From assembly GCA_021849045.1 (NCBI GenBank), contig JAJZTK010000008.1, forward strand, positions 1-56,125: DNA of 56,125 bases, written 5' to 3'. How positions within the stretch are numbered: the stretch's first letter is position 1; the number at the start of each line of letters is the position of its first letter. This stretch comes from Deltaproteobacteria bacterium. Lineage in GTDB: Bacteria; Desulfobacterota; Desulfuromonadia; Geobacterales; DSM-12255. The notes beneath the pieces were generated by a model. That model ran no database searches. It saw nothing but the letters and a program-made list of their open reading frames with translations, and was not told the DNA's origin. Position numbers and translations under genes: made by a program. This document shows positions 1 through 56,125 of this stretch, piece by piece.

Positions 1-2355
1 GTTGCGTGTCGAGGTGGAGAACATGGTCACCCCGTCGGGCACGCGGGCCTGGTTACCCATGCAGAGTGAGCAGCCTGCGATCTCGATCCGGGCACCAAAG
101 GCGCTGTAGACCGAGAAGTACGCCTCGTCCTTGAGTTTCTGCTGATCCATCCGGGTCGGCGGACAGATCCAGGTCCGGACAGCCGGGTTGAACTTCAGGC
201 CCCGCCAGATCTCGGCAGCGGCGCGGAAATGGCCGATGTTGGTCATGCAGGAACCGAGGAACACGTCCTGGATCGGCGTGCCGGCAACCTCGGAGAGGAG
301 CTTGACGTCGTCCGGGTCGTTCGGACAGGCGAGGATCGGCTCGGTGATCTCGGCCAGGTTGATCTCGATCACGTCGGCATAGGCGCCGGTCGCCTCGGCA
401 TTCTTGTCAGCCTCCAGCAGTTCCGGCTTGGCGAGCCAGGCATTGACCGCATCGATCCGGTTCTGCAGGGTCTTGGCGTCCTGGTAGCCGTCCTTGATCA
501 TTTGCTTCATCAATGCCACGTTGGAACGGAGGTAGGTTGCAACCGACTCTTTGGAGAGCTGGATGCAGCCGGCAGCAGCGGAACGCTCGGCAGCGGCGTC
601 AGTCAGCTCGAACGCCTGCTCCACGGTCAGGTCGGGAAGCCCTTCCATCTCCAGTATCCGGCCGTTGAACACGTTGATCTTGTTCTTCTTGGGCACGGTC
701 AGCTTACCCTGCTTGATGGCCCAGTAGGGAATGGCGTTGACCGCATCCCGCAAGGTGATACCCGGGTTGAGCTTGCCCGTAAAACGGACCAGCACCGACT
801 CCGGCATATCCAGCGGCATGAAACCCATGGCGCCGGCAAAGGCCACCAGACCGGAACCGGCCGGGAAGGAGATGCCGATCGGGAACCGGGTGTGGGAGTC
901 GCCGCCGGTGCCGACCGTGTCCGGGAGCAGCAGGCGGTTCAGCCAGGAGTGGATGACGCCGTCGCCCGGCTTGAGCGGTACCCCGCCCCGGTCGGTGATG
1001 AACTTGGGGAGGTTCTTGTGCATCTTCACGTCGGCCGGCTTGGGATAGGCGGCGGTATGGCAGAACGACTGCATGAACATCGGCGACAGGAACTTGAGGC
1101 ATGCCAGTTCCTTCAGTTCGTCGGCGGTCATCGGGCCGGTGGTATCCTGGGAACCGACCGTGGTCATCTTGGGATCGCAGGCACTGCCGGGCAGCACGCC
1201 GGCCACGCCGCAGGCCTTGCCGACCATCTTCTGGGCCAGGGAGTACCCCTGGTTCGCCTTGGGTGCCGGGTTGACCGGCAGGGTAAAAACGTCGGTGGCG
1301 CCGAGGCCGAGGGCGGCACGGGCCTTGTCGGTGATGGCGCGGCCGATGATCAGCGGAATCCGGCCGCCGGCGCGGAACTCGTCGGCCAGGGTGTTGGGGG
1401 CGATCTTGAAGGTGGAGATGACCTCCCCCTTGTCGCTCAAGATCTCACCCTTCTTGGTGTTGATGGTGATGATGTCGCCATCGTTCATCTTGGTCACGTC
1501 TGCCTTGAGCGGCAGGGCGCCGGAGTCCTGGGCGGTATTGAAGAAGATCGGGGCGATGACGCCGCCGATGATCACGCCGGCAGTCTTCTTGTTGGGGACG
1601 CAGGGGATCTCCTGGCCCATGTGCCAGAGGACCGAGTTGCAGGCCGACTTGCGGGACGAGCCGGTACCGACCACATCGCCCACAAAGGCAACCTGATTGC
1701 CGGCGGCCCGCCACTCGGCGATCTGGCCGAGACGGTTCGGGAAGCGGGTCTTGCCCATGGCCAGGGCGTGCAGCGGGATATCGGGGCGGCTCCAGGCGTC
1801 GCCGGCCGGGGAGAAGTCGTCGGTATTGATCTCCCCTTCCACTTTGAAGACCTTGACCTTGATGGTCTCGGGCACGCCCGGACGCTTGGTGAACCAGTCG
1901 GCATTGGCCCATGACTCCAGGACCTTCTTCGCGGCTCCGTTGGACTTGGAGAGCTCCACCACCTTGTCGAAACCGTCATAGACCAGGGTCATGCCGGAGA
2001 GGGCACAGGCGGCCTCGTCGGCCAGCTCGGCACTCTTCAGGGCCTCGACCAGGGGACCGACGTTGTAACCGCCGATCATGGTGCCAAGGATGCGGATGGC
2101 ATCCACCTTGGAAACCAGCGGCGACTTCTTGTTTCCCTTGAGTATCTCCGCCAGGAAGGCAGCTTTGACTTCGGCAGCCGGATCGACACCGGGGGAGACC
2201 CGCTCCTTGAGCAGGTTCAGCAGGAACTCCTCCTTGCCGGCCGGCGGGGCCTCCAGCAGCTTGCAGAGTTCGGCGGTCTGTTCCGGGTTGAGCGGCAGAG
2301 CGGGTATCCCTTGGGCCTTGCGCTCCGCTTCGTGGGCGAGATATGCTTCGATCAT
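1..2355 (-). CDS. acnB: Aconitate hydratase B (C-terminus cut by window edge)
   Basis: Bifunctional aconitase / 2-methylisocitrate dehydratase that isomerises citrate to isocitrate with a [4Fe-4S] cluster in the cytoplasm. The frame is open from ATG at 2355 to base 1, giving 785 codons of a family usually about 840-860 residues, so roughly the last 60-80 residues lie outside. The N-terminus ([20 protein letters not shown]) is the AcnB HEAT-like domain. The swivel domain follows ([17 protein letters not shown], then [20 protein letters not shown]), then the catalytic part with [19 protein letters not shown] and the cluster-region cysteines in GSCMTNIGH and [22 protein letters not shown]-type ribosome site precedes the start. 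The upstream promoter carries a palindrome shared with icd, which implies common TCA-cycle control. Confidence 0.97.
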
Positions 2356-2423
2356 CGTTATCCTCCTCTTAATGGGGCTATTTACAACGTCTTTTCTTCG
2401 TTCAGCTCAGACAGGGGAAATCG

Positions 2424-2460
2424 TGTATACTGTATACAATTTTTTGCACGTCTTTGTCAA
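2424..2460 (-). promoter_or_regulatory. acnB promoter with GTATAC-type palindromic operator
   Basis: On the minus strand TTGACA (2460-2455) and TATACA (2436-2431) are 18 bp apart, a good sigma-70 pair facing acnB. The -10 lies inside a 15-bp palindrome, TGTATACAGTATACA (2438-2424). The same palindrome recurs over the icd promoter at 12876-12896. A protein bound here would cover the -10, so repression is the simplest reading. The GTATAC half-site style resembles GntR-family operators, but the regulator is not encoded recognisably in this window. Confidence 0.7.
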
Positions 2461-2497
2461 TTGCCAAAACTGGGCATCTGACTTGCATTCAGGCGGT

Positions 2498-2526
2498 TTG
2501 ACATTGTTCAGGGAGTTGGGTAAAAC
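2498..2526 (+). promoter_or_regulatory. Predicted sigma-70 promoter of the Slp lipoprotein gene
   Basis: TTGACA at 2498-2503 and TAAAAC at 2521-2526 are separated by 17 bp. The gene starts 25 bp downstream behind a strong AAAGGAGG ribosome site (2538-2545). The promoter lies just outside the acnB operator, so the two divergent genes probably have separate start sites. Confidence 0.5.
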
Positions 2527-2550
2527 TGAAGTGCAGCAAAGGAGGTCACA

Positions 2551-3102
2551 ATGAAGAGTCTTGCTATTCTGGTGGTTATGGGTTTGGTGGCGTTCAGCGG
2601 CTGCGCCAGAGTCATCAGCGACCAGTCGCGAAGCCTGGTCGATCCGACGGTTCAGTTCGCCAAACTGCGGGATAACCCGGACAACTATATCGGCAAAACC
2701 GTCCTGTTGGGGGGGAGGATCGCCTCGGCGCGGAACACCAAGGAGGGTGGCGTGCTGGAAATCGTCCAGTTCGAACTGGACGGCGACGTCCCCCGGGACA
2801 GCTTCATCTCTCACGGCCGTTTTCTGGCCACCAGCGTCGACTTCCTCGATTCACTGATCTACAAGCCCGACCGGCTGGTGACCCTGGTGGGAGAGGTAAA
2901 GGGAAAAAAGACCCTCCCGCTGGACGAAGTGGAATACACCTATCCGGTGGTCGCCATCAGGGAGATCTATCTCTGGCAGCCTTCTGAGAGTGAGAAGTAC
3001 CTTCTCTTCCCCCCGAGCCGCTACAATCCCTATTATTACGGCTATGGTTCCGAGCCGTACTGGGACCGGCCGAGCCTGCCGGCACTACAAAGGCTGTGGT
3101 AA
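2551..3102 (+). CDS. Slp-family outer membrane lipoprotein
   Basis: 183-residue lipoprotein. The signal peptide MKSLAILVVMGLVAFSGC ends in a lipobox (FSGC), giving acylated Cys18. The body matches the Slp (starvation lipoprotein) family: VQFAKLRDNPDNYIGKTVLLGG and a central beta-rich region with GRFLATSVDFLDSLIYKPDRLV. The C-terminal tail is rich in Tyr and Pro (SRYNPYYYGYGSEPYW). E. coli Slp is an outer membrane lipoprotein induced on starvation; the molecular role is unknown. The start is fixed by an AAAGGAGG site 5 bp upstream. The gene stands alone, divergent from acnB and convergent with the TPM gene, with a heptamer foldback directly after its stop. Confidence 0.85.
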   Translation: MKSLAILVVMGLVAFSGCARVISDQSRSLVDPTVQFAKLRDNPDNYIGKTVLLGGRIASARNTKEGGVLEIVQFELDGDVPRDSFISHGRFLATSVDFLDSLIYKPDRLVTLVGEVKGKKTLPLDEVEYTYPVVAIREIYLWQPSESEKYLLFPPSRYNPYYYGYGSEPYWDRPSLPALQRLW

Positions 3103-3108
3103 GAACCC

Positions 3109-3163
3109 GTGACTGGTGACTCGTGACTGGAAAAGGCCTCAATCTTACCAGTTACCAGTCACC
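3109..3163. repeat. Heptamer-repeat foldback A (unit CTSGTRA)
   Basis: The left arm has period-7 copies of a CTSGTRA-type unit (about 3106-3130). The right arm (about 3145-3163) is its inverse complement, again in 7-bp steps. The arms pair across a short AAAAGGCCTC-type loop. The element fills the gap between the convergent slp and TPM genes, so it may act as a terminator for both. The same unit is used in the foldback at 53218-53267. Confidence 0.7.
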
Positions 3164-3168
3164 GCCTT

Positions 3169-4029
3169 TCACCATTCCCCGGACGCCCCGCCACCACCGA
3201 AGCCTCCGCCTCCGCCGGAAAAACCGTCATCTCCGCCTGACGAACCGCCCCACCCTCCCCCGCCGCCGTACCAGCCGCCGAAGAATGGACCGCCGAAACC
3301 ACCCCCTCCGCCGAACAGGAGCGTCACCACGAGGCCGAGAACGAAACCGGCCACGGCGAGCCCTGCCAGCAGTGTCAAGGCAAGGCCGGGATAGAGGAAC
3401 CAGGCCACCAGCGGCAGCCCGGCGCCACCGACAATCCCTCCCAGGATGCGTGAGATGGAGCCGAGGAAAACAACAGCCACCAGGAGGAAGATCAGAAAGG
3501 CATAGATGGGTGGCGCGCTCTTCCTGGCATGGCGAAGCGCCTCTCCCTTGGCCTGATACTCGCCCCGCACCACCCGGGCAACGGCCTGCACCCCGGCCAG
3601 GACGCCGCCGTCGAAATCGCCGGCCTTGAACCGGGGGGCCATTTGGTCGCGGATGATCCGACCGGAGACCAGGTCGGTCAGCTTACCCTCCAGACCGCGC
3701 CCCACCTCGATCCGAATCTTTTTCTCCGCCTTGGCTATGAGGAGAATGGCTCCGTTGTCCGGCCCCTTCTGCCCGATCCGCCACGCCTCGGCCACCCGGA
3801 TGGAAAACTCCTCCAGGTTCGCCCCTTCCAGCGACGGCACCGTCAGCACAACCGCCTGGGTGGAGTCGCTCTGCTCAAGGGCTGCCAGCTCCCGCTCCAC
3901 CGCCGCCTTCCCCTGGGGAGAGAACATGCCGGCGTAATCGTTCACCCGCCCCCGGAGCTGCGGCACATCGAGCGGATGGGCGGCAGCGGGAAGGAGGAGC
4001 AGGAGTATCAACAAAACTATCGATCTCAT
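3169..4029 (-). CDS. TPM-domain membrane protein with Gly-rich tail
   Basis: 286 residues. A cleavable signal peptide (MRSIVLLILLLLLPAAAH) is followed by a TPM domain (about 25-150; VNDYAGMFSPQGKAAVERELAALEQ, then GRGLEGKLTDLVSGRI). There are two hydrophobic segments at about 170-235 and a Gly-rich tail (GGGGGFGGGGASGEW). This is the YgcG layout; TPM domains were named for photosystem II repair and phosphatase-like members, and here the role is probably envelope maintenance. It lies 44 bp downstream of lemA, and this TPM/LemA pairing is very common, which supports co-function at the membrane. Confidence 0.85.
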   Translation of the reverse strand: MRSIVLLILLLLLPAAAHPLDVPQLRGRVNDYAGMFSPQGKAAVERELAALEQSDSTQAVVLTVPSLEGANLEEFSIRVAEAWRIGQKGPDNGAILLIAKAEKKIRIEVGRGLEGKLTDLVSGRIIRDQMAPRFKAGDFDGGVLAGVQAVARVVRGEYQAKGEALRHARKSAPPIYAFLIFLLVAVVFLGSISRILGGIVGGAGLPLVAWFLYPGLALTLLAGLAVAGFVLGLVVTLLFGGGGGFGGPFFGGWYGGGGGWGGSSGGDDGFSGGGGGFGGGGASGEW

Positions 4030-4073
4030 GGCGATGGCTCAATGGAGGCGTCAGCAACTGTCATTGAAGCTGC

Positions 4074-4658
4074 CTAAAACTTTACCTTCGGGGCCACCTT
4101 CGCCCCCTCCTCGGCCTTGAACGGCTCTTTCCGCTGCAGGTGGAGCATCATGGAGTTGGTCAGGCTGTTGGGGAAGGTCCGGATGCTGGTGTTGAACTCC
4201 TGCACCGCCTTGTTGTAGCGGGTGCGGGCCACGTTGATCCGGTTCTCGGTCCCCTCCAACTGGTTCTGCAGGTCCATGAAGTTCTGGTTGGCCTTCAGGT
4301 CGGGGTATTTCTCCACCACCACCATCAGCCGGGAAAGGGCGCCGGAGAGCTCTCCCTGGGCCTGCTGGAACTTCTGCAGTGCCTGCGGGTCGTTCACCAA
4401 CTGCTTCGAGACCTGCAGCGAACCGACCTTGGCCCTGGCCTCGGTGACCGCCTTGAGGGTGTCGGCCTCGTGTTTGGCATACCCCTTCACCACCTCCACC
4501 AGGTTGGGGATCAGGTCGGCACGCCGCTGGTAGGTCGCCTCCACATCCCCCCAGGCGGCAATGACCGCCTCCTCGTTGGCCTGCATGGTGTTGTAGCCGC
4601 ACCCGGACAGGGTGACCAGGCAGCAGAGTGCCAGCAGAAACATCCGTAACGACCTCAT
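4074..4658 (-). CDS. lemA: LemA family lipoprotein
   Basis: 194 residues with a lipoprotein signal ([20 protein letters not shown]; lipobox LSGC at Cys20). The conserved LemA core follows: [34 protein letters not shown], then [30 protein letters not shown]. LemA proteins are mostly helical and membrane-anchored, with no established enzymatic activity. The start has a GGGAGGAACCTGAT ribosome site. First gene of a two-gene unit with the TPM protein. Confidence 0.9.
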
Positions 4659-4694
4659 ATCAGGTTCCTCCCGTTGTCGTGTGTTGTGTCAAAG

Positions 4695-4976
4695 TTAATC
4701 ACGCAGGGCCAGTTTGTCAGCACGGTCAAAGATAATTTTCATGCCGATCAGCACCAGATAGCAGATGATGGAGAAGAGATTGGCAACAATGAGCGGGATA
4801 TCCTTGAGCAGCAGGCCATAGACGAGCCAGAGGAGCATGCCGACGGTGAGGATGACCGGTTGCCAGATGGAAAGGTCGCGGGCCTGGCGGGTCCGCCAGG
4901 TCCTGAGCACCTGGGGAACGGCAGCGAAGCTGGTGAGCGCACCGGCAACGAGGCCGATTGTTGTCGCATCCATCAC
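4695..4976 (-). CDS. SemiSWEET-type (PQ-loop) small transporter
   Basis: 93 residues with three hydrophobic helices and the bacterial SemiSWEET pattern: GLVAGALTSFAAVPQVLRTW (PQ motif in helix 1), then RQARDLSIWQPVILTVGMLLWLVYGLL and a third helix. SemiSWEETs dimerise to carry sugars across the inner membrane; the substrate here is unknown. The start is GTG at 4976 (or the ATG next to it). It overlaps the trmJ stop by 4 bp, so it is the third gene of the dedA-trmJ-SemiSWEET operon. There is no clear functional link to its partners. Confidence 0.85.
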   Translation of the reverse strand: MMDATTIGLVAGALTSFAAVPQVLRTWRTRQARDLSIWQPVILTVGMLLWLVYGLLLKDIPLIVANLFSIICYLVLIGMKIIFDRADKLALRD

Positions 4977-5725
4977 CCCCCCTTTCTCCCCTGGAAGTTG
5001 TCGGCAGCCCAGTCGATCTGGGAGAGCATCCCCCGGATGACCGACACCTCCCGCTCGTCCAGCATGGCACGGGCAAAGATCCGCCTGAAGGTGCGCATCA
5101 GATGGGCCGGGTTCTCCGAATTGAGGAAGCCGATCCTGAGCAGGGTCTCTTCCATCTGGCCGAACATGGTCTCGGTCACTGCCGCATCGGCCAGGACCCG
5201 TTCCGTTGCCGCATCAGTGCTACTGCCGAGCCCGCGATGGATCTCGTAGCAGAAGAGCAGAACCGCCTGGGCCAGGTTGAGGGAGCCGTAGTCGCTGCCG
5301 GTGGGTATGGTCGCCTGCCAGCGGCAGAGGGTCACCTCGTCGGTGGTGAGACCGCTGTCCTCACGGCCGAAGACAAAGGCGCAGCGGTTGGCGGGCAGAT
5401 GCTCGGCTGCACTCCGCACCACCTCGGCAGGGGTCATGATCTCCTGACGGTACTTGCCATGGCGGCGGGTAGTGGCAACCGAGAGCGGCGCATCGGCCAG
5501 GGCCTCGCTCAGGGTCGGGAATATCCGCGCCTTGAACAGCAACTCCTTGGCAGAGACGGCAAACTTCAGGGCTTCGGGATGGTCCACGCGACAGGGATTC
5601 ACCAGCCGCAGATCGGTCAACCCCATGTTCATCATGGCGCGGCAGACCATGCCGATATTGCCCGGACTCTGGGTCTCCACCAGGACAATGCTCACGCCGC
5701 TCTTCAGTGGAACTGCTTCGTTCAC
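4973..5725 (-). CDS. trmJ: tRNA/rRNA 2'-O-ribose methyltransferase, TrmJ-like
   Basis: SPOUT-class SAM-dependent methyltransferase of 250 residues. Visible family motifs: IVLVETQSPGNIGMVCRAMMNMG at the N-terminus, RCAFVFGREDSGLT, and the knot motif IPTGSDYGSLNLAQAVLLFCYEI. TrmJ methylates the ribose of position 32 in tRNA; a related rRNA/tRNA target cannot be excluded. I chose GTG at 5725, which overlaps the dedA stop as GTGA and has AAGGAG upstream. The frame stays open farther upstream through dedA, but that extension is a dedA shadow. Confidence 0.88.
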   Translation of the reverse strand: MNEAVPLKSGVSIVLVETQSPGNIGMVCRAMMNMGLTDLRLVNPCRVDHPEALKFAVSAKELLFKARIFPTLSEALADAPLSVATTRRHGKYRQEIMTPAEVVRSAAEHLPANRCAFVFGREDSGLTTDEVTLCRWQATIPTGSDYGSLNLAQAVLLFCYEIHRGLGSSTDAATERVLADAAVTETMFGQMEETLLRIGFLNSENPAHLMRTFRRIFARAMLDEREVSVIRGMLSQIDWAADNFQGRKGG

Positions 5726-6366
5726 TTCAACTCCTTTTTTTTCGTTTGCCGGGCGTAGAGCCCCTTGTGCCTCATCCGTCGCAACCGGGCCCGGGCCGGC
5801 CGCCGCTGCCACCAGACATGGACAAAGTGGCCGAGCCACATGCAGGCGATGAGGACGGCTAGGATCACCAGCAAGTGATGCTCGTAACGACTCACATCCT
5901 CCACGAACAGGGATGCGCTCTTCCCGAACAGGTAGCCGGCCAGGGAAAAGATGATCGACCAGGCCAGGGCGCTCAGGATGTTGAGCCAGCAAAACTTCGA
6001 CGCCGGAAAGGAGGTCATGCCGAGGATGATCGGCAGGACGATCCGGAACCCGTAAGTGTAGCGGGAGATGAAGGCAACGAAGGTGCCGTAGCGTTCGATC
6101 AGCCTGAGGGCCTTGTGGAACTTCCGGGCAATGAAGGTGAATATCCTGAGTAGCCGCGCACCCTGCCAGCGGCCAATGTAGAAGTAGAACTGGTCTCCGC
6201 AGAAGGCCCCTGCCAGCGCGGTGAGAATCACCCCCGGCAGGGTGAAGTACCCCTGGAAGGCGAAGAACCCGGCCAGGATCAGCCCGGCCTCCCCTTCCAG
6301 GAAGGTCCAGAGGAAAAGGACCCAGTAGCCGTGCACTGCCAGGTATTCCTTGAGTATCTCGTGCAC
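5722..6366 (-). CDS. DedA family membrane protein
   Basis: 214 residues with several membrane segments. The DedA/VTT core is visible: LEGEAGLILAGFFAFQGYFTLPGVIL, GDQFYFYIGRWQGAR, RYGTFVAFISRYTYGFR and ILPIILGMTSFP. DedA proteins act in membrane lipid homeostasis; recent family work links them to undecaprenyl-phosphate or phospholipid translocation. GTG start at 6366 with GGGAGGA upstream. First gene of the operon with trmJ and SemiSWEET; both junctions are 4-bp GTGA overlaps. Confidence 0.88.
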   Translation of the reverse strand: MHEILKEYLAVHGYWVLFLWTFLEGEAGLILAGFFAFQGYFTLPGVILTALAGAFCGDQFYFYIGRWQGARLLRIFTFIARKFHKALRLIERYGTFVAFISRYTYGFRIVLPIILGMTSFPASKFCWLNILSALAWSIIFSLAGYLFGKSASLFVEDVSRYEHHLLVILAVLIACMWLGHFVHVWWQRRPARARLRRMRHKGLYARQTKKKELK

Positions 6367-6436
6367 CTGTCCTCCCGGCCTGAGAATAGGGCAATCTTAA
6401 CGGCGGCAGGGCCAGAAAGCAACCGCTTTCGGCACA

Positions 6437-6471
6437 AAAAAGGCCCGGCACTTATCGTGTCGGGCCTTTTT
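6437..6471. terminator. Terminator after korC
   Basis: An 11-bp stem (AAAAAGGCCCG with CGGGCCTTTTT) extends inward to about 15 bp with a 5-base loop. It has a T-run on both strands. It lies between the korC stop and the dedA start, ends the leftward kor operon and also insulates dedA. Confidence 0.85.
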
Positions 6472-6488
6472 GGGATCAGATAGGAGGA

Positions 6489-7037
6489 TTACGCCTTGGC
6501 AGCAATCGCCTTCTCGTACCCCGTATTGAACGCCTTCTTGTTCAGCTCCAGGAATGCTTCGGGAACCCTGGACAGAACCGCCTTCTCGGCGCTTTCCCGG
6601 CTAACAACGCCGGTCAGGGCCACAATGGCACCCAGCGCCACGATGTTGGCGACAATTTCACGGCCCACATCGTTCTTGGCGGTATTGATGATCGGGAAGG
6701 ATACCACCTTGAAATTCCCTTCCGGCCTCTTGGTGACCAGATCGGAGTCGATGAGGAGTATCCCCCCCTCTTTCAGGTCGTGGGAATACTTGGTGCAGGC
6801 CTCCTGAGTAAGGGCCAGCAGGGCATCAACCACGGTCGCCTTCGGGTAGTCGATGGGTTCGTCGGAGATGATTACCTCCGACTTGGAAGCGCCACCCCGT
6901 GCTTCGGGGCCGTAGCTCTGGGACTGGACCGCCTGCTTCCCGTCGTAGATCGAAGCGGCCTCGGCCATGATGACGCCGGCCAGGATCAATCCCTGCCCGC
7001 CGGCACCGGAAAATCTGATTTCGTATCTTCCAGCCAT
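6489..7037 (-). CDS. korC: 2-oxoacid:ferredoxin oxidoreductase, gamma subunit
   Basis: 182 residues, the gamma domain of the 2-oxoglutarate:ferredoxin oxidoreductase complex, which oxidises 2-oxoglutarate to succinyl-CoA while reducing ferredoxin. The N-terminal IRFSGAGGQGLILAGVIMAEAA and QSQSYGPEARGGASKSEVIIS are diagnostic of the gamma family. Last gene of a four-gene operon (delta, alpha, beta, gamma), closed by the terminator at 6437. The neighbouring mdh and icd support 2-oxoglutarate over other oxoacids, but substrate choice is inferred. Confidence 0.92.
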   Translation of the reverse strand: MAGRYEIRFSGAGGQGLILAGVIMAEAASIYDGKQAVQSQSYGPEARGGASKSEVIISDEPIDYPKATVVDALLALTQEACTKYSHDLKEGGILLIDSDLVTKRPEGNFKVVSFPIINTAKNDVGREIVANIVALGAIVALTGVVSRESAEKAVLSRVPEAFLELNKKAFNTGYEKAIAAKA

Positions 7038-7063
7038 CTATCGTTCTCCTTTGATAGGTATTT

Positions 7064-7876
7064 TTACTTTTTAGACCGCTCGATGACCTTGGCGTACTCA
7101 GTGGTGTACTCCGGCCTCTCCTCTTTGAAGAGAACACCGGTGAGCACCTTGCCCTCAAGCTGCTCCGGAGACATCTTCTCGGCAGCCTTCACCGGTACGG
7201 CAATCTCCTTCAGCCGGTTCATCATCTCGATGACCGAGCGGAACTTGTTGCGGCGGCCATAGGTGGTGGGGCAGTCGTCAAGGATCTCCACTACGGAGAA
7301 ACCCTTGTGCTGGATCGCCTCGGCGATCAGCTTATCGATCTGGGCAGCGTGGTAGGCGGTGCCGCGGGCCACGAAGGTGGCGCCGGCGCCGATGGCCAGC
7401 TTGGCGATGTCAAAGGCCGGGTCCGGGTTGCCGTAGGGGGTAGTGGAGGCCTTGGCGCCGGTCGGGGTGCAGGGGGAGAACTGACCGCCGGTCATACCGT
7501 AGATGTTGTTGTTCAGGATGACGTAGGTCATGTTGATGTTACGGCGGCAGGCGTGGATGAAGTGGTTGCCGCCGATGGCGGTTCCGTCGCCGTCGCCGCC
7601 GACAAGAATGACATTCATCTCCGGACGGGCCATCTTGACGCCGGTGGCAAACGCAGCAGCGCGGCCGTGTGCAGTGTGCAGTGTGCAGAAATCAAGGTAG
7701 CCGGGGAGACGGGAGGCACAGCCGATTCCGGAAACAACGGCAGTATTTTCCTTCACCAGACCGAGGGTATCGATGGCCCGGATCAGTCCCTTCATGACGA
7801 TCCCGTGGCCGCAGCCCGGACACCAGATGTGCGGCAGCTTGCCCGGACGGATGTACTTATCGTAATCGAATGCCAT
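7064..7876 (-). CDS. korB: 2-oxoacid:ferredoxin oxidoreductase, beta (TPP) subunit
   Basis: 270 residues. Binds thiamine pyrophosphate and a [4Fe-4S] cluster: HIWCPGCGHGIV near the N-terminus, GIGCASRLPGYLDF, THGRA-type loop TLHTAHGRAAAFATG, and the GDGDGTAIGGNHFIHACRRN TPP motif with NNNIYGMTGGQ. C-terminal CPTTYGRRNKF is typical. It is 1 bp from korA and 26 bp from korC, so all are translated from one message. Confidence 0.94.
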   Translation of the reverse strand: MAFDYDKYIRPGKLPHIWCPGCGHGIVMKGLIRAIDTLGLVKENTAVVSGIGCASRLPGYLDFCTLHTAHGRAAAFATGVKMARPEMNVILVGGDGDGTAIGGNHFIHACRRNINMTYVILNNNIYGMTGGQFSPCTPTGAKASTTPYGNPDPAFDIAKLAIGAGATFVARGTAYHAAQIDKLIAEAIQHKGFSVVEILDDCPTTYGRRNKFRSVIEMMNRLKEIAVPVKAAEKMSPEQLEGKVLTGVLFKEERPEYTTEYAKVIERSKK

Positions 7877-7877
7877 G

Positions 7878-9017
7878 TTACTTGACCTCCTTTATCTTCG
7901 AGAGGATCTGCTCCGGATTGATCGGCTCGCCGTCAACACGGAAGATCCCGTGGACAGGAGCATTGCCTTCAACAACACCTTTGAGAACGCCGGTAGCCAT
8001 ACCGAGGTTCATCTCCGGAGTGATGAACGCCTTTACTTTCTTGGAGAGGGCAAGCAGCTGCTTCTCCGGGAACGGCCAGAAGGTCTTGATGCGGAACAGA
8101 CCGACCTTGATGCCCTGCTTGCGGGCCTCGTTCACAGCAAAGCGGGCAGAGCGGGAGGTGGAGCCAAAGGCAACCACGGCAACCTCTGCGTCGTCCAGCA
8201 GATACTCCTCGAACTTGACGATGTCATCCACATTGGCCTCAACCTTGCGGACCTGGCGCTCTTCCTCGGCCTGAACGATCTCGGCCTTGGTGGTGGGGAA
8301 ACCGTCCGCCATCTTGTTCAGACCGGTGACGTGGAACTTGTAGCCGGAACCGAAGGCGGCCAGCGGCGGCACATCGCCGAAAGAGGTATCGTACGGCTTA
8401 TACTGCTCGGGCGGAACGGAGGGCGCTGTGCGGTCGATCACTTCCAGTTCGCCCGGCTCGGGGAACACGATCCGCTCGCGCATATGGGCAACGATCTCAT
8501 CCGGCATGACCATGACCGGGGTACGGTATTTCTCGGCCAGGTTGAAGGCCCGGACCGTCTCTTCGAATACTTCCTGAACAGAGGCCGGAACCAGGCAGAT
8601 GGCCGGATGGTCACCGTGGGTGCCCCACTTGGCACTCATGATGTCGGACTGGGAAGGGCCGGTCGGCATCCCGGTGGAAGGACCGCCACGCATGACGTTG
8701 ATGATGACGGCGGGCGTTTCGGCGATGCAGGCATAACCGATCAACTCCTGCTTCAGGGAGAGTCCCGGGCCGGAGGTCGAGGTCAACACCTTGGCGCCAG
8801 TCAGCGAGGCGCCGATGATGGCGGCCATGGCGCCGATTTCGTCTTCCATCTGGATAAACTTACCGCCGATTTTGGGAAGTTCGGCCGACAGGACCTCGGC
8901 AACTTCGGTGGACGGTGTAATCGGGTAACCGGCGAAAAACTTGCAGCCGGCGTATAGCGCGCCTTGTGCTGCAGCCTCGTTACCCTGGAGAAAAGCAACT
9001 TTCTTAGCCACGTTCAC
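7878..9017 (-). CDS. korA: 2-oxoacid:ferredoxin oxidoreductase, alpha subunit
   Basis: 379 residues. Pyrimidine-binding core of the complex: GNEAAAQGALYAGCKFFAGYPITPSTEVAE, EDEIGAMAAIIGASLTGAKVLTSTSGPGLSLKQELIG, and GGPSTGMPTGPSQSDIM. The C-terminal third is the transketolase C-like domain (EVAVVAFGSTSRSARFAV). It is a stand-alone alpha subunit rather than the fused gamma-alpha form. It lies 18 bp after korD. Confidence 0.94.
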   Translation of the reverse strand: MNVAKKVAFLQGNEAAAQGALYAGCKFFAGYPITPSTEVAEVLSAELPKIGGKFIQMEDEIGAMAAIIGASLTGAKVLTSTSGPGLSLKQELIGYACIAETPAVIINVMRGGPSTGMPTGPSQSDIMSAKWGTHGDHPAICLVPASVQEVFEETVRAFNLAEKYRTPVMVMPDEIVAHMRERIVFPEPGELEVIDRTAPSVPPEQYKPYDTSFGDVPPLAAFGSGYKFHVTGLNKMADGFPTTKAEIVQAEEERQVRKVEANVDDIVKFEEYLLDDAEVAVVAFGSTSRSARFAVNEARKQGIKVGLFRIKTFWPFPEKQLLALSKKVKAFITPEMNLGMATGVLKGVVEGNAPVHGIFRVDGEPINPEQILSKIKEVK

Positions 9018-9035
9018 TACCTCCTGTTTTCAATA

Positions 9036-9230
9036 TTAAGGCGTTACTTTGATCGCGAAATCGGGGCAACGGAGCTCGCACTGCATGCACTTGATGCAGG
9101 CCTCCAGATTCTTGACAGCCGCGACAAAACCCTGCATCTCCAGAACCTTGGTCGGGCAGAACTCCACGCAGATGTGACATCCCTTGCAGTACCGCTCGAT
9201 GATCTCTATCGTTGGCAGCTTCTTTTCCAT
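9036..9230 (-). CDS. korD: 2-oxoacid:ferredoxin oxidoreductase, delta (ferredoxin) subunit
   Basis: 64-residue dicluster ferredoxin with CKGCHICVEFCP and CIKCMQCELRCP, binding two [4Fe-4S] clusters that pass electrons from the catalytic subunits to free ferredoxin. First gene of korDABC. The ribosome site is AAGGAG at about 9 bp from the ATG. Its own promoter is predicted at 9283-9311. Confidence 0.92.
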   Translation of the reverse strand: MEKKLPTIEIIERYCKGCHICVEFCPTKVLEMQGFVAAVKNLEACIKCMQCELRCPDFAIKVTP

Positions 9231-9282
9231 CTACTTACGCTCCTTGTCGTTGAATAGGCCTTGCCGGCCCCAAAACCGCGTC

Positions 9283-9311
9283 AACATAACACGGAAGGAA
9301 TCCGGATTCAA
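9283..9311 (-). promoter_or_regulatory. Predicted promoter of korDABC
   Basis: On the minus strand TTGAAT (9311-9306) and TATGTT (9288-9283) are 17 bp apart, ending 52 bp before the korD start. The GTATAC palindrome of acnB and icd is absent here, so kor seems not to share that control. Confidence 0.5.
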
Positions 9312-9371
9312 GAAAAAGCCGTTTGAAATTGCCGTAAACAGCTTATGAACCAACTCTAATTAACAGCAGAA

Positions 9372-9406
9372 AAACGAAAGAAGGGCATGACGCCCTTCTT
9401 TCGTTT
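9372..9406. terminator. Terminator after mdh
   Basis: Perfect 15-bp stem (AAACGAAAGAAGGGC with its complement) and a 5-base loop. It lies 24 bp beyond the mdh stop, with a T-rich flank on the minus strand. It ends the icd-mdh transcript before the kor promoter. Confidence 0.9.
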
Positions 9407-9430
9407 GCAACTTCCGGCAACGAAGGGTGA

Positions 9431-10417
<987 letters not shown>

Positions 10418-10441
10418 CTACTCTTATGGCCTGCGGCTACA

Positions 10442-12697
<2,256 letters not shown>

Positions 12698-12875
12698 TTA
12701 CCTGAGGCTTACTGAAAGGAACGTGCAACAGCTTTATCCACACAGGGCATGGTCACCCCGAAGGGAATGACACATCAACTCACCATCTTCATCGACCAAC
12801 GACAACCTAACCGCCGCAGCGCCACTTGCAGACGACAATCACTGGCAAAATCGAAACTTTTCAGGGGCTTAAAAA

Positions 12876-12912
12876 TTTTGTATACAGTATACAAAACCCT
12901 TTTTTCTGTCAA
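12876..12912 (-). promoter_or_regulatory. icd promoter with GTATAC-type palindromic operator
   Basis: A 21-bp perfect palindrome centred on 12886 has the core TGTATACTGTATACA on the minus strand, flanked by TTT and AAA. A minus-strand TTGACA (12912-12907) precedes TATACT (12891-12886) inside the palindrome, with a 15-bp spacer. A second TTGACA copy lies at 12924-12919. The core is identical to the acnB site at 2424-2438. The rest of the 320-bp gap (12671-12990) is the icd leader and shows no gene. Confidence 0.7.
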
Positions 12913-12990
12913 GAAAAATGTCAAAACGCTAATTCTGAGGGGCCGGGGTCGGGCAACGACCAACACTCTTTCAATCGCCGGAGCCCTGAG

Positions 12991-13713
12991 CTAATGGATT
13001 GGATGTTCCTGGTTGTAACGGCGGGCCTCGGCCATATCGTCACGGCCAAAGTTACGGGGGATATGCAGTACCTGGCCGGGCCAGACAATGCGGGGGTCAC
13101 GGATCTGGTCCCGATTAGCCCGGTAGAGAAGGGGCCAGAGGGCTGCATCGTTGTAGACATCGGGCTGGGCCGCGATCTGGGGCAGGGATTCGCCCCGCTT
13201 GACGGTATGGGTAACGGCAAGCGGGTGCTGACGTGGCTTTTCAGCTGCCTTTCGCTCGGCATCGGTCCGTGCCTCGGCTTGCACGGCCCTGAGCCGAGAC
13301 GCCTCTCGTTCCTGCTCCCGGCGCCGTTCCTCTGCCGCTTCCCGTTCCTGCCGCTCACGGTCGGCAGCCCTTTGCGCCGCTTCCCGCTGCTGCCGTTTCG
13401 CCTCTTCGCGCCGGACGCGCTCGGCATCCACCTGTTCGGTCAGCAGCTTTCCCTTTGTCAGGGCCAGCAGATAGAACTGCTCTGCGTCTTCATCTTCGTC
13501 ATCGGAGAGGAGCAGTTCCCCTTGACGAAAGGCGTTTTCCAGGTCGGCAAACTCCTCGGGAAAGAAGGTCTTGCCCCCTTTTCCCCGAGCGATCTCGATG
13601 GCGGTCCGGGCCTCGGGCCGCCAGCTGTGGAGCTGCTCGGAACAGGCCACCAGCATAAGTAGGATGAGGGCCAGCAGCAACGCCTGGCCAGCCGCTTTTC
13701 GCACCAGTCCCAC
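12991..13713 (-). CDS. LysM-domain lipoprotein with coiled coil
   Basis: 240 residues. Lipoprotein signal ALLLALILLMLVAC (Cys about 24). A helical region follows (SWRPEARTAIEIARGKGGKTFFPEEFADLENAFRQGE). A strongly charged coiled coil rich in Glu, Arg and Ala spans about 95-165. The C-terminal LysM domain (about 170-225; VTHTVKRGESLPQIAAQPDVYNDAALWPLLYRANR, then IVWPGQVLHIP) should bind peptidoglycan. It is probably an envelope scaffold. GTG start only 5 bp after the aspS stop with a weak ribosome site, so translation is likely coupled. A nearby second GTG is possible. Confidence 0.8.
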   Translation of the reverse strand: MGLVRKAAGQALLLALILLMLVACSEQLHSWRPEARTAIEIARGKGGKTFFPEEFADLENAFRQGELLLSDDEDEDAEQFYLLALTKGKLLTEQVDAERVRREEAKRQQREAAQRAADRERQEREAAEERRREQEREASRLRAVQAEARTDAERKAAEKPRQHPLAVTHTVKRGESLPQIAAQPDVYNDAALWPLLYRANRDQIRDPRIVWPGQVLHIPRNFGRDDMAEARRYNQEHPIH

Positions 13714-13718
13714 CCGCC

Positions 13719-15500
13719 CTATTTGGTCGTAACGCGGATACCCAGTTCCCGCAGCTGCTTGTCGTCCACCAGAGACGGGGCTTCGGACATGAGGCAGGTC
13801 CCTTTTTGGGTTTTCGGGAAGGCGATGACGTCCCGGATCGATTCGCTGCCGGTAAGCAGCATGACCAGCCGGTCGAGACCGAAGGCAATGCCGCCGTGGG
13901 GCGGCGTGCCGTACTCCAGGGCATCCAGCAGGAAGCCGAACTTGGCCCTTTTGTCCTCTTCCGTGTGGCCGAGCATCTTGAACATGAGAGACTGGATGGC
14001 TTCCTGATGGATCCTGATGGAGCCGCCGCCGATCTCGTTGCCATTCAGGACCAGGTCGTAGGCCTTGGCCCGGCAGCGCCCCGGATCGGACTCCACATAC
14101 TCCAGGTCCTCGTCCATCGGTGCCGTAAACGGATGATGCACCGCTGCCCAGCGCTTATCGTCCTCGTCCCACTCCAGGAGCGGAAAGTCGGTGATCCAGA
14201 CGAAGCGGAACGTATCCTTGTCCGCCAGCCCCAGCAGCTTGGCCAAATGGTTGCGCAGCTTGCCAAGGGAGTCGTTGACAACCTTCGGCTTGTCCGCGAC
14301 AAAGAGGAGCAGGTCCCCCTCCTGGGCATCGAAGGCCTTGTTCATGGCCGCAATCTCGTCAGGGGTGAAGAACTTGGCAATGGGCGAATGCCACTCGCCG
14401 TTTTCGATCTTCACGTAGGCGAGCCCCTTGGCACCGTAGATCCTGGCAAACTCGGTCAGGTCGTCGATCTCCTTGCGGGAGAACCGGGCGCACCCCTTGG
14501 CATTGAGCCCCTTGATGATCCCGCCGCCGGCCGCAACTTCGGCAAAAACCTTGAAGCCTGCCCCTTTGACCAGATCGGTCAGTTCCACCAGTTCCAGGCC
14601 GAAGCGCAGGTCAGGGTTATCCACCCCAAAACGGCGGATCGCCTCCTGGTAGGTCATGCGGGGAACCGGCAGCTGGACGTCGACCCCTTTCGCCTCCTTG
14701 AAGACCGTGGCAATCAACCCTTCCATGACCTTGATGATATCGTCCCGATCGATGAACGACATCTCGCAATCGATCTGGGTGAATTCCGGCTGGCGGTCGG
14801 CCCGCAGATCCTCGTCACGGAAACAGCGGACAACCTGGAAATAACGGTCGTAGCCCGAGATCATCAGGATCTGCTTGAAGATCTGGGGAGACTGGGGCAG
14901 GGCATAGAACTGGCCGCGGTTTATTCGCGACGGCACCAGGAAGTCCCTTGCCCCTTCCGGAGTGGATTTGGTGAGGAACGGCGTCTCCAGCTCCAGGAAC
15001 CCGTTGTCGGTCAGGTAGCGGCGGGTGGTCTGGGCCACCCTGGAACGCAGGATCATGTTCTCCTGCAGGACGGTCCGCCGCAGGTCCAGGTAGCGGTATT
15101 TGAGACGGAGGTTTTCGGCCACGTCCACGTAGTCGTCAAGGGTAAAGGGAAGCGCCTTGGAGCGGTTGAGCACGCGGCACTCCACCACGGTCACCTCCAC
15201 CTCGCCGGTCTTCATGTTCGGGTTCACGGTCCCTTCGGGGCGGGGAATGACCTTACCCTTCACCGCCACCACGAACTCGCTCCGGATCGCCTCGGCCTTG
15301 CCGTGGGATTCAGCCCCCAGCTCCGGATCGAAGACGATCTGGGCAATCCCCTCGCGGTCGCGCAGATCGACGAAGATGAGACCGCCGTGGTCGCGCCGGC
15401 GGTGGGCCCAGCCCATCAGAACCACCTCCCTGCCGATGTCGGCGGCGGTGAGGGCGCCACAGTAATGGCTGCGCTTCCAGTCCCCGAGAAACTCTATCAT
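13719..15500 (-). CDS. aspS: Aspartyl-tRNA synthetase
   Basis: 593 residues from ATG at 15500, which has AGGAGGT 7 bp upstream; an in-frame ATG 30 bp earlier lacks such a site. Class II synthetase. It has an N-terminal OB fold ([23 protein letters not shown]), motif 1 region ([20 protein letters not shown]), motif 2 ([20 protein letters not shown]), the bacterial insertion domain, and motif 3 ([15 protein letters not shown]). Charges tRNA-Asp. Whether it also charges tRNA-Asn depends on the amidotransferase genes elsewhere. Confidence 0.97.
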
Positions 15501-15610
15501 TGCAGAACCTCCTGATAAGGAAATATTCATGTATTAGGAAAATAGCGGTTGAGTATACCCAAAAGCAGGGGAGGCATCAAGGATTAATGCCTGAAAAGGT
15601 GGGGCAGGTA

Positions 15611-15636
15611 CAGGGGCGATGGCTGCACCGCCCCTG
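15611..15636. terminator. Hairpin between the M42 peptidase gene and aspS
   Basis: CAGGGGCG (15611-15618) pairs with CGCCCCTG (15629-15636). It sits just after the leftward M42 peptidase stop. There is no clear T-run, so it is a weak or Rho-assisted terminator at best. Confidence 0.4.
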
Positions 15637-15648
15637 AGGAATAAAATC

Positions 15649-16719
15649 TCAGGCGGGAATAAACGCGTTCCGATCCTTTATCTTCGGCAGGACCGCTACG
15701 ATCAGGCGCACGGCGTTCTCCAGGTCGGACAGGGAAAGAACCTCCACCGGTGTGTGCATGTAGCGGAGCGGGATCTTCACCAGGGCCGTTGCCACCCCGC
15801 CACGGGAGATCTGCATGACGTTGGCGTCGGTGCCGGTGGCGCGGGGGATACCGGTGAACTGAACCGGGATCTTTTCCTTTTCCGCCGTCCCGGCCAGCAG
15901 ATCGAACAGGGCCGGGTTGATGTTGGCGCCCCTCGGCAGGATGGGCCCCTTGCCGATGGCCACCTCGCCGTTGTGCTTTTTCTCCACATCCGGCTGATCG
16001 GTGGCAAAGTCCACTTCGACACAGATCCCCACATCGGGGTTCACCGTGTAGCTGCTGGTGGTGCCGCCCCGCAGCCCCACCTCCTCCTGGACGGACGAGA
16101 CGCCATAAAGATCGACCGGCAGCTTTTTGGCACGGGCCGCCACCCGGCGCAGCACCTCGGCCACCACGAAACTGCCCGCCTTGTCGTCGAAGCCGCTGGC
16201 AGTCACCCTGTCCCCATGAAGCCGCGCTAGCCCGCCACTGAAGGTAACCGGATCACCGACCCGTACCAGCCCGGCCGCTTCATTGCGATCAACAGCGCCG
16301 ATGTCGATATACTGGGCATCGAGCTTTACCACCGTCTCCCGGTCCTTCGGTTCCATCAGATGGATCGGCCGCTTGCCGATCACCCCCTGGATGGCTCCCT
16401 GCCGGGCATGGATCTGTACCCTGAGCCCCGGGGTCAGGTGCGGATCGACGCCGCCGATGGCACCGAAATAGATGAACCCCTTGTCGTCCAGGTACTTCAC
16501 CTGCAGGCCGATTTCGTCCGAATGGCCGACCAGCATGACCCGGGGGCATTCCTTGCCGCTGCCCGGAATATGGCCGTAGACGTTGCCCAGCACATCGGTC
16601 GTCACCCGGGCGTATGGTTCCAGATAGCTCCGGAAGACCCGTTGTGCCGGTTGCTCGTACCCCGACGGGCTCGGCGCCGCGAGAAGATTCTCCAGAAAGA
16701 CATATGATTCATCGTGCAT
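15649..16719 (-). CDS. M42 family metallopeptidase
   Basis: 356 residues. Dimetal aminopeptidase/endoglucanase-like family with visible ligands: His-Asp in MLVGHSDEIGLQVK, bridging Asp in GFDDKAGSFV, Glu pair in SSVQEEVGLRGG, Asp in CVEVDFATD, and His in RYMHTPVEVLS. Expected to trim peptides from the N-terminus in the cytoplasm. I prefer ATG at 16719, because an AGGAGGG site precedes it. The longer frame from 16746 would put that site inside the coding sequence. Confidence 0.88.
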   Translation of the reverse strand: MHDESYVFLENLLAAPSPSGYEQPAQRVFRSYLEPYARVTTDVLGNVYGHIPGSGKECPRVMLVGHSDEIGLQVKYLDDKGFIYFGAIGGVDPHLTPGLRVQIHARQGAIQGVIGKRPIHLMEPKDRETVVKLDAQYIDIGAVDRNEAAGLVRVGDPVTFSGGLARLHGDRVTASGFDDKAGSFVVAEVLRRVAARAKKLPVDLYGVSSVQEEVGLRGGTTSSYTVNPDVGICVEVDFATDQPDVEKKHNGEVAIGKGPILPRGANINPALFDLLAGTAEKEKIPVQFTGIPRATGTDANVMQISRGGVATALVKIPLRYMHTPVEVLSLSDLENAVRLIVAVLPKIKDRNAFIPA

Positions 16720-16763
16720 TACGGTATCTCCCTCCTGATCACTCACCAGTTCAACCGCTCCGA

Positions 16764-17264
16764 CTACATGGGGTACTTGCCCAGGGAAGCGGGATCGATA
16801 TTTTCCAGGAATTCGGTCAGCCGGCGGGCCGTGCTCTCCTTCAGCACCTGCTCGTCCTGCAGATCCATGACCGTGGCCCGGTTGACCACCTCCTCCGCCA
16901 CCATGACCGGGAGATTGAAGCGCATGGCAGCCACGATCGCCTCGCTGGGGCGAACCTGCATGGTTACCCCCTCCCCAGCGCCCTCAAAGCGGACCGACGC
17001 GGCATAGAGACCATCGTTCAGACTGTCGATGGTAACGCTCGCCACCACCATGCCGATCTGCTTAAGGAAGGAGCCGAGCAGGTCCCGTCGTCCCCCCTGA
17101 TTCAGCAGTTCACGGTTGAGGAGTTCGGTCACGACGGTCAGGACATCCAGCTTGTTGAGCCAGAGGGGCAGCGTGACCTTGCCGTCACCATCTTTGAGAA
17201 GCACCATGGGACGCTGGCTGAGTGAATCGAGGGAAAAGCCGTGAATGTTCAGTCGGTGATACAT
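16764..17264 (-). CDS. Bifunctional nuclease family protein (DUF151)
   Basis: 166 residues. Matches the DUF151/BFN fold: GFSLDSLSQRPMVLLKDGDGKVTLPLWL at the N-terminus, ELLNRELLNQGGRRDLLGSFLKQIG, and RPSEAIVAAMRFNLPVMVAEEVV. Plant and Thermotoga members gave the family its nuclease name, but the bacterial function is not well defined. It lies 37 bp after miaB and 44 bp before the M42 gene, all leftward. Confidence 0.85.
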   Translation of the reverse strand: MYHRLNIHGFSLDSLSQRPMVLLKDGDGKVTLPLWLNKLDVLTVVTELLNRELLNQGGRRDLLGSFLKQIGMVVASVTIDSLNDGLYAASVRFEGAGEGVTMQVRPSEAIVAAMRFNLPVMVAEEVVNRATVMDLQDEQVLKESTARRLTEFLENIDPASLGKYPM

Positions 17265-17301
17265 GAAAAACCTCTGATAATAGGATCAAGGAACAAAAAC
17301 G

Positions 17302-18642
17302 TCACGCGGCCTGAATGCCGGGGACAACAAGCTCGCCCAGGAGCGAGTTCTGGTAGGCCGTGACAACGGTCACCTCGACCAATTGACCAACCAGATCCGG
17401 CGTGCCGGGGAAATTGACCACCCGGTTGCCCGAGGTCCGACCGTAGCACTGCCCCTCCCGCTTGCTCGGCCCTTCCACCAGCAGCTGTTGCCGGCTGCCG
17501 ACGAAACTCCGGTGCCGTGCCAGGGAGATCTCCCTTTGCCTGGTCTGGAGCTGGTCGAGACGGGCCAGTTTCTCCTTGCGGGAGGTATTGTCAGCAAGGG
17601 TTGCCGCCGTGGTTTCCGGCCGCACCGAGTAGATGAAGGAGAAGAGATCGGAAAACTCCACCTCGTCCATGAGCGACAGGGTCTCCCGGAAATCGGCGTC
17701 GGTCTCGCCGGGAAACCCGACAATGATATCCCCGGTGATCTGGATATCGGGCCGGGCAGCCTTCAGGGACGCCACCATGGCCAGATACTCCTGCCGGGTG
17801 TAGCCGCGGTTCATGAGAGCCAGTATCCGGTCGCTCCCGGATTGGGCCGGCAGGTGAAAATGGGAGCAGAGCTTATCCATGTCTGCAAAACAGTCCACGA
17901 GGGCCGGCGACAGGTCCTTCGGGTGGGAAGTGGTGAAGCGTATCCGTTCTATGCCCGAAATGGCGGCCACTGCCCGGAGCAGCCCGGCAAAGTCCATTTC
18001 ACCATTGCTCTTCAGACCATAGGAATTGACGTTCTGGCCAAGGAGAGTCACCTCCCTGACGCCGTTATCGGCCAGACGCCGGATCTCGTCCAGGATATCG
18101 CCGGAGCGGCGGCTGATCTCCCGACCGCGCACATGGGGGACAATACAATAGGAGCAGAAGTTGTCACACCCCTGCATGATGGTCACGAAGCGGGTCACGC
18201 CGCCGCTGCTGCTGTCGGTCGGAAAGAGGTTCAGCCGTGTCTCAGTGTCAAGAAAATCCACCTCTGCGGTCCGCCGCCCCAGTTCCGCGGCCTGGACCAT
18301 CTGCCTGACCAGGTGGATGGAGTGGGTGCCGAAGACGAAATCCAGGTGACGAAGCCGCTTCAGGAGCCGCTCACCTTCCTGCTGGGCCACGCACCCGCCA
18401 ACCCCAAGAATGAAGCTAGGTTGGCGGCGCTTGCGGCCACTGTAGTTCTCCAGGTGCTGGATGACCTTCTCTTCGGCCCGGGCCCGGACACTGCAGGTAT
18501 TCAGGATCACCAGATCGGCCCGGTCGGCATCGTCGGTCTGCTCATAGCCGATCTCCGCCAGTTGGGCCGCAATCTTGCCCGACTCCTCGACATTCATCTG
18601 GCAGCCAAAAGTTTCCAGGTACAGCTGTTTCAACTGATTCAC
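17302..18642 (-). CDS. miaB: tRNA-2-methylthio-N6-dimethylallyladenosine synthase
   Basis: 446 residues. Radical SAM methylthiotransferase acting on i6A37 of tRNAs that read UNN codons. N-terminal UPF0004 domain with cluster cysteines Cys14 (TFGCQMN), Cys50 (LNTCSVR) and Cys84 (GVGGCVAQ). Radical SAM motif MQGCDNFCSYCIVPHVRGRE with Cys159, Cys163 and Cys166. C-terminal TRAM domain ends about residue 440. All six expected cysteines are present, so it should be active. Confidence 0.96.
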   Translation of the reverse strand: MNQLKQLYLETFGCQMNVEESGKIAAQLAEIGYEQTDDADRADLVILNTCSVRARAEEKVIQHLENYSGRKRRQPSFILGVGGCVAQQEGERLLKRLRHLDFVFGTHSIHLVRQMVQAAELGRRTAEVDFLDTETRLNLFPTDSSSGGVTRFVTIMQGCDNFCSYCIVPHVRGREISRRSGDILDEIRRLADNGVREVTLLGQNVNSYGLKSNGEMDFAGLLRAVAAISGIERIRFTTSHPKDLSPALVDCFADMDKLCSHFHLPAQSGSDRILALMNRGYTRQEYLAMVASLKAARPDIQITGDIIVGFPGETDADFRETLSLMDEVEFSDLFSFIYSVRPETTAATLADNTSRKEKLARLDQLQTRQREISLARHRSFVGSRQQLLVEGPSKREGQCYGRTSGNRVVNFPGTPDLVGQLVEVTVVTAYQNSLLGELVVPGIQAA

Positions 18643-18718
18643 GACAGTCCTTACGCAGGTGGAATAAAGCGGAATAGTACGGGATTTGCCGCTGCCTCGT
18701 CAACTGATTCCGAGCCCC

Positions 18719-18767
18719 GCGAGCGGCAGCATCCCGATAACGGGCCGCTACCGCTCGCTTTATCGGG
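18719..18767. other. Two interlocked 8-bp inverted repeats between miaB and rpsT
   Basis: GCGAGCGG (18719-18726) can pair with CCGCTCGC (18751-18758). CCCGATAA (18733-18740) can pair with TTATCGGG (18760-18767). The order left-left-right-right makes a pseudoknot or two exclusive hairpins. It lies upstream of the predicted rpsT promoter in the 263-bp divergent gap. It may be chance or a degraded repeat. Confidence 0.4.
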
Positions 18768-18820
18768 TAAAGTGAAAGTGATACTGCCCATAGGTTGGCA
18801 GACGGGGTATGAATTTATCC

Positions 18821-18848
18821 TTGACAGCGACAAAGCACCGATGCTAAA
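18821..18848 (+). promoter_or_regulatory. Possible rpsT promoter
   Basis: TTGACA at 18821-18826 is followed after 15-16 bp by TGCTAA or GCTAAA (18842-18848). The -10 is weak and the spacer short. The position, about 60 bp before rpsT, is right. Confidence 0.35.
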
Positions 18849-18905
18849 AAGTCTCTTTCAAAGAAACCAATACAACCAAAATTTTCCATATTCTGGAGGT
18901 GCAGT

Positions 18906-19169
18906 TTGGCAAATCACAAGTCGGCAATCAAGAGAAACAAGCAGAATCAGGTCCGTAACGCCAGGAATAAGCATTCCCGCTCCACCCTGCGTACGTTCGT
19001 CAAGCGGGTCCGCGAGGCCGTTGAGAGCAAGGACCAGAACGCCGCCAAGGAAGCGCTCGCCGCTGCCATCCCGGTAATCGACAAGGCCGCATCCAAGGGC
19101 GTCATCCACAAGTCCAACGCCTCCCGGAACGTCTCACGCCTCACCAAGCTGGTCAGCACCCTCGGTTAA
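18906..19169 (+). CDS. rpsT: 30S ribosomal protein S20
   Basis: 87 residues, highly basic: [22 protein letters not shown] at the N-terminus and [18 protein letters not shown] at the C-terminus are the S20 signatures. Binds 16S rRNA early in 30S assembly. The start is TTG at 18906 behind TGGAGGTG. Non-ATG starts are known for rpsT in other bacteria, where they take part in translational self-control. Monocistronic, closed by a terminator at 19201. In G. sulfurreducens, as I recall, rpsT adjoins holA; here the island separates them. Confidence 0.96.
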
Positions 19170-19200
19170 CATCCAGCCGTTGACAATACAATAAGCACTG

Positions 19201-19226
19201 AAAAGGGACCGTTCACGGTCCCTTTT
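19201..19226 (+). terminator. rpsT terminator
   Basis: An 11-bp stem (AAAAGGGACCG with CGGTCCCTTTT), a 4-base TTCA loop and a run of six T. It lies 32 bp after the rpsT stop and also marks the left edge of the accessory island. Confidence 0.9.
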
Positions 19227-19264
19227 TTCGTAGCCCCTCCAAGCCCTTCGCAGGGCGTGCCATG

Positions 19265-19774
19265 CTATGACGTTACCAGCCGTTGCAAATCCTTGATCAG
19301 CAGAAACAGGTGGTACGGATCGGTTGGGCTTGGCTCAAAGCCCCAGCCCAGATACCAGTTCCGTGCGGGGTCATCCTTGGCATGGACAATGAGCGCCCGG
19401 ATGCCGGCAAGATCGGCCGCCTGCATCGTTCGCAGCAGGGCATCTTTCAGCAGAGCGCGGCCGAGGCCGCTCCCCTGGTGATCCCGGTCAACCGCCAGGC
19501 GCGCCAGAATCATCACCGGCACCGGATGCCGTGCCAATCCCTTTCTTACCCGACCGGTTGCGTCTGCCGGCTCCACGCTGCCGACAGCCAGGCTGTAAAA
19601 CCCGGCCACCGCGCCATCCTGGCAACAGACATAGGTCTGGGCACTGTTTGCCTTCTGGTTTATCATGGCAAAGCGTTGCAGAAACTGGTTCAGTGCGGGT
19701 TGGCCGCAATCGAAAGAGGTGACGTTATCGGTCACCTCCATCTTGCGGACAGGTTCGTAGCGCGCCGCCTTCAA
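19265..19774 (-). CDS. GNAT-family toxin (TacT/AtaT-like acetyltransferase)
   Basis: 169 residues. The GNAT acetyl-CoA motif is ILARLAVDRDHQGSGLGRALLKDAL, with upstream VTSFDCGQPALNQFLQRFA and downstream HAKDDPARNWYLGWGFEPSPTDP, the pattern of tRNA-acetylating toxins. Such toxins acetylate the amino group on charged tRNA and block translation. It overlaps the DUF1778 antitoxin stop by 4 bp, the standard TacAT order (antitoxin first). A housekeeping acetyltransferase is unlikely given this pairing. Confidence 0.88.
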   Translation of the reverse strand: MKAARYEPVRKMEVTDNVTSFDCGQPALNQFLQRFAMINQKANSAQTYVCCQDGAVAGFYSLAVGSVEPADATGRVRKGLARHPVPVMILARLAVDRDHQGSGLGRALLKDALLRTMQAADLAGIRALIVHAKDDPARNWYLGWGFEPSPTDPYHLFLLIKDLQRLVTS

Positions 19775-20052
19775 TCCAGCACGCCCGGCTTGGTCAACAG
19801 GCTTTTCAGGCGGGAGCGTGATGCCGCCACAGGCTGGTCAAGAACCTGCTGGAATGCCTGCCACTGCTCATCGTTCAGCACAAAGCGCCTGCGGTCGGCA
19901 AGCGCCTGATTGGCGGCGGTTATCCCTGCATCCAGCAGAAATTCGCTGACGCTTTTGTGACAGGCCCGCGCGGCCTCCTGAAACAACTGCTTTACCGACG
20001 CGTTGGTGCGCACATCGATACGCTCGGTTTTGGGCATGGCAATGGTCGGCAT
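19771..20052 (-). CDS. DUF1778 ribbon-helix-helix antitoxin
   Basis: 93 residues. An N-terminal RHH DNA-binding segment (KTERIDVRTNASVKQLFQEAARACHKSVSEFLLDAG) is followed by a C-terminal toxin-binding tail (RRRFVLNDEQWQAFQQVLDQP). I chose ATG at 20052 for its AAGGAGG site; the frame is open to 20130 but without one. It should neutralise the GNAT toxin and repress the shared promoter at 20083-20112. Confidence 0.87.
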   Translation of the reverse strand: MPTIAMPKTERIDVRTNASVKQLFQEAARACHKSVSEFLLDAGITAANQALADRRRFVLNDEQWQAFQQVLDQPVAASRSRLKSLLTKPGVLD

Positions 20053-20082
20053 GTACGTATCCTCCTTCATCCGGGATACGGT

Positions 20083-20112
20083 CATTGTACTGTACGGACA
20101 ATGTACTGACAA
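20083..20112 (-). promoter_or_regulatory. Promoter and operator of the DUF1778/GNAT pair
   Basis: Minus-strand TTGTCA (20112-20107) and TACAAT (20089-20084) are 17 bp apart. An inverted repeat CATTGT (20083-20088) with ACAATG (20098-20103) covers the -10. This fits autoregulation by the RHH antitoxin. Confidence 0.55.
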
Positions 20113-20118
20113 GGATAA

Positions 20119-20807
<689 letters not shown>

Positions 20808-20860
20808 GCAGAGCGATCGGTCGGACTTGCTTCAAAATCCCATCCCAGAACCGGCACAAG

Positions 20861-21047
20861 ATATTCTATCTCTGGAGACCGATAGTAGAGGATGCAGACG
20901 ATGATTTTATCCTGGAACTTGCCGTAAAGTGCGGAGCGGACATCATTGCCTGGATGGAATGTGAAAGACTTTCAGCAGGCCGGGAAATTCGGTCTTATGG
21001 TTAAGACACCGGCAGAGTTTTTGTTTGCCGCCAGGGAGGCCCGATAA
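20861..21047 (+). pseudogene. Remnant of a second PIN-family toxin gene (COG1569-like), frameshifted
   Basis: The C-terminal half of a COG1569-type PIN protein is readable: FYLWRPIVEDADDDFILELA, then KCGADIIAW, then after a frame change NVKDFQQAGKFGLMVKTPAE and FLFAAREAR before TAA at 21045-21047. The break is a duplicated TGGA at 20951-20958; removing one copy restores IAWNVKDF. The N-terminal half with the first catalytic Asp is missing. An ATG-led frame from 20801 to 21004 exists but starts in unrelated sequence and ends at the frameshift. Confidence 0.75.
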
Positions 21048-21102
21048 CGGGTTATCTTTTCCGAAAACAATTCACTTGTAACATCCCCTCAAGGGGTATA
21101 TT
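21043..21102 (+). promoter_or_regulatory. Control region of the RelE/XRE pair
   Basis: A GATAAC-GG-GTTATC palindrome (21043-21056) is followed by TTGTAA (21076-21081) and TATATT (21097-21102). The 15-bp spacer is short. A CCCCTCAAGGGG hairpin lies within it. The gene starts 9 bp after the -10. Confidence 0.4.
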
Positions 21103-21110
21103 TTGTCAAC

Positions 21111-21386
21111 ATGCACTGGACTGTTACCTTTACCGGCAAGGCGAAAAAACAGATTGAAAAGCTGCCTGAACGGGTACGACTGCTGCTTTTTCAGCTTGCC
21201 AGAGAGATAGAAGCAGCAGGTCCGGTACGGGGCGATTGGCCCAACTATTCAAAGCTCGGCAGCAACCGGCATCACTGTCACCTCAAAAAAGGGCAGCCGA
21301 CCTATGTCGCGGTCTGGAGTGAAGACCGTAGCGCCGTATCAGTGGAGATAATCTATGCAGGCACACACGAAAAGGCACCCTATTGA
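21111..21386 (+). CDS. RelE/HigB-type toxin
   Basis: 91 residues. RelE/ParE fold: VTFTGKAKKQIEKLPERVRLLLFQLAREIEAAGPVRGDWPNYSKLG, then HHCHLKKGQPTYVAVW and a C-terminal EIIYAGTHEKAPY. Family members cut mRNA in the ribosomal A site. The toxin gene comes first and the XRE antitoxin second with a 32-bp overlap, the HigBA order. Confidence 0.85.
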   Translation: MHWTVTFTGKAKKQIEKLPERVRLLLFQLAREIEAAGPVRGDWPNYSKLGSNRHHCHLKKGQPTYVAVWSEDRSAVSVEIIYAGTHEKAPY

Positions 21387-21705
21387 TGACTTCGTAACAC
21401 TGCAGATTCGAGTTCACCGCGCCAATGTGCGGCAAGTGCAGCGCTACGTCGCATCACTTGAAAATGACGAAAACGGTTCATACAGTGTGGCAGAAGTCTT
21501 TCCGGAATATATCGGCAAGGGGCAGGAGCTGGCACTGCGCGCGTACCGTCTCCGTGAAGGGCTTACCCAGAAGCAGCTGGCCGAGCGTACCGGCATTTCC
21601 CAGCACCATATCAGCGAGTTGGAAACCGGAAAGCGAGCTATCGGCAAGGAACGGGCGAAGAAACTGGCCGAGGCACTGCACTGCGACTATCGACTGTTAC
21701 TGTAG
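21355..21705 (+). CDS. XRE-family antitoxin (HigA-type)
   Basis: 116 residues. The C-terminal HTH (RLREGLTQKQLAERTGISQHHISELETGKRAIGKERAKKLAEAL) is a clear XRE domain. The N-terminal about 45 residues (FVTLQIRVHRANVRQVQRYV) probably bind the toxin. The start at 21355 lies inside the toxin gene. A later start is possible but would trim the N-terminal part. Confidence 0.85.
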   Translation: MQAHTKRHPIDDFVTLQIRVHRANVRQVQRYVASLENDENGSYSVAEVFPEYIGKGQELALRAYRLREGLTQKQLAERTGISQHHISELETGKRAIGKERAKKLAEALHCDYRLLL

Positions 21706-21803
21706 TCAGGCAGCATATCTCAAGTGCCTGTGCAATGACGTGCCCCAGCATTTTCCCAGTCCCTTTTAACGTGCGACAAGAAGGCCGCTAATTTGCCGGC
21801 TGA

Positions 21804-22004
21804 TATACCCAGCAGGAACATGACCGCTGGTTTCGCGGCCAGGTGGCGGCGGCGGTAACAGCGGCCGATGACCCGGCAACGGAGTTCATCCCCCATAAAT
21901 CGGTTCGCTCCCGCTGGGCCGAGAAAAGGAAAACCCTGAAGTCAGGCGCTGCAGGTGATTGGCAACCTTATCTGCACAAAAATGGCCTCATACTTCAGAC
22001 ATGA
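21804..22004 (+). pseudogene. Remnant of a RelB-like antitoxin
   Basis: A frame with no start codon reads QQEHDRWFRGQVAAAVTAAD, then DPATEFIPHKSVRSRWAEKRKTLKSG. The HD-x-WFR-x-QV ... IPH-x-x-V pattern resembles small antitoxins of the type whose core reads YDxWFRxKVQxALxD..IPHEEV. A TGA lies directly upstream (21801-21803). The rest of the 308-bp gap (21706-22013) shows no gene. The family call is from memory of the motif. Confidence 0.45.
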
Positions 22005-22013
22005 GGCTGTTTG

Positions 22014-24581
22014 TCATACCGCAGCTTTATTCCGAATCGCTTCAAAGTCCTTCCCTTCCGGCATGACAAAGAGGCAGGTCCCGTTGCTTCGCTTTTCCCA
22101 TAGTTCGCCGAGCTGCCGTTTTTCCTTGTTTTCGGGCAGGTGCCAGTCCCGTTTGTTTTTATACTCGACGGCAAGAGTCTTGCCGTTTTCCAGTTGGCAG
22201 AGAAAGTCGGGATAAAATCGGTCGCTGCCGGTTTGCAAGGAGAAGGAGGTTTTCTTGCACTCGACGTTGCGAATCCAGGATTTCACCCCTTCAAGCTGGG
22301 TTGCCAGAAAAAGGGCACATTCAAATTCTTCCCCATCTCCTTTGAGATTGCCTATTTGCGGGAAAAAGTGCTTGGGCAGGTCGGTAAAGCCGCAATAGAT
22401 GGAGTCGTAGGCGTACCGCCCCTGCTCGAAAATAACCTGGCAACTGTCGTTCACGAGAAAATCGTCCGGCGAGAGCAGCAGCTGTTGATGTACCTGCTGC
22501 ATCGCCTGTTTTTTTGCTGCGCCGATCCGGGTCTCCAGGGCGTTCCGCAAGCGGAACTTGGCGTAGACCAACGCCTCAAGGGTAAAATCGTTCTGCAGCA
22601 GCCAGTCAACCGTCTTGTTGATAAAGGCGGCCTTTTCATCGGGCAGGAGCGATTCGTCATGAATGTTCCGTTCCAGCCAGGAAACCAAGTGCACCTGATC
22701 CCATCCTGAATGGTATTCGAACAGAAAGGTTTCCGCTACCCCCGGTGCGAACGGGTCGAACTTGATTTTTTCCTTTTCCAGATACATGGTTCCCCCTTGG
22801 GGGGACTTGTTTGCCGTGGTGAATGACGGTAATTCACTGGAAAAGTCGAGGAGACTCCACTCCCCCTGCAGCAGGTGGGTCGCTTCGAACGACTCCCACA
22901 GTTCACCTTGCCTGCACTGCAGCAGGGGTACTCTGAACTGCTTCCCCAGCTCCGCCGGCGTCTTTACCGGCACTGGTCGAGGTGCGCGCAAGCGGGTAAT
23001 TGCTTCCCGTACCGCCTGTTTGCCTTCAGGTGTCTGAAAGACCTCCTGCAACGCCTTAACCTGGGGTTCGGTAAATGATCCCTTCAGGGTAATGGAACCG
23101 TTTTCCGGGGTGATCTCGATTTTCTTGGCCAGATTGTCGGGAATCGCCTCCGGTGCGGGCAGCTCCGGAGTGCTATAGGTCAGACTTGTCTGCTGACTGA
23201 ACAGGTCGTCCGGCTGGATGTCGTCCTGAATGTTGATCAGATCCTTGGTTTCCTGGCGTTCAAAGCCGTTGCGCACCAGGCCGTCCTTGAGGCTCTCCAC
23301 CGTGGCGGCGAAATTGCTCGACGTCAGATAGGCGTAGGCCATGTTCAACTCGGGATGGCTCTTCTTTTCCGCATAGGGAAGGCGCAATATACGTCCCAGA
23401 ACCTGTTCTGCCGCCGTGGCCGAACTGGTGTTGCGCAACGAACAGAGCACATAAGCAAAGGGGCAGTCCCACCCTTCACGCAGCTTGTCCACGGTGATGA
23501 TGAAGCGGAAGCGGCATTCTTGGGAAAGGATGTTCTTACCAGCAATTTCATCCGTCGTACCGGTGGCAATGGCGATTTGCTCAGCCGGAATGGCGAAATC
23601 GTCCAGCAACGCCTGCTTCACCCGCTCCGGGGTCAGGGTCTCGTGGTCGGCGTCTTTCCGCTCCGCCTGCAGGAGCATGATCGGCCGCAGGTAGGTGCCG
23701 CCTGCCGCCCGTTCCTCGTCGGCTACCTGCTGCAACCGGTCCAGCCGGGCAATGGCGTCCCGCAGGGCGTCGAGCCAGTTGGGCCGCTGCACCAGAGTCA
23801 ACGGCATCTTGATCATGTCCTCTGAATGGAGCACCGAGGCGGAAACGCTATAGAGCACGTTACTGGGCTGATAAGTGCGGTCCGGGGTCGCCGTCAGCTC
23901 CAGAATGGCGCAGGGCTCGAACCGGGCCAGAGTGTCGAAGGCCAGCAGCGTCCCCTGGTTGTGGGCTTCGTCGACGATGACAAACGGCTTGCGCAACCGG
24001 AGCACATCCACCAGCGAGCCGTTGCCACGCGCGGCAGGGTCGGTGATCCCCTCGAAGTGGTCCATCAGGCTGCCGTTCTGTTTATAGACGCTCAGCCGTC
24101 CCGTCTCCTCCTGCTTGAAGGCCTGCATGGTGGCAACAATGATCACATTGGAGCCGCTGAGCAGGTGAGGTGTCATGCGCAGGGCTTCCTCGATATCCAG
24201 TACCGATACCTCGCCCAGGGCCGACGTCACCGCCTGACAAAGTATTGACGAAGGGTCGCGCAGTGCCTTCAGGGTCTGCTCCCGGATCGGTTCCGACGGC
24301 ACCAGCCAAAGGGTCAGGCTGCAGGAGGTATCCAGCAGGCTGCGGTTGATTCGTTCTATGGCCATTCCCGCCACCATGGTTTTGCCACCGCCGGTGGGGA
24401 TGCGCAGGCAGACATAGGGGACCGCTTCCAGGTTGCGCAGGGGGCGGTAGAAGAGTGCCATGCCACGCCATTCCTGGGTTGTCTGGGCGTAACACTCCCG
24501 GGGGGTGCCCGTGTCCCGGCAACGCTTGAGGAATAGTTCAAACCAGTTCAGCGCATCGGACTGATAACTTTTCAGGATCAT
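22014..24581 (-). CDS. res: Type III restriction-modification system, Res subunit
   Basis: 855 residues. SF2 helicase: Walker A PTGGGKT (62-68), DEAH box (204-207), motif III LTATPDR, and late motifs TVDKLREGWDCPFAYV and AEQVLGRILRLPYAEKK. The C-terminal nuclease is PD-(D/E)XK: Asp792 in YPDFLCQ, then Glu806 and Lys808 in AVEYKNK. With Mod it should cut unmodified DNA after ATP-dependent communication between sites. The ATG overlaps the mod stop by 4 bp. All motifs are intact. Confidence 0.92.
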   Translation of the reverse strand: MILKSYQSDALNWFELFLKRCRDTGTPRECYAQTTQEWRGMALFYRPLRNLEAVPYVCLRIPTGGGKTMVAGMAIERINRSLLDTSCSLTLWLVPSEPIREQTLKALRDPSSILCQAVTSALGEVSVLDIEEALRMTPHLLSGSNVIIVATMQAFKQEETGRLSVYKQNGSLMDHFEGITDPAARGNGSLVDVLRLRKPFVIVDEAHNQGTLLAFDTLARFEPCAILELTATPDRTYQPSNVLYSVSASVLHSEDMIKMPLTLVQRPNWLDALRDAIARLDRLQQVADEERAAGGTYLRPIMLLQAERKDADHETLTPERVKQALLDDFAIPAEQIAIATGTTDEIAGKNILSQECRFRFIITVDKLREGWDCPFAYVLCSLRNTSSATAAEQVLGRILRLPYAEKKSHPELNMAYAYLTSSNFAATVESLKDGLVRNGFERQETKDLINIQDDIQPDDLFSQQTSLTYSTPELPAPEAIPDNLAKKIEITPENGSITLKGSFTEPQVKALQEVFQTPEGKQAVREAITRLRAPRPVPVKTPAELGKQFRVPLLQCRQGELWESFEATHLLQGEWSLLDFSSELPSFTTANKSPQGGTMYLEKEKIKFDPFAPGVAETFLFEYHSGWDQVHLVSWLERNIHDESLLPDEKAAFINKTVDWLLQNDFTLEALVYAKFRLRNALETRIGAAKKQAMQQVHQQLLLSPDDFLVNDSCQVIFEQGRYAYDSIYCGFTDLPKHFFPQIGNLKGDGEEFECALFLATQLEGVKSWIRNVECKKTSFSLQTGSDRFYPDFLCQLENGKTLAVEYKNKRDWHLPENKEKRQLGELWEKRSNGTCLFVMPEGKDFEAIRNKAAV

Positions 24582-26182
24582 ACGCCACCCACTTTCAGCT
24601 TGTACGGTAGCTGCTTGAAGACGATCCCCTCGCGGCGCAGTCGATCCTGGTCAATGCGGCAGGCCGTGCCATAGATGACCCTCGGCCCGGCGTGTTTGGG
24701 AAGTGCCGCCAGGATGGAGGTGGTGAGCACATTCCCCCCCTGCGATGTCTTGTCCTTGAGGATGCCGTTATAAAGGAGATAAACTGCCGTACAGTTGTGG
24801 ACGCCAAGAAGGGGGCTATTCAGGTCGGCCGACTCGGACAACGGTCCGCCGGTTTCGGTGAAATACACATGCCGGGCCAGGTCGGCAAAGCTCACAGTAG
24901 GGCGGATGTTCCCCCGCTCGTCGAATAGTGGTTCACCCAGGTCGCAGAAGTGGAAGCCGCCACCAAGAGGTTCAATTCCCTTATGTCCTCGCACAGCACG
25001 AGACATTCGTTGCGTTGTGATCCCTTGACAAATATTGGGATCCATTTCTACCAAGACAAATCGGCGATTACCGCCATCCTTCTTGTTCAGTGCAAGTACC
25101 GCATGACCCGTTGTGCCGCTTCCGGCGAAGGAGTCGAGAATAATTGATTCCTTGTCTGTGGCTACATCCAGAATACGGCGTAGCAGTTTGGTAGGTTTGG
25201 GGGTGATAAAGACAGCCGCAGAATCTTCAAAGTCACAAATAGCCAATAGCTCTTTTTTTGCATCCTGCGTATGTCCTACCTCAGAATAAGGCCAGAGGGT
25301 TTGTGGTACTGTGCCTTGCTTTACTTCGGATAGGAATCTTTTGAGGCGGGGCATATTATCGCCAGATTTTCCCCACCAAATACGTTTTTCCCTATTGAGC
25401 CGCAAAAAATTTTCCTCAGAGAAACGCCAATACATGCCTTTCCCAGGACCGTCGATTACTCTGCCGGATGGGCATGTTATCGCGTATGTACCCGCTGAAT
25501 AGTAGTTTCTTGCTTGAAGATCCCCTGACGTCCAAGATCCTCGAGGGTCATTGTCGGGATTTTTGTATGCTTTTTCTTGTGCTTCTGTGCGTGTTATTAA
25601 AAATGGTGTCCACATTACAGCTTTTTTTGCATAAACAAGAATGAAATCATGGTCTTCTGAAAAATGCCGTGCTGAATTTTTCGGTGCAAAGACTTTTTGC
25701 CAAATTATCGTAGCTACGAAATTGTTTGCTCCAAATATGTCATCCATCATCACCCGCAGGAAATGCACCTCATTATCATCAATACTGATGAATATCACCC
25801 CGTCATCCCGCAGAAACTCCCTCAAAAGCGCCAATCGTGGATACATCATGCACAACCAGCGATCATGCCGGTCGAGCGTTTCCCCTTCCTTCCCCACGGC
25901 CTTGCCCAGCCACTCCCGCATCTCCGGGCTATTGACGTTATCGTTGTAGACCCACCCCTCGTTACCAGTGTTGTAGGGCGGATCGATGTAGATGCACTTC
26001 ACCTGCCCGGCGTAGTAGGGGAGCAGCGCCTTAAGTGCCAGCAGGTTGTCCCCCTGTACCAGCAAATTGCCGCTGGCCGGGTCGCCCGCGGACAGTTCAG
26101 GATTTTCTCTCAGCAGGTGAAACGGCACCTCGCGGTGATGATTGACAACGGCTTTTTTGCCGATCCAGTCTAGTTTTGGCAT
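24578..26182 (-). CDS. mod: Type III restriction-modification system, Mod DNA methyltransferase
   Basis: 534 residues. Beta-class N6-adenine methyltransferase order: catalytic DPPY (67-70, in IYIDPPYNTGNEGW) then SAM motif FAGSGTTG (352-359). The target recognition region between them (about 160-340) is encoded by visibly more AT-rich DNA than the flanks, as is common when recognition domains are exchanged. The C-terminal VFKQLPYKLKVGG is typical of Mod. No simple tandem repeat for phase variation is visible. First gene of mod-res; the promoter is covered by operators at 26197-26264. Confidence 0.93.
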   Translation of the reverse strand: MPKLDWIGKKAVVNHHREVPFHLLRENPELSAGDPASGNLLVQGDNLLALKALLPYYAGQVKCIYIDPPYNTGNEGWVYNDNVNSPEMREWLGKAVGKEGETLDRHDRWLCMMYPRLALLREFLRDDGVIFISIDDNEVHFLRVMMDDIFGANNFVATIIWQKVFAPKNSARHFSEDHDFILVYAKKAVMWTPFLITRTEAQEKAYKNPDNDPRGSWTSGDLQARNYYSAGTYAITCPSGRVIDGPGKGMYWRFSEENFLRLNREKRIWWGKSGDNMPRLKRFLSEVKQGTVPQTLWPYSEVGHTQDAKKELLAICDFEDSAAVFITPKPTKLLRRILDVATDKESIILDSFAGSGTTGHAVLALNKKDGGNRRFVLVEMDPNICQGITTQRMSRAVRGHKGIEPLGGGFHFCDLGEPLFDERGNIRPTVSFADLARHVYFTETGGPLSESADLNSPLLGVHNCTAVYLLYNGILKDKTSQGGNVLTTSILAALPKHAGPRVIYGTACRIDQDRLRREGIVFKQLPYKLKVGGV

Positions 26183-26196
26183 GGTCTCCTCTGTAA

Positions 26197-26264
26197 AACA
26201 ACCAGAGGGTTGTTATACAGAAGGCAGGCCCGTTTATCAACCTGTGGTTGGTAAAATTTTAACC
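26197..26264. promoter_or_regulatory. Operator cluster and divergent promoters of mod-res and the XRE controller
   Basis: IR1: AACAACC-AGAG-GGTTGTT (26197-26214). IR2: CAACC-TGT-GGTTG (26238-26250). A third partial site, GGT-AAAATTTT-AACC (26250-26264), follows. The minus-strand mod promoter TTGATA (26240-26235) and TATAAC (26217-26212), spacer 17, runs into IR2 at the -35 and IR1 at the -10. On the plus strand TTGGTA (26248-26253) with TTATTT-like sequence 17 bp on could serve the controller gene. Confidence 0.65.
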
Positions 26265-26322
26265 TTCAGTTTATTTTTACGCATCCCGGTTGTCTGTAAT
26301 CTGCACTAAACCGGAGAGCGAT

Positions 26323-26661
26323 ATGGCAATACTCAGCAGTAAGGAAATAGGAGGAAACTTGTTTCGGCTTCGCACCAAAGCGAGGTTGACCAGAGAACAG
26401 CTAGCTGAAAAGATAGGGGTGACTTCCCAACAGATACATAAGTATGAAACAGGCGCCAACAAGATGAACACCGACCGTCTGCAGCAGATTGCGCAGGCAC
26501 TTGATGTGCCGGTGCAATCGTTCTTTACCGATACCGATGAGACCCTTCCGATGGCTGTTTCAGAAAAACTCCTCCTCGATTCCTACCGGGCGATCCCCAA
26601 CAAGGAAATCCAGGAAAGCATCCTCAAGATAACCACCAACGCCACCAAACAGGCAGAGTAA
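26323..26661 (+). CDS. XRE-family controller-like regulator
   Basis: 112 residues from ATG at 26323 (CGGAGAGCGAT upstream); an in-frame ATG at 26290 lacks a ribosome site. N-terminal HTH: GGNLFRLRTKARLTREQLAEKIGVTSQQIHKYETGANKMNTDRLQQIAQAL. The C-terminal part is acidic then helical. Divergent from mod-res with palindromes between, which suggests a C-protein-like timing role. It is somewhat longer than classical C proteins (about 80-100 residues). Confidence 0.8.
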   Translation: MAILSSKEIGGNLFRLRTKARLTREQLAEKIGVTSQQIHKYETGANKMNTDRLQQIAQALDVPVQSFFTDTDETLPMAVSEKLLLDSYRAIPNKEIQESILKITTNATKQAE

Positions 26662-26691
26662 GTCCCGACGGCCCTTTCTTCCGGGAAACGC

Positions 26692-26730
26692 AAAAACGCC
26701 CCGCCGGATGATCTCCGGTGGGGCGTTTTT
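26692..26730. terminator. Bidirectional terminator between the controller gene and holA
   Basis: A 17-bp stem (one wobble pair) of AAAAACGCCCCGCCGGA with TCCGGTGGGGCGTTTTT and a 5-base loop, with T-runs on both strands. It serves the rightward controller gene and the leftward operon ending in holA, and marks the right edge of the island. Confidence 0.92.
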
Positions 26731-26793
26731 ATTGATTCAACATTGCTGGGGGACCTATATCTGCCCAAAGCCCGCGCACACGCGGGTGCGCCC

Positions 26794-27792
26794 CTACTTG
26801 CCGCACACCTCCAGCAGAAAGAACTCCAGCAGTTGGGCCGGGTTGCCGCCGCTGCTCTTCATGGCCAGATCCAGCTCGAAAAGCCGCTCGAACAGCTGCC
26901 GGTACCGCTCGCCATCGAAGTTCTTCGCCTGAACCAGGAGCCCCTTCAGGAAAAACGACCTGATCCCGAGCCGTTTCTCGATCTCCGGCGGTGCAAGCCG
27001 CTGGTCGAGACACTCCCGTATCTGCCAGAGCTGGCGCAGGTGCCGGGTCAGCATGGAGAGCAGCATCAGCGGGGCCTCGCCGTCCCTAAGGATCGTGTGG
27101 AGCCGGCGCAGAGCACCGGGCAGGTCCCGGTTCCCCAGGGCGTTGCAGAGCTCGAAGACGCTGTCCACCTTGGTGTCGGAGACGATCGCCCGGACATCGG
27201 CCACCGTCACCGTCGGCCGGTCGGCAATAAAGGTCGCCACCTTCTCCAGTTGGCTGGCCAGTTCCTGCAGGTTGTTCCCCACATAGCCGATCAGGAGATC
27301 GGCGGCGGCCGGCTCGATCCGTTTGCCATGGGTGGCCAGTTCGTCCCGGACGATGGGTCCGAGCTGGTTCTCGTAGGGGCGCTTGAACTCCACCAACACG
27401 CCGGATTTCTTGAACTCGGCAAAGAACTTGAGCCGGCCGTCAACCTTCTCCCCCTGGAGGATCAGGCAGCTGGTGGCCACCGGGTTCTGCACCACCGGCA
27501 GCAGCCTTTCAAGGGCTGCTGCGGACAATTCCCCGCACCGCTTTACCAGCACCACCCGCCGGTCGGCGAACATGGGGAAGGTCTGGACCGCATCGGCCAC
27601 CTCCTCCCCCTTGCACTCCTTGCCGTAAAACACCGCCAGATTGAAGTCCCGGCCCTCCGGTGGCAGGGTCAGGTCCATGAGCCTCTTCACCGCACGGTCC
27701 ACCAGGTACGGCTCTTCGCCGTACAGGCAGTAGAGCGGGCCGGCCGTCCCTTTCTGCAACTCCTGGCTGAACTCTTCAGGTTTCAACTGCAT
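26794..27792 (-). CDS. holA: DNA polymerase III delta subunit
   Basis: 332 residues. Clamp-loader wrench subunit: GPLYCLYGEEPYLVDRAVKRL at the N-terminus, VVLVKRCGELS, CLILQGEKVDGRLKFFAEFKKSGVLVEFKRP in the AAA-like region, and DSVFELCNALGNRDLPGALRRLHTILRDGEAPLMLLSMLTRHLRQLWQ in the C-terminal collar. Last gene of the leuS-lptE-holA run, the common bacterial order, separated from lptE by a palindromic repeat element. Confidence 0.93.
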   Translation of the reverse strand: MQLKPEEFSQELQKGTAGPLYCLYGEEPYLVDRAVKRLMDLTLPPEGRDFNLAVFYGKECKGEEVADAVQTFPMFADRRVVLVKRCGELSAAALERLLPVVQNPVATSCLILQGEKVDGRLKFFAEFKKSGVLVEFKRPYENQLGPIVRDELATHGKRIEPAAADLLIGYVGNNLQELASQLEKVATFIADRPTVTVADVRAIVSDTKVDSVFELCNALGNRDLPGALRRLHTILRDGEAPLMLLSMLTRHLRQLWQIRECLDQRLAPPEIEKRLGIRSFFLKGLLVQAKNFDGERYRQLFERLFELDLAMKSSGGNPAQLLEFFLLEVCGK

Positions 27793-27867
27793 CAGTCAGC
27801 CCCCAAAAAAGATCGCCACGGGTATACCTATCATCCGTGGCTCAAATCTACGTTGTCACATGCTCGA

Positions 27868-28023
27868 TTACGTCCCTTCGGGACAGAATGCCTGTAGCCG
27901 GGGGATTCATCCCCCGGTAATTCGTCTTTTCCTTCAGTCACGTACGTGACGGACAGATATGAAACCCACGATTCCCGGCGATAAATCGCCGGGCTACCAG
28001 CATTCTGTCCCTACGGGACGTAA
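27868..28023. repeat. 156-bp nested palindromic element
   Basis: The outer arms TTACGTCCC... (27868-27891) and ...GGGACGTAA (28000-28023) are 24-bp inverse complements with two mismatches. Each arm contains its own short hairpin. Inside are two further hairpins (TAGCCGGGGGA / TCCCCCGG near 27896-27918 and CCCGGCGAT / ATCGCCGGG near 27974-27993). It looks like a REP/BIME or MITE-like element in the lptE-holA gap. No transposase is nearby. Confidence 0.65.
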
Positions 28024-28049
28024 CCTTTCAAAACGGAGACAGTGGATTT

Positions 28050-28568
28050 TCAGAAGTTCTCCAGCAGATGCCTGACGAGCCGCGCCGAAAGCCGCTCGCT
28101 CGCCACCTTCAGGGCCGCTTCCTCGGCATTCAGCTGCAGGGCAAGATCCTGACTGACCGGATACTCTGCCTGACCGGTTTCGGTCCCCTTCCAGACGACC
28201 TTGCCGCTCCGCCGTTCCGTCAGGGTTGCCTCGGCTTGCAGGGCCAGGCGGTACTCCTTGACCCGGTCACTGGCCGAGTAGGAGATCTGGGTAATGGCAA
28301 CCGAGGTGACGGCCCCCCCCAGGATCAGTTCGGCCCGATCCTCGCTCACCAGTGAGGCCGGCGAAAGCCGGGCGACCTCCCAGCGCAGGCTTTTGGCCAG
28401 AACGTTTTCCAGCCGTGGCCGGGTGGTCCGGTTGGCAAAGATGGCAACGTTTACCGGCCTGCCGGCCAGGAAGCCGTCTCCGCCGCCTACCGGGAAATAA
28501 CCGCATCCCCCGGCCACCAGAAGCCAGGCCGCAACAGCCAGTATGTAAAGTCCGTTCGGTCGCCGCAT
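28050..28568 (-). CDS. lptE: LPS-assembly lipoprotein LptE
   Basis: 172 residues. Lipoprotein signal (LAVAAWLLVAGGCGYFPVGG; lipobox AGGC). Core VNVAIFANRTTRPRLENVLAKSLRWEVAR and VKEYRLALQAEATLTERRSGKVVWKGTETGQAEYPV fit LptE. It should plug the LptD barrel and help place LPS in the outer leaflet. It lies 3 bp after the leuS stop and is translationally coupled. Confidence 0.9.
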   Translation of the reverse strand: MRRPNGLYILAVAAWLLVAGGCGYFPVGGGDGFLAGRPVNVAIFANRTTRPRLENVLAKSLRWEVARLSPASLVSEDRAELILGGAVTSVAITQISYSASDRVKEYRLALQAEATLTERRSGKVVWKGTETGQAEYPVSQDLALQLNAEEAALKVASERLSARLVRHLLENF

Positions 28569-28571
28569 CGG

Positions 28572-31043
28572 TCAGACAACGATATTGACCAGTTTGCCCG
28601 GCACGTACACCACTTTCTTCGGTGTCTTGCCGGCAACAAACGCCTGGACGTTGTCATCGGCCATGGCCAGCGCTTTGACCTTATCCTCGGCAGTGTCAAC
28701 GGCAACCGTGATCCGCCCCCGGAGTTTGCCGTTCACCTGCACGACAATAAGCAGTTCGTCGTCGACCGTCGCCGCCGGGTCGAAGTCGGGCCAACCGGCA
28801 GACTCGATACTCTCCGCCTTACCAAGCGCCTCCCAGAGCTCTGCCGCAAAGTGGGGGACAAACGGCGCCAGGAGCCGGACGACCGATTCCAGCGCCTCCC
28901 GCAGGACCGGACCGTTCTCGGGCGCGTTCTTCGGGGTGAAGGCCTGAATGGCGTTCACCAGCTCCATGGTTGCGGCAATGGCGGTGTTGAAATGGAACCG
29001 CTCGTCAAGATCGCCGGTCACCTTGCGGATCGTCTTGTGAACCGTTCTTCTGAGTGCCCTGGCCTCGGCATTGGCCGGCTCGCCACTGGCAGCGTTAACG
29101 CCGGCGATGAAGGGAAGACATTCGTACATCAGCTTCCAGAGCCGGGACAGGAAACGGAAGCTACCCTCCACCCCCTGGTCGCTCCAGTCAAGATCCTTCT
29201 CGGGCGGGGCCGCAAAAAGGGAGAAGAGCCGGGCCGTATCGGCACCGTACCGTTCTATGAGCGCGTTGGGGTCGACCACGTTCCCCTTGGACTTGCTCAT
29301 CTTGGCGCCATCCTTGATGACCATCCCTTGGGTCAGGAGGTTGGTGAACGGCTCATCCACGTTGACATACCCCAAGTCCCGCAGGACCTTGGTAAAGAAC
29401 CGGGCATAGAGCAGATGAAGCACGGCATGCTCGATACCGCCGATGTACTGGTCCACGGACATCCAGTACTCGGCCCGTTTCTTGTCCAGCGGTCCGCCGG
29501 TGAAGTCGGGGCAGCAGTAGCGGAGGAAATACCAGGACGACTCCACAAAGGTATCCATGGTGTCGGTCTCCCGGCGGGCCGGCTTGCCGCAGACCGGACA
29601 GGCGGTCTTGACGAACGGTTCCAGCCGTGCCAGGGGACTCCCCCCTTCGCCGGTAAAGGCGACATCCTTGGGCAGCACCACCGGCAGATCCTTGACCGGC
29701 ACCGGCACGGCGCCGCAGCTGTCGCAGTAGATGATCGGGATCGGGTTGCCCCAGTAGCGCTGCCGGGAGATCCCCCAGTCGCGCAAGCGGTAGTTCACGG
29801 TCTTCTTGCCCAGCCCCTGCTGTTCCAGGTAGTCGGCAATCGCCTCCTTGGCCGCACTGCTTTGCATCCCGTCGAACTGACCCGAGTTGACCAGAACCCC
29901 TTCGGCAGTGAAGGCAGCGGTCATGGTGGCCGGGTCAAGGGTCTCCCCCTCCGGCTGAATCACCACCTGCAGCGTCAGGCCGTACTTGCGGGCAAATTCG
30001 AAGTCGCGCTGGTCATGGGTCGGCACGGCCATGACCGCACCGGTGCCGTAATCGGTAAGGACGAAATTGGCCAGATAGATAGGCATCCGCTGGCCGGTGA
30101 CCGGATTGAGGCACCAGGAGCCAGTGAAGACCCCCTCTTTTTCGAAATCATCGGCCGTGCGCCGGATCTTGTCGGTCCCCTTGACCTTGTCGATAAACGC
30201 CGTCACCTGCGCCAGGTTGTCCGGGGTGGTCAGGGCCAGGGCCATGGGGTGCTCGGGGGCCAAGGACATGAAGGTGGCCCCCCAGAGGGTATCCTGGCGG
30301 GTGGTGAAGACAGTGATCGTCTCGGCCCGGTCCACAACCGGAAAGGTGATCTCACAGCCGAAGCTCTTGCCGATCCAGTTGCGCTGCATGGTGAGCACCC
30401 GCTCCGGCCAGCCGCTCAACTGCTCGGTACAGGCCAGGAGCTCTTCGGCGTAGTCGGTGATCCTGAAGAACCACTGCTCCAGTTCCTTCTGCTGCACAAC
30501 GCTGTCGCAGCGCCAGCACGCGCCGTCTTCCACCTGCTCGTTGGCCAGGACGGTCTCGCATTTGGGGCACCAGTTGACCGAGGAATTGCGTTTGTAGGCC
30601 ATCCCCCGTTCGTACATCCGGAGGAATATCTGCTGCTCCCACTGGTAGTATTCCACATCGCAGGTGGCCAGCTCCCGGTCCCAGTCGTAGGAGAGCCCCA
30701 TCCGTTTCAGCTGGCCCCGCATGTAGTCGATGTTCTCGTAGGTCCAGGCCGCCGGATGGCTCTTATTCTGGATGGCGGCATTTTCCGCCGGCATGCCGAA
30801 GGCGTCCCACCCCATGGGATGGAGCACGTTGAAGCCGCGCATCCGTTTGAAGCGGGCCACCACGTCTCCAATGGAATAATTGCGCACATGCCCCATATGA
30901 ATACGGCCCGACGGGTAGGGAAACATCTCCAGCAGATAGTATTTCCGCCGGGTCTCGTCCTCCGTGACCTTGAAGCTCTTGTTCCGCTCCCAGATGGCCT
31001 GCCACTTTTCTTCCACCGCACTCGGTACGTATCGTTCTTCCAC
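28572..31043 (-). CDS. leuS: Leucyl-tRNA synthetase
   Basis: 823 residues. Class I synthetase: HIGH-type motif [17 protein letters not shown], zinc-binding [23 protein letters not shown], editing domain with [13 protein letters not shown] and [20 protein letters not shown], and [13 protein letters not shown]. The C-terminal [10 protein letters not shown] domain is present. An 84-bp gap separates it from the cytochrome gene upstream; it contains a GC-rich palindrome (about 31071-31086) that could attenuate readthrough. Confidence 0.97.
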
Positions 31044-31127
31044 GTCTTTTCCTCCCTGAAATCGCAGAAGGCGGCCCGGCCGCCCTTATTCTCCGTTGGC
31101 TTTACGGCTCAAATGGCCGGCTTGCTA

Positions 31128-33251
31128 CTAATCTTTATGACACCTGTTGCAGGCGTTCGGATCCCTGACCGAAAAGGCCATGAGCGCGCCATGACAGTAA
31201 CCACACGACTGCCCCTGCCCCATTTCGCTCATTGTGAACGACCTGCGCTCGTCACCGGTTTTGATGATCGCATAATGGCAGTCCGCACAGGTATACCCCC
31301 GGCCCAGATGGACCTTGTGGCTGAAAAATGCGTCCCCTACCGATTTGCTCTGCAGTTCGTAGCTGATGGCCTTGAGAATCGGATGGCACCTGAGACAGGA
31401 GCCGGTCACGCTGAAGGCGGTCTTGTCGTTGTGACAGGCTCCGCACGACTCCTGCTTCTTCTCCATGACCGCCATGGAGACCCGGCGGTTCCCGGCCCCC
31501 GGGTTGAACAGCCGGTCATGGCACTCGTTGCAGCGATAGAGCCCGGTATGCAGTTTGTGGCTGAAGGTTGCACCGGACGGCTGCATCTGGATCTCCTTGA
31601 TCGGGTGACAACGGGCACAGTTCGCACGGACCGTAAAGGCAGTTTTGGCATCGTGGCAAGCACCGCACGACTTGCCTCCCTCCATCTCGGCCATGGTGAA
31701 CCGCTTGGCGGCAACGCCAGTGGGAAATATCCGGTTATGACAGTCGCCACATGTGAAAAGCGCGATATGCACCTTGTGGCTGAACGGAGTCGGTCCGGCG
31801 CCACGGGTCTTGATGACCAGTTCCTTGGTCGACTTGTGGCACCGATTGCAGTCACCGGCCACCGAGAAGGCGATAAAACCGTCATGGCAGGCGCCGCAGG
31901 ACTGGTCCTTTTCCATCTCCACCATGGTCCGGCGCTTGTTGTCGGGACCGGCGGCAAAGAAGGCGTTGTGACAGTCGGTACAGGTATACATCTGCAGATG
32001 CCGGTTGTGACCGAACCAGGCGTCCAGGACATAGGGGATGTCCCGCACGGGATGACAGCGGCTGCAGTTGGCCTTGACGGTAAAAGCGGTCTCATCGTCG
32101 TGGCAGGCCCCGCACGACTTGCCCTTTTCCATCTCCTTCATGGTAAAGCGCCGGGCCTGGCTGCCGGTGACGAACACCTTGTTGTGGCAGTCGTCGCACG
32201 TGAACAGTGACGTATGCACCTTGTGGCTGAACGGGACCGTGCCGATCGGCTGCACCGCCAGTGCCAGCTCTTTGGTCTCCCGGTGGCAACGGTCGCAGTT
32301 GGCGGTCACACCGAAGGCAATCTTCCCGTCGTGGCAGGCGCCACAGGAGCGGTCCTGCTCCATCTCGGCCATGGTGTACCGCCTGCTGGTGGGGCCACCG
32401 GTAAATATCCCGCTGTGACAGTCGGCACAGATGAAGATCTTCGTATGAAAGACATGGGGGAAAAAGGCAACAGCGGCCTTATAGGTGATTTCCCGGTTTC
32501 CTCCGTGGCATCTCTGGCAATCGCCGGTGACATTGAAGGCGGTTTTCCCGTCGTGACAGGCGCCGCACGATTTGGCCGTTTCCATATCCAGCATGGTGTA
32601 GCGCTTGCTGTTCGGTCCGGCAATGAAGTGCTGGCTGTGGCAATCACGGCAGCCGTAGCCAAGGCCCAGGTGTACCGTATGCTTGAACAGGGCGTCGGCG
32701 CTAAAGGCGATATCCTTCACGACATGGCATTTGACGCAGTCACCTTTGACCGAAAAGGCGATCCTGCCGTCATGGCAGCCGCCGCAGGAGAGTCCACCCT
32801 CCATGTCGGCCATGGAAACATGGGGATTCCCCGGTCCGGCTATGAAGAGGCCGTTATGGCAATCCCAGCACTGGAACCTGGTGAGGTGGAACGTGTGACT
32901 GAAGGTGATGGTGCCGAAATCCGGGATCTGGATCGGCACTTCCCTGGTGATATGGCAGCGGGTGCACTCCGGCAGCCCGAATGCCTTGACCGTGTTATGA
33001 CACGCCCCGCACGACTTGCCCTTCTCCATCTCGGCCATGGTAACCGGCGGATTCTGCTTGCCGATGGTATACAGGGCGTTGTGGCACTGGGTACAGTTGT
33101 TCCCCAGCTTCTTCAGGTGTGGATCGTGGGGAAAGTTGACCTTGCCGGCATTGACGGTCTTGAAGGTGACGACCTTGTAGTCTTTGGCATAGAGGAAAAA
33201 CGGTACGCCGAGCAGCAGGATGAGGACTGTCGGCACCCACAGGCGGTTCAC
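31128..33251 (-). CDS. 27-heme c-type cytochrome, nine c7-like triheme modules
   Basis: 707 residues from GTG at 33251 (AAGGAGTTTGC upstream; the longer frame to 33371 lacks a signal peptide). Signal peptide VPTVLILLLGVPFFLYA, no lipobox, so periplasmic or secreted. I count 27 CXXCH motifs in nine modules of about 73-76 residues. Each module repeats: C-x-DCHN-x-x-F, R-x-TM-x-EME-x-x-x-SCGACHD, AF-x-V and C-x-RCH. This is the c7-polymer 'nanowire' family; as I recall, G. sulfurreducens GSU2210 also has nine domains. It should store or relay electrons across the periplasm. It follows a CheY-like gene by 10 bp. Confidence 0.95.
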   Translation of the reverse strand: MNRLWVPTVLILLLGVPFFLYAKDYKVVTFKTVNAGKVNFPHDPHLKKLGNNCTQCHNALYTIGKQNPPVTMAEMEKGKSCGACHNTVKAFGLPECTRCHITREVPIQIPDFGTITFSHTFHLTRFQCWDCHNGLFIAGPGNPHVSMADMEGGLSCGGCHDGRIAFSVKGDCVKCHVVKDIAFSADALFKHTVHLGLGYGCRDCHSQHFIAGPNSKRYTMLDMETAKSCGACHDGKTAFNVTGDCQRCHGGNREITYKAAVAFFPHVFHTKIFICADCHSGIFTGGPTSRRYTMAEMEQDRSCGACHDGKIAFGVTANCDRCHRETKELALAVQPIGTVPFSHKVHTSLFTCDDCHNKVFVTGSQARRFTMKEMEKGKSCGACHDDETAFTVKANCSRCHPVRDIPYVLDAWFGHNRHLQMYTCTDCHNAFFAAGPDNKRRTMVEMEKDQSCGACHDGFIAFSVAGDCNRCHKSTKELVIKTRGAGPTPFSHKVHIALFTCGDCHNRIFPTGVAAKRFTMAEMEGGKSCGACHDAKTAFTVRANCARCHPIKEIQMQPSGATFSHKLHTGLYRCNECHDRLFNPGAGNRRVSMAVMEKKQESCGACHNDKTAFSVTGSCLRCHPILKAISYELQSKSVGDAFFSHKVHLGRGYTCADCHYAIIKTGDERRSFTMSEMGQGQSCGYCHGALMAFSVRDPNACNRCHKD

Positions 33252-33261
33252 GCAAACTCCT

Positions 33262-33648
33262 TCAGGGGATGCCCAACAGCCCCTTGGCCACATCGAGGAT
33301 ACGGTTCGGCTGGATCGGCTTGGTGATATAGTCGTTCGCCCCCAGGGCAATGGCCCGCTCCCGGTCCTCAACAGCCCCTTCGGTGGTGATGACCACGATC
33401 GGAATCCCCTTGTGGCTCTCGTCTTCCCGTACGAGGCTGATCAGTTTCAACCCGTCCATGACCGGCATGTTTATGTCGGTGAAGATGATATCGATCCGTT
33501 CGGTCGTGAGCTTCTTCAGACCGTCGACACCATCGTTGGCCTCAACGATCCTGATTCCCCTCAGCCGTTTCAGGGCAAAGGCGATCAGTTGACGCATGGT
33601 CGGCGAATCTTCGACAACAAGAGCAGCATATTCTGGCATAGCTTGCAT
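33262..33648 (-). CDS. CheY-like response regulator
   Basis: 128 residues, a single receiver domain. Acidic pocket VVEDSPTMRQ, phospho-acceptor Asp58 (IIFTDINMPVMDG), Thr in VVITTEGA and Lys in YITKPIQP. The -NDYITKP- and V-EDSPTMR- pattern is CheY-type, so it is a probable output for CheA. Start at 33648 or 33639, both ATG, neither with a strong ribosome site. It follows cheB by 78 bp and precedes the cytochrome by 10 bp. Confidence 0.9.
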   Translation of the reverse strand: MQAMPEYAALVVEDSPTMRQLIAFALKRLRGIRIVEANDGVDGLKKLTTERIDIIFTDINMPVMDGLKLISLVREDESHKGIPIVVITTEGAVEDRERAIALGANDYITKPIQPNRILDVAKGLLGIP

Positions 33649-33726
33649 CCCCGAGATACTATTATTTTTTTGTCAGCAGGTCAAGAAAGCCCTGGATGGT
33701 GGAGAGTTTGCGATCCAGAACAAACC

Positions 33727-34788
33727 CTAAGCCTTAGCCGGCATAAAGCCGCAGGTATTGACAATTTCCCGAACCATCAGGTCAAGCGGGACGATGCGAT
33801 CGACAACACCGGTGGCAATCGCCTCCCGGGGCATACCGAAGACCACCGTCGTTTCCTCCGCTTCAGCCATTACTTTGCCTCCGGCCGCCTTGACCGCTCT
33901 GATGCCGCGACTGCCGTCGTTCCCCATGCCGGTCATTACCACAGCCAGCAGTCTTTCGCGGTAAATTTCCGCCAACGACACGAACATGGCATCGACAGAT
34001 GGAATGTATCGATCTGCCGGGGAAGGCTCCTGCAAACGGACAACAGCCCTGCCGTCCACCTGCTCGAACAGCATGTTACACCCGCCCGGAGCTATCAATA
34101 CCTGGCCCGGAAGAACCGGATCGCCGTGCGCCGCCTCTCTGATCTCGAAGGCCGATGCCCGGTTCAGCCGTTCGGCAAAGGCACGGGTAAATCCGGGCGG
34201 CATATGCTGGGAAACCAGCACTGAAATCGGAAGACTCCGGGTGAGCACGGAAAACATCCCGTAAAGGGCCGGCGGGCCACCAGTGGAAGCCCCGATAGCA
34301 ACGATGTCGGTCTTGTCCGCCACCACGGGAGACGAGACGAAACGGCTCCCCTCCGACAGCTTCGGCAGCGCTGCCGAAGCCCGCCCCCTGAGCTTCAGGT
34401 GGAGCACGTTACGCACTTTCTCCTGCAGGTTCTCCCGTATCTTGAGCAGCTCTGTTGAAATCTTATTGGTCGGCTTGGGCACGAAGTCCACGGCCCCCAG
34501 CTCAAGTGCCTTGAAAACCTTTTCGTCGCCGGCCTGGCTGCTCACCACTATGACCGGCGTCGGGCAACTGTTCATGATGATCCGTAGCAGCGTGAAACCG
34601 TCCATCCTGGGCATTTCCAGGTCAAGGGTCACCAGATCGGGTCTGAGGTCCATGATCCTCCGGATACCCTCTTCACCGTTTGCAGCATAGCCAACCACCT
34701 CAACGCCGGGCATCTCCTGGAGCATCTTGCTGATGGAACGGCGGTTATAGGCGGAATCATCCACCACCACTACCCGTATCACCTTCAC
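33727..34788 (-). CDS. cheB: Chemotaxis glutamate methylesterase/deamidase
   Basis: 353 residues. N-terminal receiver with Asp56 ([13 protein letters not shown]). C-terminal methylesterase with catalytic Ser168 (GASTGGP), His195 (QHMPPGF) and Asp291 (GMGNDG), all present. Removes methyl groups from chemoreceptors, yet no receptor gene is in this cluster, so the receptor must be encoded elsewhere. Overlaps the cheR stop by 4 bp. Confidence 0.96.
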
Positions 34789-35660
34789 GTAAGGCCTCCA
34801 CGCTCTTCCGGCGGCCTTTGATAGACCATATCGTTCACAAAATGGCGCAGAGTAAACTGTGTCGTGATATTCATCAGCGACTCGGAGTGGCCGAGCAGCA
34901 GAAAGCCACCCGGCACCAATATCCTGGAGAAACTCTCGATAACCCGCTTCTTGGCGGCCAGATCAAAATAGATGATGACATTCCGGCAAAATATCACGTC
35001 CATTTTACCCAGCAGGGCGAGTCGCGTCTGATCGAAGAGATTGAGCTGACTGAAGCTGACCAAGCTCCGCACCTCATCGGAGATCTGGTGACCGTCTTCC
35101 CGGCGACTGAAGAACCTGCTGATAGACCGATCGTCAGTAGCCCTGAATGACGATCCGCGGTACAGACCTTTACGGGCAAGTTGCAGGACCCTCTGGCTGA
35201 TGTCGGTACCAACGATCTCCACCCGCCACCCTCTGAGGGCAGGCGTTTCCAGAAGCAGCATGGCGATGGTATACGGCTCCTCCCCTGACGAGCAGCCTGC
35301 GCTCCAGATTCTGAGGGTCCGGTCTCCCTGTCTGGTCTTTGCCGCAACCAGTTCCGGAACGATCTCCTCGGTGAACGCCTTCAGTTGGAACGCTTCCCGG
35401 AAAAAATAGGTTTCATTGGTTGTCAGGAGATCCATGATATTGGACAGCTCCTGCTCATGGCCACGGTCATAACGGAGATAATAGAAGTAATCCCTGAAGG
35501 TCGGCAGGTTCAGGGCGTGAAGTCGCCCGGCAAGGCGCTTTTCCAGCAGATACCGGTTGTCATCGTCGAAATAAAGACCGCAGTGGCTATAGATGAGATC
35601 CCGAAGCTGCAGGAACTCTTCATCACCCAGAGGGATATGGGACTCGGTGAACAGGAGCAT
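34785..35660 (-). CDS. cheR: Chemotaxis protein methyltransferase
   Basis: 291 residues. N-terminal helical domain ([38 protein letters not shown]), SAM motif [21 protein letters not shown], and [23 protein letters not shown]. Methylates receptor glutamates. No pentapeptide tether or TPR extension is seen. The ATG overlaps the TAA of the HEAT gene by one base, so the two are coupled. Confidence 0.95.
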
Positions 35661-37672
35661 TACAGACTGGACACCAGTGTCTGCAAATGTTCTCTGGCGG
35701 CCGGATCAACCTCTTCTACCAAGGCATCCATGAGCAGGCGTCTGGCGCCTCTCCCCAGACAGCTTGCCACGGCTGCGGCAACCCGCATCCGGACGATTGC
35801 ATCGGGATGGGCAAACAGTGTCCGGCCATGTTCGGCAATCCACCCTGCTCCCTGGCGGGTCAAAACCTGCACGGCAATTCTGAGCATCTCGCTGTCAGGA
35901 TCGGCAAGGGCTTCGATCATATAGGGCACTGCCCGGTCCCAATCCAGCTGGCCCAGCCCTTCCAACGCCGCGAGCCGGACCATGCCGGGAGAGTCATGCA
36001 CCAGGGCCGCCAAGGCCTGAAACGACTCTTTGAACCGATGAGAGACCAGGCTCTTCACCGCAGCCCGGCAAACCCATGGGGAATGATCCTGCAGCATCAG
36101 GAGGAGCGGCTCCCGGACTTCCTCCCCCCCCAGTCTGCCGAGTGCGGTTGCCACTGCCGTGCGGACATCATCATCTTCGTCAGCAAGCGCTATTACAAGG
36201 CTCCCCACGCTCTGAGCAGCTCCCGTTTCCGCCAAGGCCACGATTGCCATCCGTCGCACCTTCGGATCAGGGTCTTTAGCGAGCAGAAGGAGTCTTTCCG
36301 GCTGATTGCAGGACGAAAGCAGCTGCACCCCATAGTATCGTTTGGTCGGCGAAGTCGCGGCAACGAGAGTTGCAACGATCGCGGCCATTTCCTCCTGTGC
36401 GTCACGGGTAAACCGCGTGAGCGCCTCCAGTGCCCCTCGCCTGACCTGGCTCTCCTCGTCATCGAGGAGTGCGACAATCTCCCCGGCAAGGGAAAGCAGG
36501 CCGGCCTTGCCGGCCGCCTGGGCAGCAACGGAGCGGAGCTCAGGAGAAGACGACTGCATGCCATCCCGGAACATACTGTCCGCTTCTCCGAGAGCCAGTT
36601 CGCCGCACACAAATGCAATGAGGCATTGTGCCTCGATATCCCCGCCGGCAAAGCCCCCGATCAATGCTTCGGCGTCAATCGAGCCAATGGCTGCCAAGGC
36701 TTCTATACAGTTCTGCCGGAGATGCTCGTACCGATATGCGGCAATAAGCGGGGCAACCGCCCGGCCATCGCCAATCAGCCCCAGAACGGTTACCACCGCT
36801 CTTTGAACAACCGGATCGGCAGCGGTAAGGGACAGCGTGACCTGTTCCACGCAAGGAGTGCCGGCCAGGCTCCGCAGCGGTTCATCGACCACCGCCAGCC
36901 GGCATTCCGGGGAAAGGCGGGAACGGAGGTTCATCAACCCGGTAATGGCCGCCTCCCGGACACTCTTTCCCGTCTCGTGCATGCCGCCAATGAGAAGGGG
37001 TGCAGCTTCTTCGCCACAGAGAGCCCCCAGACTGGTGAAAAACCCCTTTTTCAGCAGCGGATCCCGTGCCAGCCCGTCAAATGTAGCCATGGGCAGAGGC
37101 TGACCGATTCTGACCAAGGCATCCAGTGCCGCAAACACAACCTGAATGTTTTCTGAAGACAGTACCGTCAGGAGTGGACCCACCCCGCGCGGATCACCGA
37201 TGATTCCCAGGCTTTCAGCGACAGCTGCCTGCACATTGGAATCCGGATCAGTAAGAAGTTCGATGAGGTAAGGGACGGCAACGGCATTACCAATGCCTCC
37301 CAGGATATCGACAATGAATTTACGCACACCTGGTCGGGAATCGGACAGGTGGCGGCAAAGAGTCGTCAGCGAGCGCGCCCCCAGTCCCTGAAGCAATTCA
37401 ACCGCCGCATTGCGCAGTCCGGCATTTCCCTGTGTATCCAGGAGTTCGATCAGGGTCTCAACCGTTTCCACACCCATTTGAACGGCAAGGAGCGCCTCAA
37501 CCGCCTCTTTGCGCACCCGCCAACTCTCATCCCCCAACGCCCGGAGGAGAGCGGCCCGCTTCTCTGCCCAAGGAAGTTGCACCAAGGCGAGTACAGCCTG
37601 ACGGCGTTGTTCTTCGTCGGCTCCGCCCTGCGGGTCGGCAGTGCGTGCAGTAACTTTCGGCCCTTGTACCAT
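35660..37672 (-). CDS. HEAT-repeat protein of the chemosensory cluster
   Basis: 670 residues if started at ATG 37672, made almost wholly of HEAT/PBS-lyase-type repeats of about 31 residues (VPYLIELLTDPDSNVQAAVAESLGIIGDPRGVGPLL; VGSLVIALADEDDDVRTAVATALGRLGGEEVREPLL; VPYMIEALADPDSEMLRIAVQVL). No catalytic motif. The open frame extends to 37795 but that part overlaps cheW in another frame. HEAT solenoids are protein scaffolds; placed between cheW and cheR, it may organise or tune the signalling array. The exact role is unknown. Confidence 0.88.
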   Translation of the reverse strand: MVQGPKVTARTADPQGGADEEQRRQAVLALVQLPWAEKRAALLRALGDESWRVRKEAVEALLAVQMGVETVETLIELLDTQGNAGLRNAAVELLQGLGARSLTTLCRHLSDSRPGVRKFIVDILGGIGNAVAVPYLIELLTDPDSNVQAAVAESLGIIGDPRGVGPLLTVLSSENIQVVFAALDALVRIGQPLPMATFDGLARDPLLKKGFFTSLGALCGEEAAPLLIGGMHETGKSVREAAITGLMNLRSRLSPECRLAVVDEPLRSLAGTPCVEQVTLSLTAADPVVQRAVVTVLGLIGDGRAVAPLIAAYRYEHLRQNCIEALAAIGSIDAEALIGGFAGGDIEAQCLIAFVCGELALGEADSMFRDGMQSSSPELRSVAAQAAGKAGLLSLAGEIVALLDDEESQVRRGALEALTRFTRDAQEEMAAIVATLVAATSPTKRYYGVQLLSSCNQPERLLLLAKDPDPKVRRMAIVALAETGAAQSVGSLVIALADEDDDVRTAVATALGRLGGEEVREPLLLMLQDHSPWVCRAAVKSLVSHRFKESFQALAALVHDSPGMVRLAALEGLGQLDWDRAVPYMIEALADPDSEMLRIAVQVLTRQGAGWIAEHGRTLFAHPDAIVRMRVAAAVASCLGRGARRLLMDALVEEVDPAAREHLQTLVSSL

Positions 37673-37704
37673 AGAGGGAAACCTGTATCCTGCTTGGAAT
37701 AGTT

Positions 37705-38169
37705 CTAAAGAATTGTCCGCAGTTGATATACTTCCTGGGGAGAAAGCAGCTTGTCCAGATTCAGGAGCATGACCATTGATTCCTGAACCAGGCATACTCC
37801 GAGCAGATAGTCATGAATGTTCCCCTCGGAAAGGCGCGGTGGAGGTTTCAGGTCCTTGACCGGGACGGTGACCACTTCCGTCACATCGTCCACCACCAGC
37901 CCCATTGCCTGGCCGGCCACCTTGACGATCAGCAGCCGGGAGGCAGCGTCCAACTCCCTTTGGGGCATATCGAACCGCTTCCTGAGATCGATGACAGCTA
38001 CCACTGCTCCCCGGAGATTGATAACCCCCTCCATGAACGGAGGGGCTTTGGGCAGGTGTGACAGTTTCTGGGGGCGGATGATCTCCTTAATCCGCATGAT
38101 ATCGAGGGCATACACATCTTCCCCCAGGCGAAAACACGCCACCTGTATTTCCTGAATTTCCGACGTCAT
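37705..38169 (-). CDS. cheW: CheW-domain coupling protein (short)
   Basis: 154 residues, one CheW domain: IQVACFRLGEDVYALDIMRIKEIIRPQKLSHLPKAPPFMEGVINLRGAVVAVIDLRKRF, then LVVDDVTEVVTVP. Couples receptors to CheA. One of two CheW proteins in the cluster, 43 bp after a receiver gene and 32 bp before the HEAT gene. Confidence 0.94.
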   Translation of the reverse strand: MTSEIQEIQVACFRLGEDVYALDIMRIKEIIRPQKLSHLPKAPPFMEGVINLRGAVVAVIDLRKRFDMPQRELDAASRLLIVKVAGQAMGLVVDDVTEVVTVPVKDLKPPPRLSEGNIHDYLLGVCLVQESMVMLLNLDKLLSPQEVYQLRTIL

Positions 38170-38212
38170 AGCGTAACCTTCCGGGCATCCATCAGCATAA
38201 CCTATCAGCCTG

Positions 38213-38593
38213 TCAAGGCTTGAGGAGTTCTGCGATAACGTCCATCACCTTGCTCGACTTGAACGGTTTGGTGATATAGGCATTGGCCCCGCACTCCATA
38301 CCCTTGGCATAGTCCTGGGTGCTCTTTTTGGCAGTCAGCATGACCACCGGGATGTCACGTGTCTCCGGATTCTCACGGATGCGTCGACAGACCTCGAAAC
38401 CATCCATACCCGGCAGCATGATATCCAGCACGATGAGGTCCGGTCTGTTGCGCTCGATCTCCGCCAACGCCTCGGCACCATCTGTCACGCCGGTCACCTC
38501 GTAGCCCCTCAGTGAGAGGAGAATGCTTTCCAGTTTCAGGAGACTTTCTTCATCCTCCACCACGAGAATCCGATATTTTTTCACGGTTGTCAT
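38213..38593 (-). CDS. Response regulator receiver protein
   Basis: 126 residues, single receiver. Acidic pair VVEDEESLLKLESIL, Asp57 (LIVLDIMLPGMDG), Thr in VMLTAKKSTQDYAKGMECGANAYITKPF. The PilH/OmpR-like sequence differs from the two CheY-like receivers in this cluster, suggesting a separate target. Lies between the two cheW genes. Confidence 0.9.
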   Translation of the reverse strand: MTTVKKYRILVVEDEESLLKLESILLSLRGYEVTGVTDGAEALAEIERNRPDLIVLDIMLPGMDGFEVCRRIRENPETRDIPVVMLTAKKSTQDYAKGMECGANAYITKPFKSSKVMDVIAELLKP

Positions 38594-38633
38594 TAATCAC
38601 TCTCCCGCAGTTGCCCTGAACAGCAGGCCCTGC

Positions 38634-39458
38634 TCAACTCAAACTCATATCGAGGATCTTATCCAGGTCAAGGAGTATCAACATACTGCCATCATGGTGA
38701 CCAATCCCCTGAACAAATTCCCGACCGGTTCCATCGAGGACCGCTGGTGGCTGTTCTTCGTCGGCAGCCCCCAGCTTTACCACATGGCTTACCTGATCAA
38801 CCAGTATACCGGCGAACCCCTCCCGATGACGGACGACGAGTATTCTCCGCCTGTTCCCGCCCGGCACATCATCGAGCCCCAAGCGGCGGCGCATGTCGTA
38901 TATCGGGATAATCACACCCCGTAAGGATATGATGCCAAGGACATAGGAGGGAACCCGCGGCACCTCGGTCACCTCGCGGGGCTTGATGATCTCCTTGATC
39001 TCCATGATATTGATGGCATAGTTTTCGTTTGCCACCCGGAAACAGAGATACTCTTCAATCCGGTCAAGTGAAGCAGCCCCCTCGATAAGTGCGGAAAGCT
39101 CGTCCTCATCCTCTCCTCCTGCCAGCTCCCGCCCCGCCAGAAGTTCGGCAATCGGGTCAAAAGGAGCCGTTGCCATCGTTCCCGGAAAGGAGAGTGGTTC
39201 CGGCACAGGCACGGTCTCCTGCATGGCCGGCGCCGAAACAGCAACTACTTCGGCCACTGGAATGGGTTGCCGCTCAGGGTGTTCTTCCACGCCCGGAACT
39301 GCCAGCTCTTCCGAAATGCCCGTCGCTGCGGGGCCGATCGGATCTTCCCGGACAGGGAGCGAAGAGGTAGGAGCGTTCACGACAGAAGAACCGCCCGGTG
39401 AGGTTTCCCCCCCATCCTTTTCCTGTAGGGCCTTTTTTCTTATCTCTGCCAGATTCAT
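38634..39458 (-). CDS. CheW-domain protein with long N-terminal extension
   Basis: 274 residues. The first about 130 residues are low complexity, rich in Pro, Glu and Val (VPGVEEHPERQPIPVAEVVA), with a short charged start (MNLAEIRKKALQEKDGG). The CheW domain runs about 135-270: EEYLCFRVANENYAINIMEIKEIIKPREVTEVPRVPSYVLGIISLRGVIIPIYDMRRRLGL, then GILVDQVSHVVKL. The linker could tether the domain to a partner or span an array. Follows the ExeA-type gene by 18 bp. Confidence 0.9.
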   Translation of the reverse strand: MNLAEIRKKALQEKDGGETSPGGSSVVNAPTSSLPVREDPIGPAATGISEELAVPGVEEHPERQPIPVAEVVAVSAPAMQETVPVPEPLSFPGTMATAPFDPIAELLAGRELAGGEDEDELSALIEGAASLDRIEEYLCFRVANENYAINIMEIKEIIKPREVTEVPRVPSYVLGIISLRGVIIPIYDMRRRLGLDDVPGGNRRRILVVRHREGFAGILVDQVSHVVKLGAADEEQPPAVLDGTGREFVQGIGHHDGSMLILLDLDKILDMSLS

Positions 39459-39476
39459 GGCAAAACCATCATCCCT

Positions 39477-40277
39477 TTACACGATAATTTCATGAGCAAC
39501 ACTGTCAATCAGCTCGGCATCGATGAATGTGACATCCAGGCCAAACCCTTCCAGAATGGCATTGGTGGCAATAGAGTTGATGCGACGCGGCACCCCTTTT
39601 GATAGCTCATAAATCCGCTGAACGGCGTCCGGGGAAAACAGCCCTTCGGCCCCGCCAGCCACCACGGCACGATAATCCAGGTACTCCAGCGTCTCTTCGA
39701 GGGTGAGTGGCTCCAGGTGATACTGGAGACCGATCCTCTGACGAAAAGGTTCGTAGATCGAACTGGCAAGAATAGTCCTGAGCTCCGGTTGCCCCATGAG
39801 GATGACACTGAGCAGATTCCGGTCATCCAACTGAAAATTGGTCAGAAGCCTGATTTCGTCGAAGATCTCCCGGTCCGGTATCAGTTGGGCCTCATCCACC
39901 ACAATGACCGGGCAGCTCCCTTCACGGTGGAGCTGATACAGCGTGTCGGTGACCCGGGAGAGGAGTTCGTCCTTGCCGCCGGATGGAAGGTCGTTGAGCA
40001 GGCTCCGGGCCACCACCCGCAGGAACTCCAGGGCAGTCAGGCGCGGATTGAAGATGAAGCAGAAACGATACTGCTCACCCATGGCATCCATCAACGCCCG
40101 GGAGATCGTGGTCTTGCCACAGCCGATATCGCCGGTCAGAAGGGCGAGTTCACGCTCTTCAACTGCGTGCTGCAGCCGCGCCAAGGCTTCCCGGTGTCCA
40201 CGACTCAGATAGAGGAAACGGGGATCGGGAGTTTTGCTGAACGGTTTTTCCGTGAACCCATAGAAGTCGTTGTACAC
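39477..40277 (-). CDS. ExeA-type AAA ATPase in the chemosensory cluster
   Basis: 266 residues. YGFTEKPFSKTPDPRFLYLSRGHREALARL start typical of ExeA/GspA and transposition ATPases. Walker A GDIGCGKTT (49-57), Walker B VIVVDEAQ (124-131), sensor ILMGQPELR and C-terminal VPRRINSIATNAIL. It lacks the peptidoglycan-binding domain of ExeA, so it is an ATPase-only form. Its start abuts the cheA stop with no gap. A chaperone-like or localisation role for the array is inferred; nothing proves it. Confidence 0.88.
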   Translation of the reverse strand: MYNDFYGFTEKPFSKTPDPRFLYLSRGHREALARLQHAVEERELALLTGDIGCGKTTISRALMDAMGEQYRFCFIFNPRLTALEFLRVVARSLLNDLPSGGKDELLSRVTDTLYQLHREGSCPVIVVDEAQLIPDREIFDEIRLLTNFQLDDRNLLSVILMGQPELRTILASSIYEPFRQRIGLQYHLEPLTLEETLEYLDYRAVVAGGAEGLFSPDAVQRIYELSKGVPRRINSIATNAILEGFGLDVTFIDAELIDSVAHEIIV

Positions 40278-42359
40278 CTAACCGCCCCCGCGCGTCGCTT
40301 CATTAATGATCCCGGCCACGTCCAGGACCAGGATTGTCCGCTGGTCACCCAGGTCGGCAGCGCCGGAAATCCCCTTGACGCAGTCCAATATTGTGCCGAG
40401 AGATTTTATGACAATATCCTGCTGGCCGAGAAGGTCATGAACAACGATCCCGAGCCTTTTTTCGGCTGACCCCACCACCACGATGTACATGTCGTCCGAT
40501 GGCCGGTCCGTTGCGGGGAGATGGAAAAAATCACCCAACCGCAGCAGTGGCAGCGTCATCTCCCGAAGCTGGATGACCTCTTTCCGCTCCACGGTAAGGA
40601 TATCCTCACGGTTGATCATGATGGTTTCCAGCACCGACGTGATGGGAAGGGCGTAGGTACGGCCGACAGAGGAGATGATCAGTGCCTTGATGATGGCCAG
40701 GGTGATGGGCAGGGTAATGGTGATCCGACTCCCCTTGCCGAACACACTCTCAATGTCCACTATGCCGGAGACGGCGGCAATGTTGTTCTTAACCACGTCC
40801 ATTCCGACACCCCGGCCGGAGATCTCGCTCACGGTATCGCTGGTGGAAAAGCCGGGAAGAAATATCAGCTCGATCGCCTCATGATCGGAGAGGTCATCGG
40901 CACTGCCAATCAACCCCTTCTCGACGGCTTTCCTCCGGACCTTGCCGGTATCAATGCCACGGCCATCGTCCTCTACCTCGATAACGACATGATTCCCCTT
41001 CTGAAACGACGAAAGCCTGATGGTCCCCGCGTCTTCCTTGCCGACGCGCCGCCGCTCCTCGGGCGGCTCGATGCCATGATCAATGGCGTTCCGGATAATG
41101 TGCATCACCGGATCGGCAATATCTTCAATAATAAGCTTGTCCAGTTCCGTGTCGGCCCCGTACAGTTTCAGATCGACTTTTTTCCCCTGCTCACGGGCGA
41201 CCTTACGCACGATCCGTCCCATTTTTTCGTAGAGCTGGCCCACCGGGATCATCCGGATCTCCATGACCCCTTTCTGCAGTTCGGTCAGCTTCCGCTCCAG
41301 CCCCTTGGCTGCCTTGGTCAACTCCTGGATCAGGGGGGTGAGACCGTCACGATGCATCCGCTCGCTGATCACGGAAATCGAGGAATGGCACAGAACCAGT
41401 TCGCCGACAATATTCATCAGATCGTCCAACTTGCCGATGTCGACCCGCACGGTGCGGCTCATGCTCTTGGCCGTGGCCGCGTCGCCACCCCCTCCCGGCG
41501 CTGCCGGTGGCGGGGAGGATGGTACGGAAATCACAGCAGGCGTTGCATCCGAAAGCGATGCCAAAATGGTCGGGGTCAAGGGCTCTACCGCCTGAGAAGA
41601 AAGCGGTGGCGCCACACCACTACCGAGCTGACGGACAGCAACCGTTGTAGCTGCCACCAGTTCGCGCACCTGGTCGAATTCCAGGTCGCTGCCAAAGAGG
41701 AGTTCGAAGTCTATGGACAACTCAATGTTGCTTCCCACGCTGGGAAGGGTGCTGATAACCTCGCCACAGTTCTTCAGCGTCTCGGTCAAACTTCCCAGAT
41801 CCTGGTCGAAGGTGGTCAGGTCAAAGGATGCCATGACGGAATAGATGTTCCGCCCCTTTTTCAGGTTTTCCAGGAGCCGGTGTTCCTCGTATTCGGTCAG
41901 GGCGGTTAAAACGGCTTCCGACAGGCCAAGAGAAGCCAGCGGGGATGGGCCGTCGACCGCCTTCGGGGTGGAGACGCAGGCCGTAATGCGGGTCACGATC
42001 TCCGAAAGTCCCGTCGCATCCATGGACCCGCCACTGGCACTGCGGACCATGGAGCCCAGGAGCTCTGACGAATCCGACAATACGCTGATGACTGCGTCGG
42101 TAAGGGGAACTTTGCCGAGGCGGAGAGAATCAAGAAGATTTTCCATGGTATGGGCCAACTCCTGAATCTGACTGAAGCCGAACATGCCGGCCAGTCCCTT
42201 CAGGGAGTGGGCACCACGGAAGATGGAATTGAGCAGGTCCGGATTGCAATCGCCGGTGTCCGCACAATCAGCCAGTTCAACCAGGTCGCCGCCGAGTTGG
42301 TCGATGATCTCTTCCGCTTCCGCCAGAAAATCTGAGACAGCCTTGCCTAATGTGCTCAT
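40278..42359 (-). CDS. cheA: Chemotaxis histidine kinase
   Basis: 693 residues. P1 Hpt with His51 (IFRGAHSLKGLAGMFG). A middle region follows (RLLENLKKGRNIYSVMASFDLTTFDQDLGSL), then a Pro/Ser linker. The P3 dimer region is MSRTVRVDIGKLDDLMNIVGELVLCHS. P4 kinase: N box HIIRNAIDHGIEPPEERR, G1 VEVEDDGRGID, G2 GRGVGMDVVKNNI. P5 CheW-like end. All catalytic motifs are present. It phosphorylates the receivers encoded on both sides. Confidence 0.96.
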   Translation of the reverse strand: MSTLGKAVSDFLAEAEEIIDQLGGDLVELADCADTGDCNPDLLNSIFRGAHSLKGLAGMFGFSQIQELAHTMENLLDSLRLGKVPLTDAVISVLSDSSELLGSMVRSASGGSMDATGLSEIVTRITACVSTPKAVDGPSPLASLGLSEAVLTALTEYEEHRLLENLKKGRNIYSVMASFDLTTFDQDLGSLTETLKNCGEVISTLPSVGSNIELSIDFELLFGSDLEFDQVRELVAATTVAVRQLGSGVAPPLSSQAVEPLTPTILASLSDATPAVISVPSSPPPAAPGGGGDAATAKSMSRTVRVDIGKLDDLMNIVGELVLCHSSISVISERMHRDGLTPLIQELTKAAKGLERKLTELQKGVMEIRMIPVGQLYEKMGRIVRKVAREQGKKVDLKLYGADTELDKLIIEDIADPVMHIIRNAIDHGIEPPEERRRVGKEDAGTIRLSSFQKGNHVVIEVEDDGRGIDTGKVRRKAVEKGLIGSADDLSDHEAIELIFLPGFSTSDTVSEISGRGVGMDVVKNNIAAVSGIVDIESVFGKGSRITITLPITLAIIKALIISSVGRTYALPITSVLETIMINREDILTVERKEVIQLREMTLPLLRLGDFFHLPATDRPSDDMYIVVVGSAEKRLGIVVHDLLGQQDIVIKSLGTILDCVKGISGAADLGDQRTILVLDVAGIINEATRGGG

Positions 42360-42421
42360 ATGGTCAGGAACCGCTCCCTACGGAGATTGTTCTAAGGTTC
42401 AGCTTGGTGCCGGGAAACCGG

Positions 42422-42787
42422 CTAACCCAGATATTGCCGGATCAGTTTCTGCAAAAGGACCGGATCGAACGGCTTGACAAGGTACTCGTTTGCCCCGAGG
42501 GCCAGCCCCTTTTCCCTGTCTCCCCCGCCCCCTTCGGTGCTCACGATGAACAGGGGGATTTCCCGGTAGTGTGGACTGTTCCTGACATAGCTGATCAGTT
42601 CCAATCCGTTGATATCGGGCATATTGATGTCGGTAATGATCAGATCGGCCTTGATCCTGGGAAGGAGGCGCAGTGCTTCGAATCCGTTAGCAGCCTCAAC
42701 GATATCATAGTTGCCGCAAGACTCAATGGTCGTGGCCATCAATGACCGCATCGTCGGCGAATCTTCAGCAATGAGAATACGCTTCAT
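42422..42787 (-). CDS. CheY-like response regulator
   Basis: 121 residues, single receiver. IAEDSPTMRSLMATT, Asp53 (LIITDINMPDINGLELI), Ser/Thr in FIVSTEGGGG and Lys in YLVKPFDP. Sequence style matches the receiver at 33262. Its ATG overlaps the stop of the PATAN-receiver gene by 4 bp, and cheA follows after 62 bp. Confidence 0.92.
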   Translation of the reverse strand: MKRILIAEDSPTMRSLMATTIESCGNYDIVEAANGFEALRLLPRIKADLIITDINMPDINGLELISYVRNSPHYREIPLFIVSTEGGGGDREKGLALGANEYLVKPFDPVLLQKLIRQYLG

Positions 42788-44463
42788 CTTCCCTCCGGAC
42801 GTTTTTCTTTCAACCGCCCCTCCACGAGCGCCTTTTCCATGGCCATTCCCGCCTGGGACAGAAAGATCTCCAGTGAATCGGTGTCCCCGATCGGGCGCTG
42901 CTCGGGAAAATTGTCACCATAGAGGATGGCAATGACCTCACCACCGCTCAGGATCGGTCCCAGGAACAGCTCTACCGGCGGTCCACCGAGTTCGGCAAAG
43001 AGTTGACGGTCCCGGTACGAATCGCCCGGCGACATCTTGACCCACCCGGGACCGGCGAAGATGGTGCTGAAGATCGACGCCTCCTCCCGGGGAATGCGCA
43101 GGTTACGGATCTTTCGATCGGCTATCGTGGCGTCATCATCGATCCCGAATTGACCGAGCCCCACGATTTCCCCACCCTCGGGCTGGAAGATGACCGCCCG
43201 GTTCATGAACTCCGAAGCGAACCGCAGGACCAGCAGGATGATGCCGCCACCAAGGGCGGGATCGTTGAGCTCTTCCAGCATCACTCTGAGCAGGGTAATG
43301 CCGGTGCTCCGCACCGGCATTACCGAGACCGGCGAAAAGATCTCCCCCATCTCCATCCGGAGCTCATCCCCGAGGTTCACCTGCCCGGTTCCCGTCGATC
43401 CCGGTTTCGCCCTGGCAAGGAGCTCCCGAAAGCGGCCGCCGAACTCTTCCCGCGCCGAGGGGTCGTCGAGGTCTGAACGGCGCGGTTTCAGAATGAAGGC
43501 AATCCCCATCCCCAGCACCTGGCGCTCCGCATCGCTGTTATGGTAGTCGGACATGACCATAACGCGGAGATCGGGGAAATGGTGGTGAATCAACTCCAGC
43601 AGTTCCAGTCCCCCCAGTATGCCCGAACCGTCCATGCAGGGCATGATCAGGTCGACCATGACCAGTGGCCGTGCCCCCTGCCGGTAGAGGGTATCGACGG
43701 CGATCAGGGTGTCTTCACTCCCGGCATAGGCACTCACCTCAAAGGAGAGTTCCCGGAACATGGTGGTCAGAAACTCTCGTGTCCCCTCATCGTCGTCCAC
43801 CAGGACAATTGTCCCGCTGGCGGCAGCGGGCCGGATCGTCGGTTCCGCAACGGGGACCTCCGTCGCCTCCGGCATCGGATCAAAGGCGATATCGACCGCA
43901 TTCCGGGGCTGTCCGCCCCCCCCCTCGCCACCAGTCCGATCACCCGTAATACACTGTTCGGCAAGGATTCTGGCTGCCTCCATTGCCAGAAACTTGGTAT
44001 CCAACCCCTGTTCCAGCATGAACTGGACCGGGTCCATCCGGATGCCATCGACTGCCTCCACCGACTCCTGAAGATCGAAGGCAAAGTTCCCTTCCTGCCA
44101 GGCAAACAGGGAGTAAACCACCTGTTCGATCTGCTCCCGGACCACCTCCTCAATCCGTTCGGCCGACACCTGGAACTCCCGGATGAGAATCGAACCGATC
44201 GGAGAGCGATACCCCTCCTTCTTCTGAATGGTAAGGGCGTTCTGCAGCATTGTCCCGTCAAGAACACCCCGCTCCACCAGCACATCTCCCAGGAACCGGC
44301 GAAAGTTGCTGGAGGTTGCCCTGATCACCTGACCGAAACGGAAAACGATCGTCCCTTCACGCCCTTTGCTCTGAAGGGTAAGAATGCCCGACTTGCGGCT
44401 CAGGCTGACGATCTGCAGGATCTCGCCCAGGTCCAGGTCTTCCAGGCTTCCGACCAGGCTCAC
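42784..44463 (-). CDS. PATAN (DUF4388)-receiver protein with C-terminal GAF-like region
   Basis: 559 residues. The N-terminal DUF4388/PATAN domain (about 1-165) begins SLVGSLEDLDLGEILQIVSLSRKSGILTLQ. A receiver (about 216-330) has LVDDDEGTREF and Asp271 (VMVDLIMPCMDG). The C-terminal region (about 370-550) has a GAF-like feel (IILLVLRFASEFMNRAVIFQPEGGEIVGLGQFG, FLGPILSGGEVIAILYGDN). The C-terminal call is by resemblance only. First chemosensory gene downstream of der, with 91 bp between. Confidence 0.82.
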   Translation of the reverse strand: MSLVGSLEDLDLGEILQIVSLSRKSGILTLQSKGREGTIVFRFGQVIRATSSNFRRFLGDVLVERGVLDGTMLQNALTIQKKEGYRSPIGSILIREFQVSAERIEEVVREQIEQVVYSLFAWQEGNFAFDLQESVEAVDGIRMDPVQFMLEQGLDTKFLAMEAARILAEQCITGDRTGGEGGGGQPRNAVDIAFDPMPEATEVPVAEPTIRPAAASGTIVLVDDDEGTREFLTTMFRELSFEVSAYAGSEDTLIAVDTLYRQGARPLVMVDLIMPCMDGSGILGGLELLELIHHHFPDLRVMVMSDYHNSDAERQVLGMGIAFILKPRRSDLDDPSAREEFGGRFRELLARAKPGSTGTGQVNLGDELRMEMGEIFSPVSVMPVRSTGITLLRVMLEELNDPALGGGIILLVLRFASEFMNRAVIFQPEGGEIVGLGQFGIDDDATIADRKIRNLRIPREEASIFSTIFAGPGWVKMSPGDSYRDRQLFAELGGPPVELFLGPILSGGEVIAILYGDNFPEQRPIGDTDSLEIFLSQAGMAMEKALVEGRLKEKRPEGR

Positions 44464-44554
44464 GGCCGTTGCCTCTGCCGGGAAATGGCATTATTCAAGT
44501 TCGTCCCGTTCATTCTCGTCCGCACGGGCTCGTTTCCGGCGGTCGGAACGAACC

Positions 44555-45880
44555 TCATCGTTTCTTTTCCTGGTCCCGTCCCCGGAAAATGATCCTGAGC
44601 GGGGTTCCTGAGAAACCGAACCGCTCCCGCAGCTTGTTCAGCAGATAGCGTTCGTAGGAAAAGTGTATCCCGTCGGGCTGGTTGGTAAAGAACACAAAGG
44701 CCGGCGGCCGGGTAGCTGTCTGGGTGACATAGTAGAACTTGACGCGTCGCGCCTGGTGGAGCGGCGGGTGATGTTCTTCCACCGCCTCCTTGAGGAGTCG
44801 GTTCAAGTCGCCGGTGGAAACCCGTTTGGTATACTCCGCCATCACCTGTGCCACCGCTTCCATTACCGTGTTGATCCGCTGGCCGGTCTTGGCCGATAGA
44901 AAGAGTATCGGAGCGAATGGCAGATATTTAAATTCCGTTCTGATTTTGTCGATAAAAACGCCAACCGTTTTGTTGTCCTTGGCCAGGGTATCCCACTTGT
45001 TCACCACGAAAATACAGCCCCGACCGGCCTCATAGGCGTAGCCGGCGATCTTGGTATCCTGCTCGGTAATACCCTCCTCGGCATTGAGCACGATCAGGGC
45101 CACATCGGCCCGATCGAGGCTTCGCAGGGCATCCACGACACTGTAAGTCTCGATTTTCTGGCTGACCCGCCCTTTTCGCCGGATGCCGGCAGTATCGATC
45201 AGCATATGGCGTTTGCCGTGCCAGGTAAACACGGTGTCGATGGAGTCCCGCGTCGTCCCCGCTACAGGGTTGGCCACACTCCGCTCGAAGCCGACGAGCC
45301 GGTTCACCAGGGACGACTTACCCACATTGGGTCGCCCCACCACGGCGATCTTCGTCACGGTGTCGTCCTCGGCAACGGCAGGACCGCTGGGGAAGGCCGC
45401 CACCACGTCCTCCATCAGGTCACCCACCCCCCGGTTGTGCTCTGCCGCAATGGTATACAGCTGTGCCACCCCCAGTGCGTAGAATTCGGCGGCCAGGTTT
45501 TCCTGCTTGTCGCCATCCACCTTGTTCACCACGAAGAAGACCGGCTTATCCAGGCGGCGGAGCATGGTTGCCACCTCCCGGTCGGCAACGGTCAACCCTT
45601 CGCGGCCATCCATGACGAAGAGGACCACGTCGGCCTCTTCCATGGCCAGTTGGGACTGCTCCCGCATCTGTTGCAGCAGGCGGTCGTTGCTGACCGGCTC
45701 GAACCCGCCGGTGTCTACCAGGGTGAACGGAACTTCATACCGCTTGACGGTGCCATAGTTGCGGTCCCGCGTCACCCCCGGCTGGTCGTCCACGATTGCC
45801 TTGCGGTGCCCGAGCAGACGATTGAAAAGAGTCGATTTCCCCACATTGGGCCTGCCGACGATTGCCACTACTGGTTTCAT
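44555..45880 (-). CDS. der: Ribosome-assembly GTPase Der (EngA)
   Basis: 441 residues. Two tandem G domains, each with [31 protein letters not shown] with DTGGFE and NKVD, then [20 protein letters not shown] with DTAGIRRKG and NKWD. The C-terminal KH-like domain ([22 protein letters not shown]) is present. Acts in 50S assembly. I chose ATG 45880 (GAAAGAGAG upstream); the longer frame to 45949 runs into the palindromic element. Confidence 0.96.
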
Positions 45881-45907
45881 GCCATACTCTCTTTCATATG
45901 AATCCGT

Positions 45908-46083
45908 GAGGGCCGAGTGTCTCGCGTAGAGAATGTGACCGAGCCCCAACCGCTGTAAGCGAAATGAAGCAAAGCCGGCCCATCCTGTCTGAGCCCGCCC
46001 GGGCGAGTTGATGGGCTGGCGCGAAATGAGCTGTACAGCGGTGGTGCGAGGGCACTCTGAACGGAGCGAGACGCTCGGCCCTC
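45908..46083. repeat. 176-bp imperfect palindromic element between der and era
   Basis: The outer arms 45908-45925 and 46066-46083 are inverse complements in 17 of 18 bases. Inner stretches also pair: ACCGCTGTA with TACAGCGGT, the CGAAATGA-type stretch, and GCCCATC with GATGGGC around a GCCCGCCCGGGC centre. Long foldbacks of this kind are MITE- or REP-like. No transposase is seen. It fills nearly all of the 214-bp der-era gap. Confidence 0.65.
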
Positions 46084-46094
46084 ATGAACTAAGT

Positions 46095-46991
46095 TCACTC
46101 GTATCCGAATTCCTTCAGTTTGCCCGGGCTCTCGCTCCATCCGTGGCTGACCCTAACGAACAGCTCCAGGAACACCCGGCTGTTCAGAAACTTCTCGATC
46201 TCCCGGCGGGCGTTGCTGCCGATCTTTTTCAGCATCGCCCCCCGCTGGCCGATGATCACCCCTTTCTGGGAGTCACGCTCCACATGAATGGTGGCGCTAA
46301 TGGCCACCAACTCCTGACCCGGCCGCTCCGTAAATGCATCGATCGTTACCGCAACCGCGTAGGGGATCTCGTCCCGGGTCAGGCGGAAAACCTGCTCCCG
46401 GACCATCTCGGCGACAATGAACCGCTCCGGCACGTCGGTCAGCTGGTCATCCGGGAAGTAGGAAGGACCTTTCGGCAGATAACCGGCCACCACTTGGGCC
46501 AGCAGTTCCACGCCGTCACCACTCAGGGCGGAGATGGGAACGATCTCCCGGAACGGGTGAGCGGCTCCATAGGCCGCTATCCTGGCGAGCAGCGTCTCCT
46601 TCGCCACCCGGTCGATCTTGTTGATCACCAGCAGCACCGGCGCCGTGGCCTTGGCCAGGACCTCCAGCAGGGCCTTTTCCTCCCGGCTCGGTTCCGCGTC
46701 GGCTTCCACCAGAAACAGGACCGCATCCACGTCCCGCACCGCGGACAGGGCAGACTCCACCATCATCCGATTGATGCGGGAGCGGGCAACGTGAATCCCC
46801 GGCGTGTCGACAAAGACGGTCTGGGAACTGTCCGTGGTCAGGATTCCCTGAATCCGGTTGCGGGTCGTCTGGGGCTTGTCCGACGTGATGACGACCTTCT
46901 CCCCCAGAAGTTGATTGAGGAGGGTCGATTTGCCCACGTTCGGCCGGCCCACCAGGGCGGCAAAGCCCGAACGGAAAGTTGGTTCTGTCAA
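46095..46991 (-). CDS. era: Ribosome-assembly GTPase Era
   Basis: 298 residues. G domain: [34 protein letters not shown] (switch), [28 protein letters not shown]. The C-terminal KH domain carries [25 protein letters not shown], which binds the 3' end of 16S rRNA. Start is TTG at 46991 with AAGGAGA 7 bp upstream. Together with rnc and der it forms a ribosome-maturation neighbourhood. Confidence 0.96.
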
Positions 46992-47055
46992 AGTATCTCT
47001 CCTTATTACTGACCGGTGCGCGTCTCCGCGTGCGACCGGTTTTTCAGATTACGCC

Positions 47056-48111
47056 CTATTCGTACACCAGGTCCCGCAGCAGGCTGCCCCGCCGCTGCCC
47101 GCCATCCCAGCGGACCAGGCACTCCCCCGGCTCCAGGGAAGGGTCCTCACGGGTCCGGGTCACCCTGATCCCAAGCTGCTCCCCCCAGCGGGCCACGTTG
47201 CTCCTTCGCTGCCCAATGAGATCCGAGAGGCGCCCCGAAGGAACAGACAGCTCTACGTTGGCCTCTGCCGGCACTCCTGTCGTCAGGGTCGTTACCAGGT
47301 CGAACCAGCGCTCACCCTCCACCAACTGCCGGAAGGCGGGATGCCACGGCCCGGCCAGGATCGTTCCCGACTCGGCCAGCTCGATCGAGGCCTGTACCCC
47401 CACCCGGATCACCGGCACCCCGGCCTGCTCGCTACGATGCAAAAGCAGCTTGCAGACTGCCACTGCCTCTGCCAGCGACCAGGGCGAAAAGGCGCCCGCG
47501 CGGTATGCATCCGCCAACGGGGTATCGGTCAGCACCAACATCGGATAGATCCGGAGGAAGTCCGGAGCCATGGCCAGCACCTCTGTGAGTGACGCCCCGG
47601 CACGCTCCGGTGTGTCGCCGGGGAGGCCGGGCAGCAGTTGCATCCCGACCCGCATCCCGGCTTCCCGGAGGATGCGGCTGGCGGCTACGGTGTCGTGCGC
47701 CGTATGGCCCCGCCCCGCAGCAGTCAGCACGGCATCGTCCATGGACTGGACGCCGAGCTCCACCGTTGCCACCCCGTTTTCCCTCAGAAACGCCACCCCC
47801 TCCGGAGTAATGGCGTCGGGGCGGGTGGAGACGCGGACCGCACGCACCAACCCCTCTCGCAACAGGGGTTGAAGGGGCGCCAGGAACCGCTCCTGCACTG
47901 CTCGCGGCAGGGCGGTGAACGTTCCACCGTAGTACGCCACCTCCGGGGAATCGCAGCAACTGCTTGCCCGGTACGCATCAACGGTCGCCAGGATCGTTGA
48001 TGCATCCGGAAGCCGCGCCCCAGACCCGGTCTGGGCCTGCTGATTGCAGAACACACACCGGTGCGGACAGCCGTGATGGGGAATGAAAAATGGGACGATG
48101 GGCGTTTTCAC
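47056..48111 (-). CDS. Elp3-like radical SAM protein
   Basis: 351 residues. Radical SAM cysteines in HHGCPHRCVFCNQQAQTG. Also YYGGTFTALP, RVSTRPDAI, LGVQSMDDAVL, GMQLLPGLPGDTPERAG and IYPMLVLTDTPL, the Elp3/YhcC-like pattern. No acetyltransferase domain, so it is not a full Elp3; tRNA modification is a guess. GTG start with no visible ribosome site, next to a heptamer foldback (48126-48190). It lies between era and rnc. Confidence 0.85.
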   Translation of the reverse strand: MKTPIVPFFIPHHGCPHRCVFCNQQAQTGSGARLPDASTILATVDAYRASSCCDSPEVAYYGGTFTALPRAVQERFLAPLQPLLREGLVRAVRVSTRPDAITPEGVAFLRENGVATVELGVQSMDDAVLTAAGRGHTAHDTVAASRILREAGMRVGMQLLPGLPGDTPERAGASLTEVLAMAPDFLRIYPMLVLTDTPLADAYRAGAFSPWSLAEAVAVCKLLLHRSEQAGVPVIRVGVQASIELAESGTILAGPWHPAFRQLVEGERWFDLVTTLTTGVPAEANVELSVPSGRLSDLIGQRRSNVARWGEQLGIRVTRTREDPSLEPGECLVRWDGGQRRGSLLRDLVYE

Positions 48112-48125
48112 GGAACAACAACCAG

Positions 48126-48190
48126 GCGAAGCGTGAAGCGTGGAAAAAGTCCTGAACTGATCTTTTCACTCTTCACAATTCACTCTTCGC
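48126..48190. repeat. Heptamer-repeat foldback B (unit GTGAAGM)
   Basis: Left arm: GCGAAGC, GTGAAGC, GTGGAAA (from 48126). Right arm read on the minus strand: GCGAAGA, GTGAATT, GTGAAGA, GTGAAAA (ending about 48163). Both run in 7-bp steps and face each other. The right arm overlaps the last codons of rnc. It lies between rnc and the radical SAM gene. Confidence 0.6.
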
Positions 48191-48893
48191 GCTCGTTAAG
48201 CTTCTCCAGCGCATCCCTCGCCGCGGCCTGCTCCGCCCCCTTCTTGCTGCGACCCTCACCGATGCCGATCGTCTCGCCGCCGATAACGGCCGCCACGGCA
48301 TACGTCCGCTGATGGGGTGGGCCGCTCTCCCCGGTCACCCGGTATGTCGGCGGCGCACCGAAGAGGTTCTGGGCCAGCTCCTGGAGCGTGGTCTTGTAAT
48401 CGTCCCGCAGCCCGGTCAGCGCGGCCTCCTCCAGAAGCGGCGCGAACTGGGCAGTGACCAGTGCCTCCACGGCCGGCATGCCACCATCCAGATAAACGGC
48501 TGCCAGGAGCGCTTCATAGGCATCGGCCAGGAGCGATGGCTTGCTGCGGCCATTGTCCCGCTCCTCACCGCGCCCCAGGCGCAGACAAGCGCCGAGGCCG
48601 ATATGCGCAGCCAGCCGGGCCAGATTTTCCTCATCCACCAGCCGCGCCCTGAGGCGGGTCAACTCACCTTCCCGGCTCTCGGGAAAGCGCCGGAAAAGGA
48701 GTCCGCTCACGGTGAAATCGAGGATTGCGTCGCCGAAAAATTCCAGGCGCTGGTTGTCCGTCTCGTGCCCAGCCGGGTTCTCGTTCACAAAGGAGCGGTG
48801 GGTCATCGCCTCGACCAGCAGGGCGGGACGGGCGAAGCGATGGCCGATGTCCGACTGCAGTTCGACCAGTTGATGGGAAACGGTATCATCCAT
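48180..48893 (-). CDS. rnc: Ribonuclease III
   Basis: 237 residues. Endonuclease signature NQRLEFFGDAILDFTVS with catalytic Glu/Asp, second acidic site DAYEALLAAVYLDGG, and C-terminal dsRNA-binding domain (DYKTTLQELAQNLFGAPPTYRVTGESGPPHQRTYAVA, then KKGAEQAAARDALEKL). Processes rRNA and structured RNAs. Its last residues NEREE* are encoded within the edge of a heptamer repeat. Confidence 0.96.
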   Translation of the reverse strand: MDDTVSHQLVELQSDIGHRFARPALLVEAMTHRSFVNENPAGHETDNQRLEFFGDAILDFTVSGLLFRRFPESREGELTRLRARLVDEENLARLAAHIGLGACLRLGRGEERDNGRSKPSLLADAYEALLAAVYLDGGMPAVEALVTAQFAPLLEEAALTGLRDDYKTTLQELAQNLFGAPPTYRVTGESGPPHQRTYAVAAVIGGETIGIGEGRSKKGAEQAAARDALEKLNEREE

Positions 48894-48960
48894 GACCCGG
48901 CACTATACGCAAACCAGCCCATTTTATCAATAGATATGGCCTGTTGAGGGGATTTTCAGC

Positions 48961-48990
48961 TTGATTAATCCCACCCCCTTCCTCTATACT
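48961..48990 (+). promoter_or_regulatory. Promoter of the tmk operon
   Basis: TTGATT (48961-48966) and TATACT (48985-48990) with an 18-bp spacer, ending 26 bp before the tmk start. It would drive tmk-holB-ricT-metG. Confidence 0.6.
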
Positions 48991-49016
48991 TTCAGTTTTT
49001 CAGGGCAAGGAGCGCC

Positions 49017-49679
49017 ATGACAGGCCTGTTCATAACCTTTGAGGGGATCGAAGGGTGCGGCAAGACAACCCAGATCAGACTCCTGGCCGAGCGCCTTGAG
49101 GCTGCGGGACACGCCGTTCTTTTCACCCGCGAACCCGGGGGGTGCCCCATTGCCGACCAGGTGCGGGCCATTCTCCTGGATGCCGGCAACACGGCCATGG
49201 TTCCGCTCGCCGAACTCCTCCTCTACGCGGCGGCTCGCGCCCAGCATGTGCAGGAGGTCATCTCCCCGGCCCTGGCCGCCGGTCGGACCGTCCTCTGCGA
49301 CCGCTTCACCGACGCCACCCTCGCCTATCAAGGCTACGGCCGCGGCCTGGACCGGACAATCATCGACCGGTTGAACCGGCTCGCCTCTGCCGGGGCAACC
49401 CCGGATCTCACCATACTCCTGGATTGCCCGGTGGAAATCGGCCTCAGCCGGGCGATTGCGAGAAACGACAGCCGCAGCGGCGTAGCGGGCGAGCCCAAAG
49501 AAGAACGTTTCGAACGGGAGGCACGCCAGTTCCACGAGCGGGTGCGCGAGGGGTACCTGACCCTGGCCCGCCAGGAGACGGGGCGTTTCGTCACGGTCGA
49601 CGCCAGCCGCGGCAGAGAGGAAACCGCCGCAGAGCTCTTTTCCCTGGTCACGGCCCGCCTCAGCGGGGGCAGGCCGTGA
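49017..49679 (+). CDS. tmk: Thymidylate kinase
   Basis: 220 residues. Phosphorylates dTMP to dTDP. P-loop FITFEGIEGCGKTTQIRLLAERL, DR(F/Y) motif VLCDRFTDATLAYQGYGRGLD, and lid region with REARQFHERVREGYLTLA. ATG behind CAAGGAGCGCC. First gene of a tightly packed rightward operon; it overlaps holB by 4 bp. Confidence 0.95.
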   Translation: MTGLFITFEGIEGCGKTTQIRLLAERLEAAGHAVLFTREPGGCPIADQVRAILLDAGNTAMVPLAELLLYAAARAQHVQEVISPALAAGRTVLCDRFTDATLAYQGYGRGLDRTIIDRLNRLASAGATPDLTILLDCPVEIGLSRAIARNDSRSGVAGEPKEERFEREARQFHERVREGYLTLARQETGRFVTVDASRGREETAAELFSLVTARLSGGRP

Positions 49680-50641
49680 CCTTCAGCGACATCGTCGGTC
49701 ATACCGCTACGGTCACCCTGCTGCAGCGGGTCATCGCCTCGGGCAAGGTGGCCCACGCCTATCTCTTCTGCGGCCCCGACGGCTGCGGCAAGCGGACCGT
49801 GGCCAGGGCGTTAGTCAGCACCCTCTATTGCGGCAGCAAGGCAACGGACGCCTGCGCTGTCTGTCCGGCCTGCCGGAAACTGGCTGCCGGCTCCCACCCG
49901 GACCTCCACTGTATTGAACCGGACGGCAGTTACATCAAGATCGAGCAGGTGCGCACCCTGCAGCGGGAGTTGTCGCTCCGCCCCTACGAGGCGCCCCGCA
50001 AGGCGTGTATCATTGATGGCGCCGACCGCTTCCACCCGGCAGCGGCCAACGCGCTCCTGAAGACTCTGGAAGAACCGCCGGGCAACGCCATCATGATCCT
50101 GGTGAGCAACAACCCGGCCGCAGTCCTGCCCACCATTGTCTCCCGCTGCCAGCAGGTCAACTTCCGGGGGCTGGCAACCCATACCATCGAAGAAGCTCTC
50201 TGTCGTCAGGGGATTGCGCGCGAAACCGCGGCAGTAGCCGCAACCCTGGCCAACGGCAGCCTTACCCAGGCCCTTCTGCTCAGCGACGGGGATATGCTGG
50301 CCGGCCGGGAACCGCTGTGCCGGAGCGTCACGACCCTCTCCTTGAGGAACATGGCAACCCTCTTCACCACGGCCGAACAACTCTCAGCCGACAAGGAGCG
50401 TCTGCCCGGGCTCCTCGACCTTCTGGCCAGCTTTTACCGCGACATGCTGCTGATGCTTGCCGGCAGCAGTGAGGTGACAAACAAGGACCTTATCCCGCTC
50501 CTGACCGACATTGCCGGTCGTTCGACGACCGCCGAGGTTAGCACCCGGCTGGAGCGGATCATGGAAACCCGCCAGGCGCTACTGCGAAACGTCAACACAC
50601 GCCTGGCCATCGACCGGCTGCTCATCAATCTGGCAGCATAA
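49676..50641 (+). CDS. holB: DNA polymerase III delta' subunit
   Basis: 321 residues from GTG at 49676, overlapping the tmk stop (GTGA). AAA clamp-loader: FSDIVGHTATVTLLQRVIASGKVAHAYLFCGPDGCGKRT (Walker A), zinc motif CAVCPACRKLAAGSHPDL, IIDGADRFHPAAANALLKTLEEPPGNAIMILVSNN and the SRC motif TIVSRCQQVNF. The long frame upstream to 49142 is only open sequence over tmk. Confidence 0.94.
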   Translation: MTFSDIVGHTATVTLLQRVIASGKVAHAYLFCGPDGCGKRTVARALVSTLYCGSKATDACAVCPACRKLAAGSHPDLHCIEPDGSYIKIEQVRTLQRELSLRPYEAPRKACIIDGADRFHPAAANALLKTLEEPPGNAIMILVSNNPAAVLPTIVSRCQQVNFRGLATHTIEEALCRQGIARETAAVAATLANGSLTQALLLSDGDMLAGREPLCRSVTTLSLRNMATLFTTAEQLSADKERLPGLLDLLASFYRDMLLMLAGSSEVTNKDLIPLLTDIAGRSTTAEVSTRLERIMETRQALLRNVNTRLAIDRLLINLAA

Positions 50642-50647
50642 AACCGG

Positions 50648-50710
50648 TTCGATGTGCGATGTTCGATGTTGAAATGCCAACACCTCGAACCTCGAACCTC
50701 GAACCTCGAA
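50648..50710. repeat. Heptamer-repeat foldback C (units CATCGAA / CCTCGAA)
   Basis: Four exact copies of CCTCGAA (50683-50710) form the right arm. Three heptads on the left (50648-50668: TTCGATG, TGCGATG, TTCGATG) are their approximate inverse complement. It sits in the holB-ricT gap, just upstream of the ricT ribosome site. CATCGAA also occurs in the foldback at 54248-54275. Confidence 0.7.
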
Positions 50711-50730
50711 CAGTCGTTCCGGAGGAAATT

Positions 50731-51702
50731 TTGTCAAGAATCGTGAAAGTACAATTCCATACAGCCGACAAGCTGTATGATTTTGATGCCGGCTCCCTTG
50801 AGCTGGCCCCCGGCGACCGGGTTATCGTCGAAACCGAACGGGGCAAGAGCATCGCCGCCGTGGTGACCCCCCCCCGTGAGTATCCGCCGGAAGTGGTGCC
50901 GGAAGGGCTCAAGCAGATTCTCAGGCTGGTCACACCGGACGATCTTGCCGCCGCTGCCCGCAACGCAACCCGCGAAAAGGAGGCCGCCGACTTCTGCATA
51001 GCCAAGATCCAGGACCGGGCCATGGACATGAAGCTGGTCAAGGTGGAGTACCTGTACGACGGCAGCAAGGCCATCTTCTACTTCACGGCCGAAGGACGGG
51101 TCGATTTCCGGGAACTGGTGAAAGACCTGGCCCACCAGTTCCACACCCGGATCGAGATGCGCCAGATCGGCGTGCGGGACGAAGCGAAGCTGGTGGGCGG
51201 GATCGGCATCTGCGGCCGGGAACTCTGCTGCTGCTCCTTCCTCAGGGAGTTCGCTCCCGTTTCGGTGAAGATGGCCAAGGAACAGAACCTGGCCCTCAAT
51301 CCGACCAAAATCTCCGGCCAGTGCGGCCGGCTTCTCTGCTGCCTGGGATACGAGTTCGATACCTACTGCAACCTGCGCAAGGGAATGCCCAAGTGCGGCA
51401 AGCATTTTCAGTGCGGCAACGTTTCCGGAGAAGTCACCAAGCTGGATATCCTCAACCGATCCTTCACCCTCAGAACCGATGACAACCGGGAACTGCACTG
51501 CCGGTTGGACGATATGTCCGGGGAACAGATAACCGAAACCGCCGCACCACAGCCACCCCCCCGCACTCAACCCGCCGAACAGGGCGGGCAGAACCGCAGT
51601 CAGCGTGAAGAGAGGGGAAAGGGAGAAAAGCAGGGCTCCGGACGCCCTCAAAACCGGGGCCGCCGCAACCGTGACCAGCGGGAGAAAAAGGAGAAACCAT
51701 GA
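50731..51702 (+). CDS. ricT: PSP1-domain protein (RicT/YaaT-like)
   Basis: 323 residues. PSP1 C-terminal domain with cluster-type cysteines: GGIGICGRELCCCSFLREFAP, SGQCGRLLCCLGYEFDTY and MPKCGKHFQCGN. B. subtilis RicT is part of an Fe-S protein complex that supports RNase Y action. A basic, low-complexity tail ends the protein (RPQNRGRRNRDQREKKEKP). I chose TTG at 50731 because GGAGG lies 5 bp upstream. An ATG at 50659 would make the heptamer repeat coding. Overlaps metG as ATGA. Confidence 0.87.
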   Translation: MSRIVKVQFHTADKLYDFDAGSLELAPGDRVIVETERGKSIAAVVTPPREYPPEVVPEGLKQILRLVTPDDLAAAARNATREKEAADFCIAKIQDRAMDMKLVKVEYLYDGSKAIFYFTAEGRVDFRELVKDLAHQFHTRIEMRQIGVRDEAKLVGGIGICGRELCCCSFLREFAPVSVKMAKEQNLALNPTKISGQCGRLLCCLGYEFDTYCNLRKGMPKCGKHFQCGNVSGEVTKLDILNRSFTLRTDDNRELHCRLDDMSGEQITETAAPQPPPRTQPAEQGGQNRSQREERGKGEKQGSGRPQNRGRRNRDQREKKEKP

Positions 51703-53231
51703 GCCGCTACTACATCACCACCCCCATCTATTACGTCAACGATGTACCCCATATCGGCCATGCCTACACCACCCTGGCTGCGGACGTGCTGGCCCGCTAC
51801 AAGCGGATGTGTGGCTTTGATGTCTTTTTCCTGACCGGCACCGACGAACATGGCCAGAAGGTGGAAAAAGCGGCCAACGCTGCCGGCGAGACCCCTCTGG
51901 AACTGGCCGATCGGGTGGTCAAGCGGTTTCAGGCCCTGTGGGAAAAACTGAACATCGACTACACCGATTTCATCCGGACCACCCAGGAGCGGCACAAGAA
52001 GGGGGTCTCCCACTTCTTTGAACTGGTGATGAATGCCGGGGATATCTACCTGGACGAATACGAGGACTGGTACTGCACCCCGTGCGAGACCTTCTGGACC
52101 GAAACCCAGCTGATGGACGGCAAATGTCCCGATTGCAACCGTCCGGTGGAGAAGCTGAAGGAGGAGTCGTACTTCTTCCGGATGAGCAAATACCAGGAAC
52201 AGCTCCTGGCCCACATTGAGGCCAATCCGGACTTCATCCAGCCCAAAAGCCGCCGCAACGAAATCCTCGCCTTCGTGAAAGAGGGGCTCCGCGATCTCTC
52301 GGTCTCCCGAACCTCCTTCAACTGGGGGATACCGGTGCCGGGAAACGACCGGCACGTCATCTACGTCTGGTTCGACGCCCTGACCAACTACATCACCGCC
52401 CTGGGCTACCCCGATGAAGGAGGGAACTTCGCCGACTACTGGCCGGTCGACGTCCACCTGATCGGCAAGGACATCCTCCGCTTCCATGCGGTCTATTGGC
52501 CGACCTTCCTCATGGCGGCCGGCCTGCCGGTACCGAAAAAGGTCTTTGCCCACGGCTGGTGGACCGTGGAGGGACAGAAGATGAGCAAGAGCCTGCAGAA
52601 CGTGGTGGAGCCGAACATGCTCATCGACCGCTACGGCGTCGACGCAGTCCGCTACTTCCTCCTCAGGGAGGTGCCGTTCGGCCTGGACGGCGATTTCTCC
52701 CACGCGGCCCTGGTCAACCGGATCAACTCGGACCTGGCCAACGACCTGGGGAACCTGCTCAACCGCTCGACGGCCATGGTGAACAAGTACTTCGACGGTA
52801 TCCTGCCTCCTTATGGCGAACCGAGCGGTGTGGACCAGGCCTATCGGCAGAAAAGCGAGGCGATGGTTACCCAGGTGGATGCCAACATGGATGATCAGGC
52901 GTTCAGCAAGGCGCTGCAGACCATCTGGGAGGTGGTGTCGGCCGGCAACAAGTACATCGACGAAACAGCCCCCTGGACCCTGGCCAAGGACCCGTCCCAG
53001 AAAGAACGGCTCGCTACGGTGATGTACTCCCTCATCGAATCCCAGCGCCTGGTCTACGTCCTCCTGAATGCCTTCATGCCGGACACCGCTGCCAAGGCCC
53101 TCGGCTACCTGGGGTGGACGGAACCGGTCACCTCGGCAGGGCTTGCCTGGGGATCACTGCCGCCGGGAACGGCCATCACCAAGGCCGCCCCCCTTTTCCC
53201 GAGGATAGATGCCGAGGCTGGTAACTCGTAA
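51699..53231 (+). CDS. metG: Methionyl-tRNA synthetase
   Basis: 510 residues. HIGH-type motif YYVNDVPHIGHAYTTLAADVLARYKR, zinc site CTPCETFWTETQLMDGKCPDC, and KMSKSLQNVVEP. It ends after the anticodon-binding helical domain with no C-terminal tRNA-binding (EMAP-like) domain, a common short form. The last residues (AGNS) and stop codon lie inside the heptamer foldback at 53218. Confidence 0.96.
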   Translation: MSRYYITTPIYYVNDVPHIGHAYTTLAADVLARYKRMCGFDVFFLTGTDEHGQKVEKAANAAGETPLELADRVVKRFQALWEKLNIDYTDFIRTTQERHKKGVSHFFELVMNAGDIYLDEYEDWYCTPCETFWTETQLMDGKCPDCNRPVEKLKEESYFFRMSKYQEQLLAHIEANPDFIQPKSRRNEILAFVKEGLRDLSVSRTSFNWGIPVPGNDRHVIYVWFDALTNYITALGYPDEGGNFADYWPVDVHLIGKDILRFHAVYWPTFLMAAGLPVPKKVFAHGWWTVEGQKMSKSLQNVVEPNMLIDRYGVDAVRYFLLREVPFGLDGDFSHAALVNRINSDLANDLGNLLNRSTAMVNKYFDGILPPYGEPSGVDQAYRQKSEAMVTQVDANMDDQAFSKALQTIWEVVSAGNKYIDETAPWTLAKDPSQKERLATVMYSLIESQRLVYVLLNAFMPDTAAKALGYLGWTEPVTSAGLAWGSLPPGTAITKAAPLFPRIDAEAGNS

Positions 53232-53267
53232 CCGGGAAAAGCCTGTTAACGAGTCACGAGTTACCAG
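53218..53267. repeat. Heptamer-repeat foldback D (unit CTSGTRA)
   Basis: Left arm CTGGTAA-CTCGTAA-CC (53218-53233). Right arm read on the minus strand CTGGTAA-CTCGTGA-CTCGTTA-AC (53267-53245). The first 12 bases of each arm are identical, giving a perfect inverted repeat of 12 bp. It lies at the junction of metG and the convergent ydcF gene and encodes the end of both. Confidence 0.75.
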
Positions 53268-53856
53268 TCACGGCTCTCAACTCGTTCGGGGAGAACAGGA
53301 AAAAGAACCTGAACAGACAGTACTTGTAGAACTCGCTGAAGAGGAGCCGGATGCTCCCACCATGACTCCACCACTCGTCCTTGGCATTGGCGGCAGTTAC
53401 CGGATGGGGATAGATGGCAACATCCTTCGGCAGGATGGAGCGAAAGATCAGGAGGGAACGCTTCATGTGGTAGCGGGAGGTAATAAGCCGAAGCGACCGT
53501 ACCTGGTGTCGCTCCAGTATCTGCCGTGCATACAGGGCGTTCTCCAGGGTGTTACGGGAGACCTTTTCCAGATAGACATCTTCTCCCCCCCGCTCACCGC
53601 GGCGCTCCCTGAACAGGTCCCCCTTACGGACCGTCGGATCGACACCGATCAGAAAAAGGGCGCTTCCGGGCTGCTCCCGGTATAGCCTCACCCCTTCTTC
53701 AATCCTTCCCCGTCCACCGGCGAGCACAACAATGGCATCGGTGTGCACATCCCTGGCGTGGAAGGAGAAGGTCTTGTAGACGAAGTCCACGAACAGCACC
53801 GCCAGAACCAGTGCAATGATTGTCAGCAGCGAGCAAAGCCCTTTTAACAAAACCAT
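53254..53856 (-). CDS. YdcF/ElyC family (DUF218) membrane-anchored protein
   Basis: 200 residues from ATG 53856 (TAAGGG about 11 bp upstream; a TTG 30 bp earlier has no ribosome site). An N-terminal membrane anchor is followed by a DUF218 domain: TDAIVVLAGGRGRIEEGVRLYRE, EKVSRNTLENALYARQILE, LRLITSRYHMKRSLLIFRSI. Relatives act in envelope biogenesis (ElyC). The C-terminal VTGNS* comes from the repeat, with a hydrophobic Phe-rich stretch before it (LFRFFFLF). Confidence 0.82.
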   Translation of the reverse strand: MVLLKGLCSLLTIIALVLAVLFVDFVYKTFSFHARDVHTDAIVVLAGGRGRIEEGVRLYREQPGSALFLIGVDPTVRKGDLFRERRGERGGEDVYLEKVSRNTLENALYARQILERHQVRSLRLITSRYHMKRSLLIFRSILPKDVAIYPHPVTAANAKDEWWSHGGSIRLLFSEFYKYCLFRFFFLFSPNELRAVTGNS

Positions 53857-53971
53857 CGGTACGTAAACCCTTAGGCCGACTGACAAGAACCGGCCATTGA
53901 AATTTTTTCTTGCAGCTTAACCATCTTTTTGATAAAAAGTAGAGCTTCAGTCAACGAGGAGGAATTCAGCA

Positions 53972-54163
53972 ATGTCCAAAGTATGCGAAATCTGCGGCAA
54001 AGGCCCGAGCTTCGGGAACAATGTCAGCCACGCTCACAATAAGACCCGCCGCACCTGGGAGCCGAACCTGCAGAAGGTTAAAGCCCTGCGCAACGGCACT
54101 GTCCGGAGCATCAAGGTCTGCACCCGCTGTATCCGTTCCGGTCACGTGGTCAAAGCCCTATAG
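53972..54163 (+). CDS. rpmB: 50S ribosomal protein L28
   Basis: 63 residues: [38 protein letters not shown]. Two CXXC pairs (CEIC and CTRC) show the zinc-binding form. Ribosome site GAGGAGG. A weak promoter (TTGCAG 53910-53915, TAAAAA 53933-53938, spacer 17) may serve it. It is monocistronic, followed by a terminator in a heptamer foldback. Confidence 0.95.
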
Positions 54164-54168
54164 GAGCG

Positions 54169-54276
54169 GTTCTAGGTTCTACGTTCAAGGTTATAATAAC
54201 CACAGAAGCCGCGGCGCGCTGAGCGTCAGCGGCTTTTTGTCTTTCAACGTAGAACATCGAACGTAGAACTTAGAAC
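54169..54276. repeat. Heptamer-repeat foldback E (unit CGTAGAA / CATCGAA) flanking a terminator
   Basis: Left arm GTTCTAG-GTTCTAC-GTTCAAG (from 54169). Right arm CGTAGAA, CATCGAA, CGTAGAA, CTTAGAA (54248-54275). The outer 18 bp (54169-54186 and 54259-54276) are inverse complements with one mismatch. The pair brackets the rpmB terminator. Confidence 0.72.
54206..54238 (+). terminator. rpmB terminator
   Basis: AAGCCGC (54206-54212) pairs with GCGGCTT (54229-54235), with further pairing in the GC-rich loop and a run of five T. It sits 42 bp after the rpmB stop. Confidence 0.75.
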
Positions 54277-54281
54277 GGCCT

Positions 54282-54665
54282 TTAGCTCGCCAGCGCAATA
54301 ACCTCGATCTCCACCCCCACCCCTTTCGGCAACCCCTTTACCTCCACCGTTGAGCGTGCCGGCGGATTTACCGGGAAGAACCGTCCGTAGACCTCGTTCA
54401 CGATCGAAAAATTGGCTAAGTCCACAAGATAGATGGTGCTCTTCACCACTGCATCATAATCGAGACCGGCTGCGGCCAGTACCGCTCCGATGTTGGCCAT
54501 GACCAGTTCGGTCTGCCCGCGGATGTCGCCGGTGCAGAGCGCGCCGGTGGCCGGATATAGGGGAATCTGCCCGGAATAAAAGACGAATCCACCGGCCCGC
54601 ACCCCCTGGGAATATGGCCCGATCGCCTGCGGCGCCTTGTCGGTAGTGATGATTTCCTTGCCCAT
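54282..54665 (-). CDS. ridA: RidA family deaminase
   Basis: 127 residues. Reactive imine/enamine hydrolase: TTDKAPQAIGPYSQGVRAGGFVFYSGQIPL, then VVKSTIYLVDLANFSIVNEVYGRFF and PARSTVEVKGLPKGVGVEIEVIAL (catalytic Arg in ARST, Glu near the end). ATG at 54665 behind AGGAGGG. It follows rel by 29 bp and is probably co-transcribed with it. Confidence 0.94.
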   Translation of the reverse strand: MGKEIITTDKAPQAIGPYSQGVRAGGFVFYSGQIPLYPATGALCTGDIRGQTELVMANIGAVLAAAGLDYDAVVKSTIYLVDLANFSIVNEVYGRFFPVNPPARSTVEVKGLPKGVGVEIEVIALAS

Positions 54666-54694
54666 GCAATCCCTCCTGAAAATCCTTGAACGTG

Positions 54695-56107
54695 TCAGTT
54701 TTTCATCCGCTCCACCTGGGTGACCCCCTTCACCTTCGTGATAGCGTTCATCACCCGCCGCAGATGTTCCAGATCCGTCACCTCCACCTCGAAGATATTG
54801 ACCCCCATCTTGTCCACGGTGCTCTGAATGGAGGCGCTGGTGATATTGGCCTCGCAGTTGGCAATAGCCTGACTGATGTTGGCCAGGATCCCCTTCTGAT
54901 CGTGGCAGGCAACGCGGATCTTGACCGGCAGGACCGATTTGCGGTCCCGGTTCCAGGCAACGTCGATGCGGCGGGCCGGATCGCTCTCCAGAGCCACGGG
55001 ACAGTCCGCGGCGTGGACGGTCACCCCGCGGCCACGGGTAATGAAGCCGACGATCTCGTCGCCCGGGACCGGGTTGCAGCACTTTCCGAAGCGCACCAGG
55101 ACATCGTCGACCCCACTGATCTGAATGGCGCTGGAGGATTTCCCCTTGATCCTGTCCAGGACCTTGGCGACCCGTGACTCCTTGCGCGCCCGGACATCCT
55201 CCAGCTTCTCATCGGGCAGAAACTTGCCGGCCACCTGGGTCCAGGAGAGCTTGCCGTAACCGACGGCAGCCATGAGATCGTCCTCGCCGACAAAGCCGAA
55301 CTCCACGGCAATCCGCTTGATCTCTCCGGTCTTCTGCAGCTTGGAAAAATTGAGGGAAAAGCGCCGGAATTCTTTTTCGCAGATCTCCCGGCCAAGGGTT
55401 ATGCTCCGCTTGCGCTCCTCGGTCTTGATCCAGGCCCGGATCTTGTTGCGGGCCCGGGAACTTTTGACGATCTTGAGCCAGTCCTTGCTCGGCGTATGGT
55501 GGGGAGAGGTGACGACCTCCACGATATCGCCGTTCTTCAGTTCGTACTTCAGCGGAACCAGTTTGCCGTTCACCTTGGCACCGACGCAGCGGTGTCCCAC
55601 ATCGGTATGGACGCTGTAGGCGAAGTCGATGGGGCTCGATCCCTTGGGATAACTCTTCACATCCCCCTTGGGAGTGAAGACATAGACCTCTTCCGGAAAG
55701 AGCTCCACTTTGACGCTATCCATGAACTCCCTGGAGTCGGCCAGTTCCTGCTGCCATTCCAAGAGCTGGCGAAGCCAGGCAAAGCGTTTCACCTCCCGCT
55801 CGTCGTACCCCTTCCCCTCCTTGTATTTCCAGTGGGCCGCGATGCCGGCCTCGGCGACCCTATGCATCTCGCCGGTCCGGATCTGCACCTCCATCCGCTC
55901 GCCAATGGGACCGATGACCGTGGTGTGAAGGGACTGGTACATGTTCCCCTTGGGCATGGCGATATAGTCCTTGAAGCGACCTGGAATCGGCTTCCAGGTG
56001 GAGTGGACTATACCCAGAACCTCGTAGCACTCCCGGATATCCCCCACCAGCACGCGGATGGCAACCAGGTCGTAGATCTGGTCGATATCCACATTGCGGT
56101 TCGTCAT
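54695..56107 (-). CDS. rel: Bifunctional (p)ppGpp synthase/hydrolase Rel/SpoT, C-terminal part
   Basis: 470 residues visible. Synthetase part: YDLVAIRVLVGDIRECYEVLG, GRFKDYIAMPKGNMYQSLHTTV, MEVQIRTGEMHRVAEAGIAAHWKYKEG. TGS domain (EVYVFTPKGDVKSYPKGSSPIDFAYSVHTD), helical and zinc-finger-like region with GKCCNPVPGDEIVGF, and C-terminal ACT domain. The HD hydrolase and start of the synthetase lie beyond the window. Just upstream in frame, TAC-TCC-ATC-TAA-AAA-AAG (56125-56108) reads Tyr-Ser-Ile-stop-Lys-Lys. Family members have Tyr where this TAA sits. The ATG at 56107 is therefore unlikely to be a true start. Confidence 0.85.
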   Translation of the reverse strand: MTNRNVDIDQIYDLVAIRVLVGDIRECYEVLGIVHSTWKPIPGRFKDYIAMPKGNMYQSLHTTVIGPIGERMEVQIRTGEMHRVAEAGIAAHWKYKEGKGYDEREVKRFAWLRQLLEWQQELADSREFMDSVKVELFPEEVYVFTPKGDVKSYPKGSSPIDFAYSVHTDVGHRCVGAKVNGKLVPLKYELKNGDIVEVVTSPHHTPSKDWLKIVKSSRARNKIRAWIKTEERKRSITLGREICEKEFRRFSLNFSKLQKTGEIKRIAVEFGFVGEDDLMAAVGYGKLSWTQVAGKFLPDEKLEDVRARKESRVAKVLDRIKGKSSSAIQISGVDDVLVRFGKCCNPVPGDEIVGFITRGRGVTVHAADCPVALESDPARRIDVAWNRDRKSVLPVKIRVACHDQKGILANISQAIANCEANITSASIQSTVDKMGVNIFEVEVTDLEHLRRVMNAITKVKGVTQVERMKN

Positions 56108-56125
56108 CTTTTTTTAGATGGAGTA

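What the first reader, a model, noticed from the sequence alone, without database searches (positions are those of the whole stretch)
26183..26322. C-protein-like operators placed on the type III mod promoter
Two perfect inverted repeats with the same CAACC...GGTTG half-sites overlap the -35 and -10 of the mod promoter; a third partial site follows toward the divergent XRE gene. Controller proteins are well known for type II R-M systems but are rarely described for type III. The geometry (repression of mod-res, possible self-control of the XRE gene) hints at a timing circuit for establishing the system in a new host.
Basis: partly seen in the sequence, partly recalled or inferred. Interest (0 to 1): 0.6.

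Follow-up and report, generated by a model that had tools for sequence, protein, structure and literature searches.

The report
Switch protein beside type III restriction genes
A small DNA-binding protein gene sits back-to-back with a bacterial type III restriction-modification system, and the DNA between them carries repeated binding-site-like palindromes on the system's promoter, so the protein very probably represses the system; the same protein family is paired with several unrelated restriction systems in this bacterial order.

Summary
The 140-nt gap between mod and the divergent XRE gene carries two CAACC...GGTTG palindromes, one over the -10/start region and one over the -35 of a good mod promoter (TTGATA-N17-TATAAC), plus a lone third half-site in the XRE promoter. 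The core pattern occurs 14 times in the 4.33-Mb genome, twice in this gap. The XRE belongs to a clade (99/99) whose members mostly diverge from several kinds of restriction-modification operon. In six such loci the same palindrome lies at the same distance from the XRE gene whatever the restriction type, so the operator tracks the regulator. Best reading: a dedicated repressor of mod-res that works like a controller protein. The "timing circuit" is not supported: mod and res overlap and share the promoter, so XRE cannot delay Res relative to Mod there. The stronger palindrome (O1) has an even spacing that does not fit the family's odd-spaced dyads. Binding and repression are untested.

The parts
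26323..26661 (+). XRE (Cro/C1-type HTH) regulator gene, 112 aa: HTH plus conserved two-helix C-terminal tail
   Evidence: HTH_3 E 7.5e-12; C.BclI best solved relative; AF2 pLDDT 81
24578..26182 (-). mod, type III DNA methyltransferase, 534 aa
   Evidence: PADLOC MTase_III E 5.9e-215; N6_N4_Mtase
22014..24581 (-). res, type III restriction subunit, 855 aa; start overlaps mod stop (ATGA)
   Evidence: PADLOC REase_III E 6.3e-121; ResIII; overlap seen
26212..26240 (-). predicted mod promoter TTGATA-N17-TATAAC
   Evidence: direct reading; top divergent promoter by weight matrix; not listed by the consensus scan
26190..26221 (.). palindrome O1, 14-bp arms, 4-nt spacer, over mod -10 and expected start point
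26233..26255 (.). palindrome O2 (TCAAC-CTGTG-GTTGG core), over mod -35; fits the odd-spaced family operator
26288..26292 (+). third GGTTG half-site, beside the predicted XRE -10 (TGTAAT 26295-26300)
26692..26730 (.). strong hairpin ending in a T-run after XRE (terminator; XRE probably monocistronic)
   Evidence: fold -31.7 kcal/mol, z -6.5; not listed by the scan

Best explanation
The XRE protein is a dedicated transcriptional repressor of the mod-res operon. Shown by sequence: the divergent gene order, the two palindromes on the mod promoter, the family-wide link between XRE clade and palindrome, and the recurrence next to other restriction-modification operons. Inferred: a dimer binds O2 (5-bp half-sites, 5-bp spacer) over the -35 and also O1 over the -10/start point, shuts out RNA polymerase and holds mod-res at a low level. 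The lone half-site in its own promoter may let it limit its own synthesis. When the system enters a new host there is no XRE, so mod-res starts unrepressed (Mod first in the operon) and is throttled as XRE accumulates. This gives level control, or a burst then decline, not a delay of Res behind Mod. Whether something relieves repression during infection is unknown.
For: Palindromes beyond chance. Mod-XRE relatives: L153 (mod about 65%, XRE 55%) has ACTTCGGGTATG-N8-CATACCTGAAGT over mod promoter TTGAAT-N17-TATAAG; L161 has repeated 18-mers and inverted copies in the gap. The three closest Mod homologues without XRE (73, 71, 66%) lack the window's half-sites. Of 18 XREs in the window's clade (99/99), 12 face restriction-modification-type operons of several types. 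Motif follows XRE clade: CATACNTSAAGTATG-like site at -96 to -98 in six loci over type III, SNF2+MTase and PLD-helicase+IIG-MTase operons. Odd-spaced dyads enriched family-wide, z 4-6 for spacers 3, 5, 7. The dyad lies in the divergent promoter in 23 of 43 gaps against 12.4 expected. Closest solved relative is C.BclI.
Against: No binding or expression data. O1, the strongest palindrome here, has an even spacer, unlike the family's odd-spaced dyads, so it may be bound differently or not by this protein. Many family gaps, taken singly, have no significant palindrome (only 10 of 52 at p <= 0.05). Some close XRE homologues face genes that are not restriction genes (L146 acyltransferase, L155 unknown). 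Only three mod-XRE pairs of this Mod type were found, and L161 is distant.
Confidence: 0.72

Rival explanations
1. A type II-like controller: XRE activates its own gene from the upstream site(s) and represses mod, giving a delayed-expression timing circuit for establishment in a new host.
For: No strong XRE promoter was found (best 7.3 against 10.7 for mod); sites lie upstream of it; C proteins are the closest solved relatives.
Against: XRE looks monocistronic and res is co-directional with and overlaps mod, so no differential delay of Res is possible at this promoter; no complete operator was found at the XRE promoter.
Confidence: 0.13
2. O1 is an RNA element: a hairpin in the mod leader that limits translation; only O2 is an XRE operator.
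For: O1 is an almost perfect 14-bp stem with a 4-nt loop ending at the Shine-Dalgarno region; the 75-nt leader folds at -24.1 kcal/mol. Its even spacing does not fit the family operator.
Against: The best promoter puts the start point inside O1, so only one arm would be transcribed; O1 shares the CAACC/GGTTG core and a longer half-site (GGTTGTTATAC, GGTTGTTTTAC; O2 GGTTGATAAAC) with O2.
Confidence: 0.1
3. The XRE is an unrelated neighbour (for example a toxin-antitoxin or phage-type regulator left in a defence island), and the palindromes serve only its own control.
For: The gene lies in a region with toxin-antitoxin genes; the wider family also sits beside many genes unrelated to restriction; NCBIfam hits include RstR-type and antitoxin repressors, all below cut-off.
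Against: Repeated divergent pairing with restriction-modification operons, clustering of that label on the tree (8 changes, shuffled mean 14, 0 of 500 as low), and palindromes lying on the divergent promoter.
Confidence: 0.05

Closest known systems
Controller (C) proteins of type II restriction-modification systems (C.BclI, C.AhdI, C.Csp231I)
   Same: Small XRE-type HTH fold, best sequence and fold match; gene next to an R-M system; palindromic sites on the promoters.
   Different: 112 aa with a conserved two-helix C-terminal tail; gene divergent and monocistronic, not joined to the nuclease gene; target operon is type III mod-res, both genes under one promoter.
HsdC controller of the type I system of Mycoplasma gallisepticum (PMC9681074, PMC12707154)
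   Same: A controller-family gene beside a non-type-II system, reported to repress the whole operon.
   Different: Type I; gene at the head of the operon; no sequence relation tested here.
RptR repressor of type I R-M islands (PMC12255303)
   Same: Local repressor of a whole R-M operon through repeated palindromes over the -10; found in many genomes.
   Different: Not an XRE protein; 6-bp TAGCTA sites; first gene of the operon it controls.
BrxR/CapW WYL regulators (PMC9122601, PMC9122589)
   Same: A regulator family that co-localises with diverse defence systems.
   Different: WYL-domain proteins; different architecture.

Membership tests
C (controller) proteins | Small XRE/HTH_3 DNA-binding protein related to known C proteins | tested here: met
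   Profile E 1.2e-10 to C.BclI, 3.3e-7 to C.Csp231I; top Foldseek hit C.BclI, C.AhdI rank 7; not exclusive, since other XRE repressors also match
C (controller) proteins | Gene linked to a restriction-modification system | tested here: met
   mod-res adjacent; recurrent in the clade
C (controller) proteins | C gene co-transcribed with the nuclease gene so that it activates it late (typical type II layout) | tested here: not met
   Divergent gene with its own terminator; res lies with mod
C (controller) proteins | Operator with two dimer sites controlling the C gene's own promoter | tested here: inconclusive
   Two palindromes lie on the mod promoter; only a half-site lies in the XRE promoter
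C (controller) proteins | DNA binding, with activation at low and repression at high concentration | not testable with these tools
   Needs gel shift and reporter assays
Type III restriction-modification system | mod (N6/N4 MTase) followed by res (ResIII helicase-nuclease) | tested here: met
   MTase_III E 5.9e-215, REase_III E 6.3e-121; ResIII
BrxR/CapW WYL regulators | WYL domain | tested here: not met
   Pfam matched HTH families (and YdaS below cut-off) only

The most novel reading that the evidence does not exclude
A family of interchangeable XRE controllers that, in one bacterial order, is placed divergently on several unrelated kinds of restriction-modification operon (type III of several subfamilies, SNF2-helicase+MTase, PLD-helicase+IIG-like MTase) and carries its operator with it at a fixed distance, giving type III systems a dedicated transcriptional controller.
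Probability: 0.5. Interest if true: 0.65.

Novelty: new variant of a known kind. Interest (0 to 1): 0.5.

Why it matters
The type III control described in the reviews read is by separate promoters, antisense transcription, delayed translation or stability of Res, or phase variation. A dedicated promoter-level repressor would be a further control layer. A regulator clade that pairs with unrelated restriction systems, with an operator that follows the regulator, would mean that control is an exchangeable module of defence loci. It predicts testable cross-talk between systems that share an operator class.

Tried and rejected
Homologues from the wider phylum sit beside other genes (response regulators and others), not restriction genes, in the twelve inspected, so the link looks local to this order in this sample. 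Five plasmid Mod homologues inspected have no annotated divergent XRE neighbour, though PLSDB gene tables are incomplete. Per-locus palindrome tests were weak for many gaps; the pooled test by spacer and the clade-motif test were more informative. The clade motifs were written down after looking at the gaps, so their z-scores are descriptive. L152 (ligase neighbour, uncertain start), L159 (broken gene) and L144 (contig edge) were left out of pooled counts, as were near-copies. An RNA-hairpin reading of O1 was considered and kept as a rival.

Full report
1. What is there. The gap 26183-26322 separates mod (24578-26182, minus) from a 112-aa XRE gene (26323-26661, plus). mod and res match type III models strongly (MTase_III 5.9e-215, REase_III 6.3e-121) and overlap by the ATGA of start and stop. 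A strong hairpin with a T-run ends the XRE gene.

2. The palindromes are real. O1 (26190-26221) has 14-bp arms with one mismatch; O2 (26233-26255) has a perfect 5-bp core in 10-bp arms. Both share CAACC/GGTTG and a longer outward half-site: GGTTGTTTTAC, GGTTGTTATAC, GGTTGATAAAC, GGTTGGTAAAA. The third site is only a half-site. In the 4.33-Mb genome CAACCN{3,4}GGTTG occurs 14 times (control 8), twice here. The gap has the highest half-site count of any 140-nt stretch in the window. They overlap the two ends of a promoter TTGATA-N17-TATAAC for mod, the best divergent promoter in the gap, although a stricter consensus scan did not list it.

3. In 141 genomes of the order, XRE homologues and Mod homologues were located and their flanks read. 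Two further loci have mod and XRE divergent: L153 and L161. L153 carries ACTTCGGGTATG-N8-CATACCTGAAGT over a mod promoter TTGAAT-N17-TATAAG. L161 carries an 18-nt direct repeat and inverted copies. The three closest Mod homologues (73, 71, 66%) have no XRE and none of the window's half-sites; of seven XRE-less gaps checked, one (L200) has a single half-site. Several of them contain other short palindromes, so this control concerns the CAACC/GGTTG class, not palindromes in general.

4. The regulator, not the restriction type, carries the operator. The window's XRE lies in an 18-member clade (99/99) of which 12 face restriction-modification-type operons: type III or type III-like of several kinds (window, L142, L147, L149, L153), SNF2-helicase plus MTase (L143, L145, L148, and L158 judged from the start of its cut gene), PLD-helicase plus IIG-like MTase (L150, and L151 by likeness) and an HSDR_N/PLD-helicase locus (L154). 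More distant members L161, L185, L187 and L193 do too. In the sister sub-clade a CATACNTSAAGTATG-like site (10 to 14 of 14 positions) lies at -96 to -98 from the XRE start in L147, L148, L149, L150, L151 and L153, over unrelated operons. Other clades have TACAAC-N5-GTTGTA or ATACAC-N7-GTGTAT at matching places. Pooled over 44 gaps, dyads with spacers 3, 5 and 7 exceed shuffles (z 4.2, 5.6, 6.0), while even spacers do so less or not at all (best even: spacer 4, z 2.9). The dyad lies in the predicted divergent promoter in 23 of 43 gaps against 12.4 expected.

5. Mechanism. Sites on the -35 and on the -10/start point fit repression of mod-res. Because mod and res share that promoter, XRE cannot delay Res relative to Mod there; any order of appearance must come from gene order, translation, internal promoters or Res needing Mod, as discussed for EcoP1/EcoP15 (PMC3874151; PMC12707154). 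Control of XRE by itself is plausible (a half-site by its -10; several relatives have a full dyad there) but weak in this locus. O1's even spacing is unexplained.

6. Relation to known systems. Closest solved relatives include C.BclI (first), C.Csp231I and C.AhdI by profile, and C.BclI by fold. The gene order differs from type II C systems, and the predicted model has two extra C-terminal helices whose sequence is more conserved (mean identity 0.72) than the HTH (0.62) within the clade. The reviews read describe C proteins for type II and one type I system, none for type III; further searches of the held library found no such report. The library lacks most subscription papers, so absence is not proof.

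Noticed in passing
window 26287-26314; L153, L150, L147 gaps: A further inverted repeat spans the XRE -10 to its Shine-Dalgarno: CCGGTT...AACCGG in the window and GCCTCG...CGAGGC in the sister clade, so the letters differ but the pairing stays. Its role is unknown.
   Followed up: no
window 19771-20807 and 21111-21769: Toxin-antitoxin-type genes (TacA-like, Phd/YefM plus PIN, and small genes with an XRE match at 21529-21687) lie next to res; L153 also has a short gene pair beside its res, the second resembling a PIN toxin by eye.
   Followed up: partly
L156, L157, L160-L184, L225-L236: More distant XRE homologues sit divergently from unrelated cargo (zinc-ribbon, TPR, chemotaxis and other genes), often with TACAAC-N5-GTTGTA-type palindromes in the gap.
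   Followed up: partly
L100 / L159 and L205 / L227: Homologues with in-frame stops or a missing 5' part: decayed copies of the XRE gene.
   Followed up: no
L146 (G068): A close homologue (66%) faces an acyltransferase-SGNH gene, not a restriction gene, yet has TCAAC-TAATA-GTTGT in the gap.
   Followed up: no
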